Shown here one piece after another: positions 1 to 50,463 of a DNA stretch of 50,463 nucleotides (the stretch's first letter is position 1; every line of letters starts with the position of its first letter). The position numbers and the translations under genes are program-made. The notes below the pieces were generated by a model. That model did not search any database, was not told where the DNA came from, and worked only from the letters and a program-made list of their open reading frames with translations. Origin of the DNA: an uncultured Erysipelotrichaceae bacterium (GTDB lineage: Bacteria; Bacillota_I; Bacilli_A; RFN20; CAG-826); assembly GCA_900317165.1 (NCBI GenBank), contig ONFU01000016.1, positions 1-50,463 of the forward strand, in the 5' to 3' direction.

Positions 1-23
1 CAAGCCCTCAAATCGAGGGCCAT

Positions 24-1617
<1,594 letters not shown>

Positions 1618-1621
<4 letters not shown>

Positions 1622-1656
1622 ATAATTGTGTTGCCTCCTTTTTGATTGGTACTCAT
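1618..1656 (-). CDS. Possible 12-residue leader peptide of the recombinase
   Basis: A short frame MSTNQKGGNTII ends in TGA overlapping the recombinase start (ATGA), so the two could be translationally coupled. Its codons contain the recombinase ribosome site AAAGGAGG. Its first 15 bases, ATGAGTACCAATCAA, exactly match the start of the gene at 2454 on the other strand, which makes an inverted repeat. It may be a real leader or only a remnant of a duplicated gene start. No ribosome site for the leader itself was seen. Confidence 0.3.
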
Positions 1657-1695
1657 TGAGCTGGCGTGACTCGGATCTGAATCATCCGGGTCTTT

Positions 1696-2019
1696 TTATT
1701 CATCCAGGATAACGTGAACAATGAATCTTTCTATTTTCTCAAGCTCATCCGTTGATAAACCGTCGATGAGCTGCAAGACCCTAGATTTCGTCGTTTCAAC
1801 GCCTCCTTCTCCCTTATCATCGAACCCTAAAAGCCAATATTCGGTTACGCCGAGAGCTTTTGCCAGTTTTGCGATATTGTCGCTTTTTGGTGAATATTTA
1901 TCTTTTCTATAATTGCAGATGTTAGACGCGGATATGCCTGTAATCTTTGATAACTCATAGGCGCGCATCTTTTTAGCGGCCATTGCTTCGGAAAGCCGCT
2001 TCCCTATCGAAATTGTCAT
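1696..2019 (-). CDS. XRE-family (CI-like) repressor
   Basis: A 107-residue protein with an N-terminal helix-turn-helix of the Cro/CI type (about residues 8-65: AYELSKITGISASNICNYR, then AKALGVTEYWLLGFD). A short helical C-terminal segment (about 78-105) probably dimerises it. It has no LexA-like peptidase domain, so it is not a self-cleaving repressor. An AAGGAGG site precedes the ATG. It lies head to head with a second small HTH gene, the arrangement of a temperate-phage lysogeny switch, and likely represses the element's early operon and perhaps the recombinase. Confidence 0.88.
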   Translation of the reverse strand: MTISIGKRLSEAMAAKKMRAYELSKITGISASNICNYRKDKYSPKSDNIAKLAKALGVTEYWLLGFDDKGEGGVETTKSRVLQLIDGLSTDELEKIERFIVHVILDE

Positions 2020-2077
2020 GATTAATCCTCCTTGGAGATTTTAATAATCTCAATGGTTTTCCGCAAACATTTTTTAT

Positions 2078-2109
2078 TTTTTTCCAAATTTTATTGTTTT
2101 TTCCAAATT
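2078..2109. promoter_or_regulatory. Tandem TTTTTTCCAAATT repeats in the divergent region
   Basis: TTTTTTCCAAATT occurs at 2078-2090 and 2097-2109, a 19-base period or nearly two helical turns. It lies just upstream of the repressor gene. The spacing suits cooperative binding of a small dimeric regulator, or an UP-like A/T element for the repressor promoter. Function is inferred from position only. Confidence 0.4.
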
Positions 2110-2129
2110 AGCACATTATCATTTATTCA

Positions 2130-2159
2130 GTTGAGAAAAAACTCAACGCGAAATAGAAT
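2130..2159 (+). promoter_or_regulatory. Early promoter with inverted-repeat operator
   Basis: A sigma-A-type promoter TTGAGA (2131-2136), 17-base spacer, TAGAAT (2154-2159) reads toward the Cro-like gene. The -35 box is embedded in an inverted repeat GTTGAG-N6-CTCAAC (2130-2147). A close copy, GTTGAGAAAAAACACAAT, lies at 2435. A repressor bound here would block the -35 box directly. Confidence 0.65.
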
Positions 2160-2187
2160 CTTTTAATAGGAGGACAAAATCAAAAAA

Positions 2188-2439
2188 ATGGACGGCCAGA
2201 TCAAAAACATCACTCCGTCGGATTTCGATCATCGTGAGCTCAGAGGAGCAATAAAAGCCTCTGGTTACACCGAATCTGATTTTGCAAAGCTCATCGGCGT
2301 GGATCCAGCCACATTGAGCGGTTTTCTTAATGGAAAAACATCGATGAGGGCAAACACTATAGCCAAAGCAGCAATCGCACTTGACGTCGCTTTTGATTCA
2401 AAACGGTTTCAAGTGCTTTTCTTTTCCCTACGGAGTTGA
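2188..2439 (+). CDS. Cro-like helix-turn-helix protein
   Basis: An 83-residue single-domain DNA-binding protein. Residues about 16-70 form a Cro/CI-type HTH (GAIKASGYTESDFAKLIGVD, then SGFLNGKTSMRANTIAKAA). It is the first gene rightward from the divergent promoter, so it occupies the Cro position. An AGGAGG site lies about 14 bases upstream of the chosen ATG, slightly far. Its last codons overlap the second operator-like copy, so it may control both sites. The family call is good; the assignment as Cro is by position. Confidence 0.8.
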   Translation: MDGQIKNITPSDFDHRELRGAIKASGYTESDFAKLIGVDPATLSGFLNGKTSMRANTIAKAAIALDVAFDSKRFQVLFFSLRS

Positions 2440-2452
2440 GAAAAAACACAAT
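2435..2452 (+). promoter_or_regulatory. Second copy of the GTTGAG operator
   Basis: GTTGAGAAAAAACACAAT repeats the operator at 2130 with changes only in the right half-site. It sits between the end of the Cro-like gene and the ATG at 2454. I see no well-spaced -10 box after its TTGAGA, so it looks more like a regulator-binding site than a promoter. Confidence 0.45.
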
Positions 2453-2453
2453 T

Positions 2454-2663
2454 ATGAGTACCAATCAAGAATCCAGGATCAGTGAGGATGCCGAGATCTT
2501 CGCCACCGGCTTGGTCTACGACCTTTCTTTTTTCCGCCAGTTCGTCGAATTCGAGAAGAAGAAGGATCCGGAGAGAGCCGCTGCCCATGACCGGCGCCTG
2601 GCTGAGATCGAAGAGCAAAGAAAGCTTTTGGAGGAGGCAGAAAATGAAACAGAAGCTGATTAA
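2454..2663 (+). CDS. Small acidic helical protein, unknown
   Basis: A 69-residue protein rich in Glu and Arg, predicted almost entirely helical; the C-terminal half (RRLAEIEEQRKLLEEAENE) looks like a coiled coil. No family recognised. It is the first gene of a long operon in which nearly every start overlaps the previous stop. ATG 2454 is preferred because its first 15 bases are duplicated upstream of the recombinase; an in-frame TTG at 2436 follows GGAG too closely. The next gene starts inside its 3' end. Confidence 0.5.
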   Translation: MSTNQESRISEDAEIFATGLVYDLSFFRQFVEFEKKKDPERAAAHDRRLAEIEEQRKLLEEAENETEAD

Positions 2664-2997
2664 CATCGTCAATAACGAATGCAAGCACCTATCCAAGGAG
2701 ATGATCGCCCGTAAGCAGGTCATCCTCGTCAAGCTCAACGCCGACGGATCCGTCGATCAGGATCTATTGAGCCACGGCTTCGTGGACATCCACGGCAAGC
2801 AGGGCCCTGGACTCGCCTACGTCGTGACCCTCAACCAGCTCCAAGAAGAGCTAGAGGGAGATTACGCGGGCAACCCCGCCAGGCGCTATTTCATCAAACA
2901 CAAGGCCGAGCCGATCTTCGAGGTCAAGGCCTTCGGCGATCACCGGGACAACCTGGTGATCTTCGCCGACCACTCGGAGGAAAGCCAAAATGACTAA
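2644..2997 (+). CDS. Unknown early protein, 117 aa
   Basis: A 117-residue soluble protein of unknown function. The ATG follows GGAGG with normal spacing, and the frame overlaps the previous gene by 20 bases. The sequence mixes helical (KLINIVNNECKHLSKEM) and strand-like stretches and ends in an acidic tail. No catalytic motif or signal peptide seen. It is probably an accessory gene of the early operon. Confidence 0.6.
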   Translation: MKQKLINIVNNECKHLSKEMIARKQVILVKLNADGSVDQDLLSHGFVDIHGKQGPGLAYVVTLNQLQEELEGDYAGNPARRYFIKHKAEPIFEVKAFGDHRDNLVIFADHSEESQND

Positions 2998-3238
2998 CAA
3001 AGCTTTACAAATCAAGAGAGTTCGCGAGAAGAGGGCTATGGCCAACCTAGCGAAGATCCGCAAGGGCGATAAAGTCCGCCTCTACGATTGCTTTGAGGCG
3101 GAGCACAACGCCGGGAGGCTCTTCCTCGTCCTGGACGAACCGAAGGAAATATGCGGGACATGGTGTTTCCGCCTTGAGGGAAAAGGATGGTTCGACGCCG
3201 GTTGCGTCGAGCTTGCCGAGAAAGGGGACCAACAATGA
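2990..3238 (+). CDS. Unknown early protein, 82 aa
   Basis: An 82-residue protein with a basic N-terminal helix (about residues 1-25) followed by a beta-rich part (KVRLYDCFE, GRLFLVLDEP, CFRLEGKGWFDAGCVEL) that could be a small SH3-like barrel. It overlaps both neighbours (ATGA junctions), which supports translation. Family not recognised. Confidence 0.6.
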   Translation: MTNKALQIKRVREKRAMANLAKIRKGDKVRLYDCFEAEHNAGRLFLVLDEPKEICGTWCFRLEGKGWFDAGCVELAEKGDQQ

Positions 3239-3837
3239 GCCGGAACTACGAGCAGATCGCCAAAAACCTTCGCGCCGTTATTGAGGACACACCCTATGAA
3301 GGCGAGAGGGAAGCCGCTAAAAATCAGCTTAAGAAGATCCTTGCCAAACTGGCGATGACCGAGGAGGAACTGTGCGATTCCGTCAGAGAATGGCGAGTCT
3401 TCCGAACCCATCGTAAACACAGGGAGCTGGCCCACCAGATCGCGGCCTATTACCTCACCACCTACCTCGGCGATTTTGACAACCCTGTCAAAGTCTTCGT
3501 TTCGGGCCCCAACAAAGGGCATTTGTGTGTCTTCACTACAGAAGACGAGCTTATCGAGCTTGCTGAGATATACGAGTTTTTCTACAAGGTCTACAACCGG
3601 CAGTTGAAGATCTTCTACAGAGCCTTTGTTCAAGCGAATCGTCTCTATATCGCGAAAAAGCCGGGAAGCAAGCCCATTCTTTTTCATCGACTCCCTTCCG
3701 AAGAGGATTTGAGCGTTCTCTCAATGGCCGCGTCGATGGAATCGTTCGAGTTTCCTTCACATAATGAGCCATCCGGGGAAATCCGCAAAATAGAAAGACT
3801 CAAGGACGTGGCCGGGATTGAGGAGGACCCACAATGA
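3235..3837 (+). CDS. DUF2786-like protein
   Basis: A 200-residue protein. Its N-terminal region (about residues 10-50: EREAAKNQLKKILAKLAMTE followed by EEL) resembles the DUF2786 helical domain found in phage and plasmid proteins of unknown role. The rest contains paired helices (HRELAHQIAAYYL, ELIELAEIYEFFYKVYNRQL) and a C-terminal segment of no known family. The start is chosen at ATG 3235, overlapping the upstream stop. No enzyme motif seen. Confidence 0.6.
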   Translation: MSRNYEQIAKNLRAVIEDTPYEGEREAAKNQLKKILAKLAMTEEELCDSVREWRVFRTHRKHRELAHQIAAYYLTTYLGDFDNPVKVFVSGPNKGHLCVFTTEDELIELAEIYEFFYKVYNRQLKIFYRAFVQANRLYIAKKPGSKPILFHRLPSEEDLSVLSMAASMESFEFPSHNEPSGEIRKIERLKDVAGIEEDPQ

Positions 3838-4430
3838 TCGTCAACGTAAAGGACATCATCGAGCAGCGCAAAAGGCGCCTCTTTCAGGACGGCTTCACCA
3901 TCGTCCAGAGCAGGAAGGACCGCTTCGACTTCGCCGGAAGGCATTACGAGGAGACCCTCGTGATAACGAGGCAGGCCATATTCTGCGTCGGCGGCTTGGG
4001 GCCGTATATGCTCGACCGCCAGGAGGACGACCCCGAGATCCGCAGGACCTACTACGTCGGCAGCGACGACGAGAGGTTCTTCCTCGGATGCGCCTACGGC
4101 AGGACGCAATACTTCTCCGCCGAGACGGCCGAAAAGGACTTCGAGGCCGCCTTGGATTCCCTCATCGACAAAGGATCCAGGGAGAAGGCCAAAGCCATAG
4201 CCGGGGAGACGATCTGCAAAAGGTACGGATACCCGGACATCGTCGGCTTCCTGGACAAAGTCAAGGAAGAGGCCCCGGAGCTCTACTCCGAGCTTTTCCG
4301 CCGCCACATAGGATGGGAGCTGGACTGGCGATTCGCCACCGTCCTCGCCATCCTCGACGTCATCGTCAACGAGAGGCTCTTCGACAAGGAAGTCGGGGAG
4401 ACCCATTACTACGGAGGATCCTCCAAATGA
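3834..4430 (+). CDS. Unknown early protein, 198 aa
   Basis: A 198-residue soluble alpha/beta protein. An N-terminal beta-rich half (FTIVQSRKDRFDFAGRHYEE, TLVITRQAIFCVGG, RTYYVGSDD) is followed by a helical C-terminal half. No family recognised. It overlaps the preceding stop (ATGA) and is itself overlapped by the next gene, so it belongs to the same polycistronic unit. Confidence 0.6.
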   Translation: MIVNVKDIIEQRKRRLFQDGFTIVQSRKDRFDFAGRHYEETLVITRQAIFCVGGLGPYMLDRQEDDPEIRRTYYVGSDDERFFLGCAYGRTQYFSAETAEKDFEAALDSLIDKGSREKAKAIAGETICKRYGYPDIVGFLDKVKEEAPELYSELFRRHIGWELDWRFATVLAILDVIVNERLFDKEVGETHYYGGSSK

Positions 4431-4897
4431 AGAAGATTAACTGCGTGCTTATCAAAAACGGCAACGCCTCCGTCGTCTCCGTCGAGGACGATTTCCGCTC
4501 ATTCGCCGCCGTGTTGGGCGTCGATTACGTCGAATACCCCGTGAGGTACGTCGACGGAAAGCCGTACGTCTTCTGCTGCGACGAGGAGGGGGCCGTCAAC
4601 GGCAAATACTTCGTCGAGGACTCCGCCGCATACTCCGCCGAGACCGACTGCGCCGGGAACCCGCAGGAGATCATCCTCGGGCCGGTCCTGATCTGCAGGC
4701 CGCTCAGCGGCGGGTCGGGCTTGCGATCCCTGACAAGAAGGGACCAGGAGGACCTGGTCGGCTTCCACGACGTCGGGGACGCCATAATCTACCGTCTCAG
4801 GCCATCCCAACTGGCCTCGATGCGGAAAGGAGGGGCCGGGGATCCCTTACCGGCCTCTCCGGATCCGAGGGAGGAAGGAGGGCGCCGCCATGGATAA
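4427..4897 (+). CDS. DUF3846-like protein
   Basis: A 156-residue protein. The middle resembles the DUF3846 pattern of phage and plasmid proteins: a CDEEGAVNG stretch, then a strand reading EIILGPVLICR, then LRSLTRRDQEDLV. The function of that family is unknown. The C-terminal 30 residues are low-complexity (Pro, Gly, Arg). The start overlaps the previous stop in an ATGA. Confidence 0.55.
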   Translation: MKKINCVLIKNGNASVVSVEDDFRSFAAVLGVDYVEYPVRYVDGKPYVFCCDEEGAVNGKYFVEDSAAYSAETDCAGNPQEIILGPVLICRPLSGGSGLRSLTRRDQEDLVGFHDVGDAIIYRLRPSQLASMRKGGAGDPLPASPDPREEGGRRHG

Positions 4898-5294
4898 AAG
4901 CGATTATTCGCAGGGCATCGTCCTATCCCCGGAGAGCTTCGCCGACGTCGACTTCCGGAAGGATTCCGAATGCAGGATCCTCCGCGCCTTCGGCATAACC
5001 AGGGAGGACATGGACTCCGCCATAAGCCCTTGCCTTTTCCCGGAGATGGAGAAGGGGCAGGCCTTCGTCTGCAAGACAGCGACCAGGTGCTATGTCCTGG
5101 TCAAACTCAACAACAACAACGCCGGCGGCGGCGACAATTCCGTCGTCATCGGCGGCAAGTACACGCTCTTCGGCGGGCTCCACGACTTCAGGAACGGATC
5201 CGTCGTCGTCGGGGTCAGGGCCAGATGCGTCTGCTTCCCGATCCCGGGGAAGATCTTCGACAGCCGCGAAAGGAGGGCTCTCCGCCATGCCTAA
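4890..5294 (+). CDS. Unknown early protein, 134 aa
   Basis: A 134-residue protein preceded by AGGAAGGAGG. The central part is glycine-rich and beta-like (CYVLVKLNNNNAGGGDNSVV, IGGKYTLFGGLHDF), followed by GVRARCVCFPIPG. No family recognised. It overlaps both neighbours by eight bases. Confidence 0.55.
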   Translation: MDKSDYSQGIVLSPESFADVDFRKDSECRILRAFGITREDMDSAISPCLFPEMEKGQAFVCKTATRCYVLVKLNNNNAGGGDNSVVIGGKYTLFGGLHDFRNGSVVVGVRARCVCFPIPGKIFDSRERRALRHA

Positions 5295-5577
5295 GAACGA
5301 GGAGAACGTCTTCACCGTTTGGGTCAACTTCTACCGATTCGATGAACAGGGCAACAGGATCTCTTTCCCGAGGAAGGAGAAGCTGCGCCTCGAGGTCGTC
5401 AAGGTGGAGGTAAGCGTCGGCCTTTACGCCAAGAAGAAGGCGACGATCCGCTTTGCGGACGGAACCCACGTCGGGCCCTTCGACTTCATATCGAAATGGG
5501 ACGTCAGGAACCGGAAGCAGCAGGTCGCCGCGGATTACATGAAATGGCTTTGGAAGCGGGAAAGGGGGATGCGGTGA
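5287..5577 (+). CDS. Unknown early protein, 96 aa
   Basis: A 96-residue basic protein with alternating strands (FTVWVNFYRF, KLRLEVVKVEVSVGLYAK, KATIRFADGTHVGPFDF) and a basic C-terminal helix. It could be a small nucleic-acid or protein adaptor, but nothing proves this. It sits directly upstream of the helicase, and its TGA overlaps the helicase ATG. Confidence 0.55.
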   Translation: MPKNEENVFTVWVNFYRFDEQGNRISFPRKEKLRLEVVKVEVSVGLYAKKKATIRFADGTHVGPFDFISKWDVRNRKQQVAADYMKWLWKRERGMR

Positions 5578-6929
5578 TGCCAGATCAAACAGAGAAGAAA
5601 ACGCTGGTCCTCCCCGGCTATCCGGAATTGGAGAGGGCGCTGATCGGTGCTTGCCTCGTCGCGAACGACGTGGGCCCCAGCATCGTCTGCGGGGCCTTGT
5701 CCAAAAGCGACTTCACCGATTCCAGGTGCGCCGTGATCTTCCAGTCGATGCTCGCCATCCACGGGAGGGGAGGGGAATTCGACGCCCAGACGCTGGCGGT
5801 CGAGCTCGACTCCAAGGGCATGTCGTCGACGGTGACCCAGGAATTCGTCTATACCTGCGTCGATTCGACGCCGATAAACCCCGACTGGACCTTCGAGCAC
5901 CACGTCAAGCTCATCAAGAACGCCTCCGTCGCCAGGACCCTGATACTGGCATGCAGGAGGGTCGCCGGATCCTTCGACGAGATCTCCGCGAAATCCGACG
6001 GATGGGAATCCTTCTCGGAGACCGTCCGCTCCAAGGTCAATGAGATCTGCGACGGCAACTCCACCGAGGCGTTCATGACGGCCAAGGATGCCGCCGAGTC
6101 CGCTTTGGAGGAGGTCATCGCCGCCAAGGAATCGTCCAAGAACGGCCTGATCGGGGCCACGACCGGCCTGATCGGGCTCGACAAGCTCACCCACGGCTGG
6201 CAGCCGGGGCAGCTCATCGTCATCGCCGGCAAGTCCTCGATGGGCAAGTCGGCCTTCGCGGTCCATTCGGCCTACGCCGCCGCCAAGTCCGGGGCGGAGA
6301 TAGCCTACTTTTCACTGGAGATGTCCAATTCCTCGAACATGAAGAGGATCCTCTCCAACGAGTCGATGGTCACCACTGAGAAGATGGTCTCCGGATTCGC
6401 GAGCCAGAAGGAGCTCGAGATCCTCAAAGGGGCCGCCGCCAAGGTCGGATCCACGCCCATGTGGCTGACCGACAGGCTCTCCGGCTACGAGGAGATCTCC
6501 GCCGCGATAACCAGGCTCAAGGCCAGGAGGCCTGGATTGAAGGTGGCGTTCATCGATTACCTTCAGCTCATGTCAACCAATCAGAGGGGCCTTACCAGGG
6601 ACCGCGAGATCGGAATCCAGACGGGAGGCCTCAAGCGCCTGGCGAACAAGCTGGGGATAGCCATCGTCCTTCTGTCCCAAGTCAACCGCGGCACCGGAAA
6701 CGACCGCCCGACGATGGACAACCTCAGGGAGTCCGGCAACATCGAGCAGGACGCCAACGTCGTGGTCTTCGTCCACCGTCCGGACTACTTCGACAAGGCG
6801 GGGCCCCAATCCACGGTCTCGAAATCCGAGATCATCGTGGCCAAGAACCGCGAGGGGCAAACCGGGATCATCAAGGCCTCGTTCAACAAGGCGACCAGCA
6901 GCTTTGCCGATATCGCCGACGAAAAATAA
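5577..6929 (+). CDS. dnaB: DnaB-type replicative helicase
   Basis: A 450-residue hexameric replicative helicase of the DnaB/RecA-like fold. The N-terminal domain begins PELERALIGACL. The ATPase domain has Walker A GKSSMGKS (about 218-225), the strand FSLEMS, Walker B IDYLQLM (about 326) and LSQVNRG followed by DNLRESGNIEQDANVVVFVH, all standard for DnaB. The length is typical. The ATG overlaps the upstream stop. Carried on the element beside a replication-initiation-like gene, it shows that the element replicates autonomously and does not only jump. A host copy would be expected elsewhere. Confidence 0.95.
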   Translation: MPDQTEKKTLVLPGYPELERALIGACLVANDVGPSIVCGALSKSDFTDSRCAVIFQSMLAIHGRGGEFDAQTLAVELDSKGMSSTVTQEFVYTCVDSTPINPDWTFEHHVKLIKNASVARTLILACRRVAGSFDEISAKSDGWESFSETVRSKVNEICDGNSTEAFMTAKDAAESALEEVIAAKESSKNGLIGATTGLIGLDKLTHGWQPGQLIVIAGKSSMGKSAFAVHSAYAAAKSGAEIAYFSLEMSNSSNMKRILSNESMVTTEKMVSGFASQKELEILKGAAAKVGSTPMWLTDRLSGYEEISAAITRLKARRPGLKVAFIDYLQLMSTNQRGLTRDREIGIQTGGLKRLANKLGIAIVLLSQVNRGTGNDRPTMDNLRESGNIEQDANVVVFVHRPDYFDKAGPQSTVSKSEIIVAKNREGQTGIIKASFNKATSSFADIADEK

Positions 6930-6942
6930 GGGAGAAAACGAA

Positions 6943-7860
6943 ATGAAGAAAGAAAACAACGAGTACTTCTATTACTCGAAGCTCTACGAAGACACCTTCG
7001 ACGCGACGGGATGGAAGCTGATCTTCAGCGAGATGCAGCCGATACCCGCTTACGCGACGATGATCTACTTCGTCATCCTGACCGAATCGACGGCCGCCCA
7101 AGGAATCCTCCTGAGGGCAAAGGACAGGGCTTATACGGAAGAGCAGCTCATGGCCCTCTGCGGCATCCGTTCCAGCGACCCGGAGGAGATAAAGTCCTCC
7201 TGGAAGAAGGCCTATCGGATGCTCATCGACGAGAGGATCATCGCCGTCCACGAAGACGGGGCGATCGAGGTCATTTTGGCCGACGAGCTCTTCGGCCAGG
7301 ACTCGAGATCCGCCAGGATGAAGCGGAAATACCGAGGAAGGGTCCGCTCTCTGACCTCGGAGGACGAGCAAGAGACAGAAGAAGGACAAAGCGAGGACAT
7401 TTGTCCGCCTATTGTCCACGAAGGGGAAGTCATTTGTCCACCGAATGACGGACAAATGAACGCCCATGTCCAAAAACATGAAACTCCCCTTAATGAAGAT
7501 GAATCTTCTTCTAATCCCCTCAAGAGCAAAGAGAAGAGAGTAAAGGCGCCGCCGGTCATCCGACCGTCGGACGCCGCTGCTGAATTCGTGGATATCTATC
7601 CGAAGAAAACGGATCCGGAGAAAATCCTGAAAGTCATCGAGGGATTCAGCGAGGAAGAGCTCCAGGCGCTGCTACTGGCTGCCCAAAGGACGGCCAAGGA
7701 TCCCTCCAAGGCCGAGCAGAACGGCCGCTTCGCGATGGATCCCGTCAAATTCGCGAGATCCAAACCCTGGACCGAGGAGGAGCTCGAGGCCGCGGCCGAC
7801 ATCCTCTGGGGAATCCGGGAATCGATAAAGCTGGAAGGGAGCGAAGGCGATGTGGAGTAA
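6943..7860 (+). CDS. Replisome-organiser-like replication protein
   Basis: A 305-residue protein. Residues about 1-120 look like a winged-helix domain of phage replication initiators (WKLIFSEMQPIPAYATMIYF, EEQLMALCGI, AYRMLIDERIIAVHEDGAIE). A low-complexity acidic linker follows, then a helical C-terminal domain (EEELQALLLAAQRTAKDPSK) as in DnaC/DnaD-type loaders. It is 13 bases after the helicase gene with GGGAGA upstream. The linker codons contain iteron-like repeats (7384-7471), as in lambda gene O, where the origin lies in the initiator gene. Binding of origin and helicase is inferred. Confidence 0.65.
   Translation: MKKENNEYFYYSKLYEDTFDATGWKLIFSEMQPIPAYATMIYFVILTESTAAQGILLRAKDRAYTEEQLMALCGIRSSDPEEIKSSWKKAYRMLIDERIIAVHEDGAIEVILADELFGQDSRSARMKRKYRGRVRSLTSEDEQETEEGQSEDICPPIVHEGEVICPPNDGQMNAHVQKHETPLNEDESSSNPLKSKEKRVKAPPVIRPSDAAAEFVDIYPKKTDPEKILKVIEGFSEEELQALLLAAQRTAKDPSKAEQNGRFAMDPVKFARSKPWTEEELEAAADILWGIRESIKLEGSEGDVE
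7384..7471. repeat. Iteron-like cluster, candidate replication origin
   Basis: The motif CATTTGTCC occurs at 7398-7406 and 7431-7439. Variants are ATTGTCC (7411-7417) and CATGTCC (7465-7471). Reverse copies are GGACAAA (7384-7390) and GGACAAATG (7450-7458). Direct copies are offset by 11 and 22 bases, so they lie on one helix face, and 7431-7458 is an inverted repeat. A relatively A/T-rich stretch follows (~7475-7545). The repeats fall within the replication-protein linker. The origin role is inferred. Confidence 0.5.
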
Positions 7861-8086
7861 GGAGATCCGCGACGAGATCACGAAGGTCCGCCGCCACGAC
7901 TCGATGATAAGGGACCCGCTGTTCTGCAGCTCCGAGGTCTGGCGGACCGAGGCGCAATGGGACAGAGCCGGATATGGCCTGAAGAAGAAAGCCAAGGGCC
8001 TTCCCGGATACATCGGGGGTCAAATGAATGAACGGTGCGTCCGATACCACCGCCTGGAAGTCTTCAAGCGAAAGGAGAAGAAATGA
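7850..8086 (+). CDS. Unknown protein, 78 aa
   Basis: A 78-residue basic protein overlapping the end of the replication gene and the start of the next gene. It is rich in Arg and Lys, with the pattern RRHDSMIRDPLFCSSEVW and a basic C-terminus (FKRKEKK). No family recognised. Overlap on both sides is the main evidence for translation. Confidence 0.5.
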   Translation: MWSKEIRDEITKVRRHDSMIRDPLFCSSEVWRTEAQWDRAGYGLKKKAKGLPGYIGGQMNERCVRYHRLEVFKRKEKK

Positions 8087-8490
8087 TGAAACCGGAAGAA
8101 GCCGTCAGGATCCTGGAAGCCAACGCCAAGATCATCCAAAGCGTCGTCGACGCCGCCGAAAGGGGCGAGATCGACGTCGAATGCCTGGAATGCAGGAAAA
8201 AGGACGTCAGGGAATTCCGCGAAATCGCCGGAGTCATACGTTCCCTCCTCCTTGAGCTAACGAACCTCCGATCCGTCGAGGCGTCCCACAGGGAAGCGGT
8301 CGACGAATACGCGGAGGACAATCACAGGATGAAGACGATCCTCGGCGCATTGCGCAGATGCGCCAAAACCGAGGACATCGGAATCCCCGGCCCGGATAAA
8401 GGGGCCTACGACATCGTCATCAGGATCTACGACGAGAACGACGACTTCCCGCTTATCGACTCCTGGCTTCGGGAGCGGGGATCCAAATGA
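8083..8490 (+). CDS. Unknown protein, 135 aa
   Basis: A 135-residue mostly helical, acidic protein. The first 80 residues are probably a coiled coil, including CLECRKKDVREFREIAGV with two cysteines three apart. AAAGGAG precedes two in-frame ATG codons (8083, 8086). No function can be assigned. Confidence 0.55.
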   Translation: MMKPEEAVRILEANAKIIQSVVDAAERGEIDVECLECRKKDVREFREIAGVIRSLLLELTNLRSVEASHREAVDEYAEDNHRMKTILGALRRCAKTEDIGIPGPDKGAYDIVIRIYDENDDFPLIDSWLRERGSK

Positions 8491-8504
8491 GAAAGGAGGC
8501 AGAA

Positions 8505-9035
8505 ATGGCTGTCAAAAGCAAAAAGGCCGTGCCCCAATACTGGTATAACGGCAAGCCGATCAAAGACGAGGAGGCCTTGATTGAGGCCCTCGCAAAAGAC
8601 GGAAAGCTCGAAATCAAGAAGAACCTCACCCTATACGAACTTCACGAAGATGTCTGCGAAGCGAATGAATGCGCGTGGACATGGGACTTCGGAGGAGCGG
8701 TAGACATGACCATGTGCCTCGTGGATGAGCTCGACGAAGACGAAGATCTTTGTGGCATCAAATCCATTGAATACAAAGACGGAGACTCCGTCACCATCAA
8801 TGGCCGGAAATATACCTGGAGTGGAGGACTCCGCAAGTTCGTCAAATTAGGCGTCATGAAGATTTTGGCTCATAAGACGGTCTATAACGCCGAAAACGAC
8901 GACTACTGGTACATGGATCCGGACGAGCCGCTCGAATTCCTCCTCGAAAAAGGGGTCTACCAATACTTCGACGATCATCTCGAAAGCCTCAGCGATGAGG
9001 AATTCGAGAAAGCGCGCGAGATCTACGGCATATGA
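8505..9035 (+). CDS. Unknown acidic protein, 176 aa
   Basis: A 176-residue acidic protein (many Asp and Glu), soluble, with an aromatic centre (CAWTWDFGGAVDMTMCLVDE) and a helical C-terminus. ATG 8505 is chosen because AAGGAGG sits five bases upstream; an in-frame ATG at 8487 overlaps the previous stop. Codon use is slightly less G/C-rich than in its neighbours. Acidic small proteins of mobile elements are sometimes DNA mimics, but nothing here shows that. Confidence 0.6.
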   Translation: MAVKSKKAVPQYWYNGKPIKDEEALIEALAKDGKLEIKKNLTLYELHEDVCEANECAWTWDFGGAVDMTMCLVDELDEDEDLCGIKSIEYKDGDSVTINGRKYTWSGGLRKFVKLGVMKILAHKTVYNAENDDYWYMDPDEPLEFLLEKGVYQYFDDHLESLSDEEFEKAREIYGI

Positions 9036-9085
9036 AAATCCACGAGCTGAAGATTGAATCAGAGCACATGGCGGAGATCTGACAC

Positions 9086-9268
9086 ATGGAACGGATGAGA
9101 GAAGAGGAGAAGCTGATACGCCGGATGGAGCATAGCCTCCTCTCCGGCGACTACGCTTCCTACAAACATCTGCAAAGAAGATACAGCCGCTTGAAGCGGG
9201 GAAAGGAGGGCAGTAATGCCGGAAAACGGAAGAAAGCTCATGGCCATCGCGGCCGAGATGCTGATTGA
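9086..9268 (+). CDS. Small basic helical protein, 60 aa
   Basis: A 60-residue, highly charged and helical peptide (MERMREEEKLIRRMEHSLL) with a Lys/Arg/His-rich tail. No clear ribosome site. It overlaps the better-supported small frame at 9216. It may be real, as the only frame filling 9036-9215. Confidence 0.35.
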   Translation: MERMREEEKLIRRMEHSLLSGDYASYKHLQRRYSRLKRGKEGSNAGKRKKAHGHRGRDAD

Positions 9269-9389
9269 GGCGAGGGCGGCCGTCGAGTCGGCCCCTTCCA
9301 TGCCGCTGCGGTCCGAGATCGTCGGCGACATCGACAAGGCCATCGAGAAGGCGAAGGACCTCTCGGGGCAGGGCGATGCCTCAGACTAA
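9216..9389 (+). CDS. Small helical protein, 57 aa
   Basis: A 57-residue frame beginning MPENGRKLMAIAAEML and ending GQGDASD, with a strong AAAGGAGGG site five bases before the ATG. The whole sequence is one or two amphipathic helices (EMLIEARAAVESAP, IDKAIEKAKDL). Its 3' end overlaps the next gene by 14 bases, as is normal in this operon. Function unknown. Confidence 0.55.
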   Translation: MPENGRKLMAIAAEMLIEARAAVESAPSMPLRSEIVGDIDKAIEKAKDLSGQGDASD

Positions 9390-9960
9390 GCTCGAGTCCG
9401 CCCTGAAGCTCGTGAGGCGATCCATTTTGGATCCTACGATGCCAAGGAAAGCCGTCGCCAAGCTCGGAGCGTTAATCGCCGGGGCGATCGAGAAATGCAA
9501 AGCCAAGAGCCTAAAAGGGCTTAAGCCAGATCTTACGGTCTGCCACGACAGGGCCAAGGACTCCCTGGACAAGATCCTCCGAGCGAGGGACAGGCTCATC
9601 GACTGCGCCGAGGTGGCGCCGAGGCTTGAGGCACTGGACGTATTCGACCAGATATGCCTGCTGACATACGTCGTCGAGAAGCTCCGTTACGTCGCCTCTA
9701 GGATCCGATCAGACGCCTATCAAAGGAGTGTCGACGTCAACGTGGACCAGAGATTCTACAAAGGGCGGTTCCTCATCGCGATATACGACGGGGAGGACCC
9801 CATCCACGTCTTCGAGAACACAAGGGAGGCTTCCAACGTCCTCGGGATCCCGGAGAGGAGAATCGCCAAGGCCCTTAGCCTCGTCTTCAGGGGAAAGCGG
9901 AGCTCAATCCTGATCGACGGGAAAAAACGCTCCGTCCACTTCATCTACGCCTTCGATTGA
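9376..9960 (+). CDS. Protein with NUMOD-like C-terminal DNA-binding motif
   Basis: A 194-residue protein, last of the early operon. The N-terminal two thirds are helical. The C-terminal ~60 residues read like a NUMOD/IENR1-type modular DNA-binding segment: a strand plus IYDGEDPIHVFENTREASN, then VLGIPERRIAKAL, then strands around a lysine-rich turn. No nuclease motif is visible, so a regulator is more likely than a homing endonuclease. It ends directly at the first of the four identical hairpin terminators. Confidence 0.5.
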   Translation: MPQTKLESALKLVRRSILDPTMPRKAVAKLGALIAGAIEKCKAKSLKGLKPDLTVCHDRAKDSLDKILRARDRLIDCAEVAPRLEALDVFDQICLLTYVVEKLRYVASRIRSDAYQRSVDVNVDQRFYKGRFLIAIYDGEDPIHVFENTREASNVLGIPERRIAKALSLVFRGKRSSILIDGKKRSVHFIYAFD

Positions 9961-9962
9961 AA

Positions 9963-10002
9963 ACAACCCGAATCCGCTTTAGCCCGGCTTCGGGTTTTCA
10001 AT
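9963..10002 (+). terminator. Identical hairpin terminator, copy 1
   Basis: Eight-base stem AACCCGAA (9965-9972) with TTCGGGTT (9989-9996), an inner CCG/CGG pair-up and a run of four T. The whole 40 bases recur without change at 15601, 17455 and 20628. In this copy the stem extends outward (ATTGAAA with TTTCAAT), using the stop codon of the upstream gene. It closes the early operon. Confidence 0.8.
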
Positions 10003-10031
10003 CAATCAAGAAGCAGAAAGGAGGCGACCCG

Positions 10032-10409
10032 ATGGAAAAGACCATAAAGGAGCTTGAGGAGCTCTCCCTCCAAAGGAAGACCAACAGCAAGCTCGACTAT
10101 TTGCTCAAGAACGCGGATCCGAACGAATCGATACCCGTCAACGTTATCCTCCACGCAGATCAATGGAGGCAGGTTCTCTTCCTGATGACCTACTATTCCG
10201 AGAAGGGGAGCAGAGGATACAACTCCATCTCCTCGACGCTTTGGCACATCATCGACAGGGCCCACAAAGGCCTTCTGAATTCGTTGGCGAAGAAAGCCAA
10301 GGAAGGGCAGCAGGCCCCGCAGCAAAAACCCGCGGATCAGCCTAATCCTGAAAACCCGGACGAAGGCGACGAGGGAGACGAGGGCGATCCCTTCGGCTTT
10401 GGCTTCTGA
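10032..10409 (+). CDS. Protein with SSB-like acidic aromatic tail
   Basis: A 125-residue soluble protein with GGAGG upstream, first gene after terminator copy 1. A helical N-terminal region and a compact middle (SIPVNVILHADQWRQVLFLM) precede a Pro/Gln linker. The C-terminus is acidic and ends in aromatics (EGDEGDEGDPFGFGF). Such tails occur on bacterial and phage single-strand DNA-binding proteins, where they recruit partners. I see no proven OB fold, so the DNA-binding role is a suggestion. It overlaps the next gene (TGATG). Confidence 0.5.
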   Translation: MEKTIKELEELSLQRKTNSKLDYLLKNADPNESIPVNVILHADQWRQVLFLMTYYSEKGSRGYNSISSTLWHIIDRAHKGLLNSLAKKAKEGQQAPQQKPADQPNPENPDEGDEGDEGDPFGFGF

Positions 10410-10582
10410 TGCCCAAAAGGAACGGCGGCCAATACCCGGAGGCGGAGGACGTCTCCGCCAAGCCCAAGCTCTCCAAGGCGAAGGGCGTCATCGTCATCGT
10501 GATCGTCATCGCGCTGTCCGCGTTGGCGGTCGTCGTCAAACTGAATCAGATCTTCCACTGGTGGCTTACCCCGCCGTGGTGA
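10409..10582 (+). CDS. Small single-span membrane protein, coat-like
   Basis: A 57-residue frame overlapping the upstream stop. It has a hydrophilic N-terminus with mixed charge (about 1-25), one strongly hydrophobic span (about 26-45, VIVIVIVIALSALAVVV) and a short aromatic C-terminus ending WWLTPPW. Size and layout resemble inovirus major coat proteins, which are short single-span membrane proteins. Position in a module ending with a membrane ATPase supports this, but it could equally be a generic small membrane protein. Confidence 0.5.
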   Translation: MPKRNGGQYPEAEDVSAKPKLSKAKGVIVIVIVIALSALAVVVKLNQIFHWWLTPPW

Positions 10583-10597
10583 GGAAAGGAGCCGATC

Positions 10598-11137
10598 ATG
10601 GCAGAAAAGAAAAAGAAAGCGAACGTCAGGGGAATCGTCGCGGCAGCGGCTTCTTTGATCGTGGTCGGCGGTTTCGTCGCGGGTTTCTTCGCTCTGAGGA
10701 ACGCCCTGACTTCCAAATATTCCGTCGACAAGGAGGCGGAGCAGCAGAAATGCTTCTTCGTCGGGACCTTCGTCGACGACGATTACCCGATCAACGTCCA
10801 TGTCTCCCTCATATCACCGGATGGGTCTTTGAGGGACAGGACGCTGCAAAAGAAAGACTTCGACTACAACACATCCGGCCAGCAATCGACCGAGACGGTG
10901 TGGTGCGACCTCGCATCCTTCGCCGCGGAAGCGACGGGAGGGAAGCGCATCGACGATTGGATCGACCAAGGCGGTCAGATCCTTTTTGACTCCACCCAAA
11001 ACGGCCAGACGTCCGAAACAAAGGATTGCTCGTGGGGAGGAGGGGCATACCTCGTCCATAATCCTGACGAAAAAATGGAGATCACCGTGGAATACGTCCC
11101 GGTGACGGTTTACATCGCGGAGGACTACGTCCTATGA
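10598..11137 (+). CDS. N-terminally anchored exported protein, 179 aa
   Basis: A 179-residue protein with a lysine-rich start, one membrane segment (about 12-33) containing GGFVAGFF, and an extracytoplasmic beta-type domain. The segment lacks a clear signal-peptidase site, so it is probably an uncleaved anchor. Similar Gly-Gly-x-Val-Ala-Gly anchors begin the proteins at 17555 and 20712. AAAGGAG precedes the ATG. The following gene overlaps its stop. Confidence 0.6.
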   Translation: MAEKKKKANVRGIVAAAASLIVVGGFVAGFFALRNALTSKYSVDKEAEQQKCFFVGTFVDDDYPINVHVSLISPDGSLRDRTLQKKDFDYNTSGQQSTETVWCDLASFAAEATGGKRIDDWIDQGGQILFDSTQNGQTSETKDCSWGGGAYLVHNPDEKMEITVEYVPVTVYIAEDYVL

Positions 11138-12774
11138 GAAAACTTTTCATTACCTGCCTCGCTTTGGGATCCATCCTTTCCGCCCCGGCGGCGGCTTTGG
11201 CCGTCTCCGGATCCTCGGCAATCATGGCGTCCGCGGAAAGCGAGCAGACCGACATCACCGCGTCGGATCCGTTCCACGACCTGACGCTGATCTACCTTGA
11301 CGGCGATATGTCGAAATTCACCGGGCCGAGCGACTTCCTCAGGAAGGACCGCCCGAACGACTATTTCCAGGTATGCGGATATCGGCCCTGGAACGAGGAC
11401 CTCTACATCTACCTCTATTTCAACAACGCATCGAAGATATTCTCCGGATTCAATGAATCCTACGACTATGTCGGGCTCTTCACGGTCTATGAAAAGGGGG
11501 AAGGCAACACCATCGCATCCAAGACGACCAAAACCTACGATCTGCATGAAGTCGGAACGAGATGGAAATCCGGCGCCCAAAGCTCCGGAGGACCTTACTA
11601 TTTCGTCAAAATGAAGGTCGAGGGGATCTTCGAGGGAGCCGGAGTAGGAAGCGCCTACGATGTCTGCTTCAGGGAACTCGGGATCATGGCCGGCCAGAAT
11701 GGGGATCTTTTCTCGAAGCTTTACGACGTCGAGGAGGAGTATTCCTTCAACTACGACCGGGACAATTACGACATCACCGCGAAGTGGTGGGCGAACAACG
11801 CCGTCAGGATGGATGCCAAAGGAGTAGTCAGGATGACGAAGCAGCACGACGGTTCCTATTACAGCCTGATCGGGATGAGAAACTATGTCCCGGTCTCCGG
11901 CTATTTTGAGGACTTCTTCGTCTTTTTCAATCTCGACAGAACCCCAAGTCAGATCCTATCCGTCGACTTCTACTGGACCGAGGTCACCTTCTACGGGTCG
12001 GCCGTCAAAAGCTGGAGGGACGACGCCTTCGACGTCCTCGATTCAAGCACATACGGCGACAACAACGTCCCCTTCACCGCGGATGAGGTCGGATTTACCT
12101 ACGAGGTCGGAAACGAGATTGAGGAAAAATACAAAAACACCGAATGGGCCACGAAGACCAAGCAACGATTCCATACGGTCAAGTCGGACCAAACGGTGAT
12201 CCACGGACAAACGGCGACTTCGTTCCTGCCTCCATTCACCGTTAATAGAAAAGTCGAAACTCCAGAAATACTGAACCTTTCCGCCCTCGATGTTCAACTG
12301 ACTGGATATGCCGCCGCCGATCAAAAGAACTGGCTGTCAAAGCAAGGCTCCGGGTATAAGTACGCATCCTTGATCAACGGCGACGAGGAGCTGATCTGCG
12401 ATTGGACAGACAAGCTCGACCGCGCCGACAGATACTATTCCCCGAGATTCCCTCAGGTATGGAATTTCAGGACAGATTATTATTATCTCTACGAGGCCCA
12501 TGCCGCATTGAACACCTATGCCCTGAAGATGGTCGTCAAAGACGAGAAAGGCCAAGAGGCTTCCTGGAACGTCTTCAACCACGCCGTCGAAATCGTGGAC
12601 CACGTCGGCATGGCGACTCATGACGTCACTTTCGAGGAATGGCTTGTCTACGTCAAAAAACATTTCGGCGACTGGCTCGTTCCGGTGATCCTGGCGGCCT
12701 ATTCCGTCCTGGCGGCGGCATCCGTTATCCTCCTGACTTCCGCCATCATGAAGGCGGGGAGGAAAAAGGACTGA
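11134..12774 (+). CDS. Exported surface protein with C-terminal membrane anchor
   Basis: A 546-residue protein with a signal peptide (about 1-23, ending AAALAVS), a large ectodomain rich in Tyr, Asp and aromatic strands, and one C-terminal span (about 517-540) followed by the short basic tail KAGRKKD. This topology matches filamentous-phage adsorption proteins of the pIII type and many monoderm surface proteins. No enzyme or adhesin family recognised. It overlaps both neighbours and lies two genes upstream of the membrane ATPase. The virion role is inferred from gene order. Confidence 0.6.
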   Translation: MRKLFITCLALGSILSAPAAALAVSGSSAIMASAESEQTDITASDPFHDLTLIYLDGDMSKFTGPSDFLRKDRPNDYFQVCGYRPWNEDLYIYLYFNNASKIFSGFNESYDYVGLFTVYEKGEGNTIASKTTKTYDLHEVGTRWKSGAQSSGGPYYFVKMKVEGIFEGAGVGSAYDVCFRELGIMAGQNGDLFSKLYDVEEEYSFNYDRDNYDITAKWWANNAVRMDAKGVVRMTKQHDGSYYSLIGMRNYVPVSGYFEDFFVFFNLDRTPSQILSVDFYWTEVTFYGSAVKSWRDDAFDVLDSSTYGDNNVPFTADEVGFTYEVGNEIEEKYKNTEWATKTKQRFHTVKSDQTVIHGQTATSFLPPFTVNRKVETPEILNLSALDVQLTGYAAADQKNWLSKQGSGYKYASLINGDEELICDWTDKLDRADRYYSPRFPQVWNFRTDYYYLYEAHAALNTYALKMVVKDEKGQEASWNVFNHAVEIVDHVGMATHDVTFEEWLVYVKKHFGDWLVPVILAAYSVLAAASVILLTSAIMKAGRKKD

Positions 12775-13154
12775 TGGGAGCCCTAAGGCACGACTCCATC
12801 CCGGCGGAGAAAAGGAAGAAGTTCTTCGTTGGGATCCTCGTCATCGCCCTCATCGGGGTATCCTTCTGGTACCTATCGTTCAGCTTCGCCGGCCTTTTCG
12901 GAAGGTCCGTCGATTCCGTCAGCAACACCGAGTGGGTCTCATGGAACGTCGGGACCCTCTATTTCGGAGAGACGACCGGAACCTACAACGACTCCAAGAA
13001 AACGACCTTCTTCCGCTTCGAGGAGCAATCCGGATCCGTTAAGGTCATCGTGGAGGAGAAACTCTACATGGCTTTGACTAGGGTCAACGACAACAAGATC
13101 ATCACCTCCGACGGCATGAGCGTCTTCTATCTGAAGGGGGAATGGTCCAAATGA
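12774..13154 (+). CDS. Small membrane-anchored protein, 126 aa
   Basis: A 126-residue protein with a basic start, one long hydrophobic segment (about 18-43) and a beta-rich outer part (STEWVSWNVGTLYFGETTG, VKVIVEEKLYMAL). The ATG overlaps the upstream TGA, and the ATPase start overlaps its stop, so translation is probably coupled. The position between surface protein and ATPase corresponds to the small minor coat gene of inoviruses, but no sequence similarity is claimed. Confidence 0.55.
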   Translation: MGALRHDSIPAEKRKKFFVGILVIALIGVSFWYLSFSFAGLFGRSVDSVSNTEWVSWNVGTLYFGETTGTYNDSKKTTFFRFEEQSGSVKVIVEEKLYMALTRVNDNKIITSDGMSVFYLKGEWSK

Positions 13155-15598
13155 TGGGCTTCCTCAGGAGAATCGGATCCGCCATCGTCTACTTCGCCCG
13201 GCAATGCGTCCGGGTCTTTCTGCTTCCTTTTGGATTCTTCCTCAAGGGAAGCGGGGCATGGGATTGGGCCAACAGGGACGAGCCGACGGATCCGAAAGAG
13301 AAATCAATCCTGAGAAGGATCAGAACCTTCAGGTACCTTTCCCTTTTGTCGCTGGTCTCCCTGGCCTCGTTGATGATCCTGGTTTTCGGGTGGCCCTTCG
13401 AGAGGGCGGGGAGCAGCTTCCGGTATCTATGGCAATCCATCCAATTCACCTTTGGAAACTGGACCGCCGCCGAGGAATTGTCGCCTCCGGACATCAGCAA
13501 CGCAACGATGGAGCAGTTCGATGGGATTCTGGCGAACATCAAGAATTTTTGGTATTACCTGCAGCTTTGGATCGGGTGCCTGACAAATCCGGACATCGCG
13601 AAGGAGTGGGGCCATGAGTTCCTCGAATGGATTACCAACGTCCTGCGCTTCGCGACGTGGATCCCGGTCGGCATCTTGGCATTCTACCTCCTGACGTCGT
13701 CGATAACAGCGCCTCATCCGGGGGAGGATATCTCCAAATCGGCGATCCTTTCCTGGTGGGATGAGCGATTCGTCCCGATAATCTTCAGGCCAGCGAAGAA
13801 TTTCATCCTTGATTTCCTGGATTATTTCCGGTCCAGCAGATGGGTTAAATGGACCTTCTGGATAAGCTTTGGCGTCCTCTGCCTTTGGGGGTGGACGGCC
13901 TTCGACGTCATCGCCAGTTACCTGCTGATGATATTCACGTTCGACTTCGGATGGTTCCCGACGTTCGCCGCCTCAGCCTTCGTCGACGTCGTGGTCTTCT
14001 TCGTCAGGATCGGCGCAGTCGGCACGGCCGCCGTCATCCTCCTCCTTCTGTTCAAGGCGATCAAGAAGGCGGCGATATCGAAGATCATGCAGATGCAGGC
14101 GATCAACGAAGAGGTCGCGGAGTCCCTTCCCGTAATAACCGCGATCAACGGGGCCGTCGGGACCGGGAAGACGACTATGATGTCCTCCATCGCCTACGAC
14201 GGCGACTCTTTGACGAGGGATTACTACCTTTCCAGGATGAAGACATATGCCGCGGCCTTCAACGTCTTCCCTTGGAGGAAGCTTGAGCTTTGGGTGATCG
14301 CCCAGCAGAAGGTCAAGGATGAGAAAAACAGGCTTAATACCAGGGCGAAGATCAGAAGGGTCATCCTCGACCTCTACAAACGATGGAAGGATGCCCATTT
14401 TGCCTATTGCATGGAGGATGGAAGCGAGTACTTCTTCGGCTATGATCCTGAATTCGGAATCGAATGGGACAACGGCGCGGAAGTGGTATCACTGGCACAC
14501 GCGGCGGCAACCTACGCGGAATGCTATTTCATGTACCATTTCGGTTTGAAGCTCGTGACGTCAAATTACCCGATTGGCTTCAAGAACGGCCATGGAGGGG
14601 ATTTCTTCCCCGTTTTCGAGCCCGCCGGGTCTTTCATCACGAAGCCAGACGACGCCGAGAATGTCGCCTACAGCGGGGTCCTCAATATGGACTTTTTCCG
14701 CATTCTGAGGCAGATGGATCCATCCGACGATGGCCGCCTTGCCTCGATCGACGGCGGGTTCATCGCGATGACGGAAGCCTCCAACGAGAGGGGAAACCGC
14801 TTCGATTACGTCGGCAAGAAGAAAACCGACGGCGAGGCGAACCCGCTTAACGATGGCTACAACCAGTTCATGAGGATCACCAGGCATCCTTTCACCGTGG
14901 ATGGGAAGCCGACGGTTAAGGTCATCTACGACTATCAGCGAGGAGATTCCATGAACGCGGAAGGCAAGGATTCCGCAGAGGATACGATTTTGATTATGCA
15001 AAGGGGCGACGAGGACAACGCTTTGGCCCTTTGGGGCGTCACCGAGACGGTATGCCTCTTCTTCGAGACGTGGTGGACCAACTTCTATTGGTACACATGG
15101 AGGCCGAATAGGGGCAAGGAAACGCTTCTTACCCGTTTTTTGGGAAGGATCTGCGGATTCTTCATCAACGTCCGACAGAAGCTCCGCTACCGATACGGCT
15201 ACGAGACGATCGTCTTCAACCGTGAGCACGGCGGAATGAACGGATTGACCGGAAAGAGGACGATGGAACAGTATTTCGTGATTTACAAGAAGACCAGGGG
15301 AGGGCTGTTCAACACGGCCGTTTATGGCCCTATCGTGGAGACCTCGTCACTGGCCGCGAAGAAGGGATGGGCAGAGGCCCCGAGGTTCTCCTCGATCAAT
15401 GGGAATTGGGATGAATTCAAGGAGCAGCACAGCTATTTCTTCGAGAAGCTCGCAGGAACGTATGCCGACCTCTCCAAGGGAAAGCCGGCCGAAAGACTCA
15501 AGGCCGCCCAGACGATGGGCACCGACACGCCTTTCCAGAAAGGAGACACCGACACGCCTTTCCCGGAAGGAGAAGAGGATCCTCCGGACGACGATTGA
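13151..15598 (+). CDS. Polytopic membrane P-loop ATPase, Zot-like assembly ATPase candidate
   Basis: An 815-residue protein with four or five membrane spans in the first ~305 residues, then a cytosolic P-loop ATPase (Walker A GAVGTGKTT near residue 337), the Zot-like element TSNYPIGF, and IDGGFIAMTEA as possible Walker B region. Such ATPases power export of DNA or protein; filamentous phages use the Zot/pI family for extrusion. Classical Zot proteins place the span after the ATPase and are shorter, so this is a variant or a different export ATPase. The C-terminal tail has a repeated TDTPF motif. ATG 13151 fits the GGGGG site better than 13142. Confidence 0.6.
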   Translation: MMGFLRRIGSAIVYFARQCVRVFLLPFGFFLKGSGAWDWANRDEPTDPKEKSILRRIRTFRYLSLLSLVSLASLMILVFGWPFERAGSSFRYLWQSIQFTFGNWTAAEELSPPDISNATMEQFDGILANIKNFWYYLQLWIGCLTNPDIAKEWGHEFLEWITNVLRFATWIPVGILAFYLLTSSITAPHPGEDISKSAILSWWDERFVPIIFRPAKNFILDFLDYFRSSRWVKWTFWISFGVLCLWGWTAFDVIASYLLMIFTFDFGWFPTFAASAFVDVVVFFVRIGAVGTAAVILLLLFKAIKKAAISKIMQMQAINEEVAESLPVITAINGAVGTGKTTMMSSIAYDGDSLTRDYYLSRMKTYAAAFNVFPWRKLELWVIAQQKVKDEKNRLNTRAKIRRVILDLYKRWKDAHFAYCMEDGSEYFFGYDPEFGIEWDNGAEVVSLAHAAATYAECYFMYHFGLKLVTSNYPIGFKNGHGGDFFPVFEPAGSFITKPDDAENVAYSGVLNMDFFRILRQMDPSDDGRLASIDGGFIAMTEASNERGNRFDYVGKKKTDGEANPLNDGYNQFMRITRHPFTVDGKPTVKVIYDYQRGDSMNAEGKDSAEDTILIMQRGDEDNALALWGVTETVCLFFETWWTNFYWYTWRPNRGKETLLTRFLGRICGFFINVRQKLRYRYGYETIVFNREHGGMNGLTGKRTMEQYFVIYKKTRGGLFNTAVYGPIVETSSLAAKKGWAEAPRFSSINGNWDEFKEQHSYFFEKLAGTYADLSKGKPAERLKAAQTMGTDTPFQKGDTDTPFPEGEEDPPDDD

Positions 15599-15600
15599 AA

Positions 15601-15640
15601 ACAACCCGAATCCGCTTTAGCCCGGCTTCGGGTTTTCAAT
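15601..15640 (+). terminator. Identical hairpin terminator, copy 2
   Basis: Same 40 bases as the copy at 9963, beginning three bases after the ATPase stop codon. The extended outer stem (ATTGAAA with TTTCAAT) is again formed with the stop codon. It separates the membrane/export module from the cluster of basic proteins. Confidence 0.8.
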
Positions 15641-15663
15641 TTCGGAAAAGGAGGCAGAAAACC

Positions 15664-15903
15664 ATGCCAAAAAAGAAAAGGGCAGCCAAGCCCGCAAGAA
15701 AAACCAGCCCCGTGGCAAAGCTTCCCGCTTCCATCCAAAGCGCGATGAAAAGCACGGCGGGATGGAGGGAAAGGGAAATCCTTAAAAATGCCAAAAAAAT
15801 CGAAATCAAGGGCGACAACATCCGCGTTGATACCGGAAGGAAAACCGGAAGCCCGACTGATGTCGGCGTCTTCAACGCAAAACGTCGCCAATGGACGAAC
15901 TAA
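15664..15903 (+). CDS. Small basic protein 1, 79 aa
   Basis: A 79-residue protein. The first 20 residues are Lys/Arg/Ala/Pro-rich like histone tails (MPKKKRAAKPARK), followed by a helix and a short beta hairpin (KIEIKGDNIRVD). A strong AAGGAGG site lies upstream. It is first in a run of six basic proteins and likely binds nucleic acid. Family not recognised. Confidence 0.55.
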   Translation: MPKKKRAAKPARKTSPVAKLPASIQSAMKSTAGWREREILKNAKKIEIKGDNIRVDTGRKTGSPTDVGVFNAKRRQWTN

Positions 15904-15915
15904 GGAGGAAGATCC

Positions 15916-16209
15916 ATGAATTACGATAAGAAATACCTTGAGTCTGAGGTCGACCGCCTTAACCGAAAATACGCGAAGAGAAGCAAGCACAAGCTCCGCG
16001 TTCAGGGTGGATATAACGGCGTCCAAGTCCAAATCACAGGCAAGAAAGGCAAAAGAGGCTATAGAGGCTATCTAGGCTCCGGCTGCGATCAAATTACCAC
16101 CGGCTTCCTTTCCCCTAAAGAAACCCTTTTCAAACTTTACCAAGCCGATTCCCAGGGCGACATCAAACGCAAGTTCAAGTCCGTCGATGGGAAAAAGAAA
16201 ATTAGGTAA
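15916..16209 (+). CDS. Small basic protein 2, 97 aa
   Basis: A 97-residue basic protein with an N-terminal helix (YLESEVDRLNRKYAKRSKHK), a strand pair (LRVQGGYNGVQVQITG) and a Gly/Arg/Tyr-rich loop (KGKRGYRGYLGSG). AAGGAGG precedes the ATG by normal spacing, 12 bases after the previous gene. Probably nucleic-acid binding; function unknown. Confidence 0.55.
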   Translation: MNYDKKYLESEVDRLNRKYAKRSKHKLRVQGGYNGVQVQITGKKGKRGYRGYLGSGCDQITTGFLSPKETLFKLYQADSQGDIKRKFKSVDGKKKIR

Positions 16210-16334
16210 GAAACGTTCCTGCCTGAATCCAACCGTCAAAATCAAAAGTTAAAAGCTATTGCAATCGAAGGCTATCGCTCGATCCATCCGATGAAAGAAG
16301 CGGAGAAGAGCGAAATTTTTCGGAGAAATCGTCT

Positions 16335-16661
16335 ATGGCCATTAGCGAGTTTAGGTATAACAAAAAGCGGAAGCATTATGCCTATATCTACAAGCAATCA
16401 AAATCGAAGCGAAGGAACATTTTGATTTCGTCTAAGCCAACGATGACCAAAACAAGGGTAAAAGGGAAGCCCATCATCGTTCAAAACGTTCGTCTTTACC
16501 GACATCCAAACCCAAAAAAGGAAGGCACTTTCTACCTTATTCCGGAAACATACAACGATGAAGCCAGATCCTTTGGCGAGCGAGTCTATGACTGGAATTG
16601 GGACATTAACGATAAGCGCAAAGTCAAAAGAATAAAAAAACACCGGCTACGACGCAACTGA
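16335..16661 (+). CDS. Small basic protein 3, 108 aa
   Basis: A 108-residue protein with very high Lys/Arg content (ISEFRYNKKRKHYAYIYKQS at the start, KRKVKRIKKHRLRRN at the end). Aromatic strands in the centre suggest a small beta domain. About 125 bases without a gene precede it. Codon use is more A/T-rich than in most of the element. Function unknown. Confidence 0.5.
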   Translation: MAISEFRYNKKRKHYAYIYKQSKSKRRNILISSKPTMTKTRVKGKPIIVQNVRLYRHPNPKKEGTFYLIPETYNDEARSFGERVYDWNWDINDKRKVKRIKKHRLRRN

Positions 16662-16704
16662 ATGCAAATCACCGGCCCCACTATTAAACCAAAGGAGTAA
16701 ATCC

Positions 16705-16908
16705 ATGTCAAACAAAAAGAAAACCGTTAAGAAGCCCGCGCAGAAGAAGCGCGAGATCGGCGTCTCCTACACCGACCGGGAAGGGCGTCGCCGCTACGTC
16801 TACCGCAGCGATTTCCCGACCGTCGAAGCCTATCTGGACAGGGCTGAGAACATCATTCTCTTCGCCAAGAACCCGAGGACCCTCAGATCCAGGAGGAAGC
16901 GGAAATGA
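16705..16908 (+). CDS. Small basic protein 4, 67 aa
   Basis: A 67-residue protein with a Lys/Pro-rich N-terminal tail (MSNKKKTVKKPAQKKRE), a short compact core with Tyr and Arg, and a terminal RSRRKRK. AAAGGAG lies upstream. It overlaps the next start (ATGA). Histone-tail-like composition suggests DNA compaction or packaging, which is inference. Confidence 0.55.
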   Translation: MSNKKKTVKKPAQKKREIGVSYTDREGRRRYVYRSDFPTVEAYLDRAENIILFAKNPRTLRSRRKRK

Positions 16909-17258
16909 AACCCGCTCCCAAGAAGCAGAAGAAACCCGCCGCAAAGAAGAAAGCGCACCAAAGGAAGAAACGCTTCTTCGAGACCGGATTCCGCCTAAAG
17001 AAGGACCAGAAGGAGGAAATCCGGAGGAAGGGCCTCTACGTCTACGACCGCAGGGACAACGGGAGGGAATCGACGATCGAGCCCTCCGTCGGCGTCGATT
17101 TCATGGGGACGCTCATCACCGATTTCCCGGTCAAGATGCCCAAGTCCGGTCCTAGCGCATACATCGTCTATCAGGGTGACACCTACCTCGAGAAGGCGGG
17201 AGCCCAAAGGGTTTATCGGCTCGACGACCTCAAGCCAAAGAGGGGGAAGAGGAAATGA
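16905..17258 (+). CDS. Small basic protein 5, 117 aa
   Basis: A 117-residue protein. Residues 1-25 are almost only Lys, Pro, Ala and Arg (KPAPKKQKKPAAKKKAHQRK), like histone H1 tails. A globular beta-type domain follows (SVGVDFMGTLITDFPVKM, AYIVYQGDTYLEKAG), ending in a basic tail. Overlaps both neighbours. Probably a nucleic-acid-associated protein of the element. Confidence 0.55.
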   Translation: MKPAPKKQKKPAAKKKAHQRKKRFFETGFRLKKDQKEEIRRKGLYVYDRRDNGRESTIEPSVGVDFMGTLITDFPVKMPKSGPSAYIVYQGDTYLEKAGAQRVYRLDDLKPKRGKRK

Positions 17259-17449
17259 AGCAAAAGCAGCGCCTCGAGCTCTCCCAAAGGCGGCACGTTC
17301 GGCTATGGAGGGAAACGATGAGGGGAAGCCGGAACGACTCCCTGAACCATTCCTATCACGCCAGGGCGATAGCCGACCAGTCAAAGAAGGGCAGGATCCT
17401 CACTAAGAAGGAGAAGAAAGCCCTCTATTCCAGGCTCAGAAGGAAATAG
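17255..17449 (+). CDS. Small basic protein 6, 64 aa
   Basis: A 64-residue Arg/Lys/Gln-rich helical protein (LSQRRHVRLWRETMRG, ending KKALYSRLRRK). It overlaps the upstream stop and is followed at once by terminator copy 3. Function unknown; last of the basic cluster. Confidence 0.5.
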   Translation: MKQKQRLELSQRRHVRLWRETMRGSRNDSLNHSYHARAIADQSKKGRILTKKEKKALYSRLRRK

Positions 17450-17454
17450 AAAAA

Positions 17455-17494
17455 ACAACCCGAATCCGCTTTAGCCCGGCTTCGGGTTTTCAAT
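17455..17494 (+). terminator. Identical hairpin terminator, copy 3
   Basis: Same 40 bases as copies 1, 2 and 4, five bases after the last basic-protein gene. Here the outer stem extension is weaker, because the flanking bases are A-rich rather than a GATTGA stop context. It isolates the DGR cassette from upstream transcription. Confidence 0.8.
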
Positions 17495-17554
17495 TCCCTA
17501 TAAGGAAAGCGACTCCGTCAGGGATCGCCACCGAAACAAATAAGGAGGCTTACA

Positions 17555-19207
17555 ATGCCAAAGAAAAACTCCAAGGCCAAGACCGTTATCCTGGTGTTGG
17601 CAACCGCATTGATCGCAGGCGGCGCCGTCGCAGGCGGATTCGCGATCAAGAAATACGTCGACGAGAACGCCATCTCGATGCCCTGGACCGATAAGCAGTT
17701 CGAGGGTACCTACGCCGGCGTCAGACTCTATAACGACGGAGACCACGATCCGGTCCGACTCGGGGCCGCGGCGGAATTCAAAGCCGGCGTGAACGGCGAA
17801 CGGAACGATTTCGACGCCTACCCCGTCTATTCCGCGATGAAGCAGAAGAAGAGGGGCAGCGACATCGTCGTCACGATCCCCGAGCACTACGTGAAGACCA
17901 TCGCGACCTCCACATACACCGACTACATGATGGCGTCTACCAAGCTCGACGACACCTGGCTCAAAGTGCCCGCCCACGACGTCGGAGCCTACAAAGGCAA
18001 CGTCACCTTCGATTCCAAGAACAAAGGCACGATGCATTCCCAAAAGGACGCCTACCCTTCCTTCAATTTCACCAAAGTGGAAGGCACTGACTACGCGAAG
18101 AACGGCGGCGGGTTCATGACCACCTACACCGAGGCGATGGACCTCAACTACCTCATGACGATCGAATTCGCCACGAACAACCTCGAGGACGTCTTCTCCG
18201 GATTCAAATCTGCCCACACGCTCGAGGATCTCGCATTCGACATCGACCTTCAGAAGACCGGCAAGACGAACGTCGTCCGCATCGCCGCCGAGGCCATCAA
18301 CGAGAGCTTAGGCGACAACAAGCTCAACGAGGTCATCATCCCCGGCTTCACCAGCTTCTGCATCCAGGAATCCGACGGCTACGTCTCTTCCGACATCGCC
18401 ACCGTCACCGCGGTGAAGAAGACCAACATCCAGGTCGAGGCGCAGGCCTCCTCCTCCGCTTCCTCCTCGCAGGAGGCTGAGACCGAGACCGTCAACGTCT
18501 ACGAGCTCACCATCGACAAGACCATCAACTTCGAGGACGAGGAGAAAACCCTCGTCAACCGCTGGAAGGCCCGCCAGGTCGCCGACGGCAACGAAGATCC
18601 CGACGAGGGCGACATGGCCGATCCGCTCATCCAGCTCGGCAACTACGTCAAGAACGGCCTCACCGACGGCCTCAAAGGCTCCTCCAACGAGCTCAAGGCC
18701 TTCAACGGCGTCGACCTCCCCAAGGGAATGCGCCCGTTCAGCTACCGCGGCATCGAGAACTGGTACGGCGGCCTCTACGAATGGCTTGACGGCGTGCAGA
18801 CGAAAGCCGTCAGTTCCGAAGACGCGGAAAAAGCCGGAAACTTCCTCCAAGTCTGCGACGACAAGGAGCTCATGGGCGAATCCAATGCCCCGGACGCAAA
18901 GACGCCGGATTACAAAACCGCCTTCAGCGTGACCTCCGGCAACACCTCCGGATGGATCTCCGGATTGGCCGAGGGAAACGAGACCAACCCGTTCATCATC
19001 GCCGGGCTTCAGAACAACGAGAAGGGATCGCTGAACGACTATCTCAATATGCCCGGATTCAGCACCGACAGCGAATCCGTCACCCTTCGGCCCGTCTATC
19101 GCGGCTCCGACTGGAGCGGCGACTCCAACTACGGCGCGTTCTGCCTCTACGGCCTCAACGACTTCTCGACTTGGGGCTGCATCGTCGGGGCTCGCCTCGG
19201 ATTCTGA
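17555..19207 (+). CDS. DGR target: membrane-anchored protein with variable C-type-lectin-like end
   Basis: A 550-residue protein whose last ~40 residues are diversified by the adjacent retroelement. It has a lysine-rich start, an anchor span (about 10-31, AGGAVAGG), a large ectodomain, a Ser/Glu linker (ASSSASSSQEAETE near 305-317), then a region typical of DGR C-type-lectin/sulfatase-like ligand domains (GMRPFSYRGIENWYGG near 391). It ends in the variable repeat (RGSDWSGDSN to IVGARLGF). Variable codons fall mostly where the template has AAC, so binding-surface residues change while the scaffold stays. AAGGAGG precedes the ATG. It probably recognises a host or partner receptor; the ligand is unknown. 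Confidence 0.9.
   Translation: MPKKNSKAKTVILVLATALIAGGAVAGGFAIKKYVDENAISMPWTDKQFEGTYAGVRLYNDGDHDPVRLGAAAEFKAGVNGERNDFDAYPVYSAMKQKKRGSDIVVTIPEHYVKTIATSTYTDYMMASTKLDDTWLKVPAHDVGAYKGNVTFDSKNKGTMHSQKDAYPSFNFTKVEGTDYAKNGGGFMTTYTEAMDLNYLMTIEFATNNLEDVFSGFKSAHTLEDLAFDIDLQKTGKTNVVRIAAEAINESLGDNKLNEVIIPGFTSFCIQESDGYVSSDIATVTAVKKTNIQVEAQASSSASSSQEAETETVNVYELTIDKTINFEDEEKTLVNRWKARQVADGNEDPDEGDMADPLIQLGNYVKNGLTDGLKGSSNELKAFNGVDLPKGMRPFSYRGIENWYGGLYEWLDGVQTKAVSSEDAEKAGNFLQVCDDKELMGESNAPDAKTPDYKTAFSVTSGNTSGWISGLAEGNETNPFIIAGLQNNEKGSLNDYLNMPGFSTDSESVTLRPVYRGSDWSGDSNYGAFCLYGLNDFSTWGCIVGARLGF
19084..19205 (+). repeat. DGR variable repeat (VR)
   Basis: These 122 bases are the 3' end of the target gene, in register with the template repeat at 19361-19482 (offset 277). 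The two differ at 16 positions, and every one is A in the template (to G ten times, T in four or more cases, C in the rest). No C, G or T of the template is changed. The final ~18 bases before the last codon (TCGGGGCTCGCCTCGGAT) are unchanged and G/C-rich, as expected for the initiation-of-mutagenic-homing region. Confidence 0.95.
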
Positions 19208-19217
19208 GGAGATCTTC

Positions 19218-19259
19218 AGAGGGGTCGCGAGGGGAAACCTCCCTTCGCATAACCCCTCT
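19218..19259 (+). other. Hairpin just downstream of VR
   Basis: AGAGGGGT (19218-19225) pairs with ACCCCTCT (19252-19259), with an inner stem (GCGA with TCGC, GGG with CCC). It starts 11 bases after the target stop codon. In the Bordetella phage DGR a DNA hairpin just after the homing site stimulates retrohoming; this could do the same, or act as terminator of the target gene. It lacks a T-run. Confidence 0.5.
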
Positions 19260-19272
19260 TCCGATTGAAATT

Positions 19273-19309
19273 GGGTATTGATAATACCCCCCCCCGAACG
19301 AATTAGAAT
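19273..19309 (+). promoter_or_regulatory. Hairpin, C9 tract and possible TR promoter
   Basis: A perfect hairpin GGGTATT-GAT-AATACCC (19273-19289) runs into nine consecutive C (19287-19295). TAGAAT at 19304-19309 matches the -10 box used at 2154. No well-spaced -35 is clear (TTGATA at 19278 gives a 20-base spacer). A promoter for the TR RNA is expected somewhere here. A second hairpin (GGGTGC with GCACCC, 19322-19340) lies just before TR. Confidence 0.3.
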
Positions 19310-19360
19310 TATCTTCATCAAGGGTGCGACCGGGGCACCCGCGATCCCCGTTTCGTTGGG

Positions 19361-19482
19361 CCTTCAGCCCGTCTATCGCGGCTCCAACTGGAACAGCGAC
19401 TCCAACAACGGCGCGTTCTACCTCAACGGCAACAACGACTTCTCGAATTGGAACTACAACATCGGGGCTCGCCTCGGATACT
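19361..19482 (+). repeat. DGR template repeat (TR), non-coding
   Basis: A 122-base template lying between the target gene and the reverse transcriptase, on the same strand. It has 30 adenines, concentrated in AAC triplets that align with variable codons of the target (read in the target frame it would give NWNSDSNNGAF). Adenine-only differences from VR identify it as the RNA template for mutagenic retrohoming. Homology to VR ends at 19482, where the first non-adenine difference appears. Adjacent sequence up to 19596 is leader for the reverse transcriptase. Confidence 0.95.
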
Positions 19483-19596
19483 CATACCGGCAAAGCCACA
19501 TCACCGCCCCGGCCATCCTCCCTGCACGGGGAAATCGCCGGAAGAGCGGGCCTAGTAGGAAACTCGAAAATCCCGCAAGGCCAACAGAATCACCAC

Positions 19597-20628
19597 ATGA
19601 AGAGAACTGGCCATCTTTACGAAAAGCTCTTCGACCTAAAGAACATCGAAGAGGCGCTCCTTGAGACCTGCGAGCACAAAAGCAAGCGCAGGATCGTGCA
19701 GAAGATCAAAGCCGACCCGAAGCATTACGCCAAAGAAATCAAGCGGATGCTGGAGGAAGGCTTTTTTCCGTCGCCTCCGAAACGCTTTGAGAGGAGGGAT
19801 TCCGGATCCGGCAAGATAAGGAAGATCTGCAGCGTCCCGCTTTATCCCGACCAGGCGATACACCGACTGGCCGTCAACGTCATGAGGGAATCCATCGTCA
19901 GGGGCATGGATCCTCACTGCGTCGGATGCGTCCCTGGAAGGGGTTGTAACGCCGGGATGAAGGCCGTCCGGAAATGGGCCAGGAAATCCAGGAAGAAGAG
20001 GATCTGGGTCATCAAGGCCGACGTCTACCATTACTATGAGAACATAGACCGGGACAAGCTCTTCGATATGCTTGAGACGGTGATAAAGGACAAGAGGTTC
20101 CTGGTCTTCCTTTGGAACATCACGTCGATCGAGCCCAAAGGCCTTGCCATAGGGGTCTACTCATCGCCCTGGCTTGCGAATTTCTACCTGCAGGGGATCG
20201 ACCATTTCCTGAAGGAGAAGGCCGGATTAAAACACGTTGTCAGGAACGTCGACGACTACGTCTGGATGGATCCGTCGAAAAGGCGCCTTCTGAGGGCCAA
20301 GGCGGCCGCGGACGGGGAATTGACCAAGCTCGGCCTGAAACTCAAGCCAGACTGGCGGATATTCGCCCTGAGGGGCAACGACGTCGACTTCGTGGGATAC
20401 CGGATCCATTACGATGGGAAGGTAACCATAAGGAAGAGGACGTGGAAGAAGCTGCGCCGGGACTGCCTTATAGCCAAGCACCACAGGCTTTCCGCCAAAA
20501 GGGCGAGATCCCTGCTCTCGAGGATGGGCTACGCGATGAACTCGAACGGCAGGAAGATCTTCGAGAAATACCTGGACGGGAAAACGGTGAGGAAAGCAAA
20601 GGAAATCGCCAAGAAGGAAGATAAATAA
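19597..20628 (+). CDS. DGR reverse transcriptase
   Basis: A 343-residue reverse transcriptase of the DGR clade. The start MKRTGHLYEKLFDLKNIEEA is typical of that clade, and the size suits a stand-alone enzyme without maturase or endonuclease. Catalytic aspartates are D142 (IKADVYHYYENID) and D219-D220 (VRNVDDYVW). Motif 4 is LAIGVYSSPWLANFYL (183-198). Two deviations are notable: Asn precedes VDD instead of the usual Tyr, and SSP replaces the SQ usual in DGR motif 4. It copies TR RNA with errors at adenines to rewrite VR. ATG 19597 follows TR; only a weak ribosome site is visible. No Avd gene was found beside it. Confidence 0.92.
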   Translation: MKRTGHLYEKLFDLKNIEEALLETCEHKSKRRIVQKIKADPKHYAKEIKRMLEEGFFPSPPKRFERRDSGSGKIRKICSVPLYPDQAIHRLAVNVMRESIVRGMDPHCVGCVPGRGCNAGMKAVRKWARKSRKKRIWVIKADVYHYYENIDRDKLFDMLETVIKDKRFLVFLWNITSIEPKGLAIGVYSSPWLANFYLQGIDHFLKEKAGLKHVVRNVDDYVWMDPSKRRLLRAKAAADGELTKLGLKLKPDWRIFALRGNDVDFVGYRIHYDGKVTIRKRTWKKLRRDCLIAKHHRLSAKRARSLLSRMGYAMNSNGRKIFEKYLDGKTVRKAKEIAKKEDK

Positions 20629-20667
20629 CAACCCGAATCCGCTTTAGCCCGGCTTCGGGTTTTCAAT
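20628..20667 (+). terminator. Identical hairpin terminator, copy 4
   Basis: Same 40 bases as the other three copies, its first base being the last base of the reverse-transcriptase stop codon. It closes the DGR unit (17555-20628). Confidence 0.8.
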
Positions 20668-20711
20668 TTCCTAAGAACAGCGGATCCGTATCGGGCCGCG
20701 GAAAGGAGTTT

Positions 20712-21908
20712 ATGTCAAAAACACTCAAAACCGTGGGCATCACGTTAATCTGCCTAGCTTTGGCCGGAGGCACGGTCGCCGGCGGAATGCTCCTTCAAAA
20801 GAACCATGACGAAGGGAAAATCGAATACCCTTGGGAAAACACCTCTAACAACGGGGGAGCCCAAAACAACAGCCAGAACAACGATCTGGCGGCAAACGCC
20901 GCCGATATTGAGACCATGATCAAAGGATCTGGCATCGTCCTCAAGGCCTTGACGAGCGGCGTCAACGACCAAGGGTACGCGACGAGGACGTTTGGATACA
21001 CCGTCTCCCCGGCGAACGCCACGGATCAGCGCGTCACCGTCTCGATGAGTTGGGTAGACTCGTCCGTGTCCGATCAGATCTCGGCCTTCTTCAGCTACAG
21101 CGTCAATAGCGACGACAAGACGATCACCATTGCCTGCAAGCAGAACTTCGGCCACCAGGCGCTTCTGACGATCACCTCGCAAAGCGATTCATCCAAATAC
21201 GGGACCGTCACCGTCGATTGCCTCAAAAAACTGACCGGATTCAAAAACAGCCCGGGGTTCAGCAACGTCTTCGGATCCTATGGCCAATACAATGGCGGCC
21301 TAACCCTATCTGGCGGGTACCAGACCTCGATAAACAAAATCAGGGATTTAACCCAAGTGTACGGCCTTCAAGACGTAACCTACGAGGCAGAGGATCTCGT
21401 GGCCGGCTACACGAGCACCTACACCAAGGACCGCGAATTCACCTTCGAGCTCACCATGGCCGCACCGACGTCATCCTGGACTCTGGATGTTGGAAAAGAC
21501 ACAGCGGCGGCGAACCAATCGGCGTCAAATCCTTACAAAGGCTACGCAAGGCCCGTCGACGGGCAGGGCAACCCGACGCCAGCCTCTCTGTTCAGCAAAG
21601 CCGTCAACTTCGGAGACAGCTTTGGATACGGCAAGACGACCAACATCACCAACGCCAGAGCCGCCATACAGGCCGCGATCGACAGCCTTAGCCTGGACGC
21701 CAGGAACGAGCTGCATTCCACGATCGGAGGCGGGACGTATTGGCAAATCGCGGTGAAAGCCGACGTCAACCTAACCGTGACCTGCAACGAGACCGGCGAC
21801 AGCAAGAGCTATCCCGTAACCGTCTTCTACACGGACTCTCCGAGCAACTATTCTTTTCTTGAGCCCGTCACCTCAGTCGAGCCGGATGTGACGGGCATCG
21901 ACTTCTGA
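20712..21908 (+). CDS. Membrane-anchored exported protein with Ig-like region
   Basis: A 398-residue protein with an N-terminal anchor (about 6-27) containing AGGTVAGG, followed by a YPWEN motif, an Asn/Gln/Ser linker and a beta-rich ectodomain. Residues about 75-130 (YTVSPANATDQRVTVSMSWV) resemble bacterial Ig-like (Big) domains. The anchor plus PW motif is shared with the DGR target (AGGAVAGG, then MPWTD), so both probably sit in the same surface structure. AAAGGAG precedes the ATG. It is the last gene of the element, followed by its own terminator. Confidence 0.65.
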   Translation: MSKTLKTVGITLICLALAGGTVAGGMLLQKNHDEGKIEYPWENTSNNGGAQNNSQNNDLAANAADIETMIKGSGIVLKALTSGVNDQGYATRTFGYTVSPANATDQRVTVSMSWVDSSVSDQISAFFSYSVNSDDKTITIACKQNFGHQALLTITSQSDSSKYGTVTVDCLKKLTGFKNSPGFSNVFGSYGQYNGGLTLSGGYQTSINKIRDLTQVYGLQDVTYEAEDLVAGYTSTYTKDREFTFELTMAAPTSSWTLDVGKDTAAANQSASNPYKGYARPVDGQGNPTPASLFSKAVNFGDSFGYGKTTNITNARAAIQAAIDSLSLDARNELHSTIGGGTYWQIAVKADVNLTVTCNETGDSKSYPVTVFYTDSPSNYSFLEPVTSVEPDVTGIDF

Positions 21909-21929
21909 TCGGCTCAAAAACAAGGCACC

Positions 21930-21952
21930 AAGCAGGGGGAACCCTGCTTTTT
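21930..21952 (+). terminator. Rho-independent terminator
   Basis: AGCAGGG (21931-21937) pairs with CCCTGCT (21942-21948) around GGAA, followed by five T. It ends the last gene of the element and is unrelated to the repeated 40-base hairpins. Confidence 0.8.
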
Positions 21953-22020
21953 GTATATAGGAAAATATATAAGTAAAAGCGAGTAATCCTCCGCGATCAT
22001 AAAGAATTTTCTGATCTAGG

Positions 22021-22067
22021 GGCGTTTTTCGATGCTTTTCCGCACCGGAAAAATCGAAAAAAATGCC
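22021..22067. other. Long hairpin 1 in the non-coding tail
   Basis: GGC (22021-22023) with GCC (22065-22067), then TTTTTCGAT (22025-22033) with ATCGAAAAA (22053-22061), then TTTTCCG (22036-22042) with CGGAAAA (22046-22052), loop CAC. Nineteen pairs with two small interruptions, so chance is unlikely. There is no T-run, so it is not an ordinary terminator. Confidence 0.6.
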
Positions 22068-22200
22068 AATTTGCAGGGATTTTGCCCATTTTCGGACTTT
22101 CCCGGAGAAATTCATGGACTAGGATCCGCGCGGCGAAAAATCTTCTCGATCTGGGCAAATCCGGGGATCTTTTCTTGTCTTTCGGCGCCAGGCAAACGGC

Positions 22201-22212
22201 CGCGGCGCCGCG
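22201..22212. other. Perfect 12-base GC palindrome
   Basis: CGCGGCGCCGCG is a perfect palindrome inside a G/C-rich patch of an otherwise mixed non-coding stretch. It could be a protein-binding site or simple composition; no function assigned. Confidence 0.4.
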
Positions 22213-22302
22213 CAGTCGCGCGTAAAACAAAAAATTAATCGGCATGGCCATCGTCCTACGGACGAGGACCAAGCACTGCGCAATTTCATCACAATTACAT
22301 CC

Positions 22303-22322
22303 TTTCTTTTCCAGAAAAGAAA
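22303..22322. other. Nine-base inverted repeat TTTCTTTTC/GAAAAGAAA
   Basis: TTTCTTTTC (22303-22311) and GAAAAGAAA (22314-22322) are exact inverted copies with two central bases. The size and spacing fit a dimeric DNA-binding protein or a recombinase-type site rather than an RNA hairpin. Function unknown. Confidence 0.45.
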
Positions 22323-22378
22323 TTAGTAATAAGAAAAGATGAATCCCCCGCCTCGGCCCTGCCTCACAGCCAGGGGAA

Positions 22379-22433
22379 GGAGCCAGGGAAGGCCGTCTGC
22401 TTTGAGCGCAAAGACGGCCATTCCCAAGGCTCC
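22379..22433. other. Long hairpin 2 in the non-coding tail
   Basis: GGAGCC with GGCTCC (22379-22384, 22428-22433), GGGAA with TTCCC, GGCCGT with ACGGCC and CTTTG with CAAAG, loop AGCG (22405-22408). Twenty-two pairs with only one- to three-base interruptions. It resembles the extended hairpins that serve as packaging signals or structured RNAs in small viruses. No T-run follows directly. Confidence 0.6.
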
Positions 22434-22719
22434 GCTGCTTGCTTTTCTTTCGAAAAAAGACGGAAAACGAGGTCCCCCCCACGATTTCGGGAAGAATCCT
22501 CCACCGAGCTTCCAAAGAAAGAGAAAAAGAAGGGCAAAGAAAAAGCGGTTTTCCTTCCCTTCCTAAGCCGTCTCTTATGCGCGTGCGTTTAAGTGCGCGC
22601 GTTAACCTAATCTATTGCGGATTATCCCCTTTGCGGTTATCAATTCCGGAGGCAACTCCATCGAAAGAAGGATGGATCCGGGGAAAAAGTAACAATATTG
22701 GTGTTTATATTTCTTTGTG

Positions 22720-22729
22720 CGGTCCACCA
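22720..22729. repeat. Right attachment core (attR)
   Basis: CGGTCCACCA repeats the 3' end of tRNA-Lys (90-99). Immediately after it comes a strong terminator (22742) that fits a tRNA gene, so before integration the tRNA and that terminator were probably adjacent. This marks the right end of the element. Confidence 0.7.
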
Positions 22730-22741
22730 ACAACAAAATTC

Positions 22742-22778
22742 ATCCGAATCGCGCCACAACAGCGATTCGGATTTTTTG
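22742..22778 (+). terminator. Displaced tRNA-Lys terminator
   Basis: ATCCGAATCGC (22742-22752) pairs perfectly with GCGATTCGGAT (22762-22772), followed by T-rich sequence. No gene upstream in the element points to it closely. It is most simply the original terminator of the interrupted tRNA-Lys gene. Confidence 0.75.
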
Positions 22779-22784
22779 TTCATC

Positions 22785-22813
22785 TTGACGACTTATATTT
22801 ATGGTATTACAAT
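22785..22813 (+). promoter_or_regulatory. Promoter of the toxin-antitoxin pair
   Basis: TTGACG (22785-22790), 17-base spacer, TACAAT (22808-22813), 22 bases before the antitoxin start. The terminator end plus -35 stretch here (GATTCGGATTTTTTGTT, CTTGAC) is nearly repeated at 23350-23376 before the Fur gene. Confidence 0.7.
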
Positions 22814-22834
22814 GTCATACAAGGAGACAAAACC

Positions 22835-23053
22835 ATGGTTGTTTCAATCAGAATGACAGAAGAAGAAAAGGCGCTAGCCACATCCTACGCGAAAATTCGC
22901 GGCATGAGTCTAAGCGAAGCGATTAAGCGTGCATATTTTGAGGCCATCGAGGATGAATATGACATCGTTTTGGCGGATCGCGCCATGAAGGAATACGAGA
23001 AAGATCCAACAACGATCTCCCATGAGGAAATGCGAAAGGCACTTGGGCTTTGA
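22835..23053 (+). CDS. RelB/DUF6290-type antitoxin
   Basis: A 72-residue antitoxin. The ribbon-helix-helix N-terminus (MVVSIRMTEEEKALATSYA, then GMSLSEAIKRAYFE) binds DNA as a dimer, and the acidic C-terminal tail should wrap the toxin. AAGGAG lies nine bases before ATG 22835, which fixes the start inside a longer open frame. It is translated with the downstream toxin (overlapping TTGA) and is expected to autorepress its promoter. It lies outside the element's right boundary. Confidence 0.85.
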   Translation: MVVSIRMTEEEKALATSYAKIRGMSLSEAIKRAYFEAIEDEYDIVLADRAMKEYEKDPTTISHEEMRKALGL

Positions 23054-23316
23054 TTTATCACGTCGAATATTTGAAATCCGTTCTGAAGACGCTTGAGAAA
23101 ATGGATAAGTACACCAAGCGAATTCTTTTCGAATGGATTGATAAAAACCTTGAGGGCTGTTCTGACCCAAGGATTCATGGGAAAACCCTCTCAGCTAACC
23201 GAACGGGCCAATGGAGATACCGGGTTGGAGATTACCGAATAATCGCCGACATACAAGATGCCAAACTCGTAATTCTCGTGATTGCCGTTGGGCATCGCCG
23301 AGATATTTACGATTAA
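23050..23316 (+). CDS. RelE/ParE-superfamily toxin
   Basis: An 88-residue toxin of the RelE fold: helix (LKSVLKTLEKMDKYTKRILF), then GKTLSANRTGQWRYRVGDYR, strand IIADIQDAKLVILVIAVGHR, ending RRDIYD. This is the conserved core of the RelE group, which cleaves mRNA at the ribosome. It starts at TTG overlapping the antitoxin stop, which supports coupling and keeps toxin levels low. The pair lies between two near-identical terminator/-35 segments. Confidence 0.87.
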   Translation: MIYHVEYLKSVLKTLEKMDKYTKRILFEWIDKNLEGCSDPRIHGKTLSANRTGQWRYRVGDYRIIADIQDAKLVILVIAVGHRRDIYD

Positions 23317-23335
23317 GGATTTGAATCATGATAAA

Positions 23336-23363
23336 AGATCTGAACCAGCGGTTCGGATTTTTT
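23336..23363 (+). terminator. Terminator after the toxin gene
   Basis: TCTGAACC (23339-23346) pairs with GGTTCGGA (23350-23357, one G-T pair) around AGC, followed by six T. Confidence 0.7.
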
Positions 23364-23370
23364 GTTCCTC

Positions 23371-23414
23371 TTGACTTTTTATTTCATTTCATTAAAATTG
23401 CGAACGATTCGCAA
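23371..23414 (+). promoter_or_regulatory. Promoter and inverted repeat of the Fur/Zur gene
   Basis: TTGACT (23371-23376), 16-base spacer, TAAAAT (23393-23398). A perfect inverted repeat TTGCGAA-CGA-TTCGCAA (23398-23414) starts at the last base of the -10 box, over the expected transcription start. This is a plausible autoregulatory operator for the metal-responsive repressor encoded next. Confidence 0.7.
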
Positions 23415-23420
23415 ATTGGT

Positions 23421-23828
23421 ATGGCTTACAAAACAAAACAAAGAGAATTGATTCTATCCTTCTTCGAGGCTAACCCCGATCAATCCTTTTCCGTTATGGA
23501 AATAGCGGAGAAAATCAAAGGAGAAGGGGTCAGTGTCTCCGCGATTTACCGTAACCTTGCCTTATTGGAAAAGGAAGGACGCGTACGTAAATCGGTAAAA
23601 CAAGGGACCCATGAAGCCTACCTCGATTGTCATGAATGCCGTGAGCATATCCATATGCAATGCGTCGAATGTGGGAAAACTACCCACCTCGATGATCAAG
23701 CGACCTCGGCTTTGCTAAATGGGGTCATGGCCAATTCCGATTTTTCCGTAGATAGAAGTACGACCGTTCTTTATGGCGTCTGTCACGACTGCGCAATCCA
23801 AGATAAAAAGGAGCATAAGCATGATTAA
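23421..23828 (+). CDS. Fur-family metal regulator, probably zinc (Zur)
   Basis: A 135-residue Fur-family repressor. The N-terminal winged helix (FSVMEIAEKIKGEGVSVSAI, YRNLALLEKEGRVRK) is followed by the dimerisation and metal domain with CHECREHIHMQCVECGK and a C-terminal CHDC, giving two CxxC pairs for structural zinc, plus His-rich ends. It overlaps znuA by eight bases, so it most likely responds to zinc, though manganese or iron sensing cannot be excluded from sequence. No ribosome site is clear before ATG 23421; the leader is very short. Confidence 0.88.
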   Translation: MAYKTKQRELILSFFEANPDQSFSVMEIAEKIKGEGVSVSAIYRNLALLEKEGRVRKSVKQGTHEAYLDCHECREHIHMQCVECGKTTHLDDQATSALLNGVMANSDFSVDRSTTVLYGVCHDCAIQDKKEHKHD

Positions 23829-24771
23829 GAAAACCGCTTTTATCATTCCTTTCCTCCTTTTTCCTCTATTTTCTTGTGGGGCACCCAAAGATAATGGAAA
23901 ACTAAAGATCCTCTGCACCATTTTCCCAGAATACGAATGGATGAAGGCCATTACCAACAAATCAAATAAAGTCGAAGTGGATTTGCTTTTGGATAAAGGA
24001 AGCGATATCCATTCCTTCAATCCTAGCGTCAATGACATGATGAAAGTCGCGACAGCGGATCTATTCGTTTATGTTGGGGGAGAATCCGATACATGGGTCG
24101 ATTCCGCGCTTAAAAACGTGACCAACAAAAACCAAAAAACCATCAATCTCCATACTCTTCTAGAGGATAAGCTCAAACCAGAGGAATCCAAGGAAGGCAT
24201 GCAGGGAGAAGAGGAAGAAGAGGAAGCCTTCGATGAACATGTTTGGCTTTCCCTTTCTAATGCGAGCTTCTGCGTCAACGCATTCAAAGATACCCTTATC
24301 GATATGGTAAGCGAAGAGAAGGACCTCTTCATCAACAACGCGAAAGAATATATCGATGACCTTACCTTTTTGGATTCCTCTTATAAAGAAATGGTTGAAT
24401 CTTCAGCAAGAAATACGATTTTGGTCGCGGATAGATTTCCCTTCCGTTATCTAGTCGATGATTATGGAATAGATTATTTCGCGGCTTTCAAAGGCTGCTC
24501 TTCCGATATAGAAGCGACCCCCGAAACGATTGCTTTCCTCATTAATAAGGTCGATGAGCTTGCTTTATCTTACATTTTGGTGACGGAAAGCTCGGATAAG
24601 AGACTTGCTAACACCGTCAAAAGCGAGAGTAAGATCAAGAATCAGGAGATTCTCGTCCTCGATTCCATGCAGGGGACGACTTTAAGTGAAGGAAAACATT
24701 ATTTATCGATCATGGAAAACAATCTTGAAGTATTAAGAAAGGCCCTTAACGATGTCTCAACGCCTTGTTGA
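23821..24771 (+). CDS. znuA: Zinc/manganese ABC transporter substrate-binding lipoprotein
   Basis: A 316-residue lipoprotein of the cluster A-I (ZnuA/TroA/PsaA) family. The signal peptide ends at lipobox FSCG. Metal ligands expected of the family are visible: HSFNPS (after SDI), DEHVWLS, and the C-terminal lobe with an aspartate. An acidic insert (GEEEEEEAFDEH) stands where family members carry a metal-collecting loop, usually His-rich. It captures the metal for the ZnuB permease. It is co-transcribed with the regulator and overlaps znuC. Confidence 0.9.
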   Translation: MIKKTAFIIPFLLFPLFSCGAPKDNGKLKILCTIFPEYEWMKAITNKSNKVEVDLLLDKGSDIHSFNPSVNDMMKVATADLFVYVGGESDTWVDSALKNVTNKNQKTINLHTLLEDKLKPEESKEGMQGEEEEEEAFDEHVWLSLSNASFCVNAFKDTLIDMVSEEKDLFINNAKEYIDDLTFLDSSYKEMVESSARNTILVADRFPFRYLVDDYGIDYFAAFKGCSSDIEATPETIAFLINKVDELALSYILVTESSDKRLANTVKSESKIKNQEILVLDSMQGTTLSEGKHYLSIMENNLEVLRKALNDVSTPC

Positions 24772-25420
24772 AGCCTTTTCCTTGGGCGTTGGTTATGAAA
24801 AAAAGGAGGTCGTAGGCAACCTCTCTTTCCATATAGACTCCGGAGACTACCTTTGCATCATCGGCCATAATGGCGCGGGCAAAACCACTTTGATGAAGAC
24901 GCTTCTTCAATTAATAAAACCCATATCGGGGAAGATTGAGTTCTACGAAGACCTCCGTAAGGGCGGGATAGGCTATCTCCCCCAACAAAACGGGGCCCAA
25001 CGCGAATTTCCCGCGACCGTCATGGAAGTGGTCTTGAGTGGGCTTATCCATAAGAAAGGCCTTATGCCGTTTTACACCAAAGCGGACTAGGCCAAAGCCG
25101 AAGAATGCTTAACCCGTATCGGGGCTATAGAGCTAAAGAAGAAGTGCTTTGGCGAACTTTCCGGCGGACAACAACAAAGGGTATTGCTGGCTAGAGCCCT
25201 TCTTGGCGCGGATTCGATTCTCCTGGTAGATGAGCCAGAAGATCTCCATAAGGAAGGCATGGCCATCGTCATGATCACCCATGACGTCACGACCGCGCTT
25301 AAATACGCGACCCATATCCTTGTTATCGGTGAGGAATCCTTCTTTGGAACGAGGGAGGAATTCGCGACCACCGAGTTTGCAACCAAAAAACACATCGGAG
25401 GTCATGACCACCATGATTGA
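24752..25420 (+). pseudogene. znuC: Broken ATPase gene of the zinc ABC transporter
   Basis: One frame encodes a metal ABC ATPase: Walker A GHNGAGKTT, signature LSGGQQQR, Walker B ILLVDEP, H-loop ITHD. It is interrupted by TAG at 25088-25090 between Q-loop and signature, most simply AAG changed to TAG. A second defect lies after Walker B: VDEPE runs straight into DLHKEGMAIVMITHD, so about 20 residues including the D-loop are missing. Two independent lesions argue for a true pseudogene rather than one sequencing error. Binding protein and permease look intact, so another ATPase may serve them. Confidence 0.8.
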
Positions 25421-26273
25421 AGCCTTCGAAAAATTATCGTATTACCTCACGAATTTCGCCTTCGTCCGTTACGCCTTGATCGTCGGCATCCTCGTGGCTT
25501 TGTGCGCGGCCGTTTTGGGCGTGAGCCTCGTTTTGAAGAATTTCTCCATGATCGGGGACGGGCTTTCCCATGTGGCCTTTGGGGCTTTGGCGATCGCCGC
25601 GGTTGCCGGATTAACCGAGAACACCTTTGTGATTTTGCCAGTCACGATGGCGGTCGCGATGTTTTTGTTGCAGGCGAAAGATCGAAAGAAGATAAAGGGG
25701 GATGCCCTAATAGCCATGCTTTCCGTGGGGGCTTTGGCAATTGGTTATCTTCTTCTAAACCGCTTTAGCAAATCGGCGAACGTTTCGGGAGATGTTTGCA
25801 CTTCCTTATTCGGCTCAACCGCGATTCTGACTTTATCCATGAGCGACGTTTGGATTTGCATCGGACTATCCATCTTCGTATTGCTTTTCTTCCTTTTCTT
25901 CTACCATCGCATATTCGCGGTTACCTTCGACGAGAATTTCGTCAGGGCCACCGAAAAGGGAACCTTCGTCTTCAATTTGGCCTTTGCCGCGCTTATCGCG
26001 ATCGTCGTCGTCATTGCCATGAAATTCGTGGGATCGTTATTGGTCTCCGCCTTAATCGTCTTCCCCGCCCTTTCGGCGATGAGGCTATTTAGGAGTTTTA
26101 AGCTCGTCACCATCGCTTCGGCGATTATCTCGGTTCTTGCTTCCTTCCTTGGTATCATCCTTTCGATCATGATCGATACCCCGATCGGCCCGACCATCAT
26201 CCTCATCGATTTGCTTTTCTTCCTCATCTGCTTCCTCGTTGGGTTAATAAGCCGTAAAGGCAAAGCCGCCTAA
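25413..26273 (+). CDS. znuB: Zinc/manganese ABC transporter permease
   Basis: A 286-residue permease of the ABC-3 family with eight or nine hydrophobic spans. Family features include GVSLVLKNFSMIGDGLSHVA near the start and GSLLVSALIVFPA in the later half. ATG 25413 is chosen because GGAGG lies 11 bases upstream; an ATG at 25404 is too close to it. It forms the membrane channel for metal delivered by the znuA product. The frame is intact although the upstream ATPase gene is broken. Confidence 0.9.
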   Translation: MIEAFEKLSYYLTNFAFVRYALIVGILVALCAAVLGVSLVLKNFSMIGDGLSHVAFGALAIAAVAGLTENTFVILPVTMAVAMFLLQAKDRKKIKGDALIAMLSVGALAIGYLLLNRFSKSANVSGDVCTSLFGSTAILTLSMSDVWICIGLSIFVLLFFLFFYHRIFAVTFDENFVRATEKGTFVFNLAFAALIAIVVVIAMKFVGSLLVSALIVFPALSAMRLFRSFKLVTIASAIISVLASFLGIILSIMIDTPIGPTIILIDLLFFLICFLVGLISRKGKAA

Positions 26274-26320
26274 AAAGAATTACATTATCGTTTCGCCTTG
26301 CTATAATTTGCCTAAGAAAA

Positions 26321-26764
26321 ATGGGAAACAAACCAACCAAAACCGAAATCCGCCGTATCGCCGGAGCGATTAAGCGCAGCAAGAAGAAGGTCATCCACCT
26401 CGATGCTTTATCTCGCCTTACGGGACTTTATCCAGATGTTTTAGGGGAGAAGCTCCGCGAATTCGAACCGATGATCCTTCTAGACGATTCCATCAATTGC
26501 CGCGATATCCTTCCTCGCCTTGAGGAATATTTGGAGGCGCCAAGCGAGAACGTCAAAAGGAAGCCCGCGGCCAATAAAACTCCCGCGGTTAGGAAGAAGG
26601 ACCTCGCCGGATATTCCTCCATCGCCGATTTCGTCTATAAGAAGATGACCTCGGTTGGAGGATTAGTGGATACCTCCGCCCGTCTTTCCGATGAGGATCT
26701 CGCCTTGTTAAAACGCCTAATCGAAAACGAACAGAAGGCCAGAAAGAAAGGCAAGGGCAAATAA
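26321..26764 (+). CDS. Unknown basic protein, 147 aa
   Basis: A 147-residue soluble, Lys/Arg-rich protein. An N-terminal helical part (IRRIAGAIKRSKKKVIHLDA, LSRLTGLYPDVLGEKLREF) could be a winged-helix-like unit. It is followed by a Lys/Pro linker and a C-terminal helix pair (ADFVYKKMTS, LALLKRLIENEQKARKKG). Family not recognised. It is followed by a clear terminator. Codon use matches the chromosome. Confidence 0.65.
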   Translation: MGNKPTKTEIRRIAGAIKRSKKKVIHLDALSRLTGLYPDVLGEKLREFEPMILLDDSINCRDILPRLEEYLEAPSENVKRKPAANKTPAVRKKDLAGYSSIADFVYKKMTSVGGLVDTSARLSDEDLALLKRLIENEQKARKKGKGK

Positions 26765-26773
26765 AACCAAGGC

Positions 26774-26802
26774 AAAGTGGGGGAAACTCCACTTTTCTTT
26801 TT
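26774..26802 (+). terminator. Rho-independent terminator
   Basis: AAAGTGG (26774-26780) pairs with CCACTTT (26789-26795), followed by TCTTTTT. Confidence 0.75.
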
Positions 26803-26881
26803 CTGTTTTTGAAATCGAACAAAACTCCAATAAAGCACGATAACAAAGGCTAGTTAATATTACTTAACAACAAAAACGGGC

Positions 26882-26919
26882 AGACCCTAAAGGGTCTATT
26901 GAGATAAGTTTTCTATACT
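26882..26919 (+). promoter_or_regulatory. Promoter region of nifJ with palindrome
   Basis: A perfect inverted repeat AGACCCT-AA-AGGGTCT (26882-26897) lies just upstream of the -10-like TATACT (26914-26919). No good -35 box is visible; the palindrome covers its place. A regulator binding there could control pyruvate oxidation. Confidence 0.45.
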
Positions 26920-26952
26920 ATTTGTTGCAAACAAAGGAGAAAAACAACATCT

Positions 26953-29900
26953 ATGTCTGAAATCAAAAAGACGATGAAATCAGTTGACGGCAATACTGCT
27001 GCCTCAATTGAATCCTACTACTTCACGGAAGTGGCCGCGATTTATCCGATCACCCCGTCCTCCCCAATGGCCGAAAACGTTGACGTCATGTCCGCTAACG
27101 GCGAGAAGAACTTCTTCGGTGGACAGGTCAAGGTTGTCGAGATGCAATCCGAAGCCGGTGCTTCCGGCGCCGTCCATGGCGCCCTCCAGGCTGGTTCCCT
27201 CGCAACCACCTACACGGCCTCCCAAGGCTTGCTCCTCATGATCCCGAACATCTACAAATGGGTTGGTGAGTTGCTCCCCGCCGTCCTCCATGTCTCGGCC
27301 CGTTCCCTTGCGACCCGTTCCCTCTCGATCTTCGGTGACCATCAGGATATCTACGCCTGCCGTCAAACCGGTGTCACGATGATCTGTTCCAACTCCGTTC
27401 AGGAAATCGCTGACCTCGCCCCAGTCGCTCACCTCACCGCGATCGACGCCGGACTTCCCGTCATGCATTTCTTCGATGGATTCCGTACCTCCCATGAGGT
27501 CCAAAACGTCGAATTCGTTGACCGCGAAGAATGGAAGAAGCTCCTTCCAATGGACAAGGTCGAGGAATTCCGTGCCCGTGCCCTTAATCCACACACCCAC
27601 GCCGTTACCCGTGGTGGAGCCGAAAACGACGATATCTATTTCCAAGGCCGCGAAGCTCAGAACATCCGTTTTGAGAAAGTCATCTCCGTCGCCGAGAAAT
27701 ATTTCGCCGAAGCTAGCCGCCTAACCGGCCGTAAATACGCTCCATTCGTCTATTATGGCGACCCGAACGCCACCCGCGTCATCATCGCGATGGGTTCGGT
27801 CACCGAAACCGCGACCGAAGTCGTCGATGAGATGAATTCCCGTGGCGAGAAAGTCGGTCTCGTTCGCGTTCACCTCTATCGTCCGTTCTCCCCGCGTTTG
27901 CTCTCCGAAGCCATCCCAACCTCCGTCCGTAAGATCGCGGTCCTCGACCGTACCAAAGAAAACGGCGCGGAAGGCGAGCCTCTTTACCTCGATGTCCTCG
28001 CTTCCATGGCTCAGGTCGGCCGCAAATTCGATATCATCATCGGTGGCCGTTATGGTCTTTCCTCCAAAGACACCCAGCCAAAAGACGTCAAGGCCGTCTA
28101 TGACTTCCTTAATGCCGAGAAGAAGTGGACCGGATTCACCGTCGGCATCAAAGACGACGTCACCGGACTCTCCATCCCAGTCGATGATACCTACCATATC
28201 GAAGGCAACTACACGAGCTGCCTCTTCTACGGCTTAGGCTCCGACGGAACCGTCTCCGCCAACAAGAACTCCATCAAGATCATCGGCGATGCGACCGGAC
28301 AATATGCTCAGGCCTATTTCCAGTATGACTCCCGTAAAGCCGGCGGCACCACCCGTAGCCACCTCCGCTTCGGCAAAGAGCCAATCCGTTCCGAATATTA
28401 TGTCAAGAACGCGGACTTCATCTCCTGCTCCCTTGATACCTATATCTTCAAATTCGACATCATCTCGAACCTCAAGAAAGGCGGAACCTTCCTCCTTAAC
28501 ACCAATATGGATGATGCCACCCTCGTCAACTCCATGCCAAACCGCATGAAGAGACTCCTCGCCGAGAAGAAAGCCAAATTCTATGTCATCGACGCGAACA
28601 AGCTCGCCGCCGAATGCCATATGGGCCGTCACACCAACACTACCCTCCAAGCCGCCTTCTTCAAACTCAACCCCGGCATCATGGATTATTCCGAAGCCGA
28701 GAAGTGGATGAAGAAATTCGTCTACAAGACCTTCGCGAAGAAGGGCGAGGAAATCGTCAATAACAACTATGCCGCGATCGACGCCGGCCCATCCGGTCTC
28801 CGCGAAATCGAAGTCGATCCAAGATGGCTCGATCTCCCACTCACCAAATCCGCCTCTAGCGATACCGGTGATACCTATTATGACGAATACGTCGATGTCA
28901 TCGATCGTCTCGATGGCGATGAACTCCCAACCAGCGCCTTCACCAAGCATGAGCTTCTCGATGGCACGATGAACGAGAACATCACCTTCAAGCAGAAGAG
29001 GGGCATCGCGGACGTCGTTCCAGTTTGGAACCCCGATTACTGCATCCAGTGCAACCAGTGCGCCTTCGTCTGCCCACATGCGACCATCCGTCCATATCTC
29101 ATCAGTGAAGAAGAACTCGCTGGTGCTCCAGAAATCGTCAAAGCCGGCCTCAAACCAGCTATCGGAACCAAGAACAAAGAGCTCAAATTCCGTATTCAAG
29201 TCGCTTCCGAGAACTGCGTCGGTTGCGGGCTCTGCGCTGCCGAATGTATGGCTAATGCCACCGCTAAGCGCCTTGGCAATGACCATTTCGCCCTCAAGAT
29301 GGTTGATGCCCATGGTCAAAGAGAACAACAAATCGGCGCCGATTATCTCTATGCGAACTGCACCGAGAAGAAGGGCGAACTCCCAGCAGCCATGGAATTT
29401 GGCGTCAAGGGTATCGGCTTCAAGCGTCCATATATGGAAGTCTCCGGCGCCTGCGCAGGCTGCGGTGAAGCCCCATATTATCGCTTAGTCTCCCAACTCT
29501 TCGGTAAGGACATGCTCGTTGCTAACGCGACCGGCTGCTCTTCCATCTACTGCGGTTCAACCCCACTTACCCCATTCGTCAACGACGAAGGCAAGAACGG
29601 ACCCGCTTGGGCGAACTCCCTCTTCGAGGATAACGCCGAATATGGCTTCGGTATGCGTATCGCTTCCGACCAGAAGATGTCCCGCATCTGCGAGATCCTC
29701 AAGGAAGCCCTCGCCTCTGGAGTCGAAGACGAACTCGCTAACGTCATCAACGATTACTTAGCTCACGTCAAAGACCGCGAATATGTCCGTGGTATCGTCC
29801 CCGAACTTCTCCGCCTCATCGACCTCAGCAAGAACGATGACATCAAAGAGCTCCGTAAATACGAACGTGACCTCGTCGATAAGTCCGTTTGGATCGTCGG

Positions 29901-30528
29901 TGGCGACGGCTGGAGCTTCGATATCGGTTATGGCGGACTTGATCATGTCCTCGCTAACGAAGCCGACGTCAACATCCTCGTCCTCGACACCGAAGTCTAT
30001 TCCAACACCGGTGGTCAGGCCTCCAAGTCCTCTCAGACCGGTTCCATCAACAAATTCACCGCTTCCGGTAAAAAAGAAGCGAAGAAGAATCTCGCCCTCA
30101 TGGCAATGGCCTATGGTCATGTCTACGTTGCCCAAATCGCTCTAGGCAGCAACCCCGCCAAAGCGATTCAGGCGATCCGTGAGGCCGAATCCTACAACGG
30201 ACCATCCCTCATTATCTGCTATTGCCCATGCGCCGAGCAGCACATCAAAGGTGGCCTTATCAATTCCATCAAGGAAGAGAAGAAGGCTGTCGAATGCGGT
30301 TACTTCACCACCTTCCGTTTCGACCCACGTCTACGCGAAGAAGGCAAGAGCCCATTAACGATGGATTGCCCAGAGCCAGACTTCGGCAAACTCCGCGACT
30401 TCGTCATGCAGGAAACCCGTTTCGCCCAGCTCCCGATCGTCAACCCAGAGCACGCGGAAGAGCTCTTGCAGAAGTGCGAGGCCTATGCCAAACGCCGCTA
30501 TGCGGACATCAAGAAATTCGGTGAATAA
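26953..30528 (+). CDS. nifJ: Pyruvate:ferredoxin (flavodoxin) oxidoreductase
   Basis: A 1191-residue single-chain PFOR, the usual length. It converts pyruvate and CoA to acetyl-CoA and CO2 with reduced ferredoxin in the cytosol. Domains in order: alpha-type N-terminal domain (IYPITPSSPMAE), domain II, gamma domain, ferredoxin-like domain with two 4Fe-4S motifs (CIQCNQCAFVCP near 697, CVGCGLCAAEC near 755), and the TPP domain with ACAGCGEAPY (near 833) and GDGWSFDIGYGG (near 984). AAAGGAG precedes the start. This enzyme marks an anaerobe. It is transcribed alone, with its own promoter region and terminator. Confidence 0.97.
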   Translation: MSEIKKTMKSVDGNTAASIESYYFTEVAAIYPITPSSPMAENVDVMSANGEKNFFGGQVKVVEMQSEAGASGAVHGALQAGSLATTYTASQGLLLMIPNIYKWVGELLPAVLHVSARSLATRSLSIFGDHQDIYACRQTGVTMICSNSVQEIADLAPVAHLTAIDAGLPVMHFFDGFRTSHEVQNVEFVDREEWKKLLPMDKVEEFRARALNPHTHAVTRGGAENDDIYFQGREAQNIRFEKVISVAEKYFAEASRLTGRKYAPFVYYGDPNATRVIIAMGSVTETATEVVDEMNSRGEKVGLVRVHLYRPFSPRLLSEAIPTSVRKIAVLDRTKENGAEGEPLYLDVLASMAQVGRKFDIIIGGRYGLSSKDTQPKDVKAVYDFLNAEKKWTGFTVGIKDDVTGLSIPVDDTYHIEGNYTSCLFYGLGSDGTVSANKNSIKIIGDATGQYAQAYFQYDSRKAGGTTRSHLRFGKEPIRSEYYVKNADFISCSLDTYIFKFDIISNLKKGGTFLLNTNMDDATLVNSMPNRMKRLLAEKKAKFYVIDANKLAAECHMGRHTNTTLQAAFFKLNPGIMDYSEAEKWMKKFVYKTFAKKGEEIVNNNYAAIDAGPSGLREIEVDPRWLDLPLTKSASSDTGDTYYDEYVDVIDRLDGDELPTSAFTKHELLDGTMNENITFKQKRGIADVVPVWNPDYCIQCNQCAFVCPHATIRPYLISEEELAGAPEIVKAGLKPAIGTKNKELKFRIQVASENCVGCGLCAAECMANATAKRLGNDHFALKMVDAHGQREQQIGADYLYANCTEKKGELPAAMEFGVKGIGFKRPYMEVSGACAGCGEAPYYRLVSQLFGKDMLVANATGCSSIYCGSTPLTPFVNDEGKNGPAWANSLFEDNAEYGFGMRIASDQKMSRICEILKEALASGVEDELANVINDYLAHVKDREYVRGIVPELLRLIDLSKNDDIKELRKYERDLVDKSVWIVGGDGWSFDIGYGGLDHVLANEADVNILVLDTEVYSNTGGQASKSSQTGSINKFTASGKKEAKKNLALMAMAYGHVYVAQIALGSNPAKAIQAIREAESYNGPSLIICYCPCAEQHIKGGLINSIKEEKKAVECGYFTTFRFDPRLREEGKSPLTMDCPEPDFGKLRDFVMQETRFAQLPIVNPEHAEELLQKCEAYAKRRYADIKKFGE

Positions 30529-30554
30529 CCCTTTCTTGAATTAAGCCTCAATTT

Positions 30555-30595
30555 GAAAGCGTCAGAGGCTTGCGTCTCTGGCGCTTTCCTTTTGC
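30555..30595 (+). terminator. Terminator of nifJ
   Basis: A 15-base arm GAAAGCGTCAGAGGC (30555-30569) pairs with GTCTCTGGCGCTTTC (30574-30588) with one or two mismatches, loop TTGC, then CTTTTGC. Confidence 0.8.
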
Positions 30596-30709
30596 TTTAT
30601 GCGTGTTTTCGGGATTATGGCGAAACAGCTGTAACGCCCCTCATAAAAGCTAAACATCTCCAAAAAGGATGAAACAACTAAAGCTTTTGCAAGTGAATAT
30701 GATCTTGCT

Positions 30710-32377
30710 TTGCTGTTTTCTGTGCAGGCAAGTTCACTTTGCGCCCTATCGTCACAAGATTCCCCTATTGATAAATATGTTTTGATCGCCGATTCTGTTT
30801 CGACCGATAACGTTGGATCTATAGTTGTTGATCTTATGTTTGATCATAAAGAAGAGGAAACCCTTCCAAGAGAGGAAAAGATTAAAGCTTATTCTTTGTT
30901 TTCTTCTGAAAAAGCCGAATCTTTGGAGAATATGGGATTTAAGGCTACTTATATTTCTCACGCCGTATCGATGCCCATAGTATCTTTACATTACCGGAAC
31001 GTATATTTGGATACAGTAACTTCAGATTTGAAAAAGAACCTACGATGTGATGATTTATTATCGATTTCAATAAGGGAAGACGCAAACTATGAGCCAATTC
31101 AACCTAACTATCAGGAGAATATGGTTGTCAACCATCAAAGATCAACCAACGATAGTTGGGTCGATTATAGAGATATCCAATATGACAATTATGAAGCAAC
31201 GACGTATTCTGGCTATGGTGTTAAAATTGGAGTAGCGGATTTGGGGCAAATATATATTACGCATTCGAATTTTGCTGACACCAATTTTGTTATAGATTCA
31301 TCGAATGTAAAAACCTCTGCTTCGAACATTGGTCACGGAGATATGGTTCTATCCGTGTTAACCGGAAAATATGGGCTTGCTCCAAGAGCATCGATTTATT
31401 ATGTGGACGCTACCGATCCTCAATATTCCGGTTACAAATATTTGGATTATTTTGCTACCCAGACGGTGGATGTGATAAATTTATCCGTTTCCTCTTCTGG
31501 TCTAGACAGTTGCAAATATATCAACTGGATTGTTGACAATTATCATATTCCTATCGTCGCTAGTTGTGTTAATAATCTCTCAAGTAATCTAGGTCAACCG
31601 GCCTGTGCACAAAACGTCATTTCCGTTTGCTCAATCAATCCCGACTATACAATCGCTTCTGGAACAAACATTAGGGATCCTAACGATTCTGTCGAAAACA
31701 ATTTTAGAATTGCCGCAACTGGAGGCCTTAGGCAGGTTAATGTCTATGGAAATGATCTTACTATTAGCGGGACAAGTCTTGCAACTCCGGCAGTGACCGG
31801 AACAATTGCCCTGATGATGGAAAAAAATCCGAACATGAAGGGCGACGTCGCCCTAGTTATGGCCGCTCTTGGCAACGGGGCGGACAATACGTTGATTGCA
31901 CATAATTCAAATTCATCGGTAACCGATTCGTATGATTCTTCAAGCGGACTCTATTCTTGGTCTGGAGTTGGGGCTCTCGACATAAAGCAATCATTATGGA
32001 TTGCTGGATTTGCGGCAACGCCAACATTTGAAGTCTCTCAAGGAAACGAAGCATATCTTTTTGATGTTGGAAATGCGCAAGTTGGCCAGCGTTTATATAC
32101 AACACATGCGTGGCTTCAAAGGATTACGCGCTACCATCTTTACGCCAATGTTTATCAATTTACCAGTTCGCCTTTGCCAAATCTAAATTTACGTCTTTAT
32201 AATTCTAACGGGGTAATTGTCTGGCAAACCACCTGTTCAAATACAAATATAGAACGTCATTTTTACACTTTTACTGCAAACGGGAATTATGTGATGAAAG
32301 TGTATTGTGCGTCCTCAAGCTATACCGTTTACAGTCCTTCCTCCCATTATAGTGTTGCTTGCCATAGGGCTATTTAA
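30710..32377 (+). CDS. Subtilisin-like (S8) serine protease, exported, uncertain N-terminus
   Basis: A subtilase with the full triad in order: Asp in GVADLG (about 177), His in GHGDMVLSVLTG (about 209) and Ser in GTSLATPAVTG (about 356), numbering from 30710. A C-terminal beta domain of ~150 residues follows. The frame opens with a signal-peptide end (LLFSVQASS) but no good start: TTG 30710 has no ribosome site. A better start (ATG 30669, giving MKQLKLLQVNMILLCCFLC) is in another frame, suggesting a one-base frameshift or decay. The gene is clearly more A/T-rich than its neighbours. It may be degrading or recently acquired; the mature enzyme region looks intact. Confidence 0.75.
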   Translation: MLFSVQASSLCALSSQDSPIDKYVLIADSVSTDNVGSIVVDLMFDHKEEETLPREEKIKAYSLFSSEKAESLENMGFKATYISHAVSMPIVSLHYRNVYLDTVTSDLKKNLRCDDLLSISIREDANYEPIQPNYQENMVVNHQRSTNDSWVDYRDIQYDNYEATTYSGYGVKIGVADLGQIYITHSNFADTNFVIDSSNVKTSASNIGHGDMVLSVLTGKYGLAPRASIYYVDATDPQYSGYKYLDYFATQTVDVINLSVSSSGLDSCKYINWIVDNYHIPIVASCVNNLSSNLGQPACAQNVISVCSINPDYTIASGTNIRDPNDSVENNFRIAATGGLRQVNVYGNDLTISGTSLATPAVTGTIALMMEKNPNMKGDVALVMAALGNGADNTLIAHNSNSSVTDSYDSSSGLYSWSGVGALDIKQSLWIAGFAATPTFEVSQGNEAYLFDVGNAQVGQRLYTTHAWLQRITRYHLYANVYQFTSSPLPNLNLRLYNSNGVIVWQTTCSNTNIERHFYTFTANGNYVMKVYCASSSYTVYSPSSHYSVACHRAI

Positions 32378-32400
32378 AGAGAAACAATAATTACAGAGCC

Positions 32401-33675
32401 ATGAAAGATAGTGAAAACAAATTCAAAATACTCATTTTTCTAAGAGGTTTTTTTTCAAAAGCGTTTGAGGCGTTCATCTCTTTTCTCGAAAAATATTGGG
32501 TTTGGATCATCCCGCTTGTCTTGCTTGTGCTCTCTGTTCTTGTGAGGATCCCCTTCTATCCGGTCAGGACTAGCGATTACAACGTATTCCTTTCATCTTG
32601 GTATGAAGAGGCGCGAAAGCTTGGGGGCAAGGAATACCTTGCTTCCGGTATTGGCGATTACGGGCCAATGTATAATTATTTCCTAGTTATTTTCGCTTCG
32701 TTTGGAATAGAGGCCGGGGAATCTAACGGATTGCTTTTCGCTTTGAAAATCACAAGCGATATATTCGTGTACCTGTCGGCTTTTCTTGTCTTTTTCCTGT
32801 CTAAATTCATTTTGAAGAAGTCCGACGAAATCACAGTATTCGCTTTTGCTTTTTCTCTTTTTACGCCGACCATTCTCCTGAATTCGCCTTATTGGGGGCA
32901 ATGTGATGCCATTTACGCGTTCTTTTGTCTTCTTTCCCTAACCTTCCTCCTCTTAAAAAAGCCATATTTATCAGCCGTCTTTTTCGGACTCTCTTTTGCT
33001 TTCAAACTCCAGTCTGTGTTTTTTGCTCCCGTTTTTTTGATTCTTTGGTTGAGAAAGGGGTTCAAATTACATGCTCTGTTGCTCTCAGTTGTGGTTTATT
33101 TCCTTTCCCTTGTCCCTTCTCTTGCCTGCGGGAGAAGCCTATCGTCTTGCCTAGGTGTATATTTCGAACAGACAAAAGAGTATGGATATCTTTCAGCGAA
33201 TGCGCCTAATATCTACATATTCGTCCAGAAAGCTTTTGCAGGAGGAGAGACCGTGGAGAAGGCCATCGTTCCCGGGGCCACCATCATCGGGCTGACATTC
33301 ATTGGCCTTGCTTCCTTTTTCGCTTATCGCGTGAATAAGGATTTTGATGTCCAAAGCACCGCAAGAGTGGCTTTGCTGATGGCGGCATTATGTCCGTTCG
33401 TCTTGCCAAAAATGCATGAACGCTATTTCTATTTGGCCGATATAATCGCGGTGGTTTTCTTCATCGCAAACCCAAAGAAGTTCTACATACCGATTCTTAT
33501 TTGGCTAGGATCTTTCTCCGGGTATGTTACCTTCTTGTTCAAAAACGACTATTTTGGCGATAGTAACGTAAATTTGATGATCGGGGCACTTTTCATTCTT
33601 GCGGCGATTGTCCTTCTCTGGGTCGATATGCTTAAGAATAATTCGTCTCCAAAAGAAACCGAGAATCGCGTTTAA
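32401..33675 (+). CDS. GT-C type membrane glycosyltransferase
   Basis: A 424-residue polytopic protein with about ten spans. The first outer loop after span 1 carries the acidic RTSDYNVFLSSWYEEARKLG, where GT-C (DUF2029/mannosyltransferase) enzymes hold their catalytic aspartate. NSPYWGQCDAIYAFF and LPKMHERYFYLADI are typical of this group. It probably transfers sugars from lipid-linked donors to a surface polymer or protein; donor and acceptor are unknown. It starts 24 bases after the protease, possibly co-transcribed, but with more ordinary composition. Confidence 0.75.
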   Translation: MKDSENKFKILIFLRGFFSKAFEAFISFLEKYWVWIIPLVLLVLSVLVRIPFYPVRTSDYNVFLSSWYEEARKLGGKEYLASGIGDYGPMYNYFLVIFASFGIEAGESNGLLFALKITSDIFVYLSAFLVFFLSKFILKKSDEITVFAFAFSLFTPTILLNSPYWGQCDAIYAFFCLLSLTFLLLKKPYLSAVFFGLSFAFKLQSVFFAPVFLILWLRKGFKLHALLLSVVVYFLSLVPSLACGRSLSSCLGVYFEQTKEYGYLSANAPNIYIFVQKAFAGGETVEKAIVPGATIIGLTFIGLASFFAYRVNKDFDVQSTARVALLMAALCPFVLPKMHERYFYLADIIAVVFFIANPKKFYIPILIWLGSFSGYVTFLFKNDYFGDSNVNLMIGALFILAAIVLLWVDMLKNNSSPKETENRV

Positions 33676-33766
33676 TCGCGGCTAATACGATAGAGTGATT
33701 AATGACCTCTAATAAAAATGTTGAAAGAAGGCTTTTTTTTCACGCGTTTTATGAATCCGTTTTTCA

Positions 33767-33796
33767 ATAAAAAACGACCAACAGACGCTGGTCGTA
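33767..33796 (-). terminator. Terminator of tRNA-Pro
   Basis: On the minus strand ACGACCA (33795-33789) pairs with TGGTCGT (33780-33774), followed by a run of T. It lies 12 bases after the tRNA end. Confidence 0.75.
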
Positions 33797-33807
33797 TAGA
33801 TTCTTTT

Positions 33808-33884
33808 TGGTCGGAACGACGGGATTCGAACCCGTGACCTCTACCACCCCAAGGTAGCGCACTACCAAGCTGTGCTACGTCCCG
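33808..33884 (-). tRNA. tRNA-Pro (GGG)
   Basis: A complete cloverleaf on the minus strand: acceptor CGGGACG with CGTTCCG (one G-T pair), anticodon stem CTACC/GGTAG around loop TTGGGGT, so anticodon GGG, T arm with GGTTCGAATCC, and encoded CCA (33810-33808). It reads proline CCC and CCU. Confidence 0.93.
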
Positions 33885-33990
33885 GCAAGGCAATATTATA
33901 CTGATTCAAACGGATTATGCCATAAGCAGTTTCATGAGGCAAAAATGACTACCGTATATCGACTTTTTTGTCAAAATCGACCACCGTTTT

Positions 33991-34060
33991 TAATTGTTTT
34001 AACACAATTATTCACCTTCCTTAAACTTTTAGTTGACTAAAAAACGCGCACGAGCATAAT
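33991..34060 (+). promoter_or_regulatory. Promoter of oppA with upstream inverted repeat
   Basis: TTGACT (34033-34038), 16-base spacer, CATAAT (34055-34060). An inverted repeat TAATTGT-N6-ACAATTA (33991-34010) lies just upstream of the -35 and could bind an activator or repressor. Confidence 0.6.
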
Positions 34061-34107
34061 ACCTAGGCATTTTAAGAATGACGCGTAAGAAAGGAAAAAA
34101 AGCGAAA

Positions 34108-36897
34108 ATGAAAAAGAACAAAATATTCGCCCTCAGCGTTGCTGCCCTCGCCGCGCTTCCTGCCCTCGCCGCTTGTGGAGGCGGTAGCAGTGGAGGAACA
34201 ACCGGCGGAGTGAAGTACACCTACAACACCTACATCGACGCCAACCCCAAAACCTGGAACCCACATGCTTGGGAGACCAGCAGCGATTCTTACATCCTCG
34301 CCTATACCGAGATGGGATTCTATGACCTTGGCTTCAACGAAGACAAATCTGGATACACATTCCTTTGCGAAATGGCTTCCGATTTCCCAGTTGACGTCAC
34401 CGCCGATCTAACCGCTGCGGAAAAGACCAAATACTTTGGCCGTTCGACGATCAACCTCCCCTCTGGTATCGCCTTCGATATCCCCTTGAATCCTCTTGCC
34501 ACTTGGGAAGACGGAATCAAGATCACCGCGGATGACTACATCGAATCCATGAAGCGTTTGCTCAATCCGGAATTCGTCAACCACCGCGCCGACTCCTGGT
34601 ATAAGGGCAACACCATCCTCGCCAATGCCGAAAGGTATTTCAAGAATGGTCAGATCACCGTTGAACCAGCCTTCAACTTCATCAAAGACGATCCAAACCT
34701 CGAATCCACAGATGAGAACTTTGCTTATAACGACATTTGGTATGCCAACCTTGGCGCCAACACCCCGTATTTCAATGCGATCTTCTCCAATCCAGAACCC
34801 GGCAACTTCTATACCGTTTTGAATAACCGCGGCTCCACCGCCGCCAAAGCCGTTGAAGATGCCGCCAAACGTATCACCCAATCCATCGGCGAAGGCCTCA
34901 TCAAGATTAGGCGTGATGGCGTTCTCGATGGCGTTGGCCAATCCTCCGACTGGAACAAAGTCGAAACCGTCTCCGACATCAAGACCAATGACGACAAAAT
35001 CGGCAATATGTGGGATTATTCCATCTCCGAACTCGATTTCGACCAATTGGACCTCAAAGTCCTCGATGGCGTCATCGTTAACGAAGCCGAACTCGCCAAA
35101 GACGAAAAAGACCTTCCAGACGATTACGAAGAATACGCTTGGGAGGATTTCCGCAACGACGTCAAGACCTTCGTTTCCGGACTTGGCTATCCTCGTGGCG
35201 TCGCGAGCAAATCCAACGCTTGGCGTCTCCCTCTCTTTGCCGAATATGAAAACCATTATGCCGGCATCGAGTTCGAAAACGTCGGTATCGAGAAGATCGA
35301 TGACTACAAAATCCGTCTCGTCATGGACCAGGCTTCCCCCGTTTCCATGACCGACCTCAAGTTCTCCCTTACCTCCAACTGGCTCGTCAACATTCCTCTT
35401 TATGACAAATTGACGATCGATGTCGCCGGCACCAACCTCAAAGGTACCAAATACGGCACCGCGAGTGAGGCCAATTACCTCTCCTATGGCCCATATCGTC
35501 TTGCGAAATTCCAAGACAACAAGCTCATCTCCTTGGTGAAGAATGAGAAGTGGTATGGCTATAGCGACGGCAAACACGAAGGCCAATTCCAGATGGAAGA
35601 ACTCGATACCCAAGTTATCTCCTCCCACGAAACCGCTATGCAGATGTTCGAAAAGGGCGAGATTGACGATATCGAGCTCACCGCCTCCGATATGAAGAAA
35701 TACGGCACCTCCCGCAAACTTCAATTCACCCCGACTTCCTACACCCAGAAGATCTCCTTCAACGTTACCCGCGACATGCTCAAGAAGAGACAGGATAACG
35801 CCGCTAGCGGAACCCACTCCGGCAACAAGACCATCCTTGCAAACGAAGACTTCCGCAAAGCCTTCTCCCTCTCCATCGACCGCACGATGTTTGCTTCGCA
35901 ATGCACCGCCGGTAGCGAAGGCTTCACCGGTCTTCTCAATAGCCTTTACATCTCCGATGTCGACGAAGGCGAATTCTATCGTGGCACCCCACAAGGCAAA
36001 TCCGTCTATGGCAAGATCTATGATCACCTCGGTGGCTCCACCATCGACGATGAGAACGGACCAGCCCTAAATAGCAGCGCTAACGGCTATAACTCCGCCC
36101 TTGCCGTCCAATACTTCAAGAGAGCCCTCGACACTGAAATGGCTTCCGAGGAAGCCGGACACTTCCAGAAAGGCGACAAGATCGCCATCGAAATCCTCGT
36201 CTTCAAGACCGATTCCGAAACCACCCAGGCTTCCTACAAATTCCTCAAGGACACCCTTGATGACCTTGCCGAAGATGTCAACGAAATCTATGGCGAAGAC
36301 GTCGTCTCCTTCGACTTCTTCATGACCCCGAACGAGGACTACTACGACGAAGCCAAGAAAGGCGCCTATGACATCATCTTCTCCACCTGGGGTGGTGCTC
36401 AGATGAACCCATGGGGCCTCATGGAGGTCTATTGCGACTCCACCTTCGACTCCAACTGCGAATACGGTATGACCAAGCGCGTTGGCAAGATCGACATCAC
36501 CTTCGACTCCGATGGCGATGGCGAAATGGAGACCAACTCCCTCGAAGGCTGGTACAACACCCTCAACGGACTCAAGGAAATCGCCGAGACCGATTACGAT
36601 ATGGAAGACCCAGAAGAAGCGGAACGTTATCATAAAGATAAAGTCGCCCGTCATCAGCAGAGGCTCAACATCCTCTCCGAAATCGAGGCCGGCTATATCA
36701 AGACCTGGTCAACCGCTCCGATCCTCTCCCGTTCCTCCGCTTCCTTGACTTCCTTCAAAGTCAAATACGGAACCGAGAACTACATCCCATTAATGGGTTA
36801 CGGCGGAGTCCGTTACATGACCTTCAACTATACTAACGACGAATGGGCCCAAGCCCTCAAAGACGGCACGATCAACGCCGACCTCTATCGTAAGTAA
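34108..36897 (+). CDS. oppA: Oligopeptide ABC transporter substrate-binding lipoprotein
   Basis: A ~929-residue lipoprotein, long for the SBP family 5 (usually 500-650) but normal for mollicute-type OppA. The signal peptide ends at lipobox LAACGG. Family features include NPHAWETSSD near the start, KFSLTSNWLVNIP, and FRKAFSLSIDRTMFA plus GYNSALAVQYFKRAL later. It captures peptides outside the membrane for OppBC. ATG 34108 is chosen over 34078 for its position after AAAGGA and before a standard signal peptide. It is separated from oppB by a terminator, which likely raises its expression relative to the rest. Confidence 0.93.
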   Translation: MKKNKIFALSVAALAALPALAACGGGSSGGTTGGVKYTYNTYIDANPKTWNPHAWETSSDSYILAYTEMGFYDLGFNEDKSGYTFLCEMASDFPVDVTADLTAAEKTKYFGRSTINLPSGIAFDIPLNPLATWEDGIKITADDYIESMKRLLNPEFVNHRADSWYKGNTILANAERYFKNGQITVEPAFNFIKDDPNLESTDENFAYNDIWYANLGANTPYFNAIFSNPEPGNFYTVLNNRGSTAAKAVEDAAKRITQSIGEGLIKIRRDGVLDGVGQSSDWNKVETVSDIKTNDDKIGNMWDYSISELDFDQLDLKVLDGVIVNEAELAKDEKDLPDDYEEYAWEDFRNDVKTFVSGLGYPRGVASKSNAWRLPLFAEYENHYAGIEFENVGIEKIDDYKIRLVMDQASPVSMTDLKFSLTSNWLVNIPLYDKLTIDVAGTNLKGTKYGTASEANYLSYGPYRLAKFQDNKLISLVKNEKWYGYSDGKHEGQFQMEELDTQVISSHETAMQMFEKGEIDDIELTASDMKKYGTSRKLQFTPTSYTQKISFNVTRDMLKKRQDNAASGTHSGNKTILANEDFRKAFSLSIDRTMFASQCTAGSEGFTGLLNSLYISDVDEGEFYRGTPQGKSVYGKIYDHLGGSTIDDENGPALNSSANGYNSALAVQYFKRALDTEMASEEAGHFQKGDKIAIEILVFKTDSETTQASYKFLKDTLDDLAEDVNEIYGEDVVSFDFFMTPNEDYYDEAKKGAYDIIFSTWGGAQMNPWGLMEVYCDSTFDSNCEYGMTKRVGKIDITFDSDGDGEMETNSLEGWYNTLNGLKEIAETDYDMEDPEEAERYHKDKVARHQQRLNILSEIEAGYIKTWSTAPILSRSSASLTSFKVKYGTENYIPLMGYGGVRYMTFNYTNDEWAQALKDGTINADLYRK

Positions 36898-36914
36898 TTT
36901 CCCCTCCACTAACT

Positions 36915-36946
36915 AAGGCGTCCAAAAACACTTGGGCGCCTTTTCC
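36915..36946 (+). terminator. Terminator between oppA and oppB
   Basis: AAGGCG (36915-36920) pairs with CGCCTT (36937-36942), inner CCAA with TTGG, followed by TT. A separate promoter for oppB follows. Confidence 0.75.
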
Positions 36947-36973
36947 ATTACCCTCCCTTTCGGTTAATATTCC

Positions 36974-37001
36974 TTGTATTTATCCTAAAGGATAGTAAAA
37001 T
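36974..37001 (+). promoter_or_regulatory. Promoter of oppB with palindrome in the spacer
   Basis: TTGTAT (36974-36979), 16-base spacer, TAAAAT (36996-37001). The spacer holds the perfect palindrome TATCCT-AA-AGGATA (36981-36994), an ideal place for a repressor to block RNA polymerase. Confidence 0.55.
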
Positions 37002-37031
37002 CGGTTTGTCAACTTTGAAAGGAGGGTAGAC

Positions 37032-38009
37032 ATGGGCAAATATGTACTCAAACGTCTCGGCTTATTAGTGCTGACCTTCCTTGTGATTTTCACCATTTGC
37101 TTTTTCTTGGTTCGCGCTTTACCTGTACCTCTTATTTCCGCCCCTGGAAGCGATGGAGAGGAAATCGCTAGGCGCTTCCGCGAGGAACTAGGTTACAACG
37201 ACCCATTACTCATTCAATACTTCCGTTTCATTGGCCGCATCTTCACCGCGACCGATGGCGGCAATTTTGGCTATTCCTTCCAGATCCAATACCTCGGTAT
37301 TCCTTGGGATCTTATGGTTAGCCGTCTTCCACCGACCGTTTTGATCAACGTCTATACGATGATCGTCGCGGTTCCTATCGGATTAGGATTAGGTATATTC
37401 ATGGCCTTAAGGAAGAACCGACCCGAAGACCATATACTGTCCGTATTGATCATGCTCTTTATTTCGGTTCCAAGTTTCGTCTACGCCTTCTTCGTCCAAT
37501 ACCTTTTCGGAACCGTGTGGGGCGTGTTGCCCTTAACGATGGATGCCGTCAGCCGTTATAATGGCAACTGGTTCGATCCCGGCATGTTCCGTTCAATGCT
37601 CCCCGCGATTATTGCGATGAGCTTTGGCACGATCGCCGGTTTCGCCCGTTATACACGCGCAGAGCTCACCGAAGTCCTTACCAGCGATTTCATGTTGCTT
37701 GCGAGGACCAAAGGCTTGACCCGTACCCAAGCGACGTTGCGTCATGCCTTCCGTAATTCCCTCGTTCCTATCTTCCCGATGATCCTTGGCGAATTCATCG
37801 GTATCCTTTCCGGTTCGGTCGTCATCGAATCCATCTTCGCCGTCAATGGCGTCGGCGGGCTCTTCCTCGAATCCATCAATAGAAGGGACTACGACGTCTT
37901 CCTTTTCGTCGGTATGTTCTATGTCATCATCGGCCTCGTCGGAGGCCTCGTCGTCGACTTAAGCTATGGCTGGGTTGACCCACGTATTCGTATGGGAGGT
38001 AAAAAATAA
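37032..38009 (+). CDS. oppB: Oligopeptide ABC transporter permease OppB
   Basis: A 325-residue permease with six spans and the binding-protein-dependent transport signature (EVLTSDFMLLARTKGLTRTQ, then LRHAFRNSLVPIFPMILGEF). Normal length for OppB/DppB. GGAGG precedes the ATG. Its stop overlaps the oppC start. It forms half of the peptide channel. Confidence 0.95.
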   Translation: MGKYVLKRLGLLVLTFLVIFTICFFLVRALPVPLISAPGSDGEEIARRFREELGYNDPLLIQYFRFIGRIFTATDGGNFGYSFQIQYLGIPWDLMVSRLPPTVLINVYTMIVAVPIGLGLGIFMALRKNRPEDHILSVLIMLFISVPSFVYAFFVQYLFGTVWGVLPLTMDAVSRYNGNWFDPGMFRSMLPAIIAMSFGTIAGFARYTRAELTEVLTSDFMLLARTKGLTRTQATLRHAFRNSLVPIFPMILGEFIGILSGSVVIESIFAVNGVGGLFLESINRRDYDVFLFVGMFYVIIGLVGGLVVDLSYGWVDPRIRMGGKK

Positions 38010-39622
38010 TGGCTAAAGCAGTTTCTCCCAAGGATTTTAAGGGCTATCGCAACGACAAATTGACCTTCGTTCAGCAGGATAAGACCCTCCACGACACCAA
38101 ATTCGAGACCAAACCAGTCTCCTATTTACGTGGTTGCTGGAGGAGGTTCCGCCGCAACAAAGGCTCAATCGTCGCGGGCATCATCCTTCTTTTCGTCCTA
38201 TCCTTTGCTATCTTTGCTCCTTTAGGAAGCGATCGCACCGTTTCTTGGAACGATGCCAATTTCTCCTTCGTCACCCCAAAATCGCCTCTATTCGAGGGCA
38301 CTGGTTTCTGGGATGGCACCCAAGAGAAGAAAATCTACCAAAACGAATATGACCAATATCGTTTCTACGAAACCGAGACCAAACCAGTCGTCAAGGTCCT
38401 TGAAACCGGTATGGACAAAGCCACCGAGCAAGATCCCGATACGGGAAAAATGATCTCGGTCGACGTCCCATATTACAAAATTAGGCTAGACACCTATGCG
38501 ATCGGAGCCAAAATCGGTTCGGCCTCCGTCGCTGATCTCGAAAAGATCCGCGCTTGGGAAGAAAAGACCGGCAGGAAGATCCTTCTTCCAATCATCTCCG
38601 CGGAAGCTTATCTCGATGAATATTTCGACGCGATGATCGCCGCGGGCAAGACCACAGCCTCCATCGCCTTTACCCAAAGGAAGAATCTTGAGAACAAATA
38701 TGGTGATTCCAACATCTATTACAAATTGGTTCTCGAAGAGGACGCCTATGGCAAATTGACGAGAAACCCCGTCATCGATTTCGATGCCGAAGGAAACGTC
38801 AAAGACCTCTATAAGAGGGACGGCGAAGGAAAACTCGTCTATTATGACCACACCGATGCCGATGGCGTGAATTTCCGTATCCGCGTCGATTATAACAACT
38901 ACTACGAATATAAATATGGCGCGAAATGCCATTATCTATTCGGCTCCAACGCCAACGGGTTCGATATCTTTGTCCGTTTGGCTTCTGGTGCGAGGTTATC
39001 CTTGCTCCTTGGCGTTGGCGTATCCTTGATCAACCTCTTCATCGGTTTGATTTATGGTTCCATCTCCGGATATTATGGCGGAACTGTTGACCTTGTCATG
39101 GAACGCATCACCGATATCCTTTCGGCTATCCCCTTCGTTATCGTGGCAACGTTGTTCCAACTCCATTTCGCAGCTTCCGCAGGACCTGTATTATCGTTGC
39201 TATTCGCCTTCGTTTTAACGGGCTGGATAGGAACGGCGGCGACGACGCGAATGCAATTCTACCGATTTAAAGACCAGGAATATGTCCTCGCCTCAAGGAC
39301 TTTGGGCGCGAAGGACCTTCGCTTGATATTCGTCGATATTTTGCCTAATGCCTTAGGTACTTTGATTACTTCATCGGTCTTGATGATTCCAGGCGTCATC
39401 TTCTCGGAATCCTCACTTTCCTATTTGAACATCATCGACTTGAGCAACTCCGACATCACATCCGTCGGTACGCTTCTTAACGAAGGGTCGAACTTCCTAT
39501 CGACCAATCCGCATATCATCATGTTCCCCGCGATCTTCATTTCGATTTTGATGATTACCTTCAACTTAATCGGAAACGGGTTACGTGACGCATTCAATCC
39601 ATCATTAAGGGGGGAGGAATAA
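38009..39622 (+). CDS. oppC: Oligopeptide ABC transporter permease OppC with large outer insert
   Basis: A 537-residue permease, nearly twice the usual ~300. An N-terminal span (IVAGIILLFVLSFAIFAPLG) is followed by about 270 residues without membrane segments (roughly 75-310), then the normal permease core (RLASGARLSLLLGVGVSLIN, YVLASRTLGAKDLRLIFVDI, ILPNALG). The insert should face outside and may hold OppA or peptide. Large extra domains are known in mollicute Opp permeases. Overlaps oppB by one base; three bases to oppD. Confidence 0.92.
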   Translation: MAKAVSPKDFKGYRNDKLTFVQQDKTLHDTKFETKPVSYLRGCWRRFRRNKGSIVAGIILLFVLSFAIFAPLGSDRTVSWNDANFSFVTPKSPLFEGTGFWDGTQEKKIYQNEYDQYRFYETETKPVVKVLETGMDKATEQDPDTGKMISVDVPYYKIRLDTYAIGAKIGSASVADLEKIRAWEEKTGRKILLPIISAEAYLDEYFDAMIAAGKTTASIAFTQRKNLENKYGDSNIYYKLVLEEDAYGKLTRNPVIDFDAEGNVKDLYKRDGEGKLVYYDHTDADGVNFRIRVDYNNYYEYKYGAKCHYLFGSNANGFDIFVRLASGARLSLLLGVGVSLINLFIGLIYGSISGYYGGTVDLVMERITDILSAIPFVIVATLFQLHFAASAGPVLSLLFAFVLTGWIGTAATTRMQFYRFKDQEYVLASRTLGAKDLRLIFVDILPNALGTLITSSVLMIPGVIFSESSLSYLNIIDLSNSDITSVGTLLNEGSNFLSTNPHIIMFPAIFISILMITFNLIGNGLRDAFNPSLRGEE

Positions 39623-39625
39623 TCT

Positions 39626-40492
39626 ATGGCTGAACAATCAAAAATCCTCGAAGTCAAAGATCTCCGCATCTCCTTCAAGGTCGATTCCGGAACAGTTAAA
39701 GCGGTACGTGGTATCAGCTTTGACCTATATCGTGGCAGAACCCTTTGCATCGTCGGTGAGTCCGGCTCTGGAAAATCGGTCACGTCCCGCGCCATTTTGG
39801 GAATCCTTGCCAAAAACGCGATCGTCGAATCCGGCGAAATCGTTTATGACGGCAAAGACCTCTTAGCGATTAACGAAGACCATTTCCATAAGATCCGCGG
39901 TTCGAAGATCTCGATGATCTTCCAAGACCCATTATCGGCCCTTAACCCGATTATGAGAGTCGGTAAACAACTTACCGAGCCTATCTTCCTTAAATCCAAA
40001 GCCACAAGGCGTGAAGCTAGGCATAATGTCGCTTCCATCAATTTCGCGATTTCCTCAACCTGCAAGAAACACAGCTTGACGATTTCCAAGGAAGCCCTTG
40101 AGAGATTCCGTCAAGAACAGGTGGAACTCGCTCAATTCTCAATGGCCCACGAAAGTTTTGAGCATGACCTCAAGGCCTTCGAAAGATATAGCGATGTCGT
40201 CGCTAATCCTGCGGCCCACCCAACCAAAACCGTCAACAAAGCCAAAGCTTTCCTCGCTTCCCATAGGACGAAACCCGTTGAACCAGAACATGTTCCAACC
40301 AAGGCGATGTCCAAAGAGGAGAAAGAGGCTCTCATTGGTGAATTTAAAGCCTTAATCGAAGCCTCCAAAAAGGATTATGACGAATCCTTAGCCAAACTCA
40401 TGGAATCCGCGAAAACCGTTCTTGCTAACGATTTGGCGGAAGGGGAGAACGATTTCAGCGACTTCTTTGAAGAAGTACCGCAAATCCCTTAA
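39626..40492 (+). CDS. oppD: Oligopeptide ABC transporter ATPase OppD, N-terminal part (frameshifted gene)
   Basis: A 288-residue frame with the first half of an ABC ATPase: Walker A GESGSGKS and Q-loop MIFQDPLSALNP, then a charged helical insert. It stops at 40492, but the same protein clearly continues in the +1 frame (next entry) with signature and Walker B. The shift falls in ACTTCTTTGAAGAAGTACC around 40461-40480. Neither half alone can be a working ATPase. It is either a sequencing or assembly error, a recent mutation, or a programmed +1 shift; the sequence shows no obvious slippery heptamer. Confidence 0.85.
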   Translation: MAEQSKILEVKDLRISFKVDSGTVKAVRGISFDLYRGRTLCIVGESGSGKSVTSRAILGILAKNAIVESGEIVYDGKDLLAINEDHFHKIRGSKISMIFQDPLSALNPIMRVGKQLTEPIFLKSKATRREARHNVASINFAISSTCKKHSLTISKEALERFRQEQVELAQFSMAHESFEHDLKAFERYSDVVANPAAHPTKTVNKAKAFLASHRTKPVEPEHVPTKAMSKEEKEALIGEFKALIEASKKDYDESLAKLMESAKTVLANDLAEGENDFSDFFEEVPQIP

Positions 40493-41459
40493 AACCGCGA
40501 TTAAAAATGCGGAGAAGATGGCTAAGCGCGAAGCCAAATTCAAATCCAAAGGGCTCGAGGTTCCGCCTCTTACCCTTAAGGAAAGGGCGAGATTGCCAGA
40601 GAAGCCTCTTTCAATAGACGAGGCCCTTGAAAGGCTCCGCGAACTTTTCAACCATTTGATCCATCATATCCAAAAAGTGATGGATGCCCCCTTCGATTCC
40701 GCTTCATACGCGAATACTTTCTGTGAATATTTCGGAAAGCAAATCTTCACTGCGGCCCGTAAGGTTTCCCAAGAGGAAGCTAAGGAACAGGCCCTTGAAA
40801 TCATGAGGCAGGTCGGTATTCCTCAACCGGAAATCCGTTTTAGACAGTATCCATTCGAATTCTCAGGCGGTATGAGACAACGTATCGTTATCGCGATCGC
40901 CCTTTCATCCCGTCCAGAAATCCTCATCTGCGATGAGCCAACCACCGCGCTTGATGTCACCATCCAAGCCCAAATCCTTGAACTTATCAATAGATTGAAG
41001 GATGAATTGAACCTTTCGATCATTTTCATCACCCATGACCTTGGCGTCGTCGCCAACATGGCTGACGATATCGCCGTCATGTATGCCGGTAAAATCGTCG
41101 AATACGGCACGGTTGACGATATCTTCTATGATCCGCGTCATCCATATACTTGGGCTTTGCTATCCTCTATGCCTGACCTTGACACCAAGCAAAAGCTCGA
41201 CGCGATTCCAGGCACCCCACCAAATATGCTCTTGCCGCCTAAAGGCGATGCCTTCGCGGCCAGAAACAAATACGCGCTTGCCCTCGATTTCGAGGAGGAG
41301 CCCCCTCTATTTGAGGTTTCTCCAACCCATTCAGCGGCCACTTGGCTTCTTCTTGAAGACGCCCCGAAGGCCGTACCACCCGCAATCGTTACGGCCCGTA
41401 TCGAACGCGCGATGGAAAAGCGCAAAAAGAAAACCAAAGAAAAGAAGGAGGCCGAATAA
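40422..41459 (+). CDS. oppD: OppD, C-terminal part (frameshifted gene)
   Basis: Continuation of oppD in the other frame. Authentic coding probably resumes near 40470 (KKYRKSLKTAIKNAEK); the first internal ATG is 40518. It holds the rest of the insert, then QYPFEFSGGMRQR (signature), ILICDEPTTALD (Walker B and D-loop), ITHDLGVV (H-loop) and the oligopeptide C-terminal region (HPYTWALLSSMP). In all, roughly 270-300 residues separate Q-loop and signature, far more than in ordinary OppD. Overlaps oppF by one base. Confidence 0.85.
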   Translation: MLTIWRKGRTISATSLKKYRKSLKTAIKNAEKMAKREAKFKSKGLEVPPLTLKERARLPEKPLSIDEALERLRELFNHLIHHIQKVMDAPFDSASYANTFCEYFGKQIFTAARKVSQEEAKEQALEIMRQVGIPQPEIRFRQYPFEFSGGMRQRIVIAIALSSRPEILICDEPTTALDVTIQAQILELINRLKDELNLSIIFITHDLGVVANMADDIAVMYAGKIVEYGTVDDIFYDPRHPYTWALLSSMPDLDTKQKLDAIPGTPPNMLLPPKGDAFAARNKYALALDFEEEPPLFEVSPTHSAATWLLLEDAPKAVPPAIVTARIERAMEKRKKKTKEKKEAE

Positions 41460-42880
41460 TGCCCAAGAAAGCAAAACTTGTGGACGAAGTCTCCACGGAA
41501 GCCCCAATTGAGGTCGTTCCAAATGAACCCCAGACCAAAGCCTTCGATTATGAAAACGCTGAGGTTATTCTTTCCGTTCGCCATTTGAAACAATATTTCA
41601 AGTTAGGTGGAAGCGGCGCCTTCAAATACAACAAAGCCGTCCATGACGTCAGTTTTGACGTTTATCGTGGCGAGGTTTTCGGCCTCGTTGGCGAATCTGG
41701 ATGTGGCAAGACCACGACCGGTCGTTCTATCATCAGGTTATATCAACCAACCTCTGGGGATATTATCTTCAAAGGTGTTCGTATCGCCGCCGGAACCCGT
41801 TTCAACGAGAAGGAAATCAAATACACGAGAATCCGCTTAAAGAAGCAACTCGCGGAATTCGATGAGGAAGAACAAGCGGAAATCGCTTCTGGTTCCGAAT
41901 CTCAAGAAGCCATTAAGGAAAAATACGAGAAGCTTCGCAAAGAGGCTATCGATAAGGCTAATGTCATCATTGAAAGAGAAAGGGCCAACATCATTTCCGC
42001 TAAGAAAGATGCCGCCAATTGCGATAAGGACTTCTCCGCCGCGGCCGTCAATAAGGTCAACGCCGATTATAAGGAATTCCTTGAAAGAACGAATAACGGT
42101 AGGTCTATTTCCTCTCCAGAAGACCAGGAGACCCTCAAAAAATACAAAGAGGATATCCGTACCGCCAAACATGCCAAAATCACGATGGGCATGCAGATGA
42201 TTTTCCAAGATCCGATTGCCTCCATCAACCCCCGTATGACCGTTCGTTCCATCATCGCGGAAGGTCTTCGCATCAATGGGGTCAGGAATAAAGAGGTCAT
42301 CGACAAAAAGGTTAAGGAGATGCTTAACTTCGTCGGTCTTCTCCCAGAACACGCGGACCGTTATCCCCATGAATTCTCCGGTGGACAAAGGCAGCGTATC
42401 GGCATCGCCCGTGCCCTTATCATGAACCCTGAACTAATCATCGCCGATGAACCCATCTCCGCTCTTGATGTTTCCATTCAAGCCCAGGTTATCAACCTCC
42501 TTAACGATTTAAGGGACAAATTCGGCCTGACGATTATGTTCATCGCCCATAACCTCTCGGTCGTCAAATATTTCTGCGATCGCATTGCCGTCATGTATTT
42601 CGGTAACCTCGTTGAATTAGCGACTTCCGATACCCTTTTCGCTCATCCGTTGCACCCATACACCCGTTCTTTGCTTTCGGCCGTCCCCCACTGCGACCCC
42701 GACACCGAGAAAACGCGTGTACGTATCAAATATGATCCAGCCTCTTCCCATGATTATTCGGAAGATAAGCCAAGCTTCGTGGAAATCGAACCAGGCCACT
42801 TCGTCCTTTGCAATAAGAAAGAAGAAGGCGAATATCGCGAGCTCTTAGCGAAAGGTTATGATTCCGGCTATGGCCGATAA
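41459..42880 (+). CDS. oppF: Oligopeptide ABC transporter ATPase OppF with internal insert
   Basis: A 473-residue ABC ATPase: Walker A GESGCGKTT, Q-loop MIFQDPIASINP, signature FSGGQRQR, Walker B LIIADEPISALD, H-loop IAHNLSVV, and C-terminal HPYTRSLLSAVP, as in OppF/DppF. Between Walker A and Q-loop sits a ~130-residue charged helical insert (about 120-240), which explains the extra length over ~320. Such inserts occur in mollicute OppF. It pairs with OppD to drive peptide import. Confidence 0.94.
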   Translation: MPKKAKLVDEVSTEAPIEVVPNEPQTKAFDYENAEVILSVRHLKQYFKLGGSGAFKYNKAVHDVSFDVYRGEVFGLVGESGCGKTTTGRSIIRLYQPTSGDIIFKGVRIAAGTRFNEKEIKYTRIRLKKQLAEFDEEEQAEIASGSESQEAIKEKYEKLRKEAIDKANVIIERERANIISAKKDAANCDKDFSAAAVNKVNADYKEFLERTNNGRSISSPEDQETLKKYKEDIRTAKHAKITMGMQMIFQDPIASINPRMTVRSIIAEGLRINGVRNKEVIDKKVKEMLNFVGLLPEHADRYPHEFSGGQRQRIGIARALIMNPELIIADEPISALDVSIQAQVINLLNDLRDKFGLTIMFIAHNLSVVKYFCDRIAVMYFGNLVELATSDTLFAHPLHPYTRSLLSAVPHCDPDTEKTRVRIKYDPASSHDYSEDKPSFVEIEPGHFVLCNKKEEGEYRELLAKGYDSGYGR

Positions 42881-43340
42881 GGAAAAGCAAAACATCGAGG
42901 ACGTTGAGCCCAAAGAAAAGAAAGACCATAAAGCCTATTGGCTTGGCTTTCTTATTACCTTTGTGATTTCGATCCCCTTTGCGGTAGGTTCGTTTTTCCT
43001 AATTAAGGCTGGCTTATCGAATAACCCTTGGGAACAAGTGAGATGGCGCGTTTTCGCGGATACCTTCACTTTGCCCGGGGTTCTATTTTCCATGTCCTTC
43101 CTGCTTGTTAAGGTTAGTAATTACGGGGCCTTCGATGCGATTGTCTATTCGGTGAGGTTGGTCTTTAACCTTATTTTCCATAGTGATATCCGTAAGACGA
43201 AGCTTCCCGCGAATTATCGCGACTATCGTTTGATGAAAGCCTCAAAACCGAGGAAACCCGTTTCTTATATTCTCCTTGTCGGATTGCTTCATCTCCTCGT
43301 CGCGACCGTCTTCATCATCCTTTATTTCACCATTAAATAA
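42870..43340 (+). CDS. Small membrane protein, DUF3899-like
   Basis: A 156-residue protein with an acidic/basic N-terminal tail and about three or four hydrophobic spans. VRWRVFADTFTLPGVLFSMS followed by KVSNYGAFDAIVY resembles DUF3899 proteins, which often lie beside opp genes in low-GC Gram-positives. Function unknown; operon position suggests a role with the peptide transporter. ATG 42870 is chosen over 42858 because it gives a conventional hydrophilic start; it overlaps the end of oppF. Confidence 0.65.
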   Translation: MADKEKQNIEDVEPKEKKDHKAYWLGFLITFVISIPFAVGSFFLIKAGLSNNPWEQVRWRVFADTFTLPGVLFSMSFLLVKVSNYGAFDAIVYSVRLVFNLIFHSDIRKTKLPANYRDYRLMKASKPRKPVSYILLVGLLHLLVATVFIILYFTIK

Positions 43341-43357
43341 TACACGGGTCATCCCTT

Positions 43358-43384
43358 TTACCGCGTAACGCGGTTTTCTTTTTG
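43358..43384 (+). terminator. Terminator of the opp operon
   Basis: ACCGCG (43360-43365) pairs with CGCGGT (43369-43374) around TAA, followed by a T-rich run. Confidence 0.75.
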
Positions 43385-43385
43385 C

Positions 43386-43418
43386 AAAGAAAAACGGCGA
43401 CGATTGTTCGCCGCCGTT
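43386..43418 (-). terminator. Terminator of the metalloprotease gene
   Basis: On the minus strand AACGGCG (43418-43412) pairs with CGCCGTT (43399-43393), with further inner pairs, followed by TTTTC. It faces the opp terminator. Confidence 0.75.
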
Positions 43419-43430
43419 AAGGGATTTGGC

Positions 43431-45161
43431 TTAGATCTTTTCGACTACGAATTTGATTTTGCTCTTGTTGACATCGAGAACCGTGACGGTGAAGTCGATC
43501 GTGCAGTTTGGATCGACCTCGCGGGTCGCTGGATTCTGGGCCTTGTTCCAAAGGTTGGAATAGGATGGCATCAAATAGTAGTAGTCGTTGAATTCCTCTC
43601 CAAGGACAGCATCGTAATACGGGGTGAGGTCGAAGGAGAAGCCTTTGGTGAAGAGGTCACTGTTGCCGGAATTGCCTTTGGAGTTAAGAAGGTTCTTTTC
43701 CTTGGTGAAACCGGAAGCCTGCATGATGTTGATCATATACATCGAGCGGGAAGTATTGGTTTCAGGGTTATCAAAGGTGTCCCTCCAGTTGGCATATCCA
43801 CGTCCAGAAGGAGTGTTCAATACGCGCATCTGGGTGGCGGTAGCAACCTTTTCTGGGGTATCGAGGATTTCGGTTGGCTTATTCTTATAGGCACGGGCAT
43901 CGACATGGGTGATGCGTAGACCTGGCTTGGTGTAGCCGGTGGTGCTTTGATAGCCTTCCTTGTAATCCTTTTCGCATAGACCGACAGGAGCCATGAATTC
44001 GAGGAGGAAGTACTCATCGTAGCAGGTTCCATTGAAGTCTGGTGAAGGAATGATGACGGCTTGTCCACTTGTGGTGGTTGGTTCCATCTCGATATAGGCG
44101 TTATCGTCAACGACATACGGGGCGAGCCAAGCATATTGCCACTTGGAGAAGGCGTTTTGGTCGCCGATGTTATGGTCTTGCATATCGACTCCGCCTAAAG
44201 GCGAGGAGGTGTCATCATAGTTGTAGTAGTCATCGATACCGAAGATGTGGCCGGTTTCATGGATGAATGTATGACCATCGGTTCCAGGAGCATAACCGGA
44301 GCCTTCGTCCATGAAGTCGATGGAAGCCCAAGCGTAGCACATCGGGTTCGGGTTGCTCTTGTTCGGGCGGTTGCTCGTGCGGGAGACATAAGCCCAATAA
44401 TTGTTACCGGAAGCGCTGGTTTCATAAGCGTGGATTGGGGCGGAATAGACGATCCAGATGGTATCGATATAGCCGTCGCCATCTTGGTCAAACCATTTCC
44501 ATTCGTGGGCGTCTGCACCAAGGGCGCCATGGTTTTCTTTCGCGTATTCGGTGGTATAGAAGCTTTGAATATCGCGTAACGCCTGGGATGAATCATAATC
44601 CTTTGGCTTCTTCCCTGGACGATACCAGCCACCATTGGAACGCATAACGGTTCCGGTGACGGTGCATTTTCCAAACGAAGAGGTCTCATAATAGGATTTG
44701 ACCGATTGCCAACCGGTTTCCTCGGCTTTGCCGAAGAAAATCTTCTCGATTTGGTTCAATCTTTCTTCCGTTTGGGCGGCCGTGCGGCCGCTAGCGACGA
44801 TGGATGGGTTGGCTGGCGAAATGGTATCATCGTCCTCAAGTCCTAAAGGAACGACGAGGATACGCTGTTCTCCTAACGGAGTTAGGCAAGGCGTGCCACC
44901 GTTTTCCTCAAGAATACGGCGGGAGAGAATCTGATCGTTGCCTGCGGCATCCTTAAAGGTGTTCGCACCTTTGTCGAAGTCTTCCAATTTCTTATAGGAA
45001 GCATATTTGCTGTCGATGGTCTCGGTTGAGGAAGTGGAGGAGCTGACGTCACTCTCACTCTTGGTTGTCGAGCCACTGTCTTGGGTCGGGGTTCCACCGC
45101 AGGAAGCGAGGCTAACTGCGAGAAGACTCATCCCTAGACGCATTAATTGTTTTCTCTGCAT
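43431..45161 (-). CDS. M6-type (immune inhibitor A-like) metalloprotease lipoprotein
   Basis: A 576-residue secreted protease tethered as a lipoprotein (lipobox LASCGG after a signal peptide) with a Ser/Thr linker. The zinc site HETGHIFGIDDYY (near residue 302), then GGVDMQDHNIGDQNAFSKWQ, is characteristic of the M6 group, with glycine after the first half of HExxH and a downstream Asp/His region. It also has a DQDGDGYIDT calcium-binding-like loop. It likely degrades external protein, feeding peptides to the Opp system whose operon converges on it. GGAGA precedes the start. Confidence 0.88.
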   Translation of the reverse strand: MQRKQLMRLGMSLLAVSLASCGGTPTQDSGSTTKSESDVSSSTSSTETIDSKYASYKKLEDFDKGANTFKDAAGNDQILSRRILEENGGTPCLTPLGEQRILVVPLGLEDDDTISPANPSIVASGRTAAQTEERLNQIEKIFFGKAEETGWQSVKSYYETSSFGKCTVTGTVMRSNGGWYRPGKKPKDYDSSQALRDIQSFYTTEYAKENHGALGADAHEWKWFDQDGDGYIDTIWIVYSAPIHAYETSASGNNYWAYVSRTSNRPNKSNPNPMCYAWASIDFMDEGSGYAPGTDGHTFIHETGHIFGIDDYYNYDDTSSPLGGVDMQDHNIGDQNAFSKWQYAWLAPYVVDDNAYIEMEPTTTSGQAVIIPSPDFNGTCYDEYFLLEFMAPVGLCEKDYKEGYQSTTGYTKPGLRITHVDARAYKNKPTEILDTPEKVATATQMRVLNTPSGRGYANWRDTFDNPETNTSRSMYMINIMQASGFTKEKNLLNSKGNSGNSDLFTKGFSFDLTPYYDAVLGEEFNDYYYLMPSYSNLWNKAQNPATREVDPNCTIDFTVTVLDVNKSKIKFVVEKI

Positions 45162-45187
45162 AGGGTTCTCCTTTGAAAAGCCTTGAT

Positions 45188-45215
45188 ATTATAGAGTCGC
45201 GCTAAAGTTTGTCAT
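45188..45215 (-). promoter_or_regulatory. Promoter of the metalloprotease gene
   Basis: On the minus strand ATGACA (45215-45210), 16-base spacer, TATAAT (45193-45188), 27 bases before the start codon. Confidence 0.6.
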
Positions 45216-45377
45216 CCATAAATTTATGCGCATATGTTATTCAAAGAAAAGAATCTTGACGCACGCTATGTGCATTATGCGCGCTGTATGAATAAATATA
45301 TGCTTGATTTTTTTTGGTTTGGTCCTATTGTTTGCAATGCTAATTCTCATTAACAGGGAAAAAGAAAGGAAAAAACA

Positions 45378-47348
45378 ATGAAAAATTCGAAAAAACTCTC
45401 ATTAGGACTCCTTATCCTCTCTGGCGCTATGGTTCTCGCTTCCTGCGGAGGCGGAGCCCCAGCTGAAACTTCCAGCGGAACCAGGGAAGATAGCGGTGCC
45501 ACCACTGCCACTACCGAAACAGCCCCAGTCGAATCCGGCGATACGTCTGCTACAACCGGCGAAGCGACTAGCGGCGAAGAACTAATCACCCCAACCAAGG
45601 TTAAAATCACCCAGCCAGGCATTGTCGCGGTTGGATCCACCCTCACCATTGCCGACTTCGTGGCCTTCACTCCGGCTAACGCCAACAACTATTGGCTAGA
45701 ATCCGCCAACGAAGAAGTTGCTAAGCCATCCGAAGACAACAAGTCCCTCCTTATCGTTGGCCCTGGCAAAACCAGCGTTTCGATCAGGGTCATCAATGCC
45801 TCCGGAAAATCCCAATCCTTAGGTAAAATCTCCATCACCGCTCTCTCCGAGACCGCTATGGCCGTTCAAGCCCTCGCTGACAAAGTCAGCAACCACTTCC
45901 GTGTCACTGGTCAGTGGTATGAATTCGACAAGACCTGGGAGAATGTCACCGATGCCGATATCGCGGCCAACAAAGACTTCGATTTCGTCGCTTTGTTCGT
46001 CAACCCATCCTATGTCCTTGACTGGACCTATGGCCAATATAGCGCCATCCAACTCGACGCCGATGAAAACATCTATGGATATAATCTCCTTGATGAGAAT
46101 GGCGAAGAAGTCCCAGGCAAAGACGATGACGATGCCATGACCGCCATTGCTAGGGCTACCAAAGTCGAGCTCACCGAAAGGGTCGATGCCAACTATCTCA
46201 ACTCTTACTTTACCATGGATGAAGGCGATCTCATGGATCTCGCCGATTGGGAAGAAAAACTCAACGATGATGGCGACACCTATTTCGAGATGACCGATGG
46301 GACCAAAGCCCAAACTGTCGTTGGTAATCTCTTCGGCATGTCCATCACGAGCTACACCGGCGTTGCCGCGACCGTTTCTCTTGACGAAGAAAAGAACGTC
46401 CTTAACTTCGAAGCGCGCTTCGACTACAAAGGAAGCAAGGCTCAGCGCGTTGTCCTCGAAGTCGCTGTTGGCGAAGACACCGACATCCCACTACTTAAGA
46501 CTGCCGCTAAGGAGATGAATCCTCCAGCCGCCACCGATATCACCGAGGTTAAGACCTCGTTTGCCCAATTTGACGAAGTCTTCGGCGCCGCTTGGGAAAT
46601 CGGCTTATTCGATAGAAGCACAATGGCTCCTCTCCCAGTCGATAATTCCTACAAGAACAACAGCGTTGGCTATTCCCTCATCGACAAGGGCACCATCTTC
46701 AACATGAGAATGGATCGCGCCGATAACGGCGACGTCGACGAAGCAACCGCCGATTATAGTGGTATCTACACCGACACCGTTAACGGTGGTATCTACCAGC
46801 TCACCGCCGATGACGATGGCCTTGCCGTCAAGTCCAAGGAAACCCCAATCACCGGTAGTGAAGCGATCAAGGATTATAAACAGGCCCGTGCTGGTCTTGG
46901 CCTCTTCGATGTTGGTGGCGTCACCGACGCCCTCCTCGAAGGCGCTTCCTTGTCGCTCCTTGACGCAGACACGAAGACCTATTCCTACAACCCAACCTTC
47001 GACGATCTCGATTTGGGTGCTGTCTTCTCAACCTTCTGCCCACTTGGTTACACCGATAAGACCAGCGGTGACAACATCTTCGCTACCCCAGCAAACGCGG
47101 GCTATTGCGAATGCTACATCACCCTCGCCGAAAAGGCCGTTACCATCCGCCTCTTCGAGAGGGTCAAGATCACTGAAGAGCTCTCCGGCTATCAGGGCAT
47201 CGTCGTCACCTTGTTCCTCGATGAGCAAATCGGCGCCCTCAACCTCGGCGACAAGTTCGCGGATGCCTTCGCCATGTTCGAAGAAGAAGAACCTGAACCC
47301 GAGCCAACCGAGTCCAGCGAACCCGAAGAATCCTCCGAAGGCGAATAA
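45378..47348 (+). CDS. Large lipoprotein with Ig-like domain, unknown
   Basis: A 656-residue lipoprotein (signal peptide ending LASCGG). A Thr/Ser/Glu linker (about 25-65) is followed by a Big-type Ig-like domain (about 70-155: VKITQPGIVAVGSTLTIADF, KTSVSIRVINASG), then a long acidic region of no known family and a Pro/Glu/Ser tail. No catalytic motif seen. It may bind extracellular polymers or be a surface adhesin. AAAGGAAAAA lies upstream; the gene is divergent from the protease and monocistronic. Confidence 0.8.
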   Translation: MKNSKKLSLGLLILSGAMVLASCGGGAPAETSSGTREDSGATTATTETAPVESGDTSATTGEATSGEELITPTKVKITQPGIVAVGSTLTIADFVAFTPANANNYWLESANEEVAKPSEDNKSLLIVGPGKTSVSIRVINASGKSQSLGKISITALSETAMAVQALADKVSNHFRVTGQWYEFDKTWENVTDADIAANKDFDFVALFVNPSYVLDWTYGQYSAIQLDADENIYGYNLLDENGEEVPGKDDDDAMTAIARATKVELTERVDANYLNSYFTMDEGDLMDLADWEEKLNDDGDTYFEMTDGTKAQTVVGNLFGMSITSYTGVAATVSLDEEKNVLNFEARFDYKGSKAQRVVLEVAVGEDTDIPLLKTAAKEMNPPAATDITEVKTSFAQFDEVFGAAWEIGLFDRSTMAPLPVDNSYKNNSVGYSLIDKGTIFNMRMDRADNGDVDEATADYSGIYTDTVNGGIYQLTADDDGLAVKSKETPITGSEAIKDYKQARAGLGLFDVGGVTDALLEGASLSLLDADTKTYSYNPTFDDLDLGAVFSTFCPLGYTDKTSGDNIFATPANAGYCECYITLAEKAVTIRLFERVKITEELSGYQGIVVTLFLDEQIGALNLGDKFADAFAMFEEEEPEPEPTESSEPEESSEGE

Positions 47349-47363
47349 AAACCACTTCAAAAT

Positions 47364-47408
47364 AGGCGATACCAACCATCGTTTGATGGCAAGGCATCGC
47401 CTTTTTCT
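47364..47408 (+). terminator. Two-step hairpin terminator
   Basis: AGGCGAT (47364-47370) pairs with ATCGCCT (47396-47402), with an inner hairpin CCATC-GTTT-GATGG (47376-47389), followed by TTTTCTTTT. Confidence 0.8.
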
Positions 47409-47460
47409 TTTACTTGAAAATCCTTGGTGCATCCCTTCCCACTTTTCGTGCGCATGGGTG

Positions 47461-47466
47461 TATAAT
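47461..47466 (+). promoter_or_regulatory. -10 box of uvrA
   Basis: TATAAT at 47461-47466, 27 bases before the uvrA ATG and 14 before its AAAGGAGGTGA site. No clear -35 box or SOS box was seen nearby. Confidence 0.5.
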
Positions 47467-47492
47467 GCCCACACGCAAAAGGAGGTGAACCC

Positions 47493-50354
47493 ATGAAAGA
47501 TTTCGGCGAAATGAATTCCCGCAACTGGATTATCGTGAAGGGTGCTAGGGAAAACAATCTCAAAAACATCAACGTCGCGATTCCCAAGGGTAGCCTCACT
47601 GTTTTCACGGGGGTTTCGGGCTCCGGCAAAAGCACTCTGGCCTTCGATACGATTTTCAACGAAGGCCAAAGGCGTTATGTCGAATCATTGTCTTCATACG
47701 CAAGACAATTCCTCGGCGGCTTTGAAAAGCCGGACGTTGACCAAATCGACGGGTTATCACCCTCTATTTCGATTGATCAGAAATCAACGTCGCACAATCC
47801 GCGCTCCACGGTCGGAACCGTGACGGAGATCTACGATTATCTCCGTCTTCTCTTCGCGCGTATTGGCGTTCCTTATTGTCCAAACCATAACGAACCGATC
47901 CTTTCATATAGCCCAACGGCCATGGTGGAGGCAATCCTTCATTATGAGGCTGGAAGCAAAATCCAAATCCTCGCCCCGATCGTCAAAGAAGAAAAGGGCA
48001 CCCATGCCGCGACGATTGAGAAACTCCGTAAGCAAGGCTTTGTCCGTGTGAGGGTCGATAATGAAATCAAACCTCTTGACGAAGTTTCGGAACTCGAGAA
48101 GAACAAGCGCCATTCAATCGATATCGTGATTGACCGTCTCATCATCAAAGATGGACTTAGGTCGAGGGTCACCGACGACGTTGAACTTGCTCTTGATTGG
48201 GGCAAAGGTTATCTCATTATTCTGTCAGAAAAAGGGGAAAGACTGCTTTCCTCTCATCATAATTGCCCCAAATGTGGGTTCTCCGTTCCTCGTTTAGAGC
48301 CACGTTTATTTTCTTTTAACGCCATTACGGGTTCTTGCCCTGATTGCCATGGCATTGGCATCAAGAGGGAAGTGGCTCTTAACCTATTGATTCCAGATCC
48401 CTCAAAATCCATTAGGGGTGGGGCCATCCGTTATCTAGCGAATATCGTCGATACGACCAATTTGGAATGGAAGGAGTTTGAACTTCTTTGCAATACCTAT
48501 AACGTCAATTTGGATACCCCGTGGGAGAAATTATCCGAAAAGGATAAGAACATTTGCCTATATGGGTCGCCTCAAATCCTTAAATATACGTTGACGTCGG
48601 TCTCCGGAAACAAACTAAACCGCAACGCGAGGATTGAAGGTATCAAAACCAGGATCGAAAGGCTTTATAGCGAAACCTCCTCTGATTGGATGAGGGCCTA
48701 TTATGAATCCTTTATGCGCGATACCATCTGCACCACTTGCAACGGAAGAAGGCTTAATGAAGTGGCTCTTTCCGTTAAAATCAAAGGCAAATCCATCGCG
48801 GACGTGTGCGATTTATCTCTAGATAAATTCGCGGAATTCATCGATTCCTTGATTTCTTCCCTTTCCGAATCGGAACACGTCATCGCCGATTTGGTTCTTC
48901 GCGAGATTTCCTCAAGAACCAAATTCTTAATTGATGTAGGCCTCGATTATTTGACCCTTTCGCGTTACGCGATGACGCTTTCTGGCGGTGAATCGCAACG
49001 CATTCGCCTTGCGACCCAAATTGGCAGCAAGCTTTCTGGGGTCCTCTATGTTTTGGATGAGCCATCCATCGGTCTCCACCAAAGGGACAACGATAAACTC
49101 ATCACCACCTTGAAGGAGATGAGGGATTTAGGCAACACCCTTATCGTTGTCGAGCATGACGAGGATACGATGCGGGCGGCCGACTATATCGTTGATATTG
49201 GCCCAGGCGCGGGCGTCCATGGAGGCGAGGTCATCGCAGAAGGCGATTTGGACACCATCATGAAGGCTGATCGCTCCATCACCGGAGCTTATCTATCCGG
49301 TAGAAAAACCATTGAAATCCCCAAGAATAGAAGGAATGGCAACGGGAAAACCCTTGAACTTAAGGGCTGCACCTGCCATAACCTCAACGATGTCGATGTC
49401 TCCTTCCCCCTTGGGAAATTCATCGTCGTAACAGGCGTCTCGGGCTCAGGCAAGAGCTCTTTGATTAACGAAACCCTCGTTAGGGCGGTTGAAGAGAATC
49501 TCAGCAAGACGAAAGACGGTGAGCCAATCCTCGTCAAAAAGATCAAGGGACTTGAGAATATCGATAAACTTATCGCCGTTACCCAAGAACCGATTGGCAA
49601 GACGCCTCGTTCGAATCCAGCGACCTATACAGGGGTTTTCGATGATATCCGCGCGTTATTCGCCGAAAGCGACGAAGCTAGGGCTAGAGGTTATGACAAA
49701 GGACGTTTTTCCTTCAATGTCGTTGGGGGAAGATGCGAAAAATGCCAAGGCGCGGGGGTTACGCGAATCTCCATGTCCTTCCTGCCGGACGTCTATGTCA
49801 AATGCGATGAATGCGAAGGGAAGCGTTATAATCCCGAAACCCTTCTTTGCACCTATAAAGGCAAGAACATCTATGATGTCCTCGATATGCGTGTTGAGGA
49901 GGCCGTTTCGTTCTTTGAGAATCGTCCGAAGATAATCAGAAAAATCAAAACGTTGATGGACGTTGGCCTTGGTTATATCAAATTGGGCCAGCCCGCGACG
50001 ACACTTTCTGGAGGCGAGGCGCAGCGCGTCAAACTTGCGACCGAACTCCAACGTAAAGCGACCGGAAAAACGTTGTATGTCCTTGATGAACCTACTACCG
50101 GGCTTCATTCGGATGACGTCATGCGTTTAATAAAGGTTCTACAATCGATTGTCGATAACGGGGATACGGTTATCGTTATCGAACATAACCTCGACGTCAT
50201 CAAAGTCGCGGACCACATCATTGATTTAGGCCCTCTGGGTGGGTATCGTGGCGGCAATATCGTAGCCGTTGGAACCCCCGAGGAAGTTGCTAAGACAAAG
50301 GGATCATACACCGGGGAATACCTCGCCCCTATCCTAGCCAAATCTAGGAAATAA
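47493..50354 (+). CDS. uvrA: Excinuclease ABC subunit A
   Basis: A 953-residue UvrA of normal length, the damage-sensing ATPase of nucleotide excision repair. Two ABC halves are visible: first Walker [10 protein letters not shown] (near 36), signature [12 protein letters not shown], Walker [13 protein letters not shown]; second Walker [10 protein letters not shown], signature [12 protein letters not shown], Walker [13 protein letters not shown]. Zinc fingers CPKCGFSVP and CPDCHG in the first half and CEKCQGAG and CDECEG in the second hold the DNA-binding modules. ATG 47493 follows AAAGGAGGTGA. uvrB is not in the window. Confidence 0.98.
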
Positions 50355-50375
50355 CAATAAGGAAGGAGAAAACCA

Positions 50376-50463
50376 TGGGAATTGCATTGCTTGTAATTGG
50401 TTTATTGGGACTGGTCGGAGGAATTGTCCTCGACGTCCTTTCGTTATCGAAAATCCTTCCTAT
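50376..50463 (+). CDS. Start of a membrane protein gene (truncated by window)
   Basis: ATG 50376 follows AAGGAGA and opens MGIALLVIGLLGLVGGIVLD, a membrane span or signal anchor, then VLSLSKILP; the window ends 29 codons in. The identity cannot be judged. It starts 21 bases after uvrA and may be co-transcribed. Confidence 0.6.

Follow-up and report, generated by a model that had tools for sequence, protein, structure and literature searches.

The window, as we call the whole 50,463-nt stretch analyzed here, carries on one strand a gene for a membrane-anchored protein that ends in a variable repeat (VR), a noncoding template repeat (TR), and a gene for a reverse transcriptase (RT). These parts make up a diversity-generating retroelement (DGR) that is structurally intact and complete, and it lies within a larger element whose features are given together with it in Table 1.

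Table 1. Features of the DGR and of the element that carries it, in window coordinates.
Feature	Positions	Strand	Basis or remark
Large serine recombinase	62..1621	-	PF00239 9.7e-30; CcrB-like; cluster 14 1.8e-106
Left attachment core CGGTCCACCA, tRNA-Lys 3' end	90..99	+	10-bp repeat, empty site
DnaB-type helicase	5496-6929	+	Replication gene of carrier
Phage-type replisome organizer	6904-7860	+	Replication gene of carrier
Exported protein, 546 aa, signal peptide and C-terminal membrane anchor	11134..12774	+	In cluster-1 gene position
Membrane-bound P-loop ATPase, 818 aa, carrier-family hallmark	13142..15598	+	Family comparison
DGR target gene, 550 aa, N-terminal membrane anchor, variable C-terminal lectin-type domain	17555..19207	+	Homology
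Variable repeat (VR)	19084..19205	+	Last part of target gene; TR alignment
GC-rich VR 3' end, same in TR: GGGGCTCGCCTCGGA	19187..19201	+	Possible IMH position
Hairpin shortly 3' of VR, candidate cruciform for target-site recognition	19218..19259	+	Folding z
Template repeat (TR)	19361..19482	+	Noncoding; VR alignment
Spacer between TR and RT, presumed part of TR RNA	19483..19596	+	Sequence
DGR-type RT, 343 aa	19597..20628	+	PF00078, 8ub7, phrog_1423, tree
Second N-terminally anchored exported protein, 398 aa	20712..21908	+	Cluster 4 (conserved surface proteins), 7e-26
Right attachment core CGGTCCACCA	22720..22729	+	10-bp repeat, empty site

The initial annotation had aligned VR and TR without gaps over 122 bases and placed all of their 16 differences at template adenines. 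A letter-by-letter check confirmed this: every mismatch (16/16) fell on one of the 30 adenines of TR and none on a C, G, or T (hypergeometric P = 3.5e-12 for all 16 falling on A by chance). From TR to VR, we counted nine A>G, five A>T, and two A>C substitutions, all at codon positions 1 or 2. They alter 14 codons of the target, each with a change of amino acid, and the annotated bias toward AAC-type codons also held, as 8 of the 14 are AAC or AAT. Read in the target frame, TR contains 10 AAY codons, with none in the remaining two frames, and no substitution of an A can create a stop codon. The assembly contains only two copies of the repeat, TR and VR, and the target ORF stops directly 3' of the latter. 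Across seven DGRs, that of the window and those of six relatives from the host family, we found 113 TR/VR differences and not one off adenine. A weaker-looking TR/VR candidate in the relative L089 was rejected as a leucine-rich-type repeat; thus, a TR/VR scan by itself may yield false positives. The pair in the window is a true one and not a repeat artifact of this type.

The GC-rich end of VR may serve as the IMH, judging by its likeness to known DGRs. RNA folding of positions 19225-19600 scored better than shuffles (z -2.8), and the strong hairpin predicted shortly after VR gave a z of -3.7 (19190-19300 scored). Hairpins are likewise predicted after VR in six relatives. A tRNA was the sole match in a search of an RNA library.

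The annotated DGR-clade RT, following TR on the same strand, was borne out by the tree, in which it clustered with 13 DGR-type RTs, apart from group II intron RTs, with a support of 100/100. Its top match in the PDB was 8ub7 (1.6e-16), which we take to be the Bordetella DGR RT, and it also matched PF00078 (1e-12) and phrog_1423 (1.8e-80). The xGxxxS motif has isoleucine as in DGRs, whereas group II introns have glutamine. The likely start is the ATG at 19597, while the mechanical ORF start, a GTG at 19324, is not favored. An assignment of the RT to a defense system was rejected, as the PADLOC matches corresponded to general RT similarity.

In the proposed mechanism, the RT would reverse-transcribe the TR transcript, placing random bases at adenines, and the resulting cDNA would take the place of VR (retrohoming). 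In this way, a membrane-anchored surface protein would vary in its last 40 residues with the frame kept open. Such retrohoming probably continues at present, although it is judged here from a single genome. It is unlikely, in our view, that VR was diversified formerly and that the RT has since lost its function. Such a loss would fit with the reliance on one genome and with two departures in the RT, namely, the motif IGVYSSP, whose final P is a Q in the other DGR RTs of the comparison, and an NVDD in place of YxDD. It would also fit with the search for relatives, which found no near one sharing the TR of the window (the nearest RT, that of L045, stands at 37%), and with that for Avd, in which the assembly (84% complete; a diverged accessory could escape) matched neither PF05635 nor PF22296. 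Many DGRs, but not all, have this accessory protein, and it is not required. However, the reading frame of the RT is intact and its catalytic aspartates are kept, and an N likewise precedes xDD in the RT of LBR48. Moreover, the 122 bp of TR/VR show no off-adenine drift, which counts against a long-dead pair, as such a pair would gather changes of this type.

The organization resembles that of the DGR of Bordetella phage BPP-1 (Mtd/TR/bRT/Avd). The two share adenine-specific transfer from TR to VR (proposed for the window), a VR at the C terminus of the target followed shortly by a hairpin, homologous RTs, and the target-TR-RT order on one strand. In contrast to BPP-1, the window has a carrier without recognizable tailed-phage genes, a membrane-anchored target, an RT on a separate branch, and no Avd found in the assembly.

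The annotated picture of the target, a membrane-anchored protein with a C-type-lectin-like end, stood for the anchor, which lies at about residues 8-27, while the lectin-type end could be upheld by homology only. The C terminus of the target matches phrog_5302 and DGR proteins from IMG/VR, and in the alignment with the latter, VR falls on VR. A profile of these sequences matched TaqVP of Thermus aquaticus (PDB 5vf4; PMC6328139) with 1.4e-7, the VR end included; the match is distant in sequence, and the anchor and N-terminal half of the window target have no counterpart in it. A search of the PDB with the target alone gave chance matches only. Folding of the C terminus, which had been proposed as a check, did not confirm the C-type-lectin fold: the AlphaFold model of the last 272 residues (17 relatives in the alignment) had a pLDDT of 39.7 and thus no usable fold. 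Homology nonetheless supports a C-type-lectin-like end, which would be a domain for binding ligands such as phages have in their tail DGR proteins. The N-terminal anchor would hold this domain at the surface of the cell or of a particle, where it is probably exposed.

The DGR had been described as part of a mobile element, and the empty tRNA-Lys site in the sister genome G029 (98% over 159 nt) bears this out. Because G029 keeps this site empty, the element can be delimited to about positions 100-22729. It measures 22.6 kb and is integrated in the tRNA-Lys gene of its host, which belongs to the Candidatus Alloenteromonas lineage. The empty site also fixed the 10-bp attachment core, while longer direct repeats were rejected as att sites and attributed to chance. 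With its serine recombinase, its 10-bp cores, and an empty site in a relative, it is a site-specific integrative element. Its 546-aa exported protein showed no homology to the cluster-1 protein of the family by HMMER or hhalign, and its 398-aa anchored protein is akin to the N-terminal half of the target.

An ordinary tailed prophage with a DGR, the setting of most viral DGRs, could account for the DnaB helicase, the phage-type replisome organizer, and a lectin domain of the phage tail type. However, this origin is contradicted by the gene content and is highly improbable: the boundaries are exact, searches with Pfam and PHROGs detected no gene for a terminase, portal, capsid, tail assembly, or lysis within the 22.6 kb, and the gene block is instead one common to the ATPase family. 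Tailed-prophage DGRs do occur in the host family (L045 in G029 and L054 in G201). They share target domains and a similar post-VR hairpin with the window, and L045 supplies the closest RT, but tail genes surround them, and no membrane anchor is present in the target of L045. We regard the target of the window as a tail-type DGR target in membrane-anchored form.

The P-loop ATPase is common to more than 100 undescribed loci of gut Clostridia and Bacilli, which are scarcely represented in collections of viruses and plasmids. These relatives were found by an alignment query, while the RT or the ATPase as a single protein matched nothing in collections of genomes or viruses. Of 93 ATPase loci, only three combine an RT with the lectin domain, namely, the window, L043, and L044, which span three genera. 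In L043 and L044, the latter a closed circle of 16,053 bp, the target-TR-RT cassette adjoins the same ATPase, and the targets are homologous to that of the window over much of its length. Rolling-circle Rep proteins adjoin the ATPase in relatives (PF02486, 1.8e-21; PF23343, 5.4e-13), and L043 has a Rep_trans protein; no rolling-circle Rep was found in the element of the window, which has DnaB and the replisome organizer. L043 and L044 also encode small proteins of 69-71 aa with a single membrane segment, which are coat candidates; none was identified in the window.

These traits recall inoviruses (Tubulavirales; PMC6813254, PMC8530359), which are also integrative: the relatives have a membrane-bound P-loop ATPase beside G2P-type or Rep_trans proteins and small single-membrane-segment proteins. 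By the published criterion, however, the pI protein of an inovirus should have one or two membrane segments (PMC6813254), whereas hydropathy gives 3 for the ATPase of the window and up to 6 in relatives. Further differences are the size of the elements (16-23 kb), the lack of an identified coat or other virion protein, DnaB-based replication in the window, and the absence of any Zot match to the ATPase in Pfam, Zot being the closest known domain of the pI morphogenesis ATPase in inoviruses. By sequence, the ATPase showed no significant kinship to known packaging or Zot ATPases (profile against 2r2a, E 0.3); by fold, 2r2a gave Z 10.1 over 168/191 residues, tied with RecA and FtsK, and Foldseek returned no significant match in the PDB. 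As a separate observation, the ATPase model resembles one unnamed viral model (7.5e-5).

We also considered that the carrier might be a small integrative conjugative or mobilizable element whose variable protein recognizes mating partners. Integration at a tRNA-Lys site, an LPD28 domain, the absence of capsid genes, and Rep_trans in L043 would agree with this, and the Rep_trans fold also serves some relaxases. We nevertheless find it improbable: the element gave no match for a relaxase or type IV secretion genes in Pfam and NCBIfam (a much diverged relaxase could escape) or for VirB4, VirB6, VirD4, and other transfer genes in Pfam, NCBIfam, or PHROGs, and the ATPase had no match among 72,556 plasmids. 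We regard the carrier as a member of an undescribed, non-tailed-looking family of membrane-protein and P-loop-ATPase elements, which is probably virus-like and may form particles.

The variable protein could instead serve the host cell, helping it to adhere to gut surfaces or to other cells or to exclude other phages, rather than the spread of the element. DGR targets in cellular genomes are frequently membrane-anchored adhesins, with an N-terminal anchor and a C-terminal variable lectin-type domain as in the window (PMC8144416), and no known virion protein lies alongside the anchored target. We consider such a role rather unlikely, because the cassette, in contrast to the cellular ones, lies inside a delimited mobile element amid the conserved genes for its surface proteins, is found again only with the ATPase of that element in three genera, and shares domains with the tail-type targets of tailed prophages of the same family. 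We favor, with fair confidence, a genuine DGR that is carried by a virus-like, non-tailed integrative element and diversifies a membrane-anchored adhesin of that element. Most likely, the protein would be used in attachment, by binding changing receptors on recipient cells. More tentatively, and with greater doubt than belief, the DGR may vary the receptor-binding protein of new, widespread non-tailed viruses (membrane-bounded or filamentous) of gut Firmicutes missed by catalogues.

Most known DGRs come from tailed phages, in which they alter tail proteins, and from bacterial chromosomes, in which they alter surface proteins. The cassette itself is of a known kind, and the interest lies in its undescribed carrier. 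By combining a phage-type variable lectin domain with a membrane anchor, the target joins the phage and cellular DGR worlds. If the family makes particles, this would be a case of a non-tailed virus with directed evolution of receptor binding, and the ATPase gene would give access to a large set of gut elements scarce in virus and plasmid catalogues. As a minor point on the relatives, the contigs of L078 and L044 have the same length (16,108) by coincidence, and their sequences differ.

Base-by-base comparison of the template repeat (TR) with the variable repeat (VR) agreed with the initial annotation, which had described a gap-free alignment over 122 bases with 16 differences, all at template adenines. 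The 16 mismatches fall exclusively on the 30 adenines of TR (P = 3.5e-12 under random placement). All of them affect codon position 1 or 2, and the earlier count of 14 altered target codons was reproduced. TR contains 10 AAY codons in the frame of the target and none in the other two frames, and no substitution at a TR adenine can create a stop codon. The stop codon of the target lies directly 3′ of VR, and TR continues with a different sequence. The two repeats are the sole copies in the 1.66-Mb assembly.

Coordinates of the features in the window
Feature	Position	Description
Recombinase gene	62-1621 (-)	serine recombinase
10-bp core CGGTCCACCA	90-99; 22720-22729	attachment core
Integrative element	about 100-22729	
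Exported anchored protein	from 11134	
P-loop ATPase	13142-15598	818 aa
27-nt tandem repeat	15520-15573	ATPase gene end; codes TDTPF-type repeats
56-nt terminator-like sequence	15591-15646; 17445-17500; 20618-20673	intergenic; core AACCCGAATCCGCTTTAGCCCGGCTTCGGGTT
Target (exported, anchored)	17555-19207	550 aa; membrane anchor at its start
VR	19084-19205	
Hairpin	19218-19259	directly 3′ of VR
TR	19361-19482	
RT	from ATG 19597	343 aa
Exported anchored protein	from 20712	
DUF6290 and ParE-type toxin pair	22577-23316	just right of the element
Stretch missing from G029	about 22790-23345	toxin-pair region
Subtilase gene	30710-32377	unaligned with G029 over 30639-32016

The hairpin following VR is strong (z -3.7 for the surrounding stretch), and each of the six relatives studied also has one after VR; the core is similar in several of them and reads GCGAAGGGG-AACG-CCCCTTTGC in the comparison locus L058. 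In BPP-1, the hairpin after VR is required for retrohoming. A search of the assembly for Avd was negative. The three copies of the terminator-like sequence are 86-93% identical and mark off the ATPase, target, and RT modules; the DGR cassette lies between two of them.

The reverse transcriptase (RT) following TR had been assigned to the DGR clade, and this placement held. The enzyme carries an RVT_1 domain, matches PHROGs family 1423 at 1.8e-80, and has 8ub7 as its best PDB match (1.6e-16). In a tree of 16 RTs, a fully supported split separated the window RT and 13 other DGR-type RTs, including BPP-1 bRT and two Avd-linked enzymes, from two group II intron RTs, with the forks within the DGR group mostly unresolved. 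The motif IGVYSSP has the isoleucine of other DGR enzymes where group II introns have glutamine, and it ends in proline where other DGR enzymes have glutamine. The catalytic motif is NVDD instead of YxDD (NIDD in LBR48). The terminal proline and NVDD call for some caution over activity.

A related RT was found in 7 of the 224 host-family genomes, counting that of the window, and a blind scan detected a TR/VR pair adjoining the RT in six loci from the relatives. Pooled over the seven DGRs, all 113 TR/VR differences lie at TR adenines. L045 (G029:C19; 131 bp, 22 changes) and L054 (G201:C1; 113 bp, 11 changes) are set among tail genes of tailed prophages, L043 and L044 adjoin an ATPase gene of the window's kind, and the remaining two lie on short contigs. 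L044 (G142:C14) is a 16,108-bp contig with a 55-bp terminal repeat and a DGR spanning the contig ends; we interpret it as circular and closed, with a length of 16,053 bp.

The proposed location of the DGR on a mobile element was borne out by an empty site. The sister genome G029, whose flank is about 95% identical, has tRNA-Lys joined straight to the right flank; over 159 nt, this junction matches the window's two flanks, placed end to end, at 98% identity. Together with the 10-bp core at both ends, this delimits the element and therefore places the whole DGR inside it, with the recombinase at the left end adjoining tRNA-Lys. Searches of Pfam, NCBIfam, and PHROGs identified a DnaB helicase, a replisome organiser, and an LPD28 domain in the element, and detected no terminase, portal, capsid, or lysis gene and no relaxase or secretion ATPase of known kind. 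The element encodes three exported membrane-anchored proteins, among them the target.

The ATPase has several membrane segments, and its model (pLDDT 76) shows a RecA-type core. Among solved structures, RecA/Rad51, the Zot domain 2r2a (168/191 residues, Z 10.1), and FtsK were tied, and sequence profiles do not separate these affinities. Because of this tie and the undecided profiles, we assign the protein as a predicted ASCE-type membrane ATPase, a class that serves in DNA movement or virion extrusion, and not as Zot. The published description of inovirus pI proteins (PMC6813254) does not fit its membrane segments, and its affinity to Zot falls short of that description.

Relatives of the ATPase occur in 25 other host-family genomes. 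The named genome collection contains 129 stretches with a relative, almost all of them from gut Clostridia and Bacilli. Outside cellular genomes, we found one IMG/VR contig and one unannotated phage record, and none in the plasmid collection. Besides the ATPase, the conserved block comprises a 115-aa protein, two N-anchored proteins, one of 370 aa (often duplicated; the family of gene 20712) and one of 197 aa, a 450-740-aa protein bearing a signal peptide and a C-terminal anchor, and lastly a 345-aa rolling-circle replication protein of G2P type (PF23343, 5.4e-13). In L043, the ATPase gene is followed by one for a Rep_trans initiator (1.8e-21). Surface proteins, ATPase, and rolling-circle Rep recur together as such a block in more than 100 gut Clostridia and Bacilli loci (L060-L141). 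The ATPase-centred loci are an undescribed mobile element family, nearly absent from IMG/VR, phage, and plasmid collections, which merits separate study.

The target had been described as membrane anchored with a lectin-like end; an N-terminal anchor is present, and the lectin-type fold is supported by homology. The last 180 residues match both a PHROGs family of tail proteins and DGR-type proteins on IMG/VR contigs that carry the YRGIENWYG motif and have VR in the equivalent position. Searched against the whole PDB, a profile of this alignment matched a single protein, 5vf4 (1.4e-7), with the VR end covered; it is the Thermus aquaticus DGR variable protein (PMC6328139). The predicted fold of the C-terminal stretch reached a pLDDT of only 39.7 and thus gives no structural confirmation.

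The targets of the three ATPase elements (window, L043, and L044) are homologous over much of their length, and among ATPase elements the target-TR-RT cassette occurs solely in these three, which also have the lectin domain. The tailed-prophage target of L045 shares their internal and lectin domains but lacks the anchor. Thus, the DGR module was probably exchanged between tailed phages and ATPase elements, and the anchor would suit it to a membrane-based carrier. The RT would copy TR RNA with errors at adenines, and the cDNA would enter VR, with the hairpin and the GC-rich end common to both repeats as guides, yielding cells or particles with differing tips on a membrane-anchored surface protein. 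Recipient-cell binding fits use by both tailed phages and ATPase elements, and we infer that the carrier may be a virus.

The DGR itself is a new member of a well-known class; the novelty lies in its carrier and in how the target is built. The main text of the largest DGR survey, in which an inovirus detector was applied, gives viral targets as mostly tail proteins. The literature examined, including that main text, contained no description of a DGR on a non-tailed virus, and earlier sightings may exist.

Beyond the element, the toxin pair (with a ribbon-helix-helix partner) lies in a stretch missing from G029, and at the position of the subtilase gene G029 lacks an equivalent for most of its length. 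The recombinase gene extends through the left attachment core and into tRNA-Lys of the host. Use of a tRNA 3′ end by a large serine recombinase is uncommon. The circular form would give the enzyme a different C terminus, 30 residues longer (549 versus 519 aa).
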